Of a stretch of DNA of 43,487 nt, positions 1 to 43,487 are shown piece by piece; positions within the stretch are counted from its first letter, which is position 1, and every line of letters begins with the position of its first letter. Source of the stretch: Flavobacteriales bacterium (GTDB taxonomy: Bacteria > Bacteroidota > Bacteroidia > Flavobacteriales > Schleiferiaceae); NCBI GenBank assembly GCA_002737315.1, contig NSIH01000010.1:1-43487 (forward strand), read 5' to 3'. The notes beneath the pieces are model-generated. The model was not told the DNA's origin. It searched no databases and saw nothing but the letters and a program-made list of their open reading frames with translations. The translations under genes and the position numbers were made by a program.

Positions 1-219
1 CGATTTACTTTTATGGCTCCAATACCAGGCAATGGCGACCGCAGCCATAAGTACGTAGGGAATAGCCATGAGGTAGAGAATGCCCGCATTCAGGCCCGTC
101 GCTTCTGAGGATCCTGCCGCCTGACCCGACTCTGCCGTGGCCTTGCACATGGCGCATTGGGCCGATGCCCAGGTACTCCAAACCAAAGCGGCTATGAAAT
201 AGGCTGTTCTTCTGCTCAT
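1..219 (-). CDS. Small membrane protein with N-terminal CxxC, partial (3' end outside window)
   Basis: Seventy-three codons are visible; the gene runs off the window before its stop. It starts at 219, and its ATG overlaps the stop of the DUF420 gene (ATGA). The product begins with a signal peptide (MSRRTAYFIAALVWSTWASA), then QCAMCKATAES, a short Ser/Gly/Ala linker, and a membrane helix at about residues 48-68 followed by basic residues. The CxMC pair falls right at the predicted mature N-terminus, so it would face the periplasm at the membrane surface. It is the last visible gene of an oxidase assembly operon (CtaB, CoxIII, CoxIV, SCO, DUF420), which suggests an assembly or copper-handling role. 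That role is inferred from context; I know of no characterised homologue. Confidence 0.8.
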   Translation of the reverse strand, partial: MSRRTAYFIAALVWSTWASAQCAMCKATAESGQAAGSSEATGLNAGILYLMAIPYVLMAAVAIAWYWSHKSKS

Positions 220-767
220 TGGGGGTAGTATGGGGCCATAAATAGGTATACTAAAACTCCGGTCACGGCAACATACATCCAAACCGGAAAAGTCCACTTT
301 ACCCACTTTTTATGGGACGAAATTTGGTTGTTGAGCGCACGGTAGATGCTGAACATCGCCATGGGTAAAACCGGAACACTGAGCGTAATATGGGAAATTA
401 AAATAAAGAAGTACAGCGGTCGAATCCATCCTTGGCCTCCAAAGGTGGCGTCGGGGTTAGAGAGGTGACTGACTACATAGCTAATCAAAAAGACGGCAGA
501 CAGGGCAAATGCAGTGAGGTTAGCCAGTCGGTGGGCCGCAACATTCTTGGTCTTAATCATCCCAAACGAAACGAGCAGCAATACTGCAGTGGTTCCGTTA
601 AGCACCGCGTGAAAAAAGGGCAGGCTTCTCACATTGGCATTGCCCCACTGGATTTTCATTTCCTCGGGCAGCAGAAAGAGTGAAGCCACTGCTACGGGCA
701 CTATTACGGATAGTGCCACGATTAGGGGCACAAAAATGCGGTCTCTCGGATGCTTTGCCTGGCTCAT
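216..767 (-). CDS. DUF420 family membrane protein
   Basis: This 183-residue integral membrane protein has five predicted helices (about 11-33, 51-72, 81-102, 118-145, 158-181) and histidines inside or next to them (H53, H101, H126, H152), the pattern of the DUF420/YozB family. Family members are found beside cytochrome oxidase and SCO genes and are thought to help assemble heme-copper oxidases, but the reaction is unknown. The start overlaps the end of the SCO gene by 4 bp (ATGA), and its own stop overlaps the next small gene the same way, so the three genes are probably translationally coupled. Family assignment is good; function is inferred from context. Confidence 0.85.
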   Translation of the reverse strand: MSQAKHPRDRIFVPLIVALSVIVPVAVASLFLLPEEMKIQWGNANVRSLPFFHAVLNGTTAVLLLVSFGMIKTKNVAAHRLANLTAFALSAVFLISYVVSHLSNPDATFGGQGWIRPLYFFILISHITLSVPVLPMAMFSIYRALNNQISSHKKWVKWTFPVWMYVAVTGVLVYLFMAPYYPQ

Positions 768-1450
768 AATCCCATTTTTTCTTGGCGGTATTCCTTTACA
801 AGAACACGCAAGTCTTCTACGAGTTCATCGACCTGCACCGGCTGCGAAACATCGTAGGCACCCAAAATTTGGTTTTGATCGTCAAACCGGCTGCGCAGGT
901 TGCCATTCCAATCCACAATGACTGCCGACTGCGAATGCGTGAAGCCCCCGTCGGCATTGGAATCGGCCATAGCCGTCAGGTAATAGGCCTTGGCAAGCTG
1001 GTAAATCGCCTCCCGGTCGCCGGTAATGAATTTCCACTTCGGACTTTGATCCAAGCCAAACCGCTCCTTGTAGGCCTCGAGCACCTCGGGACTATCGGTT
1101 TCTGGGTCAATACTGAAGCTCACAAAAACAATGTCTTTAAAGGCAAACATGCGGTCGTGAGCCTGCTTGAGGTGAAAGTTCATCCCGGGGCAAACCGTGG
1201 GACAGCTCGAGAAAAAGAAGCTTACCACTGCGATTTTACCCTGCATGCTGTCGGCTGTCCATACTGATCCATTAGACTGTAGTAAAGAAAAATCCCTTAG
1301 GTCGCTGCCCACCGCAGTGGGGCCAGGCCCGAGGTTTTCAAGAGTTCGAAAGGTTACCGCCCCGCTAATGACCAAGGATCCGAGGTACATCGAAACCGGC
1401 AAAAGCAATAAAGCCGCCAAGACGAACTTTTTGGCGACGGTACTTGCCAT
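764..1450 (-). CDS. SCO1/SenC/PrrC-family copper chaperone
   Basis: This 228-residue protein has one N-terminal membrane anchor (about 8-32) and a thioredoxin-fold periplasmic domain. The copper ligands of the family are visible: C83 and C87 in SSCPTVCPG, and H172 in GGFTHSQS. SCO proteins deliver copper to, or reduce the thiols of, the CuA site of oxidase subunit II; the subunit II served here is CoxB at 24131-25156, in the other oxidase locus. It lies 3 bp after the CoxIV gene and overlaps DUF420 by 4 bp. Length and motifs are normal for the family. Confidence 0.93.
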   Translation of the reverse strand: MASTVAKKFVLAALLLLPVSMYLGSLVISGAVTFRTLENLGPGPTAVGSDLRDFSLLQSNGSVWTADSMQGKIAVVSFFFSSCPTVCPGMNFHLKQAHDRMFAFKDIVFVSFSIDPETDSPEVLEAYKERFGLDQSPKWKFITGDREAIYQLAKAYYLTAMADSNADGGFTHSQSAVIVDWNGNLRSRFDDQNQILGAYDVSQPVQVDELVEDLRVLVKEYRQEKMGL

Positions 1451-1453
1451 GCT

Positions 1454-1774
1454 TTAGTAACCGTAAACCTCAACCCCTTCGTAGAGAAGGATGAAGGTGA
1501 GGTAGGGAATCAAAACCAGAGCAGGCAGATAAATTGCCATCCGTAGGGACTGGGTTTCGTACTTGAGGTGCATAAAGTACTGCACGATATAGGCGGCCTT
1601 CACTAAGGTCAGTCCAATAAAAATCAAGTTCAGGATGCTTGTGCCCGCTAGGGGAAATAAAAGAAAGGTGGGTTTGATGATGCCCAAGGCTACCTCTACG
1701 CCGGTCACGACCAAGAGCAGCCAAAAAATATTCCAAATCCAACGGGTTCCTGCAGGAGAGCTTGAGTCTGACAT
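1454..1774 (-). CDS. Cytochrome c oxidase subunit IV family protein
   Basis: I chose the ATG at 1774 (MSDSSSPAG), which gives 106 residues and follows the stop of the upstream CoxIII gene by 2 bp. A longer reading from 1813 would run 37 bp into that gene and add an unlikely N-terminus. Three membrane helices are predicted (about 13-34, 42-66, 79-101), and the small size and hydrophobic pattern match the bacterial COX4 / cytochrome oxidase subunit IV family, an accessory subunit of the aa3 oxidase. The motif VQYFMHLKYE, typical of the family, is present near residues 64-73. Confidence 0.85.
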   Translation of the reverse strand: MSDSSSPAGTRWIWNIFWLLLVVTGVEVALGIIKPTFLLFPLAGTSILNLIFIGLTLVKAAYIVQYFMHLKYETQSLRMAIYLPALVLIPYLTFILLYEGVEVYGY

Positions 1775-1776
1775 AA

Positions 1777-2685
1777 CTAGACGAGGTAGAAAAAGGTGAA
1801 TACAAAAACCCATACTAAATCCACAAAGTGCCAGTACAAGCCCACTTTTTCTACCATTTGGTAGCTTTTGCGGCGCTCATAGGTTCCCAAAAGGACATTG
1901 TAAAAAATAATGATGTTGAAAATTACCCCCGAGAAGACGTGGAATCCGTGAAAGCCCGTAATGAAGAAGAAGAAGTTCGCAAACTGTCCCTGGCCGTATT
2001 CGTTGTGCTTCATGTTCGCGCCCTGCACCACCTGAGCATTTTGAATTAAGCGCAAGGACTCCGCGCGGGTTAACTGGGCATGACCCTTGCCCGGAGACTG
2101 AAGCACCAAACCTTCGTTGGCCTCAAAAGCCGTTTTGACCTCGCCTGAACCGAACTTCTCTAGGTGGTTGGATGCGTGTCCGGCCTCGCCATCAACGAGT
2201 TGGCTCAATGAAAGCACTTCTCCCGTTTGGGCTTCTGCCACCTTGAGCACGCGGCCGTCGGCAAGTTCAATCCCGCCCTTGTCTCCGATAATAAAATGGT
2301 ACCATTCCCATGCCTGCGAGCCAACAAAAATTAAACCACCCACAATGGTAGCGATCATCCACCATGCCACCGCGGTCTTTTTGAGTTGATGCCCTGCATT
2401 CACGGCAATCACCATGGTGACCGAGGACATGATAAGCACGAAGGTCATAAAGGCCACGTAGAGCAAGGGCTGGTCGCCCTCGATGCCTGGGAAGTGGGTG
2501 AAAACGTCTTCGGCAATAGGCCAGGTTGCTTCATGGCCAAAACGCATGAATCCGTATGCCGTCAAAAATCCGGTAAACGTCAAGGCATCAGAAACCAAGA
2601 AGAACCACATCATTAATTTGCCGTACTCGGCCTTCATGGGCTCATTGCCTCCAGACCAAGATTCTGTCGCAGCGGGTTGTGCCAT
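1777..2685 (-). CDS. Cytochrome c oxidase subunit III (long form with inserted loop)
   Basis: This 302-residue membrane protein of the heme-copper oxidase subunit III family carries family motifs: EWYHFI (127-132), FITGFHGFHVFSGV (241-254) and the C-terminal GLYWHFVDLVWVFVF. A hydrophilic stretch of about 100 residues (134-233) sits between the fourth and fifth helices and holds no recognisable domain. Subunit III binds CoxA and stabilises the proton-uptake side. A second, shorter subunit III-like gene lies directly upstream (2717-3283), and CoxIV follows 2 bp downstream. A TAATTTTG box at 2712-2719 could provide an internal promoter. Confidence 0.93.
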   Translation of the reverse strand: MAQPAATESWSGGNEPMKAEYGKLMMWFFLVSDALTFTGFLTAYGFMRFGHEATWPIAEDVFTHFPGIEGDQPLLYVAFMTFVLIMSSVTMVIAVNAGHQLKKTAVAWWMIATIVGGLIFVGSQAWEWYHFIIGDKGGIELADGRVLKVAEAQTGEVLSLSQLVDGEAGHASNHLEKFGSGEVKTAFEANEGLVLQSPGKGHAQLTRAESLRLIQNAQVVQGANMKHNEYGQGQFANFFFFITGFHGFHVFSGVIFNIIIFYNVLLGTYERRKSYQMVEKVGLYWHFVDLVWVFVFTFFYLV

Positions 2686-2711
2686 TTGTTTTGTAGTATT
2701 TATTGCTCGCG

Positions 2712-2719
2712 CAAAATTA
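2712..2719 (-). promoter_or_regulatory. Possible internal -7 promoter box before coxIII
   Basis: TAATTTTG matches the Bacteroidota TAnnTTTG box and lies 26 nt before the subunit III start at 2685. Its TAA is also the stop codon of the upstream gene, so the match may be chance. No clear -33 TTG is seen. Confidence 0.35.
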
Positions 2720-3283
2720 GCGCAGGATGATCAAAAACCCGAGCAAATAAAACCAAAGAAACCCTAGAAAATGCCAAAATTGAGCCCCCAAGGTGAAACG
2801 CAGCATTTTTGCTCCGACATAGTAGCCACGGGTGATGCGCCAAAGCATACGGCCGAGCACAATAAGACCCACGAGAATGTGTATCCAGTGGAACCATGTA
2901 ATGACGTAGAGCCAACTCGCCTCTGGCCGACTGCCGGGGCCGGTAAAAAATATGTTTTGGTCGGTAAGGGCGTTCCATCCAAAGACCTGAAAGAACGCAA
3001 ACAAGACAGCCATGATCAGGGTAAGAACCATTGGCAGACGTGCATCACCTCCCGACTTCACTTGATTTTGTGCCCGCATCAGGGCGACACTCGAAAGGGC
3101 AATCAAAGCCGCACTGAGGTAGAACCAAACAGGCAATTCTATGGTCTGCCACTGCGCTTTGGCAGAGAGTGCGGACCGCGCTACGACATAGCCTGAGGTC
3201 AGGCCGGCAAAAGACATGGCGATGCTCGCGAGTCCGATATAAAGTAGCGGACGAGCCGCTTTTTGCTGGGGAGTTAATTCCAT
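2717..3283 (-). CDS. Heme-copper oxidase subunit III-like protein (short form)
   Basis: This 188-residue protein has five predicted helices (about 13-34, 51-70, 83-103, 127-147, 165-186) and the subunit III signatures FHWIHILVGL (131-140) and FWHFLGFLWFYL (169-180). It lacks the long loop of its downstream neighbour. Tandem long and short subunit III genes suggest that the two polypeptides either join one oxidase or serve different assembly states; the sequence does not decide this. The start lies 3 bp after the stop of ctaB. Naming it a quinol or cytochrome c oxidase subunit from sequence alone would be unsafe. Confidence 0.88.
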   Translation of the reverse strand: MELTPQQKAARPLLYIGLASIAMSFAGLTSGYVVARSALSAKAQWQTIELPVWFYLSAALIALSSVALMRAQNQVKSGGDARLPMVLTLIMAVLFAFFQVFGWNALTDQNIFFTGPGSRPEASWLYVITWFHWIHILVGLIVLGRMLWRITRGYYVGAKMLRFTLGAQFWHFLGFLWFYLLGFLIILR

Positions 3284-3286
3284 AAT

Positions 3287-4141
3287 CTATGATGTAAAAC
3301 GATCGATGACCCAAATAGTTTGAACAAGCGGCAGGTAGCGTATCGTGCTGAACATTAATGCCCGTGCGGAGGCATCCTCGCGCCGGCTCCAATGCCGAAG
3401 GGCGTGGTAGAGTACATCAAAGCCCAGAAGGAGCGTCACCGCGGCAGCCCATGAACTAAGCTGAATCTGCCCGGCCAGTCCCCAAGCGGGAAGTAGAGAA
3501 ATCAAAATCATCCAGACGGTATAAAAGATAATTAGCCGAGTGGCCTGTGCATCCTTTTTACGGTTGGGAAGCAAGTAGTACCCCGCGCGAGCATAATCGT
3601 CGTAGGCCATCCAAGCAATAGCCCAAAAGTGCGGAAACTGCCAGACAAATTGGTAGGCAAAAAGCAAACCTGACTCGGGCCCGAAGGTGCCTGTTGCCGC
3701 CACCCATCCCAGCATGAAGGGAATGGCTCCTGGTATGGCCCCAACCAAAACAGCCCATGGCGACTTGGCTTTTAAGGGGGTATAAATCAGCACATAAAGC
3801 AGCAGGCTAAGCGCCCCAAATCCGGCGGTTTTAAGATTGAGCAACGCGAGTGCTGCGATTCCAATAATTCCAAAGGCAAGAGCCCAAAGCAGCGCGGTTC
3901 TGCGCGTCATCCGCCCGGATGGCAAAGGCCGGTTTTGGGTACGCAGCATAAGGGAGTCTTGCTGGATTTCCCATAGTTGGTTAAAGGCATTACTTGACCC
4001 GACCACGGCAAAGCCGCCTAAAACTAGAATCAGGAGTTCCAGAACCTGAACTTGGGGAGTGCCCAAAAGATAGCCCGCTACCGAGGAGAGGACGACCGAA
4101 AAGGCCAAGCGAAATTTCAGCAACAGCCCAAGATCATGCAT
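3287..4141 (-). CDS. ctaB: Protoheme IX farnesyltransferase (heme O synthase)
   Basis: CtaB (CyoE/COX10) attaches a farnesyl group to heme B to make heme O, the precursor of heme A for the aa3 oxidase. I start it at 4141 (MHDLGLLLKF), giving 284 residues and an 8-bp overlap with cysQ; a start at 4273 would add 44 non-membrane residues lying inside cysQ. The UbiA-superfamily motifs are visible: the first Asp-rich region NAFNQLWEIQQDSLMLRTQNRPL (51-73; N54, D62, R67, R71) and the second, FPHFWAIAWMAYDDYARAGY (169-188). About eight helices are predicted. The neighbouring oxidase subunits fit this role. Confidence 0.95.
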   Translation of the reverse strand: MHDLGLLLKFRLAFSVVLSSVAGYLLGTPQVQVLELLILVLGGFAVVGSSNAFNQLWEIQQDSLMLRTQNRPLPSGRMTRRTALLWALAFGIIGIAALALLNLKTAGFGALSLLLYVLIYTPLKAKSPWAVLVGAIPGAIPFMLGWVAATGTFGPESGLLFAYQFVWQFPHFWAIAWMAYDDYARAGYYLLPNRKKDAQATRLIIFYTVWMILISLLPAWGLAGQIQLSSWAAAVTLLLGFDVLYHALRHWSRREDASARALMFSTIRYLPLVQTIWVIDRFTS

Positions 4142-4979
4142 TGCCGCAAAGATAGGGAGCGCCACAGGCCATAAAGGGCGGGTTAAGTAGGTCTTCCTTG
4201 TTATACTGCAACGGAGCGCCTGCCTCCAAACCCTTGGGACCCATGACCAACTGGTAGAGCTCCATGCCTGCACCCTTTAGTACGGCATGACCTGCCGCAG
4301 TATCCCACTCCATGGTTGGTGCTGCCCTCGGGTAGGCATGAGCACTTCCCTCGGCAACCAGGGCAATTTTTAGCGAAGATCCCATGCTTACCCGATCAAT
4401 GGGACCGTGCAGCACCTCCCAACGGGCAATTAACTCTTCGGTCTCAGGATTGCCATGCGAACGACTGGCTACCACCGTGGTACGTATGGGTAGCCGGCCC
4501 GGAAGGCTCTGACCCTGCTGCCAAAACTCGCTCCATGGCAAACGCGTCATGGACTTGCGGCTGCCGTAACCAGGACCTCCGCAATAAAGCCATCCGAGCA
4601 CGGGGGCGTAGACAATGCCAAAGACAGGAGTTCCGCCCGACATCAAGGCCACGTTTATGGTGAATTCACCATTGCGCTTAATGAATTCCTTGGTTCCGTC
4701 TAAGGGATCTACTACCCAATAGGAATTCCAAGTTTTGCGCTCCTCAAAGGGAATATTACGCCCTTCCTCGCTCAAGACCGGGAATCCGGCTGCCAAAAGA
4801 ACAGGCTCAAGAATCGCATTGGCGGCATAGTCCGCGTCTGTTACTGGGCTTTGATCGCCCTTATACTCGACATTCATCTCCTTTCGGCCTTCGTAGACCT
4901 CTAGAATAGCATCGGCCGCGAGGTAGACGGCGCTCAAGACGCTGGGGCCCCATGCCAATGCTGTTTTGTCGAAGTTCAT
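4134..4979 (-). CDS. cysQ: 3'(2'),5'-bisphosphate nucleotidase, CysQ-like
   Basis: This 281-residue protein of the inositol monophosphatase superfamily removes a phosphate from 3'-phosphoadenosine 5'-phosphate, a by-product of sulfate activation. Metal-binding motifs are intact: the EE pair at 71-72 (LSEEGR), DPLDGTKEF (91-99) and EWDTAAGH (224-231), with the CysQ-like SSLK at 201-204. It is cytoplasmic. It is the first gene of the oxidase assembly run, overlapping ctaB by 8 bp, and lies only 12 nt past the tonB terminator. No clear TAnnTTTG box is visible before it. Activity on inositol phosphates cannot be excluded from sequence. Confidence 0.92.
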   Translation of the reverse strand: MNFDKTALAWGPSVLSAVYLAADAILEVYEGRKEMNVEYKGDQSPVTDADYAANAILEPVLLAAGFPVLSEEGRNIPFEERKTWNSYWVVDPLDGTKEFIKRNGEFTINVALMSGGTPVFGIVYAPVLGWLYCGGPGYGSRKSMTRLPWSEFWQQGQSLPGRLPIRTTVVASRSHGNPETEELIARWEVLHGPIDRVSMGSSLKIALVAEGSAHAYPRAAPTMEWDTAAGHAVLKGAGMELYQLVMGPKGLEAGAPLQYNKEDLLNPPFMACGAPYLCGNA

Positions 4980-4992
4980 AATGCCTTAAATG

Positions 4993-5014
4993 AAAAACCC
5001 CGGCGGAACCGGGG
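4993..5014 (-). terminator. Rho-independent terminator of the gcvH-vanZ-tonB unit
   Basis: On the minus strand CCCCGG-TTCCG-CCGGGG forms a 6-bp GC stem with a 5-nt loop, followed directly by TTTTTC. It begins 20 nt after the tonB stop and ends 13 nt before the cysQ start. Confidence 0.85.
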
Positions 5015-5034
5015 CTCTTTGAACCTATTGAGCC

Positions 5035-5733
5035 CTATTGCAGACGAGCATTGATGGGCAACGAGTAGCGCATACGCACGGACCGACCTCCAACTTTAGC
5101 CGGCGTCATTTTCGGGAACATGCGCACCACACGAACAGCCTCCTCGTCGAGAAGTTTGTCTACTCCACGGTCTACGGCAACATCGGCAATGCGCCCGTCC
5201 TTCTCAATGATAAAGGAGACCCAAACCTTTCCCTGAATGCCCATTTGCCTTGCCATCTCGGGGAACTCAAAGTTCTTACCGATGAATTGACGGGTCTTAA
5301 TGTTAAAGCAATTAAATCGCTCCTCTTCGGTGACCATGCCTTCACAACCGGGGAAGATCGGCTTATTCTCCACATTTACAAAGTTAAAAACCTCTTCAGC
5401 AGCCTCGACTTCCATGATTTCAACCGTGGCGTCTTCATCGATTTCAGTAGAAATCAAGTCGAGCTCTACGATATCAATTTTATTGTCTACTATTTTGAAA
5501 ATCTCAATAGTGGCAGGAGGCGGGGGGGGAGGAGGAGGGGGCGTGCGGTTGGTAACAAGCATGTCCTCTTCTTCGGTAAGAGCATCCAGGGCACCAAGAT
5601 CAATCAGGCCACCCTCGTAGGTACGCCACTCAAAGGCCATCCATGACAGTCCCAAAGCGACAACCAAGCCCAATTGAAGGAATAAGCCCTTGCGAGCATC
5701 AAGGTCTGACCTAAAGTTTTTACGAGGATTCAT
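5035..5733 (-). CDS. TonB-family energy transducer
   Basis: Starting at 5733 (MNPRKNFRSD), 1 bp past the vanZ stop, the protein has 232 residues: a short cytoplasmic tail, one membrane helix (about 16-35), a run of nine prolines (65-73), an acidic periplasmic spacer rich in Asp, Glu, Val and Ile (about 75-130), and a TonB C-terminal domain (about 150-232) with the typical GIQGKVWVSFIIEKDG and the EAVRVVRMFPKMTPA segment. TonB carries proton-motive force from ExbB/ExbD to outer-membrane receptors; no exbBD or receptor gene lies in this window. The proline run is encoded by a G-rich tract including eight consecutive G on the plus strand (5522-5529). Confidence 0.92.
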   Translation of the reverse strand: MNPRKNFRSDLDARKGLFLQLGLVVALGLSWMAFEWRTYEGGLIDLGALDALTEEEDMLVTNRTPPPPPPPPPATIEIFKIVDNKIDIVELDLISTEIDEDATVEIMEVEAAEEVFNFVNVENKPIFPGCEGMVTEEERFNCFNIKTRQFIGKNFEFPEMARQMGIQGKVWVSFIIEKDGRIADVAVDRGVDKLLDEEAVRVVRMFPKMTPAKVGGRSVRMRYSLPINARLQ

Positions 5734-5734
5734 A

Positions 5735-6130
5735 CTATTTAAGTTTGGGTATAAAGATACGTCTGCGAAGGAATAGGGCAAGAAGCGTACCCGATCCGAT
5801 TCCTAAAGAATTGGCGGTTACATCAGTCCAAGAAAAGATACGGCCTTCAGCAACAATAGGTTGAAGAATTTCTATCGCCAATCCGAACCCAAAACTTAAC
5901 AATGAAACCTTCCAGGGGCCTGCCGCAGATCGGCTGTAAAGCATAAGCAAGAACGAAATGCCCAAATAAGCTCCAAAATGAAGAAACAAATCCCTAAAGA
6001 ACAGGAACATACGGGGAAGTTCTGCACTGGGTTGAAGAGAATAGAAAAAAACAATGCCCGCCCATAAAAGAGCGAGCGAAAGCCAAAGATGCCGCATACG
6101 CAGCAGCGTATTTATGCTGTGGCTAGGCAC
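5735..6130 (-). CDS. VanZ-like family membrane protein
   Basis: This 131-residue protein has four predicted helices and the VanZ-family pattern: FRDLFLHFGAYLGISFLL (about 45-62), then an E-x2-Q segment (IEILQPIVAEGRIFSWTDVTANSLG, about 86-110) with its conserved Asp and Asn. VanZ itself is linked to teicoplanin resistance, but most family members have no known role; this one belongs to the stable Bacteroidota neighbourhood gcvH-vanZ-tonB. The ATG at 6130 overlaps gcvH by 8 bp; an alternative start at 6097 (MRHLW) is also plausible. Confidence 0.85.
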   Translation of the reverse strand: MPSHSINTLLRMRHLWLSLALLWAGIVFFYSLQPSAELPRMFLFFRDLFLHFGAYLGISFLLMLYSRSAAGPWKVSLLSFGFGLAIEILQPIVAEGRIFSWTDVTANSLGIGSGTLLALFLRRRIFIPKLK

Positions 6131-6503
6131 CCGTGAGTTTGCGGTAGGCGTCGGAGTCTAAGAGGGCCTCTACGTCTGCAACACTTGCAACCTTAACGCG
6201 GACCATCCAGCCCTGACCGTAGGGGTCCGTATTGACAAGATCGGGTTGGCTGTCAATGGCAGGATTTACCTCAATTACTTCACCGTCGATTGGTAGGTAG
6301 AGATCACTTACCGTTTTGACAGCCTCCACAGAGCCAAAAACCTCTTCTGCAGCGAGGGTCTCGCCTTGGGTTGGAATGTCGACAAAAACAATATCACCAA
6401 GCTCCCCTTGGGCAAAGTCAGTGATGCCAACAGTGGCGATTTCGCCTTCAAGGCGGATCCACTCGTGGTCTTTGGTGTAGCGTAGGCTTGTAGGGTATTC
6501 CAT
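6123..6503 (-). CDS. gcvH: Glycine cleavage system H protein
   Basis: GcvH carries the lipoyl arm that shuttles the aminomethyl group between the P, T and L proteins of glycine cleavage in the cytoplasm. With the start at 6503 (MEYPTSLRYTKDHEW) it is 126 residues, the usual length. The lipoylation site is K63 in GSVEAVKTVSDL. The chosen start lies exactly 4 nt after a TATATTTG box, whereas an upstream start at 6524 would lie before that promoter. The P and T genes are not in this window. It leads a gcvH-vanZ-tonB unit. Confidence 0.96.
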   Translation of the reverse strand: MEYPTSLRYTKDHEWIRLEGEIATVGITDFAQGELGDIVFVDIPTQGETLAAEEVFGSVEAVKTVSDLYLPIDGEVIEVNPAIDSQPDLVNTDPYGQGWMVRVKVASVADVEALLDSDAYRKLTGA

Positions 6504-6507
6504 GGCA

Positions 6508-6532
6508 CAAATATAGGAAGCCAAAGGGCCAA
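6508..6532 (-). promoter_or_regulatory. gcvH promoter
   Basis: The -7 box TATATTTG occupies 6508-6515 and is followed by TGCC and then the ATG at 6503, so transcription would start at or very near the start codon. A TTG at 6530-6532, 14 nt upstream, may be the -33 element. The promoter lies between the gcvH start and the sprA stop. Confidence 0.65.
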
Positions 6533-6533
6533 T

Positions 6534-9500
6534 TTACCCACCTAAATTAAGCCGCAAGGCAATGCCGCTTTGCCATTGATTGGTAGGGAAGGCCTGGCTG
6601 GTTTTGAAGGAACTAACCGTTTGGTCGTAGTAAAATTGCGTAGTCAAGCGACGACTCATTCGGTAGTCTGCGGTAAACTTGATAGTCGTGCGCGTCTGGC
6701 CCGCTGTAGGTTGGTAGAAATCCTCGAGAATTCGCCTAATTACGGTTTGGTTGTCGCTGAACTTCACGTCTAGTTTTAACTCAAGATTGGATTTAATGGT
6801 CCGGGGGGCTCCACCCTGCTCCACGATGCGAAACTGAACGTCCTTAATGATGTAGCCGAAACCAACCGTTACGTCCTGGGCCTTGCTCTCGGTAAGCTGG
6901 TTGTTGGCCATACTTAGGTTAAGCTGCCGCATCATGCCGTAGTTGAGCTTGAAGGAAGCATTGCTTCGAGTGCGTAAATCCACACCAACTAAGGGCGAAA
7001 AGGATTCCGAAACCGAAATCTGACCGACTTGACGGTCGGGCATAATATCCAAGTTGTCGTTGCGCGGAAACAAATCCAGCGGACTGTCCTGCAGCCGCTG
7101 CGCCCTTAGCATGTGGGTCTGAAGGCCAGAAACCGTCATGGTGCTCGCATAGGAATGGCTCAAACTGAGCGCCGTAAACACATTGCGTACTGCCTTTAAG
7201 CGCATCAAACCGGTGTAGGTTAGATTCCAGTTGGGGAAGAAGGGCAGCGCACTGTAGTTTCCAATAGGCAGATTTGATGTGGCACGGTTCCCGTAGGCAG
7301 CGAGAAAGGCGTTGGCCAGTACGTCGGTATGGAGTACCGAAAACCCGTCGTATCCGTACCTCGAAGAATCCGAGTAGTCGATAAAAGTGCTGGAATAATT
7401 GGGGTCTATGATTGATTGACGGTCTGCCATGCGGCGAGAAACCTCAAGTCGAGCCTCCTTAAAGCGGTCGTAGGCCGCACTGGAGTAGTCGGGCTCTCTG
7501 CTGACGTCAAAGGCTGAGGGCAGAGACAGCCATGACCCGCTGTAGGTCAGGATTTCTTGGGGATTAAAGGCATGGAAACCCTGTGAAAAAAGCGAATCTA
7601 AACCGGTTCCAGTGGAATATCGGTAGGTGTAGGAAGCCTGGCGTCCGTAGGTCTGGTTAGCGTTCAGGGTAATGCGCATGTCCTGAAGCGGTTCAAGCTG
7701 GGCCCTCAAGGTGATGTTTCGCGTAGTCGCCTCGGTGGCCCGAAGCGGCTGGCGAGGATTCTCGAGCAGCCAGCCACTGCCGGCAGCCAAAGACGGCAGG
7801 TCATGGGGCAGTCCTAGAGCCGCCCTCCAGCCGGGAGCGAAGTCCGAATTGGGAGTTAGTCCGCTAAAAACGGGCACTGTTCTGAAACCGGGAAGCAGGG
7901 ATCCGGTATTCAGGCTGGCGGTAGCGTTGACACTTTTGAGCATAGTAGCTAGGTCTACTACCCCTATAAAGAGCGTTTTAGCCAGCGAAGGCTTTGCCTC
8001 TTCGACCTTCTTACCGCCGGCTGCTTTTGCGTTTTCTGTGGGCTTCGCACCGCGAGCGTTGGCGGTATTGGCACGCGAAGGCTTTTTAAGCTTGCTGTAG
8101 CCCGGAATCAGGTTGTACAGCGTCACCATGTTTGCGTTGGCTGAGGCGTTCCACTTGCCGCTGGATTCAACCGTGTTCCCGAAATTCAGAGAATCCAGTC
8201 CGGGCCTTGTAGCCCAAAGAGAATTGGTCTTCCAATCCAAATCGGCCGTGTAGCGCACTTGGGTTTGAACGAAGCTAAGCAGGGGTATCTTATTGATCGG
8301 TATGGCCCAGGTCGTATTAATAGTGTGGTGGTATTCCGTGGGACGTCCGCCCGTACTAAGGCTTTGTGCCAAGAAATCGCGTACGCTGTCGGCCGAGGAA
8401 GGCCCGGGAAGTTCGTCAAAGCGAAGCCGTACTCTGCCGGTGTAGTCCAGCTTCCAGGTCTTGGTCGGATCCCAAATCACGTTGTAGTTGCGGTCCATCG
8501 TGAAGTTCTTGTTGTAGGTGATGGGCAACTGAAACTTGGGGTTGTCTACGTTGCGCATTTGCATAATCTGCTGGCTTCGAAGCAGGTCTGCGCGGACGCT
8601 GATTCTCGAAGGCGTCAGGTTAATGTTGGCATCGCGAATGATGGCCAAAATCTTGGGCTTCAGATTTTTAAAGGGCTGAATATTGATTGGTTGCGACTGG
8701 TAGGTGTAGGAGAGGCTGCCGCGGTTCTCGTGCCGTAGGTCCTGAAGGGTGTTGGCATCGCGGCGCAGCACCTCGTTAAAGGCATAGGTCGCACTTAGGT
8801 TTTCCACGTCCCAGGGGCGGGGTTTCTTGGGCATTTTAATCTTGTCTTCACTGCCCCCCTGCAGTCCCGACTCGGACTCTCCCTTGGGGTTGAACCCGTC
8901 CATGGCCGGCGGACCACTTACCGCGGCGCGTCCGCCCTGAGGGGCCCCTGAGGCGCGGTCAATTCTAACGTTGGTGAATGCAATCGCTCGTCGCTGCTGA
9001 AAGTCACTGACCATGGAACGCAGGGAATCCCTTCGATCTTGGCTGGGCAGGTTGGCTAGGGCCTTGGGCATTTCAATGTCGGGATTGTAGGGATTGAACA
9101 TTGGGGTTTTCCAATCCTGAGCATGGGTTATGAATACCGGCAAGCGCAACCGACTGTTTGCTGGAAGAAAGCGATGCAAATCAAGGTTAGTCTGAAGGTC
9201 GTAGTTCATGGCGCTGAACTTGTTGCGCTCGTTGGGCGCCATATCAATGGTTCCAAAGCCCGGGGTTGAGAACCCTCCGCTTAGTGCAACCTGCCCCAAG
9301 TCTGCCAGCTTCACGGTTCCACGGGCGAGTCCGGCCACCCCTCCCCTGTTGTCAAATTCGGTCATTCGCAGCTCGTTAACCCATACCTCAAGGCACTTGT
9401 CCATTCCGTCGTCGTTTTGGTTTGATGCGCTGCGGCGCGGATTTCGCAGGCCAATCATTATCGTGCGGACCCATCCTAGGTTGGGTGTTCCCACAACCCG

Positions 9501-12500
9501 GTAGGTACGGTCGCCAATTACCCGCTCAAAGGGCAGGGCGTTACTCACGTTGGGGTTGGTCTGCATCGCCGCGTCACGTTCTAGTTTTAGGGCGGTCCAA
9601 AGGGCAAATTCGATGTCTACGTCGTTGGTGCTCGGCCAAATAACGTCTTCTGCCGTGGTAGCCCAAGGAGTTACCGTGAGGGGCATCTCGTACTCGTAGT
9701 AGTTTTGGCTGTAGTCGTTACCGATACGCACAAACAAACGAACGTCCTCATCCTTGAGGAGGTTTGGAGCGTCGGCAGCCTCTGCGTGCACAAACATTTT
9801 CATGCGCTTGTTCATGCGCATGTCGACGCTGGTATTTTTGAAGACTGCACGGCCGTCTCCGTCGCGAAGACCGCAGGTACGCATGCTCAAGGACTGCTCG
9901 TTTTGCTGAAGAAGCGAGGTGTTGCCGAGCAATACCTGGCGGCGAATTCCCGGAGGCATGCGGTAGGCTACGGGCACGCGACCGCCGTTTTCTTCAAGGT
10001 TTACCGCATTGACGGTAAAGGTGGTTGCGACGGACTCGTCAACGGGAATCATTTCTCGCGAAGCATCGAGGTTGAACCGGTAGCGACGCCATTCGCCTCG
10101 GACCAGGTCGAGTCGGGCCATGCGAATAACCACCGGCTGCTGCCAATCGTGCAGAATCCAGCGAGCAAAACGAATGGAGCGAAAGTCCTGCGCGCCGTTG
10201 ATGCGCTGGTCAGGCTCAAAAACGGGAATCTTGAACTGTATCCAGCGAACCGGTCTGCGCGTTTGGTCGGGCAGAAGGTCGGTGGTGGTCTCGTAGATGT
10301 CGGCAATGTAGTTCGTGCCTACCACCAGGTCCTCAGGGCGCATGGAAATTTTGTAGCTGAAGTACTGCTCAGAGCGGTTAAGGGTTGCGTCGCGGTTGAC
10401 GTCTTCTTTGTCGGGCATGTTGGTGCTCATCGCGGGTTGACCGTCTATTAGGTCGGTGCGCGAGTTTCCGTCGGGGTTGTTGAAGTAGCGGTAGCGGCGC
10501 AAAATATCGGCGTCGGCCTGGTCCTGACTGCTGCCTCGGTAGTACGCAAAGTTGTCGGCCGCGGGGTCTGCCTGAGCCTTGGTATAGGCCGGGCTCGCTG
10601 CTCCAAAGGCCGACTGAATCTTATTGAGGTAGGTTTCGGAATTGGGTCCAATCCACCGGCGCTCGTCCTGGTCCATTAGTCCGTCAACACCCACGTCTTG
10701 GTTGGGTCGAGAGGCCTCGCTGTTGTCGAATGCATCGACCACTGGCTGGTACTTTGAGGCATAGCCCAACATGGACGAGTCTACGTCTCTTCGCGAGCCG
10801 TCCGAAGGCAGACCGTGCTCAAAGGACTGCATTCCGTCTTTGAGAATGTCTTCGGACACGTTACCCAGGTGCAGGTAAACGTCTCCGCCGGGGGCACTAG
10901 GGTCGTCGAGAAAAGGATCCATTACCCAAAACTGGATAAATTCGATGTTTTGCTCTTCAAAATTGTTGATGGTGAGCTGACGCATGATGCCCCCCCAACG
11001 GCTTCGCGGATTTTTGAGGCTTCCGTCAGGATTAATGCCCGCGGAGATTCCGCTTAGACCCTGAACGTCGTAGTTGTAGGGTCCGCGCTCGGTCGGATCA
11101 AACTGCAAGTCAAAGGTGTTGATATTGCGCGCCTGACTCGGGTCGAGGGTTATGTTGGGGAATACCTCGGCAAAGGGCACCATGCGCTGTCGGTGGTCGC
11201 TGGTAATTGCCGGATTGTTCCGAATGTTAATAGGTGTTATGCTCGTGCCGGTAAAAAACGAATTGTCAATGACATACCAGGAGAGCCGGGCGCGGTTGTA
11301 GTTGGACGCCCAGTTGTTGTTGAAATCCGCCTCCTTGAAAAGTTCCGGCTGACCATCGGGAATAGAGGAGAGCTGCCAGGTAATGGTTCCGCGAAGGTCA
11401 ATGGCCGTTTGGCTGCTCTCAAAGTCGTCGAGGTAGGTAGTCGGCTCCCCGTTGACGCTTATGATGCGCGGCGAACCCGGTATGAGCTGTGCGACTTCGC
11501 CCGTAAGCAGCACACTGGACGGCGCCTTGGTGGAGACAAAGGGCAGCTTATCAAGCGCGCGAGTCAGGCCCGGAAGGGTCTTCTCGTACTGCGTATTCAT
11601 GCCCCAAATCGTATTGCGTACTGGTTCTTCGCCGGCCGCCACTTTTTGAGTGAGGGCGCCTTCGCGCAGCTGCAGAATGGAGCCGCCAACCGTCCAGTTG
11701 GGCCGGAGTTGGTGGCTTACTGTGGCGCCCGTGAAGGTCTTTGCCTGAAAATTAAATAGGGAATTATTCTCAAAACTTACCCGAATAGGGACTCCGCTCT
11801 GCAGGATGGCTTCGTTGATAACACGCACTTGACCAAGGGCGTAGTCCACTGTAAAGTCTTGGTTCTCGGTAAGCATGTTCCCCCCGGCCGTCACCGAAAT
11901 GGACCCGCGCGGAATATTAAAGGAATTCAGCTGAATGACGGATCCGCCCGCAGATTTGTAGCGACCGCGAAGCAAAAACTTATTTTTTTGGGTTTGCTCC
12001 TGAGCGCGGAACAGGGTGGAATCGTAAAGCTCTTGGTAGACGTACCTCTGGCGCTCCTCGGCGGTACTAAGCTGCTTTGAAAGGGAGGAGCCAAAGGGTT
12101 CCAGGGAAGGCAAGAAAATACGGCCCGTGGTCGACAGGACGGTCAATCCTTCCACAAAGTCAAAGAGTCCGTCTGGGAACGGATCGCCGTTGGTATTGAC
12201 TTTATCGGTTTGCAGGACCTGCACCAGCAATTGATCTTTAACGCTTGACTTGGGTAAAAACGGAATGGGCAATCCTGTTTCGTCGTTCACATAGAGCAGC
12301 TCCAGGCGAAAGTCCTCTGGGCTCAATTGGAATGCGTTGAGGCTGTAGACGTTCTTCATCATGAGGTCCCATGCCGGGCTGCGAACGTTAAGAATTTGGT
12401 GCTTCAGCAGTTTAAGAATGAGCGACTTGGGCGCAACGATTCCGTCGTTAGAAAACTCACCAACCTGGTAGGTCCGGCCGTTGACCGTGTACTGGTAGGC

Positions 12501-13823
12501 CACTGCAATGACTTCGTCTTGATTGAGTGAGGTGTTGAGCGAAATGTAGCCTAGCTGCGGGTGAAAGCTGTATTCGTTGGGCTGCAGCATGCGCGCGTTG
12601 GTCAATTGGGCGTATTCGATGTTGGCATCGTAGCCCGAGCTGTTAAGCGACGAACCCGCAGAAGCCGCATCGCGCACGGAGGCAAACCGAGAAATCAGCT
12701 CTTGGGGATCCAAGCGGTTTACGCGGTTGGATGGCCAAGGGTCCGCGCTGGGACCAGGAAAAATTGCCTCGCCCGGCAGGGACGACGAAGGGCTTCGGTA
12801 GGCCGCGCCCTCTGCCTCCCCGAGGTCTAGGAAGGCGACAAGATTGCGCACTTCGGTTGGGTTGTTTCTGCGGTTGGTCAGCCAAACTTCGACCCGGGTT
12901 ATTTGCATGGGCGACTGAATTATCGGGCGGGTGCCCAACCACTGCTCGTAGCGATCCCTAAAAAACTGCGCTAAGAAAAAGTGACGATTTACCTCGTAGG
13001 CATCGGCCTGGATTCGGAACTCTTGCGTGGAGGCACCACCCTGAATGTTCATGCTCTGGCTTTGGGAGCGCTGCTCGGCCAAAACCGTGGTAACCGTTGT
13101 TTTGCCAAACTGCATTTGGGTTTTGAGGCCAAACAGGCTTTGAACTCCGGTAATTAAGCTGCCGTTGGTGGGCAAACTCACGTCGCCCATTTCAAAACCT
13201 TTGAGAATGTCGTCTTCTTGACCCTTGAAGTCCAGTTTTATTTTGTTTTCGAAGGCAAAGGTTGCTTCCGTGTCAAAATTAAAGTTGAGGTTGAGGCGGT
13301 CGCCAAGCTTGCCCGCCGCGCTGATTTGCATTTTTTGGTCAAAATCAAAGGCGAGGGTTCGGCGATTCCGTTCGGGAACAATGGGATTTTTAATATGCTG
13401 GTAGCGCAGGCCAAACCGCAGCTCCGCACTGCCGGTTGGGCGAATTTCGAGTTTGTCGGAACCAAAAATATCGCGAAGAACCGGGCTCGTTATGCTCATG
13501 TCGGGAACGAGGCTTGACCCGCCTCGGTCTGATGACGCGTCGTTCTGAGACCATCGGTTTTGCCAATAGTCGGATTCTAGTTCGCGAAACCGCATTGCCT
13601 GGTAGTCCGCTGCGTTAAGGTACCTCGGTGCCCCAACGGGCACTCCCGACACGGTGCGCTGAAGGATGTAAAAACCAGTAACGGGGTCGTAGGTAACCTC
13701 GGTCTTCCAGTTGGGAGGGTTGGGAAGGCCCGGCATTGGCCAGCCCGTACCCGTGGTATCCTGGCCCTCAAGATTCAGCACTGCCAGCAATCCAAGCAGA
13801 CCCAGTGCCCACCGCATGCGCAT
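6534..13823 (-). CDS. sprA: Type IX secretion outer-membrane translocon SprA (Sov)
   Basis: This is a giant 2429-residue exported protein with an N-terminal signal peptide (MRMRWALGLLGLLAVLNLEG). Size, SprA-type sequence throughout (for example SPEDFRLELLYVND near residue 510), alternating beta-rich segments and the terminal strand ending in LRLNLGG all fit SprA/Sov, the very large outer-membrane barrel that forms the protein-conducting channel of the Bacteroidota T9SS and is needed for gliding in motile species. A low-complexity Ala/Lys-rich linker lies near residues 1910-1945. The start overlaps the ruvA stop by 1 bp, and gcvH follows; this order is common in Flavobacteria. Two likely T9SS substrates lie just upstream (14441-15121 and 15225-17150). 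Confidence 0.96.
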   Translation of the reverse strand: MRMRWALGLLGLLAVLNLEGQDTTGTGWPMPGLPNPPNWKTEVTYDPVTGFYILQRTVSGVPVGAPRYLNAADYQAMRFRELESDYWQNRWSQNDASSDRGGSSLVPDMSITSPVLRDIFGSDKLEIRPTGSAELRFGLRYQHIKNPIVPERNRRTLAFDFDQKMQISAAGKLGDRLNLNFNFDTEATFAFENKIKLDFKGQEDDILKGFEMGDVSLPTNGSLITGVQSLFGLKTQMQFGKTTVTTVLAEQRSQSQSMNIQGGASTQEFRIQADAYEVNRHFFLAQFFRDRYEQWLGTRPIIQSPMQITRVEVWLTNRRNNPTEVRNLVAFLDLGEAEGAAYRSPSSSLPGEAIFPGPSADPWPSNRVNRLDPQELISRFASVRDAASAGSSLNSSGYDANIEYAQLTNARMLQPNEYSFHPQLGYISLNTSLNQDEVIAVAYQYTVNGRTYQVGEFSNDGIVAPKSLILKLLKHQILNVRSPAWDLMMKNVYSLNAFQLSPEDFRLELLYVNDETGLPIPFLPKSSVKDQLLVQVLQTDKVNTNGDPFPDGLFDFVEGLTVLSTTGRIFLPSLEPFGSSLSKQLSTAEERQRYVYQELYDSTLFRAQEQTQKNKFLLRGRYKSAGGSVIQLNSFNIPRGSISVTAGGNMLTENQDFTVDYALGQVRVINEAILQSGVPIRVSFENNSLFNFQAKTFTGATVSHQLRPNWTVGGSILQLREGALTQKVAAGEEPVRNTIWGMNTQYEKTLPGLTRALDKLPFVSTKAPSSVLLTGEVAQLIPGSPRIISVNGEPTTYLDDFESSQTAIDLRGTITWQLSSIPDGQPELFKEADFNNNWASNYNRARLSWYVIDNSFFTGTSITPINIRNNPAITSDHRQRMVPFAEVFPNITLDPSQARNINTFDLQFDPTERGPYNYDVQGLSGISAGINPDGSLKNPRSRWGGIMRQLTINNFEEQNIEFIQFWVMDPFLDDPSAPGGDVYLHLGNVSEDILKDGMQSFEHGLPSDGSRRDVDSSMLGYASKYQPVVDAFDNSEASRPNQDVGVDGLMDQDERRWIGPNSETYLNKIQSAFGAASPAYTKAQADPAADNFAYYRGSSQDQADADILRRYRYFNNPDGNSRTDLIDGQPAMSTNMPDKEDVNRDATLNRSEQYFSYKISMRPEDLVVGTNYIADIYETTTDLLPDQTRRPVRWIQFKIPVFEPDQRINGAQDFRSIRFARWILHDWQQPVVIRMARLDLVRGEWRRYRFNLDASREMIPVDESVATTFTVNAVNLEENGGRVPVAYRMPPGIRRQVLLGNTSLLQQNEQSLSMRTCGLRDGDGRAVFKNTSVDMRMNKRMKMFVHAEAADAPNLLKDEDVRLFVRIGNDYSQNYYEYEMPLTVTPWATTAEDVIWPSTNDVDIEFALWTALKLERDAAMQTNPNVSNALPFERVIGDRTYRVVGTPNLGWVRTIMIGLRNPRRSASNQNDDGMDKCLEVWVNELRMTEFDNRGGVAGLARGTVKLADLGQVALSGGFSTPGFGTIDMAPNERNKFSAMNYDLQTNLDLHRFLPANSRLRLPVFITHAQDWKTPMFNPYNPDIEMPKALANLPSQDRRDSLRSMVSDFQQRRAIAFTNVRIDRASGAPQGGRAAVSGPPAMDGFNPKGESESGLQGGSEDKIKMPKKPRPWDVENLSATYAFNEVLRRDANTLQDLRHENRGSLSYTYQSQPINIQPFKNLKPKILAIIRDANINLTPSRISVRADLLRSQQIMQMRNVDNPKFQLPITYNKNFTMDRNYNVIWDPTKTWKLDYTGRVRLRFDELPGPSSADSVRDFLAQSLSTGGRPTEYHHTINTTWAIPINKIPLLSFVQTQVRYTADLDWKTNSLWATRPGLDSLNFGNTVESSGKWNASANANMVTLYNLIPGYSKLKKPSRANTANARGAKPTENAKAAGGKKVEEAKPSLAKTLFIGVVDLATMLKSVNATASLNTGSLLPGFRTVPVFSGLTPNSDFAPGWRAALGLPHDLPSLAAGSGWLLENPRQPLRATEATTRNITLRAQLEPLQDMRITLNANQTYGRQASYTYRYSTGTGLDSLFSQGFHAFNPQEILTYSGSWLSLPSAFDVSREPDYSSAAYDRFKEARLEVSRRMADRQSIIDPNYSSTFIDYSDSSRYGYDGFSVLHTDVLANAFLAAYGNRATSNLPIGNYSALPFFPNWNLTYTGLMRLKAVRNVFTALSLSHSYASTMTVSGLQTHMLRAQRLQDSPLDLFPRNDNLDIMPDRQVGQISVSESFSPLVGVDLRTRSNASFKLNYGMMRQLNLSMANNQLTESKAQDVTVGFGYIIKDVQFRIVEQGGAPRTIKSNLELKLDVKFSDNQTVIRRILEDFYQPTAGQTRTTIKFTADYRMSRRLTTQFYYDQTVSSFKTSQAFPTNQWQSGIALRLNLGG

Positions 13824-14401
13824 TAGAGTCGGGCTAGAGCGCGTTTGATTAAGTCTTCGAGGCTGTATTCGAGCTCTTCGGCCGAGAGAGCAGCAAGAAC
13901 CTTCTCGACAGCCACACGGGCGAAGCCCAGAACCAAAAGTGCCTCGAGTGCCTCCTGACGTGCAGAAGTCCCTCCGGAAGCCATTGGGGCTGTAGCGCCC
14001 AGTTTAATAGCCTTATCGCGAATGTCTATAATAATTCGCTGCGCGGTCTTGGCCCCAATTCCCTTGATGCGCTGAAGACTTCCCGAGTCGCCATTGGCAA
14101 TTACCGACAAAGCCTCCTCAGGACGCAGGGTAGATAGAATCACTCGGGCAGTACTGGCTCCCACTCCCGAAACGGAATTCAGAAGTACAAAAACATCGCG
14201 TTCCAGCTCGGTGGCAAATCCAAAGAGCAATTGTGCGTCTTCGCGGTAAACCGGGTGCAGAAGCAATTCTGCCTTTCCCAAATCCGGGAGCTGACCAAAG
14301 GTGGTGAGCGAAATATGAATGAGGTAGCCCACACCCCCGCAGTCCATAACTACATAGGTTGGGGTCTTGCGTTCAAGGGTTCCTCTGAGGTGATAAAGCA
14401 T
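13823..14401 (-). CDS. ruvA: Holliday junction branch migration protein RuvA
   Basis: RuvA binds four-way DNA junctions as a tetramer and loads the RuvB motor during recombination repair. The 192-residue protein shows the OB-fold N-terminus (MLYHLRGTLERKTPTYVVMDCGGVGYLIHI, about 1-62), two helix-hairpin-helix segments (SGVGASTARVI near 78 and KGIGAKTAQRI near 113) and the C-terminal RuvB-binding domain (about 143-192). Its stop overlaps the sprA start, so the two are likely co-transcribed. RuvB is encoded separately at 21214-22233. A TATATTTT stretch at 14419-14426 might hold the promoter, but this is uncertain. Confidence 0.96.
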   Translation of the reverse strand: MLYHLRGTLERKTPTYVVMDCGGVGYLIHISLTTFGQLPDLGKAELLLHPVYREDAQLLFGFATELERDVFVLLNSVSGVGASTARVILSTLRPEEALSVIANGDSGSLQRIKGIGAKTAQRIIIDIRDKAIKLGATAPMASGGTSARQEALEALLVLGFARVAVEKVLAALSAEELEYSLEDLIKRALARL

Positions 14402-14440
14402 ACCTGACTAAACGTCAAAAAATATAAATTCGTATGCAGC

Positions 14441-15121
14441 CTAGCGCAGCAGAACCCTGGTAGTCCTAATTCCGTTCTGGAAATAGGCCCTCAGAATCCA
14501 AATTCCTTGCGCGGAAGGCGCCGTAATAGAACCGTCGTTTTGAGTGATTACCTGATGCACGCGACCAGCAAGATCCATCCACTCCAGTTTAAGAGCATCC
14601 GTCGGAATACCATAAATCCGCTGGCCCGCCAAGGCAGGCTGGGGATAAACCGAAAGCAAAGGCAGCGATGACTCCGAATTGGAAACGTAGCGGTTGAAGG
14701 CATAGACCACCATCACCTGTAGGCTATCGTTTGCATCTGAGGTATTCACGAAGGTGTACCAAATACTGTCTTGACCGTTGGCCGAGGTATCTCGCACGTA
14801 GGCGTAGCCCGAGAAATCATTGGCGGTGGCCCCGGGAGCGATGGTCACCGTACCCTGACTTTGGTTAACCCAAATGGGGTAGCAAAGGTCCCAGCAGAAG
14901 TAGTTGGAGTCGACTAATCCGGTTGTACCAATTCTGCTACGCAGCAGTCTATAGTCCTTTACCGAGGCAGACGTGTTCTTTACCGAAATATGAGCACTAG
15001 CCTGAATTCCATTATGGCTATTGACGTAGGCAATGCTATCAAAGGAGGTAACCATCAAACTTTGGGCACTTACAAGCGGAGCACTGCATAAGGCAAGCGA
15101 TAAAATCCAATATTTCTGCAT
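14441..15121 (-). CDS. Secreted protein with T9SS type A sorting domain
   Basis: With the start at 15121 (MQKYWILSLALCSAPLVSAQ, a clear signal peptide) this is a 226-residue secreted protein. The middle part is a beta-rich domain of unknown function with Ser/Thr-rich stretches. The last 75 or so residues (from SLPLLSVYPQPA) look like a T9SS type A C-terminal domain: the VYPQPA box, LEWMDLAGRV, GIWILRAYF and a basic end RTTRVLLR. Such domains direct export through SprA and are removed or used for surface attachment. An in-frame ATG at 15157 lies upstream of the promoter box, so 15121 is preferred. I recognise no enzymatic motif. Confidence 0.85.
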   Translation of the reverse strand: MQKYWILSLALCSAPLVSAQSLMVTSFDSIAYVNSHNGIQASAHISVKNTSASVKDYRLLRSRIGTTGLVDSNYFCWDLCYPIWVNQSQGTVTIAPGATANDFSGYAYVRDTSANGQDSIWYTFVNTSDANDSLQVMVVYAFNRYVSNSESSLPLLSVYPQPALAGQRIYGIPTDALKLEWMDLAGRVHQVITQNDGSITAPSAQGIWILRAYFQNGIRTTRVLLR

Positions 15122-15125
15122 AGAA

Positions 15126-15152
15126 CAAAGGTAATTCCTCTGCTTATGCAAA
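15126..15152 (-). promoter_or_regulatory. Promoter of the T9SS cargo gene
   Basis: A perfect TACCTTTG box (15126-15133) is followed by TTCT and then the ATG at 15121. A TTTG at 15149-15152, 15 nt upstream of the box, fits a -33 element. Confidence 0.75.
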
Positions 15153-15224
15153 CACAAACTTGCCAGCGCATTTATTTAAGGTTAATTTTACCTATTGTCA
15201 TAAAAAATTACAATTTCTAACTTC

Positions 15225-17150
15225 ATGAAAAATATAGTAAGCACCCTACTCGTTTGCCTCTTTAGTGTGGCAGCCTTTGGCCAAAATCGCCTGGTTTTGG
15301 TGGAGCACTTCACGCAAGCCTCTTGCGGACCCTGTGCATCCCAGAATCCCGCACTTAAAACGCTTTTAGACGCCAACGCCACTAAGGTTGTTGCCCTTAA
15401 ATACCAAACTAGCTGGCCGGGCGTCGACCCTATGAATGCCGCTAATCCGACGGAGGCTGCAGCCCGAGTTCAGTACTATGGTGTAACGGGCGTGCCCAAT
15501 TCGGTGATGGACGGCAGCGGACCAGGCTCGCCAGGAACCATTGTTACCACCACCACTATCAATAATCGTTACAACACTGCTGCCCCCTTGAACCTATCGG
15601 CAAGCCATCAGTGGACAGCCGGTTATGACTCGATTCAAATTGGTGTTTTTGTCGCGAATGCAGGGACCGCAACCGTCGCTTCAGGCGCCGCCGGCTCCCT
15701 CAAGCTTCATGTAGCCGTGATCGAAGAAGAGATTAACTACCCTTCAGCTCCTGGATCCAATGGCGAAACCAACTTCTATCAGGTCATGCGCAAGATGGTA
15801 CCTGATGCAAGCGGAACCACCATGGCCGACAGCTGGACTTCAGGCCAAACGCAAATGTTTGTATTTAAGGTAGCCGCCCCCTCCTACTTAGCGAATTTGA
15901 ACAAGGTCGCCGTGGTGGCCTTCATTCAAGACAACAGCAATAAGTCGGTGCTCAACGCAGCCCGCACTAGTGTTCAAACCATTGCTGGACTTCCTGATGT
16001 TGGACTTAATGCCTTTACTGCAGCAACGCCAGGGCTGTGCAACGGCACAACGACCCCAATGGTTACCATCAAAAACGAAGGAAGTCTTGCCATCACGTCG
16101 GCCTCGGTGGCCTACGCCGTCAACGGCGGAACTCCCGTTACTCAAAACTGGACTGGAAGCCTAAGTGCTGGCGCCACAGCGGTAGTAAGCTTCCCACAGG
16201 TAACGCTTCCTGCAGGTACTAATTCTTTGGTTGCCACCGTGAGTTCACCCAACGGCACCGGAGACGTCAATGGCATGAACAACATGTCTGCACCTCTTAT
16301 TGCTGCGGTTCTAAACAATACTCCCACGCCTGCTCCCTACTCTGAGGGTATGGAGTCTACCAGCTTTAATTCAATTCCTGCCGGTCACGTACTTCTGTAC
16401 AATACTGCGACCAAGCCCTTGGTTACCGTAGTTTCTAAGGCACAGGTCAATGGCTTGCCCCAGGAACTCGGCGGCTACGGACAGTCTACGAAGTCGCTTA
16501 TGGTGGACTTCTTCACCATGCAGTCCGGAGCGCAGGCGAGCATCATCACCCCCAAGGTGAGCGGCATCACCGCCAACCACAAGCTCTACTTCAACCATGC
16601 CTACGCATCGTACGCTGGAGAAGCCGACGGTTTGAAGGTTTTTGTTTCTTCGAACTGCGGAACCACATGGACCAACGTGTTCGATAAATCGGGTACGGCC
16701 CTAGCTACCGCGCCCAATGCAACCGCTCGCTTCTTCCCGCAGCCTACCCAATGGTACCCGAACACCATTAGCCTTTCGCAGTTTGCGGGTCAGGAACTGA
16801 TCGTGAAGTTTGAGTGCAATTCTGCCTACGGCAACAACCTTTGGCTCGACAACTTCTGGATTAACACTGCCGCCCTGGGCGAAGAAGAAATTCAAGCTGC
16901 GCAAGCTAAGCTTTATCCGAACCCTGCTCGCGATGCGGTAAAGATTTCACTTCAAGTATTAGAGGCCGGAGAAGCCCTTGTGGAGGTAATCAACCTCAAC
17001 GGACAGACGGTGATTGCCCAAACTGCTTCGGTTGAATCGGGCATGCAAAGCATTGATTTGCATGTTGCAGACCTCGCTAACGGTGTCTACACTGTGAAGA
17101 TTGCTCTTAATGACCGCGTAGAGACCCTGCGATTCACGGTTCAGCACTAA
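15225..17150 (+). CDS. Omp28-like thioredoxin-fold protein with T9SS type A sorting domain
   Basis: This 641-residue secreted protein has a signal peptide (MKNIVSTLLVCLFSVAAFGQ) and a thioredoxin-like Omp28-type domain (about 21-260) with the active-site pair C34-G-P-C37 and a likely cis-proline at P91 (TGVPNS). A CARDB-like Ig-type domain follows (about 265-355), then a jelly-roll / MAM-like region (about 365-555) ending in NLWLDNFWINT, and a T9SS type A sorting domain from about 564 (LYPNPARDAVKIS). A thiol-disulfide domain on a T9SS-exported protein would act at the cell surface or outside. It is transcribed alone, with a strong terminator after it, next to a second Omp28 gene set. Substrate and partner are unknown. 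Confidence 0.88.
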   Translation: MKNIVSTLLVCLFSVAAFGQNRLVLVEHFTQASCGPCASQNPALKTLLDANATKVVALKYQTSWPGVDPMNAANPTEAAARVQYYGVTGVPNSVMDGSGPGSPGTIVTTTTINNRYNTAAPLNLSASHQWTAGYDSIQIGVFVANAGTATVASGAAGSLKLHVAVIEEEINYPSAPGSNGETNFYQVMRKMVPDASGTTMADSWTSGQTQMFVFKVAAPSYLANLNKVAVVAFIQDNSNKSVLNAARTSVQTIAGLPDVGLNAFTAATPGLCNGTTTPMVTIKNEGSLAITSASVAYAVNGGTPVTQNWTGSLSAGATAVVSFPQVTLPAGTNSLVATVSSPNGTGDVNGMNNMSAPLIAAVLNNTPTPAPYSEGMESTSFNSIPAGHVLLYNTATKPLVTVVSKAQVNGLPQELGGYGQSTKSLMVDFFTMQSGAQASIITPKVSGITANHKLYFNHAYASYAGEADGLKVFVSSNCGTTWTNVFDKSGTALATAPNATARFFPQPTQWYPNTISLSQFAGQELIVKFECNSAYGNNLWLDNFWINTAALGEEEIQAAQAKLYPNPARDAVKISLQVLEAGEALVEVINLNGQTVIAQTASVESGMQSIDLHVADLANGVYTVKIALNDRVETLRFTVQH

Positions 17151-17171
17151 GGCATTTTTAAGCCATTATTC

Positions 17172-17205
17172 AAGCGCCGAGGTTCTGCCTCGGCGCTTCT
17201 TTTTT
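17172..17205 (+). terminator. Rho-independent terminator after the T9SS Omp28-like gene
   Basis: An 11-bp perfect stem, AAGCGCCGAGG with CCTCGGCGCTT, and a 5-nt TTCTG loop are followed by CTTTTTT. It starts 22 nt after the stop at 17150 and separates this gene from the TlpA-DUF6029-Omp28 unit. Confidence 0.93.
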
Positions 17206-17249
17206 GGTCCAAATCGCCGCAGAACTAGGAACCTCTTTGGCAATTGCCG

Positions 17250-17257
17250 TACCTTGA
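17250..17257 (+). promoter_or_regulatory. Promoter box of the TlpA-DUF6029-Omp28 unit
   Basis: TACCTTGA, one mismatch class away from TAnnTTTG, sits 4 nt before the ATG at 17262, the same spacing as at several other genes here. No clear -33 TTG is seen at 14-16 nt. Confidence 0.45.
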
Positions 17258-17261
17258 GGGC

Positions 17262-17741
17262 ATGAAATTGTTGCTTTACTCCGCGCTCTTGACGGTCGGC
17301 TTTCTTGCAGAGGCACAGCCCCTCCCCCAAATTGAGGTTCAAACCCTGGGCGGAACCAGGGTCCCCATTGCCAGCTTGCACCAAACGGGCAAACCAACAA
17401 TCGTTAGTTTTTGGGCAACGTGGTGCAAACCCTGCATCAATGAACTTAATTCTCTTGCAGAGCGGTACGAAGAACTGCAAGAAGAACTCGGGGTGACCTT
17501 GGTCGCCGTGAGCATTGACGACTCGCGCACCAGCCCTAAGGTGGGGCCGTTTGCCGCCGGGCAGGGCTGGGACTACACCGTGGTACTCGACTCCAACAGC
17601 GACCTGCGTCGCGCCATGGGAGTCAATAACGTTCCCCATACCTTTCTGCTCAACGGTGCGGGAGAAATTGTCTGGCAGGTCAACAAGTACGTTCCGGGCG
17701 AAGAAGAGGTCCTTATCGCCGAGATCCGCAAACTGAAGTAG
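17262..17741 (+). CDS. TlpA/ResA-like periplasmic thioredoxin
   Basis: Starting at 17262 (MKLLLYSALL), the protein has 159 residues: a signal peptide ending near AEA (18), then a TlpA-like redoxin domain with the active site W54-C55-K-P-C58 and the cis-proline P125 in VNNVPHTFLL. Such proteins reduce or exchange disulfides in the periplasm, for example in cytochrome maturation or protein folding. It stands 2 bp before a DUF6029 gene and in one unit with an Omp28-like lipoprotein that also has a CxxC, so a thiol relay among them is plausible. The in-frame ATG at 17244 would start before the promoter box and spoil the signal peptide. Confidence 0.9.
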   Translation: MKLLLYSALLTVGFLAEAQPLPQIEVQTLGGTRVPIASLHQTGKPTIVSFWATWCKPCINELNSLAERYEELQEELGVTLVAVSIDDSRTSPKVGPFAAGQGWDYTVVLDSNSDLRRAMGVNNVPHTFLLNGAGEIVWQVNKYVPGEEEVLIAEIRKLK

Positions 17742-17743
17742 CT

Positions 17744-19432
17744 GTGCGCAGGGTTGTATTCATAGCCTTGGCAGTCTGCTCGGCAAGCCTTTGGGCCCAG
17801 CAAGGCCAAACGGATGCTTTGGGCGGAACGCTCCGCGCCGTAATGCAGTTTGATGCTCAGGCCTACGTGCGCGACTCCGTGCTCGACCCTGCGGGCGACT
17901 ACTACCCCGAAGAACGTGCTCTTGGCCAAGGCTGGGCTCTATTTACCTACGATCGAGGCAACCTCCGGATGGGCATGCGCTACGAAAACTACCAGAATGC
18001 TTTGCTGGGCTTTCCGGCCGGATACCGGGGCGAAGGCATTACCTACCGCTTTGCGCAATGGCAGCAAGGCAAGTTTGACATTACGGTAGGGAACTTTTTT
18101 GAGCAGTTTGGGCAGGGACTGATCTTTAGGGCCTACGAAGAACGCGGCCTGGGACTCGACAATGCCATGGACGGCAGCCGCATCATCGCGCGATTATCCA
18201 AGGGCCTGACCCTCAAAGGAGTTATCGGAAGGCAACGGGTATATTTCACTAAAAGCGATGGGATTACGCGAGGATTGGATGCGGAATGGGCCCTTAACGA
18301 AGCATTGCCCTTTTTGAATAAATCCGGCCTGAACCTCAATGCCGGAGCAAGCTTTGTCTCTAAGTTTCAGCGTGGATTTGACCCCTTGCTCAACCTCCCA
18401 GCGAACGTCGGCGCCTGGGCTTACCGCCTTGGAGCCAACTACAAGGGTTTCAACCTCAATGCCGAGTATGCCTACAAGATTAATGACCCAAACTTTGACA
18501 ACGGCTACATCTACAAACCCGGTGAAGCGTTTATAGCCACAGCGACCTATTCCCAAAAAGGACTGGGCGTGCTGGCGATGATCAAGCGCATTGACAACTT
18601 CAGCTTTCGCTCCGACCGCAACGGCCAGCAGTTTGACGCGCTCATCAACTTTATTCCTCCGACGGGTAACCTGCATACCTACGTTTTACCTGCCCTCTAC
18701 CCCTATGCCACCCAGATCAACGGAGAAATGGGCTATCAGTTTGATGTCAACTACCTGATCCCAAAAAAATCTATGCTGGGCGGTCGGTACGGAACCAAGC
18801 TCGCGCTGAGCATGGCCTCGTCGCAAAGCATTGACCGTCAAGCTCTGCAAGACGGGAGTTTTGGTGATAAAGGCAGCCAAGGCTACGAGAGCGACGCCCT
18901 AACCTGGGGGACGATTCCCTACTTTCGCGACCTCAACTTCAGCATTAGCCGCAAGTTTAGTTCCCAGTACAAGTCGCAGTTCACGGCATACCGCTTTGTC
19001 TACAACAAGTCGGTACTGACCGACGGAGTAAACGACTACAGCATCATTGCCGCGCCCGACAGCGACAGCGCTCTGGTGATACCCGCACTGGTCTGGGAGC
19101 AGCAATTTGCCCTACCCAACCACCAAACCCTGCGCACCGAACTTCAGTGGTCTGGGGGCCAAGGGTTTCGTGGAAGTCTTGCCATGTTTTTGGCCGAATG
19201 GACCGTTTCAAAGGCTTGGACCGTCGCCGTGCAGGACGTGTACAACTATGGACACCCCTCGGAATCTCGGCGAATTCACTACCCCCTTCTTTCAGTGGTG
19301 CACTTTGATGGTCCAACGCGAATTCAAATGGGCTACGGGCGCCAGCAGCAGGGCATATTTTGCGTCGGCGGGGTCTGCCGGGTGGTTCCCCCGTCCAACG
19401 GCCTGAGTTTATCCTTAACAACCCAATTTTAA
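17744..19432 (+). CDS. DUF6029 family protein, probable outer-membrane barrel
   Basis: This 562-residue exported protein starts with GTG at 17744, giving a good signal peptide (MRRVVFIALAVCSASLWAQ) and a 2-bp gap from the thioredoxin gene. The body is a series of amphipathic beta strands rich in Tyr, Phe and Gly (for example RMGMRYENYQNALLGFPAGY and IRIMQMGYGR-like strands near the end), ending in LSLSLTTQF; a C-terminal Phe after alternating residues is typical of outer-membrane barrels. The sequence matches my memory of the DUF6029 family, which has no known function. TAATG overlap with the next gene makes co-translation likely. Confidence 0.8.
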   Translation: MRRVVFIALAVCSASLWAQQGQTDALGGTLRAVMQFDAQAYVRDSVLDPAGDYYPEERALGQGWALFTYDRGNLRMGMRYENYQNALLGFPAGYRGEGITYRFAQWQQGKFDITVGNFFEQFGQGLIFRAYEERGLGLDNAMDGSRIIARLSKGLTLKGVIGRQRVYFTKSDGITRGLDAEWALNEALPFLNKSGLNLNAGASFVSKFQRGFDPLLNLPANVGAWAYRLGANYKGFNLNAEYAYKINDPNFDNGYIYKPGEAFIATATYSQKGLGVLAMIKRIDNFSFRSDRNGQQFDALINFIPPTGNLHTYVLPALYPYATQINGEMGYQFDVNYLIPKKSMLGGRYGTKLALSMASSQSIDRQALQDGSFGDKGSQGYESDALTWGTIPYFRDLNFSISRKFSSQYKSQFTAYRFVYNKSVLTDGVNDYSIIAAPDSDSALVIPALVWEQQFALPNHQTLRTELQWSGGQGFRGSLAMFLAEWTVSKAWTVAVQDVYNYGHPSESRRIHYPLLSVVHFDGPTRIQMGYGRQQQGIFCVGGVCRVVPPSNGLSLSLTTQF

Positions 19433-20280
19433 TGCGGAATTTTACTTTTGCCTTGGTTTTGGCAGGTTTTGCCTGGTCCTGCGACTACATTGACGATCCC
19501 TTTCGCGATTCGGGCGGAGGCAACACCACCGAAGCCAACGGAGATACCGTACTGCAGAGCGAGCGCGCAGTGCTTGTTGAGGATTTCACCGGTCACCAGT
19601 GCAAGAACTGCCCTAAGGCGTCGAAGATGCTCAAGCAGCTCGACAGTCTTTATGGATCCGCGCGCGTGATCGGCCTGGCCATTCACGCCGGTCCGGCGAA
19701 CTTTACCTCGGTATCGCCAGAATACCCGCGGGACTTTACCACCGAGGATGGAGACGATTTAGCTAGCTTTTTTGGGGTATGGGGTCTCCCGCTCGGGATG
19801 GTAAATCGTTTGGACTTTACCAGCAGCACCCACCTCAAGACCTACAGCTCCTGGGCGGCATTGACTGCCACGGAACTTGCCCTGGCGCCTGAAGTCCTCT
19901 TCAATGCCTACAGTGGATTCGACAGCACCTCGGGAGTGGCTACGGTTCGATTGGACGTTCGCGCTCAGAGCAGCTTCAGTAACGCCATAGGCCTTGCAGT
20001 CTACCTGAAGGAATCAGGTATTGTATCGCCCCAATTGATGCCCGACCAAACTCGCGACACGAGCTATGTGCATTACAACGTCTTTCGCTCCGCACCCTGG
20101 GGACCCTTTGGTCAGGAGGTTTGGGCGGCCGGCGCTTCAGCGGCAGGGGCCGTTAAAAACTATGAAGCCTCAAAAACCTTGGACACGAGTTGGAACCCTG
20201 ACCTCATGCATTGGGTTGCCTTAGCCTACGACAAAAGCACCTACCGCGTGCTGCAGGCAATCCAAGTTTCGGTTAAGTAG
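19432..20280 (+). CDS. Omp28-like lipoprotein with thioredoxin-type CxxC
   Basis: The ATG at 19432 overlaps the DUF6029 stop by one base. The 282-residue product has a lipoprotein signal with C17 as the lipidated residue (GFAWSC), followed by an acidic stretch DYIDDPFRDS that could act as a surface-export signal for Bacteroidota lipoproteins. The Omp28-type domain begins near 45 with EDFTGHQCKNCPKA (C57, C60), at the place where thioredoxins have their active pair. It is probably anchored in the outer membrane and may face outward. Together with the upstream thioredoxin and barrel it forms a three-gene unit. Its last 8 bp overlap the convergent queG gene. Confidence 0.85.
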   Translation: MRNFTFALVLAGFAWSCDYIDDPFRDSGGGNTTEANGDTVLQSERAVLVEDFTGHQCKNCPKASKMLKQLDSLYGSARVIGLAIHAGPANFTSVSPEYPRDFTTEDGDDLASFFGVWGLPLGMVNRLDFTSSTHLKTYSSWAALTATELALAPEVLFNAYSGFDSTSGVATVRLDVRAQSSFSNAIGLAVYLKESGIVSPQLMPDQTRDTSYVHYNVFRSAPWGPFGQEVWAAGASAAGAVKNYEASKTLDTSWNPDLMHWVALAYDKSTYRVLQAIQVSVK

Positions 20281-21217
20281 CCTGGCCATCGCCTGAGAAG
20301 AAGGCAGCCTCCACGTTGCGCTGAATTCGCAAAAGTCCGGTACGAGAGACCGCAGATTGGCCAAATGCCGCATCAAAAGACTCTTGGCTTGAATGGCGCC
20401 AATCGTCCAGAGACCATTCCACCCAGGCCCCAGGGCTAAATCTTGGTTCGTCGTGGGCCTTGGCCTTACTGTTCCAGGGGCAGACCTCCTGGCATATGTC
20501 GCAGCCAAATACCCATGGGTTCAGGGAGTCGGCCATTTCACGCGGAAGGGCTGCGTGCAGCTCAATGGTTGCATGGCTTATGCAGCGGCCGCTATCGACG
20601 ACCATTGGAGCAACGATAGCCTGGGTCGGGCAGGCGTCGATGCAGCGCGTGCAGCTCCCGCAATGGTCCGCCACCGGGATGTCTGGAACAAAATCGTAGT
20701 CTACAATAAGTTCGGCCAAAAAAAAGTAGGATCCTGCGTTCTTGCTTAAAAGAAGCGAATTTTTGCCTACCCAGCCAAGACCGCTGCGCTCGGCCCATGC
20801 GCGCTCCATAACGGGAGCACTGTCCACAAAGCAGCGGCCCTCTATGGGTCCGATCGCCCCGCAGAGTGCGTCGTGCAGCTCGTGCAAACGTTCTTTAACG
20901 ACTTGGTGGTAGTCTTCTCCGTAGGCGTAGCGGGCAATTCTGGGATGATTATCGCGCTCTATGCCGCTGGGATCGCTATAGTAATTAAAGGACAGGCTCA
21001 CTACGGACTTTGCGCCTGGCACGAGCTTGCGCGGGTCGAGGCGCTTGTCAAAATGGTTCTCCATGTAGCGCATGCTTCCCTGAAACCCTGAGGCGAGCCA
21101 CTGCTCCAGTCGGGGAGCTTCTTCTGCCAAAAATCCGGCCGAAGCGACCCGCGCTTCCATGAATCCGAGTCGCAGGGCTTCGGCTTTAAGAAGTTTGGTC
21201 GCCTGACTCCGCGTCAT
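20273..21217 (-). CDS. queG: Epoxyqueuosine reductase QueG
   Basis: QueG performs the last step of queuosine synthesis, reducing epoxyqueuosine in tRNA with cobalamin and two [4Fe-4S] clusters. The 314-residue protein carries both ferredoxin-like cluster motifs, [13 protein letters not shown] (about 184-196) and [11 protein letters not shown] (about 236-246), plus the family stretches [11 protein letters not shown] and SCTRC. It overlaps ruvB by 4 bp (ATGA) and ends 8 bp inside the convergent Omp28-like gene. Another queuosine gene, queA, lies at the far end of the window. Confidence 0.95.
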
Positions 21218-22233
21218 GAGAACAAATCCGCGCCGCCCGAAGGGGTTCGGCCTAGATGCTTATAGGCTTTGTCCATGGCCATTCTTCCTCGTGGAGTCCG
21301 CGCGAGGTAGCCCTCTTGAATGAGGTAGGGTTCGTAGACCTCTTCGAGGGTCTCCGCTTGTTCGCTCACGGCAGTCGCCAGCGTACTAAGGCCCACGGGT
21401 CCGCCCCTAAACTTATCAATCAGGGTGAGCAGAATACGGTTGTCCATTTCGTCGAGGCCATGGGCATCTACGTTTAATGCGTCCATTCCATAGCGCGCCA
21501 CCTCGATGTCAATGATTGTGGTTCCGCGCACTTGGGCAAAATCCCGAAGCCTGCGAAGCAGGGCATTGGCAATTCTAGGAGTTCCGCGGCTGCGGCGGGC
21601 CACTTCGATGGCTGCATCGTCCTGGATTTGGACTCCAAGAATTTTGGACGAGCGTTCCACGATGGTCGACAGAAGCTCCATGCTGTAGTATTCAAGGCGG
21701 GCCGCTATGCCAAAGCGCGCTCGCAAGGGCGAGGTAAGGAGTCCGCTTCGCGTGGTGGCTCCAATCAAAGTAAATGGCTTCAGGCGTATCTGCACCGACC
21801 GCGCGGCCGGACCCGACTCGAGTAGAATATCAATTTGGTAGTCCTCCATTGCGCTGTAGAGGTATTCCTCCACCACCGGACTCAGCCGGTGAATCTCATC
21901 GATAAAAAGGACGTCGTTGGCTTCTAGGCTCGTTAGGAGTCCCGCGAGGTCGCCCGGCTTGTCCAGCACTGGTCCGCTAGTAAGCCTTAAGTTGGACCCT
22001 AGCTCGCTGGCGATAATGTGCGCCAAGGTGGTCTTGCCCAAACCTGGGGGGCCGTGGAGCAGCACGTGGTCCAGCGCCTCCTCGCGCTGGCGCGCGGCCT
22101 GCACAAAAACCTTGAGGTTCGCCAAAACCTTTACCTGACCAGCAAAGTCGTCAAATCGAGAAGGCCTAAGGCGCTGCTCGGCTTCGCGATCGTCCATCTC
22201 TGATGCCGAAGGGTCGTGCAGAAAATCCACCAT
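21214..22233 (-). CDS. ruvB: Holliday junction DNA helicase RuvB
   Basis: RuvB is the AAA+ hexameric motor for branch migration. Walker A (GPPGLGKTT), Walker B (LFIDEIHRL), sensor 1 (GATTRSGLL), the arginine finger region and the C-terminal winged helix ([20 protein letters not shown]) are all present. I start it at ATG 22233 (MVDFLHDPS), 339 residues, because a perfect TACATTTG box ends 5 nt before it; the GTG at 22239 overlaps that box. ruvA lies about 8 kb away, so the two subunits are not co-transcribed. Confidence 0.96.
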
Positions 22234-22238
22234 AGGCA

Positions 22239-22246
22239 CAAATGTA
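22239..22246 (-). promoter_or_regulatory. ruvB promoter -7 box
   Basis: TACATTTG, a perfect TAnnTTTG, is followed by TGCCT and then the ATG at 22233. It is squeezed directly against the base of the coxA terminator stem, and no -33 TTG is seen within that stem. Confidence 0.6.
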
Positions 22247-22276
22247 AACGGCCGCCCTTAGATACCGGGCGGCCGC
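22244..22276 (-). terminator. Terminator of the act-cox operon
   Basis: On the minus strand CGGCCGCCC and GGGCGGCCG pair over 9 bp (22249-22257 with 22267-22275) around a 9-nt loop, followed by a moderately T-rich TTTACATTT. It lies 28 nt after the coxA stop. Confidence 0.7.
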
Positions 22277-22303
22277 TTAAAGTACTTATTAACTCCTTTG
22301 AAC

Positions 22304-24109
22304 CTAGTGGGCGTGCTCTCCCTTTTTGATGGGCACATTCTGGGGAACAAAGTCCTCTTCGTAGCCAGGCTTGCTGTAGTCGTAGGGCCAGCGCTGAACC
22401 TCAGGAATGGCTCCCGGCCAGTTGCCGTGCATGTGTTCTACCGGCGCCGTCCACTCCAGCGTATTAGACCTCCAAGGATTTTGTGGAGCCTTAGGACCAC
22501 GCCACATGGAATAGAAGAAGTTAAAAATGAAAATAACCTGCGCTATTCCGCCTCCAATGGCGAAGAAGGTAATAATCACGTTAATGTCGTGCAGCTCGTC
22601 GAAGATGGGAAATTCCGCACTGCTGTAGTAGCGCCGTGGCAAACCAGCCAAGCCCGTGAAGTGCATTGGAAAGAATACCCCGTAGGCCGTCACAAAGGAA
22701 ATCCAAAAGTGAAGGTAGCCCATGGTCTTGTTCATCATGCGACCATACATCTTTGGGAACCAATGGTATACCCCAGCGAACATTCCGAAGATGGCCGACA
22801 ATCCCATCACAATATGGAAGTGTGCTACCACAAAGTAGGTGTCGTGCACGTTGATGTCTAGCGCCGAATCACCTAAGATGATGCCGGTCAAGCCGCCTGC
22901 TACGAAGGTGCTTACTAGTGCAATAGAAAAGAGCATGGCCGGAGTAAACTGAATGTTGCCCTTCCAAAGAGTGGTAATGTAGTTGAAGGCCTTGACCGCA
23001 GAGGGTATGGCAATCAACAGGGTAGTGAAGGTGAAGACGGAACCCAAAAATGGATTCATTCCCGTAATAAACATGTGGTGCCCCCATACTACGAATGACA
23101 AGAAGGCAATCGCCAGAATGGAACCAATCATCGCACGGTAGCCAAAAATGGGTTTGCGTGAGTTGGTAGCAATCACCTCTGACGTAATACCCAAGGCGGG
23201 CAGCAGGATGATGTACACTTCAGGGTGACCCAAGAACCAGAAAAGGTGTTCATAGAGAATAGGACTACCGCCTTGGTTGCTCAGAAGCTCTCCGGCGACC
23301 ATAATGTCGCTTAGGTAGAATGACGTTCCCATGGATCGGTCAAAAATCAGCAGAAGTGCCGCACTCAATAGAACTGGGAAAGAAAGGACACCCAAAATAG
23401 CCGTGACCAAGAAGGCCCAAATGGTCAATGGAAGGCGGGTCATGGTCATGCCCTTGGTCCGGAGGTTGATTACTGTAACAATATAGTTAAGTGATCCGAT
23501 CAATGATCCACCAACAAAAAGCGTCATGGACACAAGCCAGAGGGTCATGCCTGCGCCTGATCCGGGCATAGCCTGGGGAAGGGCGCTAAGGGGCGGGTAC
23601 ACGGTCCAACCGCCTGAGGCTGGTCCTGTCTCCACGAAGAGGGAAGTAAGCATTACCACCGAAGAGGCAGCAAAGAACCAGTATGAGATCATGTTCAGAA
23701 AACCGGAGGCCATGTCGCGCGCACCAATTTGCAATGGAATAAGTAGGTTCGAGAAGGTTCCGCTCAGGCCTGCAGTCAGTACAAAGAAGACCATGATGGT
23801 TCCGTGTATGGTTACCAGAGCCAGGTACATGTTGGGGTCCAAAACACCGTCTGGTGCCCATTTACCCAAGAAGGTTTCAAGAATTGGGAAGCTCTCGCCC
23901 GGCCAAGCCAGCTGGAGCCTGAATAGCATCGACATGAATACTCCTACGAGGCCCATAAACATTCCCGTAATTAGGAACTGCTTAGCGATCATTTTGTGAT
24001 CGGTCGAGAAAATATACTTCGTCCAGAAGTTATCGACTGGATGCTCGTCGTGATCATGGCCCTCTGCGTGAGCCGTATCGTGTGCGTGTTCCTGTGCGTG
24101 GTCTGCCAT
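22304..24109 (-). CDS. Cytochrome c oxidase subunit I (aa3 type)
   Basis: CoxA, 601 residues with about twelve helices, holds heme a and the heme a3-CuB site that reduces oxygen to water and pumps protons. Visible signatures include STDHKMIAKQF, the CuB/Tyr motif FWFLGHPEVYIILLP, VVWGHHMFITG and HDTYFVVAHFHIVMG with the heme ligands. The N-terminus carries seven histidines within residues 4-23 before the first helix, and the C-terminus ends in KKGEHAH. It follows coxB by 21 bp and is the last gene of the ACIII-oxidase operon; CoxIII and CoxIV come from the separate locus at 1454-3283. Confidence 0.97.
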   Translation of the reverse strand: MADHAQEHAHDTAHAEGHDHDEHPVDNFWTKYIFSTDHKMIAKQFLITGMFMGLVGVFMSMLFRLQLAWPGESFPILETFLGKWAPDGVLDPNMYLALVTIHGTIMVFFVLTAGLSGTFSNLLIPLQIGARDMASGFLNMISYWFFAASSVVMLTSLFVETGPASGGWTVYPPLSALPQAMPGSGAGMTLWLVSMTLFVGGSLIGSLNYIVTVINLRTKGMTMTRLPLTIWAFLVTAILGVLSFPVLLSAALLLIFDRSMGTSFYLSDIMVAGELLSNQGGSPILYEHLFWFLGHPEVYIILLPALGITSEVIATNSRKPIFGYRAMIGSILAIAFLSFVVWGHHMFITGMNPFLGSVFTFTTLLIAIPSAVKAFNYITTLWKGNIQFTPAMLFSIALVSTFVAGGLTGIILGDSALDINVHDTYFVVAHFHIVMGLSAIFGMFAGVYHWFPKMYGRMMNKTMGYLHFWISFVTAYGVFFPMHFTGLAGLPRRYYSSAEFPIFDELHDINVIITFFAIGGGIAQVIFIFNFFYSMWRGPKAPQNPWRSNTLEWTAPVEHMHGNWPGAIPEVQRWPYDYSKPGYEEDFVPQNVPIKKGEHAH

Positions 24110-24130
24110 AATGAAATTCTTTATCTGGTA

Positions 24131-25156
24131 CTACAACGTTTCAGCTATGGTCTTTTGTTCCGCAAGCCACTTAGCATACTCTTCTTCGGACTCTACCACA
24201 ATATTCATTTGCATGTTGAAGTGACCCGATCCACATACCTTATTGCATAGCAAGAGGTAGTCGTAGGCGTAGGATTCAAGACCCTTCTCGGTGCGCAAGG
24301 CATTGATGCGTGCGACTTTAGCCTGTACATTGGCATCCTGGCGGATGTCGGCTGTGGTAACCGACGGCGTAAATTGGAACTGGGTAGTCATTCCAGGAAC
24401 GCAGTTCATCTGAGCCCTAAAGTGAGGCATATAGGCCGAGTGAATCACGTCCTGCGAGCGAAAGCGAAAGAGTACGGGACGACCCACCGGCAAGTGAATC
24501 TCCGAGGCAACTTTGTCGTCGGCAGAAAGAAGGTCGAGGGTATCGACACCCACTACATTAGCATCCTTGATGAGGCGCACGTTCGCATAGCCTAATTTAT
24601 TGTCTTCACCGGCATAGCGGATTATCCACTTAAACTGCTGAGCGTAAACCTCTACAACAATGGGCTCCTTCTCGTTCTTTGGGCTCATCACGTTAGACCA
24701 AGTAGTCATGCCATAAATGATGAGAACCGCTAGTATAATCGCCGGAACAATGGTCCAGATGAACTCTAAGCGATTGTTGTGCTCGTAGTAGGCCGCCTTG
24801 CGATCTTTTGCACCACGGTACCTCCAAGCCAAATAGAATAGAATAGGCTGGACTAGCAAAAACATTGCAATAATCACCCACATAGAAATTTTGAACAAGC
24901 TGTCAATTTCTACCCCGTGCTCCGAAGCGGGCTTGGGAAGAGTGAGCGGGAGCCAGGCATAGAGCATCCAGAATAAGGACACGATCATAGCGATTCCAAA
25001 AAGCAGCATAAGCCAACCCTGGTAGTTGTTGTCGCGGTCGGTTACTTCGTATTCAACTTGCTTACGGGCCTTTGAAGACAGCTCAAAGACACGCATAAGC
25101 TGCAGGGCCGTTATCACGGCTAGCACTAGGACGACAATGGTAATAATTCCAGTCAT
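24131..25156 (-). CDS. Cytochrome c oxidase subunit II (CuA subunit)
   Basis: CoxB has 341 residues: three N-terminal hydrophobic segments (about 2-20, 46-70, 88-108 and possibly one near 135-157) and a periplasmic cupredoxin domain. The CuA ligands are C304, C308, H312 and M315 in CNKVCGSGHFNM, with the earlier His in VIHSAYMPHF. It ends 26 residues after that motif with no fused cytochrome c domain, so the enzyme is aa3 rather than caa3, and electrons must arrive from the act cytochromes. Its CuA site is the expected client of the SCO protein at 764-1450. Confidence 0.96.
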   Translation of the reverse strand: MTGIITIVVLVLAVITALQLMRVFELSSKARKQVEYEVTDRDNNYQGWLMLLFGIAMIVSLFWMLYAWLPLTLPKPASEHGVEIDSLFKISMWVIIAMFLLVQPILFYLAWRYRGAKDRKAAYYEHNNRLEFIWTIVPAIILAVLIIYGMTTWSNVMSPKNEKEPIVVEVYAQQFKWIIRYAGEDNKLGYANVRLIKDANVVGVDTLDLLSADDKVASEIHLPVGRPVLFRFRSQDVIHSAYMPHFRAQMNCVPGMTTQFQFTPSVTTADIRQDANVQAKVARINALRTEKGLESYAYDYLLLCNKVCGSGHFNMQMNIVVESEEEYAKWLAEQKTIAETL

Positions 25157-25182
25157 AAACGATTCTCTTTAGTTGCGTCCTA

Positions 25183-26640
25183 TTATTGTTGGAAGCGTTC
25201 GCTCTCGGTGAGCATAGGGTGGTTCTTAAGCCTTAAGGGCACCTTGGCGAGCTGGCTGAGGGTAACCCACAAAAACAAACCCGAATAAAACAAGATTCCG
25301 CCTAGTTCTGCGAAGCCAAAGCCGAAGCTGTAGCCCACTGCACCCGGCATAATCATGATGTAGTGATCGATCCAGTGACCCGCCAGCACAAAGACGGAGG
25401 CAAGCCCGATAAAGCCAAAAATTCGTTTTGCATCTCGAGACATTAGAACTAAAATGGGCAGCAAAAAGTTCATTGCGACCATAGCTACAAAGAGAGGCTT
25501 GTATTCTCCCTTAAACCTTGGCAGGTAGTAGGTGACTTCTTCAGGAATGTTAGAGTACCAAATGAGCATGTACTGACTGAACCATAGGTAGGTCCAAAAC
25601 ACACTGAAGGCAAACATAAACTTACTCAAGTCGTGCTGGTGGTTCTCGTTGATCCAAGGCAAGTGGTTGTTGAGACGCAGGTACATAACCAAAAGGTTGA
25701 GCACCGTCATGGCCGTAACAAACATTCCTGCGAAGGTGTACCATCCAAACAAAGTTGAGAACCAGTGGGGGTCTACCGACATAACCCAGTCCCATGCGCT
25801 GGTAGAAGACGTTACCGCGTAGAGCACGATAAAGGTTGCCGCCAGCTTGCGCTGGGTAAAGAACATATTTTGCCCTTGGGGAAGAGCGTCTTCGCGCAAG
25901 CTATTGCGGCGAAGTAAATAGGCTGCGCCCGCCCAAATAACTAAATAGGCCAGGGTACGCAGGGCAAAGAAGGGCACATTGAGGTAGGCTTCCTTGCCCG
26001 CAATGAGTGAATCATAGTTCGGACTCGCCGGGTCCATGATTCCTTCGGCCATCCAATGCCAGAGGTGGTGCATGTGCATTCCGCCGGTTGCAATTAAGAA
26101 CAGGATTCCGAGAATGGGAATTCCAACAAACATGCTCACCGCCTCAAAAACGCGAAGTAGCCCCACGGACCAGCCCACTTGGGCCGCGTACTGAATGGCC
26201 AAAAAGAAGAGTGTTCCGATGCCAATTCCCAAGAAGAATATGCTATTGACTAGGAATGCCGCCCAAGGACGGTTTGCGCTCAAGTCGTGACCATGATCTG
26301 AAGCATGTGCCTCGGCCGCATGTACTTCCGTGGCATGAGCCTCGTCAGCATGTGCTTCCGCAGCATGAGCTTCCGCAGCATGAGCTTCCGTGGCGTGAGC
26401 TTCTGCAGCATGAGTTTCCGTGGCATGAGCCTCTGCAGCATGAGCTTCCACAGCATGCGCCTCGTCAGCATGAGCTTCCACAGCATGCGCCTCTTCAGCA
26501 TGTCCTTGAGCGACGGCTCCATGATCCCCTGAGTCCGCATGAGAAGAGTAGTCCGTGTTAAAGCCAATGAGCAAGAACACCAAACCCACCAGCGTCAAAG
26601 ACCCGGCGAGCAGTTTCATTTTTGATGTGAATACAAACAT
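25183..26640 (-). CDS. actF: Alternative complex III subunit ActF with histidine-rich repeat
   Basis: ActF is an NrfD-like quinone-site membrane subunit of alternative complex III. I start it at 26640 (MFVFTSKMKLLAGS), 485 residues; a longer reading from 26736 would add a Cys-rich stretch lying inside actE. Helix 1 (about 8-26) is followed by thirteen EAHA-type pentapeptides (48-112), then about nine further helices. The segment HHLWHWMAEGIMDP and VMSVDPHWFSTLFGWYTFAG resemble family members. The His repeat is not a usual part of the family as I know it. It precedes coxB by 26 bp. Confidence 0.92.
   Translation of the reverse strand: MFVFTSKMKLLAGSLTLVGLVFLLIGFNTDYSSHADSGDHGAVAQGHAEEAHAVEAHADEAHAVEAHAAEAHATETHAAEAHATEAHAAEAHAAEAHADEAHATEVHAAEAHASDHGHDLSANRPWAAFLVNSIFFLGIGIGTLFFLAIQYAAQVGWSVGLLRVFEAVSMFVGIPILGILFLIATGGMHMHHLWHWMAEGIMDPASPNYDSLIAGKEAYLNVPFFALRTLAYLVIWAGAAYLLRRNSLREDALPQGQNMFFTQRKLAATFIVLYAVTSSTSAWDWVMSVDPHWFSTLFGWYTFAGMFVTAMTVLNLLVMYLRLNNHLPWINENHQHDLSKFMFAFSVFWTYLWFSQYMLIWYSNIPEEVTYYLPRFKGEYKPLFVAMVAMNFLLPILVLMSRDAKRIFGFIGLASVFVLAGHWIDHYIMIMPGAVGYSFGFGFAELGGILFYSGLFLWVTLSQLAKVPLRLKNHPMLTESERFQQ
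26305..26499 (-). repeat. Thirteen-unit 15-bp tandem repeat in actF
   Basis: Thirteen in-frame 15-bp units encode pentapeptides of the form A-x-E-A-H (units AEEAH, AVEAH, ADEAH, AAEAH, ATETH and so on). The units differ mainly at codon position three and at the second residue, and a 30-bp pair recurs twice near the upstream end, showing past duplication. All unit changes keep the frame. Confidence 0.97.
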
Positions 26641-26657
26641 GTTGTGGTGCGTTTCGA

Positions 26658-27245
26658 TTAGGCAGCAGGTTGAGCAGCAGTAGTATCGGCAGCAGCGGGA
26701 GCAGCGCCAGGAGTTTGATCGGTACGAAGCTTCCAAACGTACTTAATGATCTTCCAACGCTCCTCGTAGTTGAGCTGGGCGGCATGCGAACCCATGTTGT
26801 TCTTGCCGTACATGATTACGTGGTAGATGCTTCCGGGGGAAATGTCTGGGAGCTTATCTGCACCGTAGCCGGGAATTCCCAAAATTTTCTCGCGCTGCAT
26901 CAAGATTCCGTTGCCGTCGCCTTTTTCGCCATGGCAATGCGAGCAAAATTGGCCGTAGAGCTCCTTGCCGGCCTCGGCATCGAGGGTGGCGTAGTATGAG
27001 GGGACCGCTGAATTCGCGCGCGACTCAATATAGCCTTCGTTGGTATTGGCAATCATGTAGGGAACGTATCCGCGCGGAACCGTACCGTCCACGGGGAGCT
27101 TAGTGGTACCCGGTTCGTAGGTCTGGTGGGCCGGAGAACGATACATGTCGTCCATATAGGTATAACCCGGTGTGGTCTTATCGCTATTGCAGGAGCTGAG
27201 CAGCAAGGCGCTGCCGGCAATCCAAAGAGTAGTCTTAATTCGCAT
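26658..27245 (-). CDS. actE: Alternative complex III subunit ActE, monoheme cytochrome c lipoprotein
   Basis: This 195-residue lipoprotein (lipobox LLLSSC, C19) carries one c-type heme site, C101-S-H-C104-H105, in a class I cytochrome domain (about 88-170). The C-terminus is an Ala/Pro/Thr low-complexity tail. ActE is the likely exit heme of alternative complex III, passing electrons to CoxB. The early part (MYRSPAHQTYEP, PVDGTVPRGYVPY) is typical of Bacteroidota ActE. It sits 5 bp after actD and 17 bp before actF. Confidence 0.93.
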   Translation of the reverse strand: MRIKTTLWIAGSALLLSSCNSDKTTPGYTYMDDMYRSPAHQTYEPGTTKLPVDGTVPRGYVPYMIANTNEGYIESRANSAVPSYYATLDAEAGKELYGQFCSHCHGEKGDGNGILMQREKILGIPGYGADKLPDISPGSIYHVIMYGKNNMGSHAAQLNYEERWKIIKYVWKLRTDQTPGAAPAAADTTAAQPAA

Positions 27246-27250
27246 GGGGA

Positions 27251-27772
27251 TTAGGCTTCAGCAATTTCAACAGCACCCGACTTTTGAAGCGTCTCGATTA
27301 GGCCCTTAGCCGCGGGTAGCTCGACCATAAAGTAATCGTCGGTGGTGCGGGGGTCCGGATTCTTAGCGTCTGCTCCGGGGTATAGGCCATTAATGACTAA
27401 GTAGGTCCAGACCATTAGGTGCGCGGCAAAAAATACCGTCATCTCAAATAGGATTGGTACGAATGCCGGCATATTCATGGCCCAATTAATGTTGGGTTTT
27501 CCGCCAATATTCTGCGGCCAGTCGCTGACCATCATGTACCAGGTTAGGGTCACGGCAACAGTGAGCCCAATGACTCCGTACATGAATGCCGCCAAGGCAA
27601 TGCGAGACTCCTTAAGGCCCATGGCCTTATCGAGCCCGTGAACCGGGAACGGGGTGTATACTTCTGAAATTTTAAAGCCGGCCGCACGAATTTGCTTCAC
27701 AGCCGAAATCAGCACGTCGTCGTCGTGATACATCGCTCGTACTAACGGAACAGACTCAGTGCTGTGCGCCAT
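27251..27772 (-). CDS. actD: Alternative complex III subunit ActD (DUF3341)
   Basis: A 173-residue protein with an N-terminal cytoplasmic domain (AVKQIRAAGFKISEVYTPFPVHGLDKAMGL, about 24-53) and two membrane helices (about 59-83 and 106-130), the usual plan of the DUF3341 family. ActD is a structural subunit placed against ActC and ActF. Its start overlaps the end of actC by 17 bp. Confidence 0.92.
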   Translation of the reverse strand: MAHSTESVPLVRAMYHDDDVLISAVKQIRAAGFKISEVYTPFPVHGLDKAMGLKESRIALAAFMYGVIGLTVAVTLTWYMMVSDWPQNIGGKPNINWAMNMPAFVPILFEMTVFFAAHLMVWTYLVINGLYPGADAKNPDPRTTDDYFMVELPAAKGLIETLQKSGAVEIAEA

Positions 27773-29147
27773 GATCGTTATGGAGTTTTTTCTGGGCTTC
27801 GCCAGACGTTTTTAGAATAGTCTTGAGTTCCGCTTGAGCAATGACCGGGAAGGTGCGGGCATAAAGCAAAAAGAGAGCAAAGAAGAATCCGATGGTACCG
27901 ATAAAGATGCCCACCTCAACAAAAGAGGGAGAGAACATCGACCAACTCGAGGGAAGGTAGTCGCGGTGCAGCGAGGTCACGATGATTACAAAGCGCTCAA
28001 ACCACATGCCGATGTTCACCACAATCGAGATCATAAAGGTGAATACCAGATTGGTCCTCAGCTTTTTGGACCACATTAACTGAGGACTAAAGACATTGCA
28101 GGTCATCATGGACCAATAGGCCCACCAATAGGGACCCGTAGCACGGTTTAGGAATGCATACTGCTCGTACTCTACCCCACTGTACCACGCGATAAAGAGT
28201 TCGGTAATGTAGGCTACTCCAACAATAGAACCGGTAACCATGATTACGATGTTCATCATCTCAATGTGCTGAATAGTGATGTAGTCGTCCATCTTAAAGA
28301 CCTTGCGCACAATGAGCAAGAGGGTCTGAACCATGGCAAATCCTGAGAAAATTGCGCCGGCAACGAAGTAGGGAGGGAAGATGGTCGTATGCCAGCCAGG
28401 AATCACAGAAGTCGCAAAGTCCATTGATACGATGGTGTGAACCGAGAGCACCAAGGGCGTAGCTAAGCCGGCCAAAACCAATGAAACCTCTTCAAAACGT
28501 TGCCATGCCTTGGCTTTTCCGCCCCATCCAAAAGATAAAATCTTGTAAATGTGCTTTTGCACCGGGTTGATAGCGCGATCTCGGACCATTGCGAAGTCCG
28601 GAATGAGTCCGACATACCAAAAAACGACCGAAACGGTAAGGTAGGTTGAGATGGCAAAAACGTCCCAAAGGAGGGGCGAATTAAAGTTCACCCAAAGGGA
28701 GCCGTACTGGTTTGGGATGGGGAACACCCAGTAGGCCAACCATACGCGACCCATGTGAAAGAGCGGAAACAAGCCAGCCTGAATTACCGAAAAAATGGTC
28801 ATGGCCTCCGCGGAGCGGTTAATGGCCATGCGCCAACGCTGGCGGAACAGCAATAGAACGGCAGAAATAAGGGTACCGGCGTGGCCGATGCCTACCCACC
28901 ATACGAAGTTGGTGATGTCCCAGGCCCAGCCTACGGTCTTATTAAGGCCCCATACCCCAATGCCCGTAGCCACGGTATAGGCTATTGATCCCGCGCCCCA
29001 AAGAAACATGACTAGAGCAATAGAAAATGCCACCCACCAGGCACGCGGCGCAGCGGTCTCTATCGGACGTACTACGTCTTCAGTAATCTGATGGTAGCTC
29101 TTATCGCCTAAGATAAGCGGCTTGCGTTCGGTTGATTCGTAGTGCAT
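27756..29147 (-). CDS. actC: Alternative complex III subunit ActC (NrfD/PsrC-like)
   Basis: ActC, 463 residues with about ten helices, is the main quinol-binding membrane subunit, in contact with ActB. The family segments WWVGIGHAGTLISAVLLLFRQRWRMAINRSAEAMT (about 84-118) and FPLFHMGRVWLAYWVFPIPNQYG are clear, with the conserved His and Arg of the quinol site. It ends in a short His-rich tail (HNDHGAQH). It starts 6 bp after actB. Confidence 0.95.
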   Translation of the reverse strand: MHYESTERKPLILGDKSYHQITEDVVRPIETAAPRAWWVAFSIALVMFLWGAGSIAYTVATGIGVWGLNKTVGWAWDITNFVWWVGIGHAGTLISAVLLLFRQRWRMAINRSAEAMTIFSVIQAGLFPLFHMGRVWLAYWVFPIPNQYGSLWVNFNSPLLWDVFAISTYLTVSVVFWYVGLIPDFAMVRDRAINPVQKHIYKILSFGWGGKAKAWQRFEEVSLVLAGLATPLVLSVHTIVSMDFATSVIPGWHTTIFPPYFVAGAIFSGFAMVQTLLLIVRKVFKMDDYITIQHIEMMNIVIMVTGSIVGVAYITELFIAWYSGVEYEQYAFLNRATGPYWWAYWSMMTCNVFSPQLMWSKKLRTNLVFTFMISIVVNIGMWFERFVIIVTSLHRDYLPSSWSMFSPSFVEVGIFIGTIGFFFALFLLYARTFPVIAQAELKTILKTSGEAQKKLHNDHGAQH

Positions 29148-29153
29148 AACTGG

Positions 29154-32100
29154 TTAAGCGTTGCGAACTTTAGTCAGGTAAAACACGGAAGGCTGCGTGC
29201 CAACTTCCTCAAGTAGGTGGTAGGCACGAGCGTCAGACTTGGCGGAACGAACGGCACTTTTGGCGTTGTTAACGTCTCCGAAGGTGATTGCCCCAGTGGA
29301 ACAGGCCTCCGCGCAGGCTACCGTAAATGCACCGTCAGGAATGGGTTGACCAACCTTTTTGGCTTCCAGCTTGGCGTACTGCACGCGCTGTATGCACATG
29401 GAGCACTTCTCCATAACGCCTCGCGAGCGCACCGTTACGTCGGGGTTGAGAACCATGCGGCCAAAATCGTCTTGCGACGGATTCACGTCGGCAAACTGCT
29501 CGTTGGTGATGTAGTTGAACCAGTTGAATCGACGCACCTTGTAGGGGCAGTTGTTGGCGCAGTAGCGGGTTCCGATGCAGCGGTTGTAGGCCATGTGGTT
29601 GAGGCCTTCGCGCGAGTGCACGGTGGCTCCTACCGGGCAAACGGTTTCGCAGGGCGCATGGTTGCAGTGCTGGCACATCACTGGCTGAAACACGACCATT
29701 GGAGATTCCGAAGGCTCCTCCATTTGGGCGTACATCTCGATGCCACCGATATTCTCTTCAGCGGCACGATCCTTACTCATGTCGCTGCTGTAGTAGCGGT
29801 CAATTCGAAGCCAGTGCATGTCTCTCAGGTTGCGGATCTCCTCTTTGCCGACTACCGGTACGTTGTTCTCGGCATTGCAGGCAACGACGCAGGCGGCACA
29901 ACCCGTGCAGCTCGTTAGGTCAATGCTCATGTTCCACATGTGCATCGTCTCGTGGTCGTGGTTGGCCCAAAGATTAGCCTCCTCGGCTGACTTCAAGCCG
30001 TCAATAGTGTGGAAGGTTGGCTTCTCGTTCCAGCTGGCGCCCGAGGGGTCGGATACGAAATCGTTCAGATTCACTTCATTAACGATGCGTCGGCCCATCA
30101 TGGTGTGCCCGAGCTGCACGGTTGCAAACTCGTGCATGCCTTCTGCCTTGCTGATTTCGACCTTGGCCGAGCCAGTCAAAATTCCAAGAGCATAGGCACT
30201 AACGCCCCCGCCGTCGGCAACCTTACCGGCTGCACTGCGGCCGTATCCGTAGGCCAATCCAACCGTACCCGCCGTTTGGCCGGGTTGAATAAATACCGGA
30301 ACATTCTCGAGAAGGCGCTTGCCGACCTTGATGTTGGCATAGCTTCCGTCCAGTGACCCGTCGCTGTTGGTCTCGTTCTCAAAACCCATGGCAAGCGCAT
30401 CGGATGCGGCCATGGTCAGGTAGTTGTCCCAAGTCAATCGGGTAATAGGGTCGGGGAGCTCCTGAAGCCAGGGGTTGTTGGCCTGAAATCCTGCGCCGAG
30501 AGCGTTCTCGTACAATGCGATTTCCAGGCCCTCCGAAGGCTTTGCCAATTTGATTGAAGCGGCCATGGCCATAGCGGCGGCGGCTGGTGCGCCCGAAATG
30601 GCGCCTGAGGAAACCGTCGATCCTCCGTCGTGCAGGGTCTTGATCCAGTCAAGACCGAGGGAAGCAGCAGAAGCAGCAACCTGATCTTTGGCGCTTCGAA
30701 GGTCTCCTGAAAGAGAACCGAGAACCTCCAGCAAGGGCATGCTGTTGAATAAATTTTTGATTGTAGGCTGAGCGATACTGTACTCCCCTGCGGCCGGCCG
30801 GTAGTCTGCCCATGCCTCCAAAAAGTGTGGAATCGGCGCAGCGGCAGTACAAAGCATCGCAGTCTCGTCCAAACGATCCGTCAGGGCCATGCTGAACTTG
30901 GCTCCGGCGATAGCCTTCGAAAAGTCCGCCCTGAAATAGACCGGATTGGTTCCGGCGACCAAAAGAGTGCCCACGCGCTTGGCGCTCAGGTCCGCCATTA
31001 AATTTGCAAGGCGCGACTCATTACCGCGTCGAATGTAGACGGGTTTGTCGCTGCGAAGGGTTGTTCCAAACGAACCGAGGAGGCCGTTTAGGGCTGCCGC
31101 AAGCCTTGCCTGGTTTGCATCATCACCTCCGACCAGTACCAGGGTCTTGCCCTTTGCGGACTTCATCTCACCCGCAAGCGACTGCAAGGCCTTGCTCAAA
31201 TCGCCGCGCAGGCCAACCGACGGAGCGCTGCCGCCAAGCTGGTTGATGAGGTAGGCCAAGGATGCCGAAACCTCAGAGGGCTTAATCTTAATGCGCTTGT
31301 CAGCATTGCTGCCGGTAAGCGATAAATTGCTCTCCAGCTCTACGTGGCGAAGCATGCCGCTGCCTGGCTTTCGGCGTGCAGCGTAGTCACTGCTAACCTG
31401 CTGTGCCATGCTCGATGCCAAGAAGTCACTTCCAAAAGACAGAACCAAACTAGTGGCAGTTAGGTCTATCGAGGGAAGAGCACGAACGCCGGTAAGGGAT
31501 TCCCAAACGTCAAGGGTATTGGACTGCGACACCGCATCAAATTCCACGTGCTGAAAGTTTGCGTAGCCCTGGCGAATACGCTCAATAGCGGCTTGAAGCG
31601 AGGGACTGAAGACGCTCGAGGTCAATAAAACGAATTGCGTTCCCTCGGCACGAGACTGGTCGGCAGACTTCTTGAGGGCAATAAGCATTGACGGCCAATC
31701 GCTATTTTTTTTGCCGAGGCTAGGCTCGCGCAGACGGGCCGAATCATACAGAGAAAGCACACTGGCTTGGGCTCGGGCGTTGGTCCCGCGGTTGAATCGG
31801 GCAGAATCACCAGGCTCTAGCTTAATCGGGCGGCCTTCGCGCGTCTTTACTAAAACCGAAGCATAATCCTGGCCGTCGGTGTAAACCGTGGAATAAAAAG
31901 ACGGAACCCCTGGAGTCAGCGTATCAGGCTGCACTACGTAGGGTACGCTCTCGATAATAGGCTGCTCACAAGCGGCCAAGGTTGCGGCTGCGGTACTGAA
32001 GCCCAAAAACTTCAAGAAATCGCGACGGCTTGTGGCGGAGTCGCTGCTGCTTGCCTCCGATAAGAATACATCAACAGGAATGTCTTGAGCGAACTCATTC

Positions 32101-32174
32101 TCGGCCAAACGCTGCGAAACCTCAGTATTCGCAAGTTGGTCGAAACTCTTCCAGTACACTTTATTACTTGCCAT
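29154..32174 (-). CDS. actB: Alternative complex III subunit ActB (molybdopterin-like plus iron-sulfur domains)
   Basis: ActB is a 1006-residue periplasmic protein that fuses a molybdopterin-oxidoreductase-like domain (about 70-720; in this family it binds no molybdenum cofactor) with a four-cluster ferredoxin domain. Clusters: CTGCAACVVACNAEN, CQHCNHAPCETVCP, CIGTRYCANNCP and CSMCIQRVQ with CAEACSTG. A twin-arginine motif SRRDFLKFLGFS (R50-R51) with C69 nearby suggests Tat export and possible lipidation. The clusters take part in electron transfer within the complex. It starts 12 bp after actA. Confidence 0.96.
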   Translation of the reverse strand: MASNKVYWKSFDQLANTEVSQRLAENEFAQDIPVDVFLSEASSSDSATSRRDFLKFLGFSTAAATLAACEQPIIESVPYVVQPDTLTPGVPSFYSTVYTDGQDYASVLVKTREGRPIKLEPGDSARFNRGTNARAQASVLSLYDSARLREPSLGKKNSDWPSMLIALKKSADQSRAEGTQFVLLTSSVFSPSLQAAIERIRQGYANFQHVEFDAVSQSNTLDVWESLTGVRALPSIDLTATSLVLSFGSDFLASSMAQQVSSDYAARRKPGSGMLRHVELESNLSLTGSNADKRIKIKPSEVSASLAYLINQLGGSAPSVGLRGDLSKALQSLAGEMKSAKGKTLVLVGGDDANQARLAAALNGLLGSFGTTLRSDKPVYIRRGNESRLANLMADLSAKRVGTLLVAGTNPVYFRADFSKAIAGAKFSMALTDRLDETAMLCTAAAPIPHFLEAWADYRPAAGEYSIAQPTIKNLFNSMPLLEVLGSLSGDLRSAKDQVAASAASLGLDWIKTLHDGGSTVSSGAISGAPAAAAMAMAASIKLAKPSEGLEIALYENALGAGFQANNPWLQELPDPITRLTWDNYLTMAASDALAMGFENETNSDGSLDGSYANIKVGKRLLENVPVFIQPGQTAGTVGLAYGYGRSAAGKVADGGGVSAYALGILTGSAKVEISKAEGMHEFATVQLGHTMMGRRIVNEVNLNDFVSDPSGASWNEKPTFHTIDGLKSAEEANLWANHDHETMHMWNMSIDLTSCTGCAACVVACNAENNVPVVGKEEIRNLRDMHWLRIDRYYSSDMSKDRAAEENIGGIEMYAQMEEPSESPMVVFQPVMCQHCNHAPCETVCPVGATVHSREGLNHMAYNRCIGTRYCANNCPYKVRRFNWFNYITNEQFADVNPSQDDFGRMVLNPDVTVRSRGVMEKCSMCIQRVQYAKLEAKKVGQPIPDGAFTVACAEACSTGAITFGDVNNAKSAVRSAKSDARAYHLLEEVGTQPSVFYLTKVRNA

Positions 32175-32186
32175 AGTCTTATTCGA

Positions 32187-33485
32187 TTAGTAGTGGCACT
32201 TGCCACATTCGAGACCGCCAATATTGGCAACCGTTATTTTCTCTTCGTGGAAGCGATCCACTAGGCGGTCGCTGATCGAGGCCGATCCGTCGATGGCCCC
32301 TGCATAGTAGCCGTTTTCGCCCTTGATTTCGGTTTCGCGGTGGCAGTTGATGCACCAACCCATAGTAAGCTCACTGTATTGATAAGCAACTTCCATTTCT
32401 TGAACCGGACCGTGGCAGGTTTGGCACTCCACTTTACCTGCATTGACGTGCTGAGCGTGGTTGAAGTAGGCCAAGTCAGGGAGGTTGTGAATCCGAATCC
32501 ACTGAATGGGCTTTTGCTCATAGCCCTCCATGTAGACGCGCTCCTCGGGGTCCCAGCCAATGGCTGCGTAGATTTTTTGAATCTCTGGGCTGCGCTCTCC
32601 GCCGTATTTCAGGTTGCCCGAAGCATCTACCACCTCAGAACCGTCGATGTACATGTGGCAGTTCATACAAACGTTTGCAGCAGGAATTCCGGAGTGCTTG
32701 CTGTGGCGAGCGCTGCTGTGGCAATAGTTGCAATCCACCCCGTTTTCTCCGGCGTGAATCTTATGACTAAAGGCGATAGGCTGAACCGGCTGGTAGTCCT
32801 TCTCAATGCCAATGCCCATTAAAAAAGAATAGATGGCGTAGAGGAACCCTAGGGCCAACACCACGGTGAGGAAGGTCATGAATCGCTTATTTGCAATTAA
32901 CACCCTTGTAATGAAGTCAACGTCCTCAAGCAGGTTGGTCGGATTCTCGCCATTAATCTGCTTCAAGGTGTTTCGCACCCTGAATAGCAAGACCAAGTTT
33001 ACCAGCAGAAAAGCACCTAAAATATAAATTAACCAAGGAGAGTTTCCACCCTCTGCAGGAGCTTGAGCAGCCGCGTCCGCACCGGGTGCGGGTGCTGCGG
33101 CAGGCGCAGCCTTCTTGTCGCCTTCTACGGTGTAGGCCAGAATGCTTTTAATGTCGTCGTCGGTAAGAGCAGGGAAAGCTTGCATGATGGACCCCTTATA
33201 CTCGGCGAACAATGCGTTGGCGTCTGCATCACCCGAGGCACGAAATTCCGCATTATTGCGAATCCACTTGAGCAGCCACTCCTCCGTACGGCGTTGAGTA
33301 ACGTCGCCCAAGGCGGGGCCGATTAGCTTTTTGTCGAGTTTGTGGCAGCTCGCGCAGTTGGCTTTGAACAACTTTTTGCCCGCATCGGCGCTAACCTCTG
33401 CGGCAGCGGTGATGCTTAAAATGCTGATAGCCAAGAGCATCAAAACAACTCTTCTAGTCAGCGAAGCATAATGGTTTAAAAGCAT
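32187..33485 (-). CDS. actA: Alternative complex III subunit ActA, multiheme cytochrome c with extra N-terminal heme domain
   Basis: With the start at 33485 (MLLNHYASLTRR) the protein has 432 residues. Six CxxCH sites are seen: C44 in a class I cytochrome c domain (about 32-122), and C252, C273, C354, C378 and C427 in the pentaheme part. An Ala/Pro linker (about 125-148) and two helices (about 151-170 and 200-222) separate the two parts. The pentaheme part is the typical ActA; the fused monoheme domain adds a further electron carrier. The alternative start at 33527 overlaps the TACTTTTG promoter box and is rejected. First gene of the act-cox operon. Confidence 0.93.
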   Translation of the reverse strand: MLLNHYASLTRRVVLMLLAISILSITAAAEVSADAGKKLFKANCASCHKLDKKLIGPALGDVTQRRTEEWLLKWIRNNAEFRASGDADANALFAEYKGSIMQAFPALTDDDIKSILAYTVEGDKKAAPAAAPAPGADAAAQAPAEGGNSPWLIYILGAFLLVNLVLLFRVRNTLKQINGENPTNLLEDVDFITRVLIANKRFMTFLTVVLALGFLYAIYSFLMGIGIEKDYQPVQPIAFSHKIHAGENGVDCNYCHSSARHSKHSGIPAANVCMNCHMYIDGSEVVDASGNLKYGGERSPEIQKIYAAIGWDPEERVYMEGYEQKPIQWIRIHNLPDLAYFNHAQHVNAGKVECQTCHGPVQEMEVAYQYSELTMGWCINCHRETEIKGENGYYAGAIDGSASISDRLVDRFHEEKITVANIGGLECGKCHY

Positions 33486-33524
33486 ACTTAATCTTAGTGG
33501 TAAACTGATCCTTTTTAGGCACTG

Positions 33525-33532
33525 CAAAAGTA
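33525..33532 (-). promoter_or_regulatory. Promoter box of the act-cox operon
   Basis: A perfect TACTTTTG lies about 40 nt before the actA ATG at 33485, giving a leader of roughly 30-35 nt, unlike the near-leaderless promoters elsewhere. No -33 TTG at the usual distance; a regulator could be needed. Confidence 0.5.
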
Positions 33533-33642
33533 CTGCACAAGAGGCTTAGGCATGGATAAACTAGATTCTCTAATTTGTAATTTAACATTATTCTAAACAA
33601 AAAAGTTTTTCGGCAGCAAAACTCGGCCTGGTTCTGGTTTCG

Positions 33643-33650
33643 TACCTTTA
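33643..33650 (+). promoter_or_regulatory. Promoter box of the SPOR-like gene
   Basis: TACCTTTA sits 4 nt before the ATG at 33655, matching the spacing at other genes here; the last base differs from TAnnTTTG. The 170-bp gap to actA holds nothing else that I can identify, apart from an A/T-rich stretch near 33575-33610. Confidence 0.45.
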
Positions 33651-33654
33651 AACC

Positions 33655-34056
33655 ATGGTTTTCGCGCTGCTCGCACTACAGCTACTCGGCAATGCCGACA
33701 GCGTTCAAATAGGGGCCGGGCAAGCCATTGATCAGGCCGTGACCGCTAGCATAGCAAGCAACAGGCTTCAGTCCAAACAGGCTTCAGAGCAGGGAGCCGA
33801 GCGCTATACCGTGCAGGTCTATGCCGGGCGCAGAATTGACGCCAACAGCCTTTTTATGCGTTTGACCGACTCCGTCGGTACCGTTCTGCCGGTCGTAATC
33901 CATTTCGACGAACCACAGTTCAAAGTTTTTGTGGGTATCTACGGCAGCCGAATCGAGGCCGAGTATGCGCTGCGCAAGTGGCGGGCAAACTTCCCGACTT
34001 CGTTCGCCGTTCAGGCTCCGAACGAGCGTTTTAAAAAGACCGCAAGCAGCAACTAA
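33655..34056 (+). CDS. SPOR-like domain protein
   Basis: This 133-residue exported or periplasmic protein begins with a short hydrophobic stretch (MVFALLALQLLGNADS) that may serve as a signal peptide. Residues about 50-125 resemble a SPOR domain: YTVQVYAGRRIDANSL, FKVFVGIYGSRIEAEYAL and RKWRANFPTSFAV give the beta-alpha-beta pattern with the typical G-x-Y/F-x-x-x-x-E-A segment. SPOR domains bind denuded peptidoglycan glycans at division sites. It is convergent with the rhodanese gene. The weak signal peptide leaves location uncertain. Confidence 0.75.
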   Translation: MVFALLALQLLGNADSVQIGAGQAIDQAVTASIASNRLQSKQASEQGAERYTVQVYAGRRIDANSLFMRLTDSVGTVLPVVIHFDEPQFKVFVGIYGSRIEAEYALRKWRANFPTSFAVQAPNERFKKTASSN

Positions 34057-34063
34057 GCCCCGG

Positions 34064-34444
34064 TTAGGGCTGCGCCGAAGGCCTGCCGCTGGCCTTCCAG
34101 GCCATGAATCCGCCCTCTAAATGGTGCACGCGAGTGAAGCCCGCGGCCTTGAGCATGCCCAGAGCCTGACCGCTCCGCCCCCCGGACCTGCAGTAGAGGT
34201 AGAGGGGTTTATTCTTGCCTAGGGCCTCCATTTCGCTCAAAAAATTCGGTCCATAAAAATCGACATGCTTTGCCGTAGCCATCATTCCGTCGGCGACCTC
34301 GGATTCGGTGCGGACGTCGACCAGCAGTCCCTTCCTGCTCTCCCGCTCAAAGGCGACTACATCTAAGGCCGTGGCGGGTTCGGCACGCGGCGCCATGCAA
34401 GATTGAACTAAAAGGAGTCCTATAATTCCAATGCGGTAGTTCAT
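34064..34444 (-). CDS. Rhodanese-like lipoprotein
   Basis: A 126-residue protein with a lipoprotein signal (LLLVQSC, C16) and a single rhodanese domain (about 25-120). The active-site loop is C85-RSGGRSG, an intact persulfide-carrying cysteine. Lipidation would place it in the periplasm, where single-domain rhodaneses handle sulfane sulfur or bind partner proteins; the substrate is unknown. The start overlaps the yebC stop by 4 bp (ATGA). Confidence 0.9.
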   Translation of the reverse strand: MNYRIGIIGLLLVQSCMAPRAEPATALDVVAFERESRKGLLVDVRTESEVADGMMATAKHVDFYGPNFLSEMEALGKNKPLYLYCRSGGRSGQALGMLKAAGFTRVHHLEGGFMAWKASGRPSAQP

Positions 34445-35175
34445 TCGGGCAGGTTCATGGTGTGGTAAACGGCTTGCACGTCTTCGTCTTCTTCGAGCTT
34501 CTCCAGAAGTTTTTCTACGTCAGCCTGCTGATCGGGCGTCACGTTCTTGGTATCCATCGGAATCCGCTCAAAACCCGAGGTTAGGATCTCCAAACCGCGC
34601 TCTTCGAGGGCCTTGGTAATGGACCCGTACTCGCTGAAGGGCGCATAAATGCATAGGGTTTCGATGTTTTTGTCTTCGTCGTGCTCGGCAAAGAGCTCTT
34701 CTACGCCAAAGTCGATTAATTCCAACTCAAATTCCTCAATGTCAATGCTTCCCTTGGGGATTTTAAAATTGCACTTGCGGTCAAACATGAACTCCACCGA
34801 GCCACTGGTGCCCAAACTTCCGTTGCACTTGTTAAAGTAGGACCGCACATTGGCCACGGTTCGGGTGCCGTTGTCGGTGGCTGTTTCTACCAAAATAGCG
34901 ATTCCGTGCGGACCGTATCCTTCGTAAACCATCTCTTTGTAGTCGGCCTGGTCCTTGCTGACCGCTCTTTTAATGGCGCGTTCTACGTTGTCTTTGGGCA
35001 TGTTGGCGTCCCGCGCGTTCTGCATGAGGGCCTTGAGCCGCGAATTAGCATCGGGGCTGGGACCGCTCTCTTTGACGGCCATGATGATGTCTTTGGTGAT
35101 TCGGGTGAAAATCTTGGCCATTGACGACCATCGCTTCATTTTGCGAGCCTTGCGGTATTCAAATGCGCGTCCCAT
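34441..35175 (-). CDS. YebC/PmpR (TACO1) family protein
   Basis: This 244-residue protein opens with MGRAFEYRKARKMKRWSSMAKIFTRI, the Bacteroidota form of the YebC N-terminus, and includes NMPKDNVERAIKRA and the YEGYGPHGIAILVE core strand. Members are annotated as DNA-binding regulators, and newer work links the family to relief of ribosome stalling at proline runs; the sequence here does not decide between them. The rhodanese gene downstream is coupled by ATGA overlap. Confidence 0.94.
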   Translation of the reverse strand: MGRAFEYRKARKMKRWSSMAKIFTRITKDIIMAVKESGPSPDANSRLKALMQNARDANMPKDNVERAIKRAVSKDQADYKEMVYEGYGPHGIAILVETATDNGTRTVANVRSYFNKCNGSLGTSGSVEFMFDRKCNFKIPKGSIDIEEFELELIDFGVEELFAEHDEDKNIETLCIYAPFSEYGSITKALEERGLEILTSGFERIPMDTKNVTPDQQADVEKLLEKLEEDEDVQAVYHTMNLPE

Positions 35176-35207
35176 GGAGTGCTTTTTTCGTTAAAATAAT
35201 AAGGATA

Positions 35208-35215
35208 CAAACCTA
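35208..35215 (-). promoter_or_regulatory. yebC promoter -7 box
   Basis: A perfect TAGGTTTG lies 32 nt upstream of the yebC ATG at 35175, between it and the korB stop at 35229. The leader of about 25 nt is A/T-rich. No -33 TTG at 14-16 nt. Confidence 0.5.
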
Positions 35216-35228
35216 CGTCAGGCGGATT

Positions 35229-36194
35229 CTATTCTACCGTCCAGGTGCGTCCTGAGCGCAGAAGCTCCGACAGGCTGCGGATTTCAGTGGGCTGGGCGGC
35301 GGCAAAAACGGGGCGTTCTGCGCGGTAAAGCAGGCCAAAGGGCCTGAGCTCGCCCTCAAGGGAGGCGAGGGCAAAAGCCTTGATGCGGTCGCTAGGGTCG
35401 TGCACCCAGGCGTCCGACAGGCCAAAATCCCTGCCCAACTCGCGCACTTCTGGGCGTCCGCCGTTCCAGTGAAGCGCGTGACTGGGCTCGCTCCCGCCCC
35501 ATGCGACGGGTTTACCCGCCTCTAGGAACACCGCGTGCGCGGCCTGACTAGTCTTGTCGGTCCAGACCTCAAAAGCTCCGTCGTGAAAAACATTGCAATT
35601 CTGGTAGATTTCAAGCAAGGCGGAACCCTGGTGGCTCTGGCTTGCAGCGAGTTGCTCGCGCAGGTGCGCCGGGCTGCGGTCCATGCTGCGGGCGACCCAG
35701 GTGGCTCCCGCTCCAAGGGCCAGGGTCAGCGGGTTTAAGGGATGGTCGACGCTGCCGCGCGGAGTGGATTTGGTCACCTGACCCTCTCGACTGGTGGGCG
35801 AGTACTGCCCCTTGGTCAGGCCGTATATCTCGTTATTAAAGAGCAGTATCGGCACGTTGAGGTTACGGCGCAGGGCATGAATCAGCTGGTTGCCGCCAAT
35901 GCTCAAGGCATCGCCGTCTCCCGTTATAATCCAGACCTCGAGGTCTGGATTGGCTAGCTTAATGCCAGTAGCCACCGATGGAGCCCTGCCGTGAAGGGAA
36001 TGCACTCCGTAGCTATTGACGTAGTAGGGCAGTCGGCTGCTGCAGCCAATTCCACTGACCAGTACGGTGCGGTCTGGGTCGGACCCTCTGCTTGCGAGCA
36101 CTTCGGTAAACTGCTTAAGGATGCTGTAGTCCCCACAACCCGGGCACCAGCGAACGTCTTCTGGGCTCTGAAAATCCTTGCTGGTCAGTTCCAT
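35229..36194 (-). CDS. korB: 2-oxoacid:ferredoxin oxidoreductase beta subunit
   Basis: A 321-residue thiamine-diphosphate subunit. It shows WCPGCGDYSIL with C17 and C20 for the [4Fe-4S] cluster, GIGCSSRLPYYVNSYG, the ThDP/Mg motif GDGDALSIGGNQ (about 96-107) and GLTKGQYSPTS. With KorA it oxidises a 2-oxoacid and CoA to acyl-CoA, CO2 and reduced ferredoxin in the cytoplasm. Fused gamma-alpha partner and length fit the two-subunit KorAB type, usually for 2-oxoglutarate, but specificity cannot be proved here. Overlaps korA by 10 bp. Confidence 0.93.
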   Translation of the reverse strand: MELTSKDFQSPEDVRWCPGCGDYSILKQFTEVLASRGSDPDRTVLVSGIGCSSRLPYYVNSYGVHSLHGRAPSVATGIKLANPDLEVWIITGDGDALSIGGNQLIHALRRNLNVPILLFNNEIYGLTKGQYSPTSREGQVTKSTPRGSVDHPLNPLTLALGAGATWVARSMDRSPAHLREQLAASQSHQGSALLEIYQNCNVFHDGAFEVWTDKTSQAAHAVFLEAGKPVAWGGSEPSHALHWNGGRPEVRELGRDFGLSDAWVHDPSDRIKAFALASLEGELRPFGLLYRAERPVFAAAQPTEIRSLSELLRSGRTWTVE

Positions 36195-37969
36195 AATTCG
36201 GCGAGTTCGTCTGGATTAAAGGGCTGGCCCGTAGTCTTGCAAACCGACTCCAGGGGTATTGCCCAAAGTCCTTGAAGGTGCTGCGCGAGCTGGCCTTCGT
36301 TCATTTCAATTACGATAATTCGGCGGTAGCGGTCGACCTGCTTCTTCAGTTCAGGGTGCAGCGGATGAAGGTGGCGCAGGTGGATGTAGTCAACCTTTTG
36401 ACCCGCGGCGCTGCGGCGCTCCATGTCGCTGCGCACTGCGCCATAGGTCGAGCCCCAGGCCAACACTAGGGTGTCTGCTCCTGGGCAGCGCTGCACTACC
36501 TCGAGGGGGCCATAGAGGCGTGTCGCCGCGTCAACCTTGGCAGCACGGGCCTTGACCATGGCCTGGTGGTTCTCGGGGTCGTAGCTGATGCGGCCGGTAT
36601 CGACCTCGCCCTCAAGTCCACCAATGCGATGAGCTCCGCCTGCGGTTCCGGGAGCCACCCAGGGCCTCACCCCATGCGCATCGCGGGCGTAGGGAAGGTC
36701 GCTGGCCCTTGCGCTGGGAGCGGTGATGGCGGGCAGTTCGCCGACCTCTGGAATGCGCCAGGGTTGGGCACTGCCGGCGATGTAGGCGTCAGACAGGAGA
36801 ATCACGGGAGTCATGCACTCCACGGCAATCTTGGTGGCGAGGATTGCAGCGTCAAAGGCGTCAGCTGAGCTTCGAGCAGCCAAGACGGGCAAGGGTGCTT
36901 CACCATGGCGGCCGTGCAGTGCCTGCGTCAAGTCGCTTTGCTCGGTCTTGGTTGGCAGACCGGTGGAGGGTCCGCCCCGCTGCACGGCGATAAGAACCAA
37001 AGGCAGCTCGGTCATTACCGCGAGGCCCAGTCCCTCGGACTTTAGGCTAAGGCCGGGGCCTGAGGACGCTGTGACGCCGATTCCGCCTGCGAAGGAGGCC
37101 CCGATGGCCGAGGTTACCGCGGCAATCTCGTCTTCGGCCTGAAATAGGGTAATAAATTGGGGCTGCAGCCTGGCCAGTTCGTGCAGAATTTCGGAGGCTG
37201 GCGTTATCGGGTAGCTCGCATAAAGCATCGGACGGCCAAGCTGGTGTGCCGCCGCCGCAAGCCCGAGGGCAAGAGCCTGAGAGCCGTTAATTGTTTTAAA
37301 GGTTCCGCGTTCCACCGAGTGGACGGGAAGGTCCACGCGGTAGTCCTGAACCTCAAGGGTTTCTGCAAAATTTAAGCCTGCGCGGTAGGCCAAAAGGTTG
37401 CCTGGATTGTTTTTGAATCGGCTGCGTAGCTCGGCCTCGACCGCCTCGGCAGAAATACCGTACATCCAAACGAGCACACCCAAAACCAGCATGTTGCGGG
37501 ATCGCATCGTGTCGCTTTGGCTTAGCTTAAGCTCACGGAGTGCTCCCAGGGTTAGGTCCTTGAGGGGCAAATCGAGCACGCGAAACTGTTCGCGCGCCTC
37601 GGCAAGAAGGTCTCGGCCTGCAGCAAGCTTGGCCAAGGCCAAACTACGTGCATCGAATCCCTCTAGGGCCGCAACGAGCAGGCCGCCGGGCTTGAGGCGG
37701 TCTCGGTACTTCACATAGGCCGCAGCGTTAAAGACAACCAAGCAGTCTGCTAAACTGCCGGGCTCGTGAATGGTTTCGGAGGCAATGCGAAACTGAAAGC
37801 CCGAAACACCACTCAATGTGCCCTGTGGAGCACGGATTTCGGCCGGAAAATCCGAGAAGGTGCGCACATCGCGGCCCGACTGAGCCGCAGCACGGACCAG
37901 TTCACCGCCGAGCAACTGAATTCCGTCGCCCGAATCGCCCGCGAGCAAAACAACGACGCTAGACTCCAT
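36185..37969 (-). CDS. korA: 2-oxoacid:ferredoxin oxidoreductase alpha subunit (fused gamma-alpha)
   Basis: A 594-residue subunit. Residues about 1-185 form the gamma domain (GDSGDGIQLLGGELVRAAAQ near the start), and about 200-594 the alpha domain with GSQALALGLAAAAHQLG, YASYPITPASEIL and ASSGPGLSLKSEGLGLAV. These signatures belong to the pyruvate/2-oxoglutarate:ferredoxin oxidoreductase family. It lies between the NifU-like gene (11-bp overlap) and korB (10-bp overlap), so all are probably one transcript. The matching ferredoxin is not in this window. Confidence 0.94.
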   Translation of the reverse strand: MESSVVVLLAGDSGDGIQLLGGELVRAAAQSGRDVRTFSDFPAEIRAPQGTLSGVSGFQFRIASETIHEPGSLADCLVVFNAAAYVKYRDRLKPGGLLVAALEGFDARSLALAKLAAGRDLLAEAREQFRVLDLPLKDLTLGALRELKLSQSDTMRSRNMLVLGVLVWMYGISAEAVEAELRSRFKNNPGNLLAYRAGLNFAETLEVQDYRVDLPVHSVERGTFKTINGSQALALGLAAAAHQLGRPMLYASYPITPASEILHELARLQPQFITLFQAEDEIAAVTSAIGASFAGGIGVTASSGPGLSLKSEGLGLAVMTELPLVLIAVQRGGPSTGLPTKTEQSDLTQALHGRHGEAPLPVLAARSSADAFDAAILATKIAVECMTPVILLSDAYIAGSAQPWRIPEVGELPAITAPSARASDLPYARDAHGVRPWVAPGTAGGAHRIGGLEGEVDTGRISYDPENHQAMVKARAAKVDAATRLYGPLEVVQRCPGADTLVLAWGSTYGAVRSDMERRSAAGQKVDYIHLRHLHPLHPELKKQVDRYRRIIVIEMNEGQLAQHLQGLWAIPLESVCKTTGQPFNPDELAELWN

Positions 37970-38195
37970 AATCTAGGGCAACAACTTCTAAAATTTCGGG
38001 AGCATGGTTTCGAACGCTGTTTTCAACCCCGAGCTTCATGGTGGTATGGTTCACGCTGCAGACGTGGCAGGCTCCGAGCAGGCGCACGTAGACCCGAGGA
38101 GGTTCGATCCGCACCAATTCAATGCCGCCGCCGTCGCTCTCGAGGTAGGGCCTAACCTCAGCCAATGCCCGCTGAATGCGTTCTTCTAGGGTCAT
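37959..38195 (-). CDS. NifU C-terminal domain-like iron-sulfur scaffold protein
   Basis: A 78-residue NifU-like protein with the conserved pair C43-HVC46 in RLLGACHVCSVNHTTMKLGVE, the ligands for a transferable [4Fe-4S] cluster. It also shows the typical IRPYLESDGGGIELV-like beginning (VRPYLESDGG, 14-23). I start it at 38195 because this ATG overlaps the mrp stop (ATGA); an ATG at 38219 would add eight residues. It probably delivers clusters to apoproteins, perhaps to KorB encoded just downstream. Confidence 0.9.
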   Translation of the reverse strand: MTLEERIQRALAEVRPYLESDGGGIELVRIEPPRVYVRLLGACHVCSVNHTTMKLGVENSVRNHAPEILEVVALDYGV

Positions 38196-39328
38196 ACTTG
38201 GCGCTTTTTGGTTTGGCATCCCGCCATGGTAGTAATTCGTACTGCCTCCGTGGGCGGAAGGTTCGAAACGCGGTCTGCAAGCGAAGAAACTACGCTGCGC
38301 GCGAGTTCGGTGAAGACCTCGCGCACGCTGCCGTCTTGCTGGAGTGCGGCAGGACGGCCAACATCTCCGGCCTCGCGAATCGACTGGACCAGGGGCAGTT
38401 CGCCCAAGAAGGGAACGTCAAGCTGCTCGGCCAAGCTGCGAGCGCCATGTCGGCCGAAAAGGTGGTACTGCTCCTCGGGGTGAGCGGGCGGCGTGAAGTA
38501 GGCCATGTTTTCAACGATTCCGAGAACCGGGATTTGAATTGCGTCCATGCGGAACATTCCGACACCCTTGCGGGCGTCGGCCAAGGCAACAAGCTGCGGA
38601 GTGCTTACCACCACTGCACCGCTCACGGGCAGGGCCTGAACCAGGCTGAGGTGTATGTCTCCGGTGCCAGGAGGCAGATCGACCAGCAAAAAGTCAAGGC
38701 TTCCCCAGTGCGTTTCTTGCAGCATTTGATTCAGGGCCTTGGTGGCCATAGGGCCGCGCCAAACCACCGCTTGGTCGGTTGCGGCAAAAAATCCGATGGA
38801 CATGATTTTGACGCCATAGGCCTCGACCGGATCCATTTTGCGCAGGCCGTCGACCTCGATTCCGCCCGGAATGGCGCGCTGCACATCAAACATAATGGGC
38901 ATGCTCGGGCCGTAGATGTCGGCATCAAGAATGCCCACGCTAAAGCCCATATTGACTAAGGAAATGGCCAAATTTGCTGTCACCGTGGACTTGCCTACCC
39001 CGCCCTTGCCCGAAGCAACCGCCACAACGTGCTCGACGCCGGCGATGGGTTTGCCGCGCAAAAGGTTGGCGCTTTCTGCTGCTGCTGGGCTGCGAACCTC
39101 CAGATTGATCTTGACCTGAATTTTAGGGTCAAGGCTATGAACTGCCTTGAGAAGATCCACCTCAAGCCGTTTTTTTTGGGCCAAGGCAGCCGAGTCACTA
39201 ACCACATCAAGAATGACCTCTCCCTCAAAAATTTGGATGTTTTTCACGTAGCCTGAATCCGCCAAAAGTCCTTTTCCGCTGGCATTGGCTACCGAAGCGA
39301 TAGCCTCGAGAAGGATTGATTTGGTCAT
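38192..39328 (-). CDS. Mrp/NBP35-family P-loop ATPase (ApbC), iron-sulfur cluster carrier
   Basis: With the start at 39328 the protein has 378 residues: an N-terminal DUF59/MIP18-like domain (about 1-80) and a P-loop domain with the deviant Walker A ASGKGGVGKST (105-115), DADIYGPSMPIMF and VDLPPGTGDIHL. The family binds and passes iron-sulfur clusters in an ATP-dependent way. The C-terminal CxxC that holds the cluster in E. coli ApbC is missing: at that place the sequence reads NMAYFTPPAHPEEQYHLFG. Start chosen 5 nt after a TAACTTTA box; 39349 is upstream of it. Confidence 0.93.
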   Translation of the reverse strand: MTKSILLEAIASVANASGKGLLADSGYVKNIQIFEGEVILDVVSDSAALAQKKRLEVDLLKAVHSLDPKIQVKINLEVRSPAAAESANLLRGKPIAGVEHVVAVASGKGGVGKSTVTANLAISLVNMGFSVGILDADIYGPSMPIMFDVQRAIPGGIEVDGLRKMDPVEAYGVKIMSIGFFAATDQAVVWRGPMATKALNQMLQETHWGSLDFLLVDLPPGTGDIHLSLVQALPVSGAVVVSTPQLVALADARKGVGMFRMDAIQIPVLGIVENMAYFTPPAHPEEQYHLFGRHGARSLAEQLDVPFLGELPLVQSIREAGDVGRPAALQQDGSVREVFTELARSVVSSLADRVSNLPPTEAVRITTMAGCQTKKRQV

Positions 39329-39333
39329 AAGGG

Positions 39334-39341
39334 TAAAGTTA
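39334..39341 (-). promoter_or_regulatory. Promoter box of the mrp-nifU-korAB operon
   Basis: TAACTTTA is followed by CCCTT and then the ATG at 39328. It differs from TAnnTTTG only in the last base. No -33 TTG is visible at 14-16 nt. Confidence 0.45.
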
Positions 39342-39370
39342 GTTCCCAAGGCTTGGCGCCGAAGGTGCTT

Positions 39371-40435
39371 TTATTCCAAAGAATTAAGTTCGGCGGGGAG
39401 TTTTTTGTTCGCGAGCTGTCCGCATGCCGCGTCGATGTCTTTGCCGCGAGAATGCCGCACCTTAGCCATGACCGAAATTCGTGCCAGGGCGTCTACGTAA
39501 TCCTGCAGTACCTCGGGAGAAGCTTGACGAAAGCGTTCGTCGCCAATGGAATTGTATTCGATCAGGTTCACCTTGCAGGGCACGCGCTTGGCCAGCTCAA
39601 CCAGGGCTCGGATGTCTTCGGGCTGGTCGTTGATGTCACGCCAGACCACGTACTCAAAGGTGACCTTGCGCTTGGTCGCGGCATACCAGTACTCGAGGCT
39701 GGAACGCAGCTCGTCAATAGGTGCCACGTCGTTGACGGGCATGATTTTGGCGCGCACCTCATCTCGGGCGCTGTGGAGCGAAACGGCCAGGTTGAACTTA
39801 ACCCTGTCGTCGGCCAGCTTGCGTATCATCTTGGGCAGGCCCACGGTGCTCAAGGTTATGCGTTTGGGCGACATTCCCAATCCCTTGGGCGAGGTAATGC
39901 GGTCTATGGCCTCGATCGTGTTTTTGTAGTTCATGAGGGGCTCTCCCATGCCCATAAATACAATGTTGGTCAGTGGGCGACCAAACTCGGACTTTCCTTG
40001 CTCGTCGATGGCCCTGACTTGGTCATAAATCTCGTCGGGCTCGAGGTTGCGCATTCGCTTGAGGCGGGCCGTGGCGCAGAAGGCGCAGCCCATGGCGCAG
40101 CCCACTTGGCTCGACACGCAGGCAGTGATGCGCTTTTCGGTCGGAATCAGAACGCTCTCTACCACAAGCCCATCGTGCAATCGCACGGCATTCTTAATTG
40201 TTCCGTCGGTCGAACGCTGCACCGACTCAATGCGCTGGGGCCGGAACTCAAATTCTTCGTTCAGTTTAATCCTAAGAGCCTTGGGCAGGTTGCTCATTTC
40301 TTCGAAGCTCTGGGCACCCTTGGACCAAAGCCAATCGTAGACCTGGTCGGCGCGGTAGGCAGGCTCCGCCCATGCGGCAAAATGAGCCCTCACCTCTTCG
40401 CGACGAAGGCTCCGAAAGTCTGGTTTAGCCTCCAT
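39371..40435 (-). CDS. rlmN: Dual-specificity 23S rRNA A2503 / tRNA A37 C2-methyltransferase RlmN
   Basis: A 354-residue radical SAM methyltransferase. The cluster motif is C113-x3-C117-x2-C120 in VGCAMGCAFCATA; the C-terminal catalytic cysteine is C338 (DAACGQL). Also visible are FMGMGEPLMNY and the conserved VSLHSA. It adds a methyl group at C2 of A2503 in 23S rRNA and often A37 of some tRNAs. Its ATG overlaps the stop of the upstream secreted-protein gene by one base (TGATG). Confidence 0.96.
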   Translation of the reverse strand: MEAKPDFRSLRREEVRAHFAAWAEPAYRADQVYDWLWSKGAQSFEEMSNLPKALRIKLNEEFEFRPQRIESVQRSTDGTIKNAVRLHDGLVVESVLIPTEKRITACVSSQVGCAMGCAFCATARLKRMRNLEPDEIYDQVRAIDEQGKSEFGRPLTNIVFMGMGEPLMNYKNTIEAIDRITSPKGLGMSPKRITLSTVGLPKMIRKLADDRVKFNLAVSLHSARDEVRAKIMPVNDVAPIDELRSSLEYWYAATKRKVTFEYVVWRDINDQPEDIRALVELAKRVPCKVNLIEYNSIGDERFRQASPEVLQDYVDALARISVMAKVRHSRGKDIDAACGQLANKKLPAELNSLE

Positions 40436-42015
40436 CAGTTGCGCTCGGGACGAAGACTCATAAAGACCCAGCGTCCGCGCTTAAGTCCCGGCATAACCAC
40501 TTCACCCGGAAAATCAATAAAAGTGGTTCCACGCGTTGGCAGCAACACCGAACGCTCTTTGGGATTGTCGATAACTTGGTGGTAGGTCAGGCTTCCGTCG
40601 GACTTCATGCGCACCATTGCCAGGCATCCGCGGGCAGCCTGACGCATCACCAGTGGAGACTTCCCTTCGGCCCAGCGCTTTTGGTTGCCCTTGGCGTCGT
40701 TAAAAAAAAACAAGAAATCTTGACCGTCACGGGCCAGTTCAAATCCCAAGAACCGACCGCCGTCGTTCACGGAATACTGAAACTTAGGCAGTACTACTAC
40801 CTTCTCGATCTGGCCTTGGGCATCGACCAGCATAGCCCAGATGTTATCGTAGTAGTAGTAGTACGTGGTGGTAGTGACTCCTCGGTTAGTCGTGCTGACG
40901 ACCCTGACGTCCATGTCTTCCATTACCACAAGGCTCCCGCCACCCAAGCGCGGAATGGACTCTCGAAAACGAAACTCCTCGTTGGCAATGCCCCGTCTTT
41001 GGGCCAGAGCCATGCCGTCGCGAATTCCTGAATTCATTAGTTCAAAATCGCGTAGGCTCTCGAAGTCGGTACTGCTGGCTTGAAGGGTCTTTTGGTCGAG
41101 ACTGAGGTAGAACATGCCCGTCGTCGTGCCGTAGCGTCGGTCGGAATACATTCCTGTAATGTTGACCTTCCCCGGGATTTGATCGGCTTCGACCGAAACC
41201 CCTCCGACTATAAACTTGCCGGCCAATCCCAGATCCACCTCTTGAAACAGCTCGTCGTCGCTGTCTGCATGAAGAATGAGAAACTCGCGGTTGGGTTGGG
41301 CAAATCCGCGCAGGTCGCCCCGGTTGCGGTCGGCTCGACGCACCGCAAGCATGTAGACGTCGCCGTTGACGGCATATTCCACATCCACGAAGTCAATGCC
41401 TCTCTCGGAGTAGTCGATCCGCACCATTTGAGATGCCAGTTCATTACCCTCACGATCGAAGCGATGGACCGAAACCTGAACCTCCTCGCGCAAGCCCACA
41501 TCGGGAAAGCTAACCAGGGCGAAGCCCTTTTGGGAGGCATCCCAGGCAACCGAGAAGTTGCCTTCTCTAATGTTCTGGGCCGGCACCTGGAGGAGTTCCT
41601 TTAAATCGGATATGTCGCCGTTGGAGCTGATGGTGCGCAGCAGCACATAGCGCTTGTCCTTTACCCTCGAGTAGGCGCTGTAGTAAACATAGCTGGTTCC
41701 CTCGACCGTAATCATACGCCGAAACACTACGGGGAGACCCTGGTAGTCTTCGGGGATTTCTTCAAGCTGCCAGAGTTGGGACATGCTCTCGCGGTCGTAG
41801 CGGGCAAAAAAGTTCTTGGGTTTATTGAAAAAACCGCCCGAAATGCTCCCGTAGGTGGTGAAGCTTGAAGAGTCTAAGGCGCTGACATAGTCCAGCTGAA
41901 TTTCTCGGTTGGGGTATTGCCTGCTCCACCTAAGCTCATAGGCCTCAGAATCAACACTCTGGCCTAAAACCCAAAAGGGGGCGGCGAGGGCTGCAAACAG
42001 ATAAATCGTCTTCAT
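40435..42015 (-). CDS. Secreted protein of unknown function
   Basis: A 526-residue exported protein with a signal peptide (MKTIYLFAALAAPFWVLGQ). The rest is beta-rich with recurring short strands and charged loops (RYDRESMSQLWQLEE, VHRFDREGNELASQMVRIDY, RIDYSERGID), which would fit a beta-propeller or similar fold, but I recognise no family. A run of five tyrosines follows four threonines near residue 383-391. It has no T9SS sorting domain, lipobox or membrane helix, so it is probably periplasmic. It is coupled to rlmN and shares a divergent promoter region with the gene at 42082. Confidence 0.85.
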   Translation of the reverse strand: MKTIYLFAALAAPFWVLGQSVDSEAYELRWSRQYPNREIQLDYVSALDSSSFTTYGSISGGFFNKPKNFFARYDRESMSQLWQLEEIPEDYQGLPVVFRRMITVEGTSYVYYSAYSRVKDKRYVLLRTISSNGDISDLKELLQVPAQNIREGNFSVAWDASQKGFALVSFPDVGLREEVQVSVHRFDREGNELASQMVRIDYSERGIDFVDVEYAVNGDVYMLAVRRADRNRGDLRGFAQPNREFLILHADSDDELFQEVDLGLAGKFIVGGVSVEADQIPGKVNITGMYSDRRYGTTTGMFYLSLDQKTLQASSTDFESLRDFELMNSGIRDGMALAQRRGIANEEFRFRESIPRLGGGSLVVMEDMDVRVVSTTNRGVTTTTYYYYYDNIWAMLVDAQGQIEKVVVLPKFQYSVNDGGRFLGFELARDGQDFLFFFNDAKGNQKRWAEGKSPLVMRQAARGCLAMVRMKSDGSLTYHQVIDNPKERSVLLPTRGTTFIDFPGEVVMPGLKRGRWVFMSLRPERN

Positions 42016-42019
42016 GGGT

Positions 42020-42045
42020 CAAAGGTACTTCAGGTATCGTGGCAA
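42020..42045 (-). promoter_or_regulatory. Promoter of the unknown secreted gene and rlmN
   Basis: A perfect TACCTTTG (42020-42027) is followed by ACCC and the ATG at 42015. A TTG at 42043-42045, 15 nt upstream of the box, lies in one arm of an inverted repeat shared with the divergent promoter. Confidence 0.75.
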
Positions 42046-42055
42046 GAATTTTGCC
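42041..42055. repeat. Inverted repeat GGCAA-N5-TTGCC between divergent promoters
   Basis: GGCAA (42041-42045) and TTGCC (42051-42055) mirror each other around GAATT. Each arm holds the TTG that would be the -33 element of one of the two divergent promoters. Confidence 0.7.
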
Positions 42056-42077
42056 AAGCAAACCGCAGTTAACTTTA
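42051..42077 (+). promoter_or_regulatory. Promoter of the 42082 exported-protein gene
   Basis: TAACTTTA (42070-42077) is followed by TGCC and the ATG at 42082; a TTG at 42051-42053, 16 nt upstream, fits a -33 element. Confidence 0.65.
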
Positions 42078-42081
42078 TGCC

Positions 42082-42816
42082 ATGAGAATTTACCTCCTTT
42101 TGTCTTCTGCCCTGCTCGCTCTTGCGCTCGAAACTTCGGCCCAGGTCACGGTAAAGCGATACACTCCTGACGGACAAACCAGCCAAACCAGCCAATCGAG
42201 TTCCAACAGCCGCCAGCGCGTGGAGCGCTACCCAACAGCGCTTAAGTACAACATTGGATCCTTTTTTGCCGGCCACTATCCCATTTCTGTGGAGCAGCGA
42301 TTAAGTCCCTACCTAACCGCAGAAGTAGGCTTAGGAATAACGCTCAACAACAGTACCGATGCATTCTTTTCGGAGTTACTCTATTTTGACAATTATTTCT
42401 ATAGTTCGTCCTCTAAAGTGAGATTGGGTGGGAGCCAAATGCTGAACGTTAAGATCTTCCCTTCGGGAGATGCCTACAACGACGCCTTTTATTTCGGATT
42501 ATTTCTGCAAAACAAAGCGCACAACCGCAAGTTTGCGGGCATCAACCAAGACTTCGTAAGCTTCAAGCGCACTTTTGACCAGGGCCTGATGCTGGGATAC
42601 CAGATACGGTCGAGCAAGCAAGTCATGATAGACCTTAGCTTGGGCTTATCGAATCGTTACGTGAACTTCCCCATGGTATTGGAGAGCACCACCATTGATC
42701 CCAACACGGGAGAACTCATGGTCGTCTTTGACTTGATTCCCGAACAGAATAAGTACCAGACTATTGGTATCGTTGGGGCACTAAAAATAGCCTACCTCTT
42801 AAAGGAAAGGCGCTAA
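42082..42816 (+). CDS. Exported protein of unknown function, possible outer-membrane barrel
   Basis: A 244-residue protein with a signal peptide (MRIYLLLSSALLALALETSA). After a Ser/Gln-rich linker (about 30-50) come alternating strands such as KYNIGSFFAGHYPISVEQRL, LTAEVGLGITLNN and KVRLGGSQMLNVKIF, and it ends in GALKIAYLLKERR. The pattern resembles small Bacteroidota outer-membrane or DUF3575-like proteins, but I cannot assign a family. Gene is single and divergent from the unknown secreted gene at 40435. Confidence 0.8.
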   Translation: MRIYLLLSSALLALALETSAQVTVKRYTPDGQTSQTSQSSSNSRQRVERYPTALKYNIGSFFAGHYPISVEQRLSPYLTAEVGLGITLNNSTDAFFSELLYFDNYFYSSSSKVRLGGSQMLNVKIFPSGDAYNDAFYFGLFLQNKAHNRKFAGINQDFVSFKRTFDQGLMLGYQIRSSKQVMIDLSLGLSNRYVNFPMVLESTTIDPNTGELMVVFDLIPEQNKYQTIGIVGALKIAYLLKERR

Positions 42817-42830
42817 AATTCACTTACTAC

Positions 42831-43487
42831 TTACAGGAACAAAACGGCATCGCCGTAGCTCAAGAACCGGTAGTTTTCTTTAATGGCCGTATGGTAGACT
42901 TCCATGGTAAGCTCGTGGCCTGCAAAAGCAGCCGTGAGCATAAGCATGGTCGATTGGGGGGCGTGAAAATTCGTGATTAGGCTGTTGGCCACACTAAACT
43001 TGTAGGGAGGGAAGATGAATTTTGAGGTCCATCCGTTGCCCGATTTAATTCGGTTGTCGGTGATTCCGGCAGACTCTAAAGAGCGAATTACACTGGTTCC
43101 GACCGCGCAGACCTTGCGCTTCTCGCCCTTGGCCCGGTTTACGCGCTCGGCCGTTTCGGGGTAAAGCCAATACTGCTCCGACTCCATTTTGTGCTTGCTC
43201 AGGTCTTCTACCTCTACCTGACGAAAGGTTCCGAGGCCCACGTGCATGGTCATTTCTACCGTGTCGATGCCCTTAATTTCAAGCTTCTTCATCAGGTTCT
43301 TGCTAAAGTGCAGCGAGGCAACCGGGGCAGCAACGGCGCCCTCAACCTTGGCAAAAATGCTCTGGTATCGTTCTTCGTCTTCGGCCTCAAGAGGGCGGGT
43401 TATGTACTTGGGCAACGGGGTCTCGCCCATTTGGTTCAGCTTGAGGCGGAACTCCTCATAGCTCCCGTCAAAGAGAAAGCGCAGGGT
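42831..43487 (-). CDS. queA: S-adenosylmethionine:tRNA ribosyltransferase-isomerase QueA, partial (5' end outside window)
   Basis: The last 218 residues are visible; the reading frame stays open to the window edge at 43487 ([19 protein letters not shown] precedes [10 protein letters not shown]), so the gene begins outside. Family signatures are [48 protein letters not shown] and [17 protein letters not shown]. QueA transfers the ribosyl part of S-adenosylmethionine to 7-aminomethyl-7-deazaguanine in tRNA, giving epoxyqueuosine, the substrate of QueG at 20273-21217. Confidence 0.96.

Follow-up and report, generated by a model that had tools for sequence, protein, structure and literature searches.

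What does a tandem histidine repeat do on the surface of a respiratory membrane protein? The question is raised by the gene for subunit F (ActF) of alternative complex III (ACIII), a quinol:cytochrome c oxidoreductase, in a Flavobacteriales bacterium of the family Schleiferiaceae. We analyzed a 43,487-nucleotide stretch of its genome (contig NSIH01000010.1; this whole stretch is hereafter the window), for which a sequence-only reading had noted thirteen histidine-rich A-x-E-A-H pentapeptides inserted between the first two helices of ActF and had suggested that they could bind copper or zinc, buffer protons, or link partner complexes. How ACIII conserves energy is unsettled, and among its subunits ActF is the one whose role is least clear.

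By homology and gene order, the array-bearing gene is part of an ACIII-cytochrome aa3 gene cluster. Its product matches the solved chains 6btm_F (phmmer E value, 3.6e-111) and 6f0k_F (2.7e-59) and shares a homologous membrane core with four solved ActF sequences; the Pfam and NCBIfam profiles assigned no family to ActF itself. The genes follow the order of an act cluster, ActA, ActB, ActC, ActD, ActE, ActF, CoxB, CoxA (Table 1), and CoxA is the sole haem-copper oxidase found in the organism's own genome, which is 84% complete. The sequence of ActC has no His-rich loop between its first helices. The extra N-terminal monohaem domain of ActA is also described for Flavobacterium johnsoniae in PMC8552683, which reports as well the deletion of an ACIII gene from that species.

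Table 1. Features of the ACIII-cytochrome aa3 cluster and of the ActF loop, in window positions.
Feature	Positions	Strand	Remarks	Basis
actF, alternative complex III (quinol:cytochrome c oxidoreductase) subunit F	25183..26640	minus	485 aa, ATG at 26640	phmmer, gene order
First transmembrane helix of ActF	26557..26625	minus	residues 6-28	AlphaFold, block pLDDT 95-98
His/Ala/Glu/Asp-rich periplasmic TM1-TM2 loop, predicted disordered	26287..26541	minus	residues 34-118	pLDDT, sequence
13 A-x-E-A-H pentapeptides, 15-bp units, in frame	26305..26499	minus	ActF residues 48-112	
Second transmembrane helix of ActF	26182..26283	minus	residues 120-153	AlphaFold
actA, multihaem cytochrome c with extra N-terminal monohaem domain	32187..33527	minus	start codon uncertain	Pfam Cytochrom_C 48-132 and Cytochrome_C7, QrcA-like
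actB, molybdopterin-like and Fe-S subunit	29154..32174	minus		Fer4 domains, QrcB/QrcC matches, TIGR04519
actC, NrfD-like paralogue of ActF	27756..29147	minus		PF03916
actD	27251..27772	minus		PF11821 (E 6.6e-58)
actE, monohaem cytochrome c, probable lipoprotein	26658..27245	minus		PF13442, sequence
coxB, cytochrome oxidase subunit II	24131..25156	minus		PF02790, PF00116
coxA, cytochrome oxidase subunit I	22304..24109	minus	residues 1-23 form a separate His-rich tail	PF00115 (E 4.2e-139)
CoxA N-terminal tail MADHAQEHAHDTAHAEGHDHDEH	24041-24109	minus	residues 1-23	

The thirteen units lie where they had been placed, correct to the base. A1, E3, and H5 are invariant in 13/13 units, A4 is replaced by T or V in two, and the window loop as a whole contains 18 His. 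The array scores between 153 (period 15) and 220 (period 30) in TRF, and a separate repeat search recovered 11 steps of 15 bp. The duplicated 30-bp pair that had been pointed out is borne out, units 1-2 and 3-4 being the best nonoverlapping pair (29/30 bases identical), and so is the largely silent character of the variation around a fixed A, E, A, and H: over all pairs of the 13 units, these codons gave a pS of 0.66 and a pN of 0.03 (pN/pS, 0.05) and the x codon was nearly free (pN/pS, 0.87), values that we take as a clear tendency rather than a test since unit pairs are not independent. The opposite case, in which the repeat is scattered as low complexity through unrelated proteins, was looked for in the organism's own genome (84% complete) and not found, a 73-residue repeat query matching only itself at E values up to 10. 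Genome-wide simple low complexity was rejected on this result together with the gene ranking given below. Queried against the PDB, the first 119 residues of ActF returned a single, unrelated match (E value, 0.88). A contaminating or chimeric origin was also rejected, as ordinary ActF sequence flanks the loop and the loop recurs across the genus.

PMC5928083 and PMC8076601 describe ActF as a ten-helix protein whose N and C termini both face the cytoplasm, so the TM1-TM2 loop is periplasmic; the former also proposes proton half-channels in ActF, which it describes as having neither a cofactor nor a quinone site. An AlphaFold model (47 sequences) has a confident membrane core (pTM, 0.81) with ten long helices, a count obtained by reading the helix list with 156-169 left out, and it places the insert between predicted helices 1 and 2. 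Residues 37-117 are modeled at pLDDT <50 as coil except for a short helix at 108-113, and the loop is probably floppy or disordered on the evidence of this model. The sequence-only reading had pictured a helix with alternating His and Glu around its surface, which does not agree with the mostly coil model or with the Gly/Asp/Ser units used by relatives, such as SHAGD, indicating that helicity is not conserved; a helical rod or zipper was rejected on these grounds.

The insert is not private to the window genome. ActF was present in 57/60 relatives searched, with no match in G040, G044, and G057, and we counted a TM1-TM2 loop as His-rich if it had at least 25 residues and at least 10% His. Readable ActFs had such a loop in 20/20 cases within the genus, 13/14 elsewhere in the family, and 9/19 elsewhere in the order, counts that leave out three genes cut at contig ends (G009, G015, and G028), the three genomes with no match, and G059, whose match, close to a contig end, does not start until core residue 15. 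The 10 other-family ActFs of the order that lack it include one with a tract in the next loop. The turn is just 6 to 8 residues long in G043, G046, G056, and G058, the loops of G042, G050, and G055 are long and poor in His, and G051 (L132), a strongly reduced and perhaps symbiotic genome of 0.34 Mb, keeps an ActF with a loop of 19 residues and 0 His. We also note that four loci from other families (L120, L135, L136, and L137) have a long TM1-TM2 insert with fewer His and a look-alike end before QRP, which is perhaps a small folded domain. A phylum-wide draw of 118 genomes contained 84 with ActF, from which 49 loci were read. Among the nearer loci, 9/9 (L273-L281) and 5/20 (L282-L301) had the His-rich loop, four of these genomes also figuring in the counts above; it was present in 0/20 distant Bacteroidota (L302-L321), where the turn is 3 to 10 residues with 0 or 1 His (one row reads 19 residues because it runs into the next helix). 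Given the short turns of the distant loci, the long loop looks derived. By record title, carriers among 80 named loci include Schleiferiaceae, Flavobacterium, Winogradskyella, Capnocytophaga, Hymenobacter, and Marinoscillum.

The loop itself can already be seen in a public sequence. PDB 6btm chain F, which we take to be the ActF of the F. johnsoniae ACIII structure, is the same subunit, aligns over residues 62-484 of the window ActF, and has a His-rich stretch in the same place; unlike that of the window, this stretch is irregular, without a pentapeptide array, and the chain is about 21 residues shorter to that point by its own numbering. The chains 6f0k_F, 6lod_F, and 8k9e_F share the membrane core, but their matches begin only at window ActF residues 119-123, after the loop. 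We found no description of the ActF His-rich loop in the literature searched, a scope outside which the 2018 F. johnsoniae structure paper falls.

Within the genus the loop changes quickly. Loops of 99, 93, and 59 residues occur in the window and in two genomes whose core DNA is 93 to 94% identical to it, and G007 (94% core DNA identity) has about 4 units versus 13 in the window, bearing out the suggestion that unit number changes without a frameshift, although the genomes compared are different species-level genomes and collapse in short-read assembly may shorten arrays. An in-frame unit number that differs between close relatives is the behavior of a slippage-prone coding repeat. In 13 further genomes of the genus, loop identity is 43 to 59% at a core identity of 77 to 92%, and across species His-rich loops range from 28 to 154 residues and differ in both sequence and repeat: SHAGD in L015, L019, and L020, HHEEGSHSEVT-like units in L018 and L021, DDHADAGH in L030, and HATEA twelve times in L092, whose ActF is 71% identical.

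The composition of the loop is retained through this turnover. After loops cut at contig ends, loops containing X, and matches starting after core residue 13 were dropped from the composition and spacing counts, 100 distinct complete loops with a length of 25 aa or more remained, and 96 of them contained at least 10% His. Pooled, the 100 loops are 18.5% Ala, 17.2% His, 12.7% Glu, 7.3% Asp, and 4.4% Lys plus Arg, with 1.7% Met and 2 Cys in all, and in the genus the median number of Lys plus Arg before the closing NRP is zero. The same chemistry is also found at a second place. In family f14 (2/2 genomes, G049 and G173; L126, L322, and L323), the TM1-TM2 turn is minimal, and it is the TM3-TM4 loop, likewise periplasmic, that carries a long His/acid tract with units resembling GEEAHGD; among 79 distinct ActFs with a readable TM3-TM4 loop, a set that does not include G173, only G049 is His-rich there. 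The recurrence of one chemistry at two sites on the periplasmic face speaks for function rather than chance tolerance, and its persistence through sequence replacement points to a physical property of the loop in bulk. That relatives rewrite the sequence and keep the chemistry suggests that the loop has a job, for example, in proton handling and less likely with metals.

We sampled 769,020 of the 1,363,918 bases (56%) of the organism's own genome, comprising the window and 40 stretches in which 626 genes were called by a simple coding score, and the highest His numbers per 50 residues belonged to ActF (11), AtpB (9), and CoxA (8, tied with one other gene); the stretch bearing AtpB had been chosen before the position of AtpB was known. 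Inspection by eye of the 14 top-ranked genes revealed no His-repeat tract outside these three. In G012 the same proteins are the top three of 301 genes (ActF, 11; CoxA, 9; AtpB, 9, with the AtpB maximum in a conserved domain and not in the variable tract), and in G024 they reach 12 (ActF), 9 (AtpB), and 7 (CoxA, tied with three others) among 315 genes, but the stretches of these two genomes were picked to include ActF and AtpB and so replicate only the ranking against other genes. ORFs around NqrB of the sodium pump have at most 4 His per 50 residues. A CoxA N terminus was obtained in 76/80 named loci and carries 4 to 12 His up to and including a DHK motif, which itself counts one. The CoxA tail presumably lies on the cytoplasmic side and the AtpB tract on the periplasmic side, as established topology would have it. 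In AtpB (ATP synthase subunit a; L159 1553-2716, contig C36 of this genome), a variable N-terminal tract with His precedes a conserved domain that also contains His; L168 is an extreme case. The sample also contains a 21-bp tandem array of about 9.5 copies (L152 15152-15351, contig C14; TRF score, 197, or 249 at period 84); no further array in the sample besides this and that of ActF exceeds a TRF score of 115.

We lean tentatively toward reading the ActF loop as a proton buffer or antenna on the P side of the subunit, one that evolves fast under selection for its composition, and of the functions first proposed for it, putative proton buffering is the better one. Under this proposal, the short TM1-TM2 turn of ActF would have been lengthened in Flavobacteriales, with shorter versions in some Cytophagales, into a brush on the P side, disordered, rich in His, and negative in charge, at the face of supposed proton release. 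Slippage of short repeat units, itself presumed, would keep altering the length and sequence of the loop, and selection would preserve its composition (about 18% His, 20% Asp plus Glu, and, in the organism's own genus, hardly any Lys or Arg). The loop's numerous separate imidazoles, which would titrate near neutral pH and are interspersed with carboxylates, could then catch protons leaving ACIII, keep them close to the membrane, and shield the ACIII-aa3 supercomplex from swings in pH. The titratable composition expected of an antenna is present in the ActF loops and their P-side placement follows the literature topology, in which the half-channels are a proposal; proton exit at this face, buffering, and a benefit to the cell we infer.

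A rival reading is metal binding. With a loose hold on Cu(II), Zn(II), or Ni(II), the periplasmic loop could buffer free metal beside cytochrome aa3 or feed its copper sites, and the 18 His of the window loop and the cytochrome aa3 encoded next door to actF are consistent with this. Cytochrome aa3 requires copper, and His-rich metal-binding proteins are defined by chelating HxH, HH, Cys, or Met motifs. In the 96 His-rich ActF loops we counted 46 HxH versus 209 expected from shuffles and 132 HH versus 211 expected, with i+5 spacing enriched (315 versus 199); 68 of the 96 loops have no HxH at all and 90 fall below expectation. The two deficits hold in three identity classes (genus, family, and farther relatives) and with Asp/Glu fixed, although the z-values of these tests are too large owing to repeats and relatedness. 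The tails of CoxA show the reverse (HxH, 169 observed versus 76 expected in 61 tails), and 16 AtpB tracts, few in number and picked for several His, had 3 HxH versus 6.7 expected with i+4 enriched. This avoidance disfavors selection for a tight metal clamp and weakens the copper or zinc idea, as do the scarcity of Cys and Met, the lack of any copper chaperone family among 18 window proteins scanned with Pfam, and the further tract on AtpB, which to our knowledge is not a copper or zinc enzyme. A probable zinc site has, however, been reported in a Pseudomonas AtpB (PMC12796488). Disordered or His-rich periplasmic metal binders do exist, and the ActF loop resembles SilE (disordered) and CopI (His-rich) in this respect; CopI is described as having both His- and Met-rich regions, whereas the ActF loops avoid HxH and hold little Met and almost no Cys. 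We regard a metal-buffering loop as less likely than proton buffering but as a serious contender.

It could also be that repeats simply accumulate in an insertion-tolerant surface turn, selection acting only on solubility and net negative charge and the histidines being incidental. The fast change in loop length between near relatives would follow from such permissive slippage, as would the 10/19 other-family ActFs that lack the loop, including G051 with its 0 His, and the strong L152 array elsewhere in the genome. Such filling accords poorly with the retention of at least 10% His in 96/100 loops despite turnover, with the pN/pS of 0.05 at the A, E, A, and H codons, with the like chemistry of the f14 TM3-TM4 loop, and with the confinement of His-repeat tracts, by eye among the top 14 of 626 genes, to ActF, AtpB, and CoxA, and we consider it slightly less likely than metal buffering, though likewise a serious contender. 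Very improbable is a docking arm, in which the loop would serve as a helix or tether joining ACIII to cytochrome aa3 or another partner: PMC8361435 lists an ACIII-aa3 supercomplex in F. johnsoniae (ACIII1IV1) but places the contact at oxidase subunit III, and the loop is predicted coil at pLDDT <50, varies from 28 to 154 residues, and uses helix-unfriendly units (SHAGD) in relatives.

The proton-buffering proposal is favored by the constraint on the array, the kept composition, the differing repeats of like chemistry, including those at a second place, the His ranking, the nonchelating spacing, and two precedents; location, predicted disorder, spread, turnover, amino acid constraint, His spacing, and genome ranking were all computed here. 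The first precedent is the loop of QcrB, proposed as a proton-collecting antenna in the mycobacterial III2IV2 supercomplex (PMC11189923): like the ActF loop, it belongs to a subunit of a complex III, bears protonatable groups, and has a proposed role in proton gathering, but it acts at the mouth of the N-side D channel and is part of an unrelated protein, and the passages on it mention no repeat array. The second is the His-rich ATP6 extension of the ice worm Mesenchytraeus solifugus, which reportedly raised ATP synthesis when moved to the Escherichia coli enzyme (as cited in PMC12796488). It too is a His-rich addition to a proton-translocating subunit; unlike the ActF loop, it is a C-terminal tail on ATP synthase, and the authors of PMC12796488 consider it possibly metal binding.

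Standing against a proton role are the other-family ActFs without a loop, the opposite spacing in CoxA, and the lack of significant His covariation with AtpB or CoxA. ActF and AtpB His numbers did not covary significantly across genomes (rho = 0.27, P = 0.14, n = 31), nor without the G002 row, where AtpB looks misread (rho = 0.34, P = 0.07, n = 30), nor with one genome per genus outside the organism's own genus (rho = 0.25, P = 0.38, n = 14), and the same was true of ActF and CoxA (rho = 0.48, P = 0.14, n = 11). These correlations ignore relatedness. In the set used, CoxA was not found in 7/18 genomes and AtpB was not found in 2/35; the G024 AtpB row includes the signal region, which leaves its His count unaffected, and the G012 CoxA tail has 9 His. 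A shared driver of His content in the three proteins was rejected on these nonsignificant rank correlations. With opposite spacing and an expected location on the other side of the membrane, the CoxA and ActF tracts need not share one role.

A wider version of the proton-buffering proposal, which we offer as speculative and on balance unlikely, is that the proton-translocating machines of Flavobacteriales are fitted with tunable, disordered His/acid brushes at their proton mouths, ActF and AtpB outside and CoxA inside, and that repeat slippage quickly sets the size of this capacitor, so that coupling would adapt to habitat pH with the enzyme core untouched. The length and the histidines of the loop offer a simple experimental handle on ActF. 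If proton buffering is indeed its role, the loop would show, in a naturally evolving case, how protons are handled locally between respiratory complexes, and would open this long-debated question to testing in a bacterium amenable to genetics.
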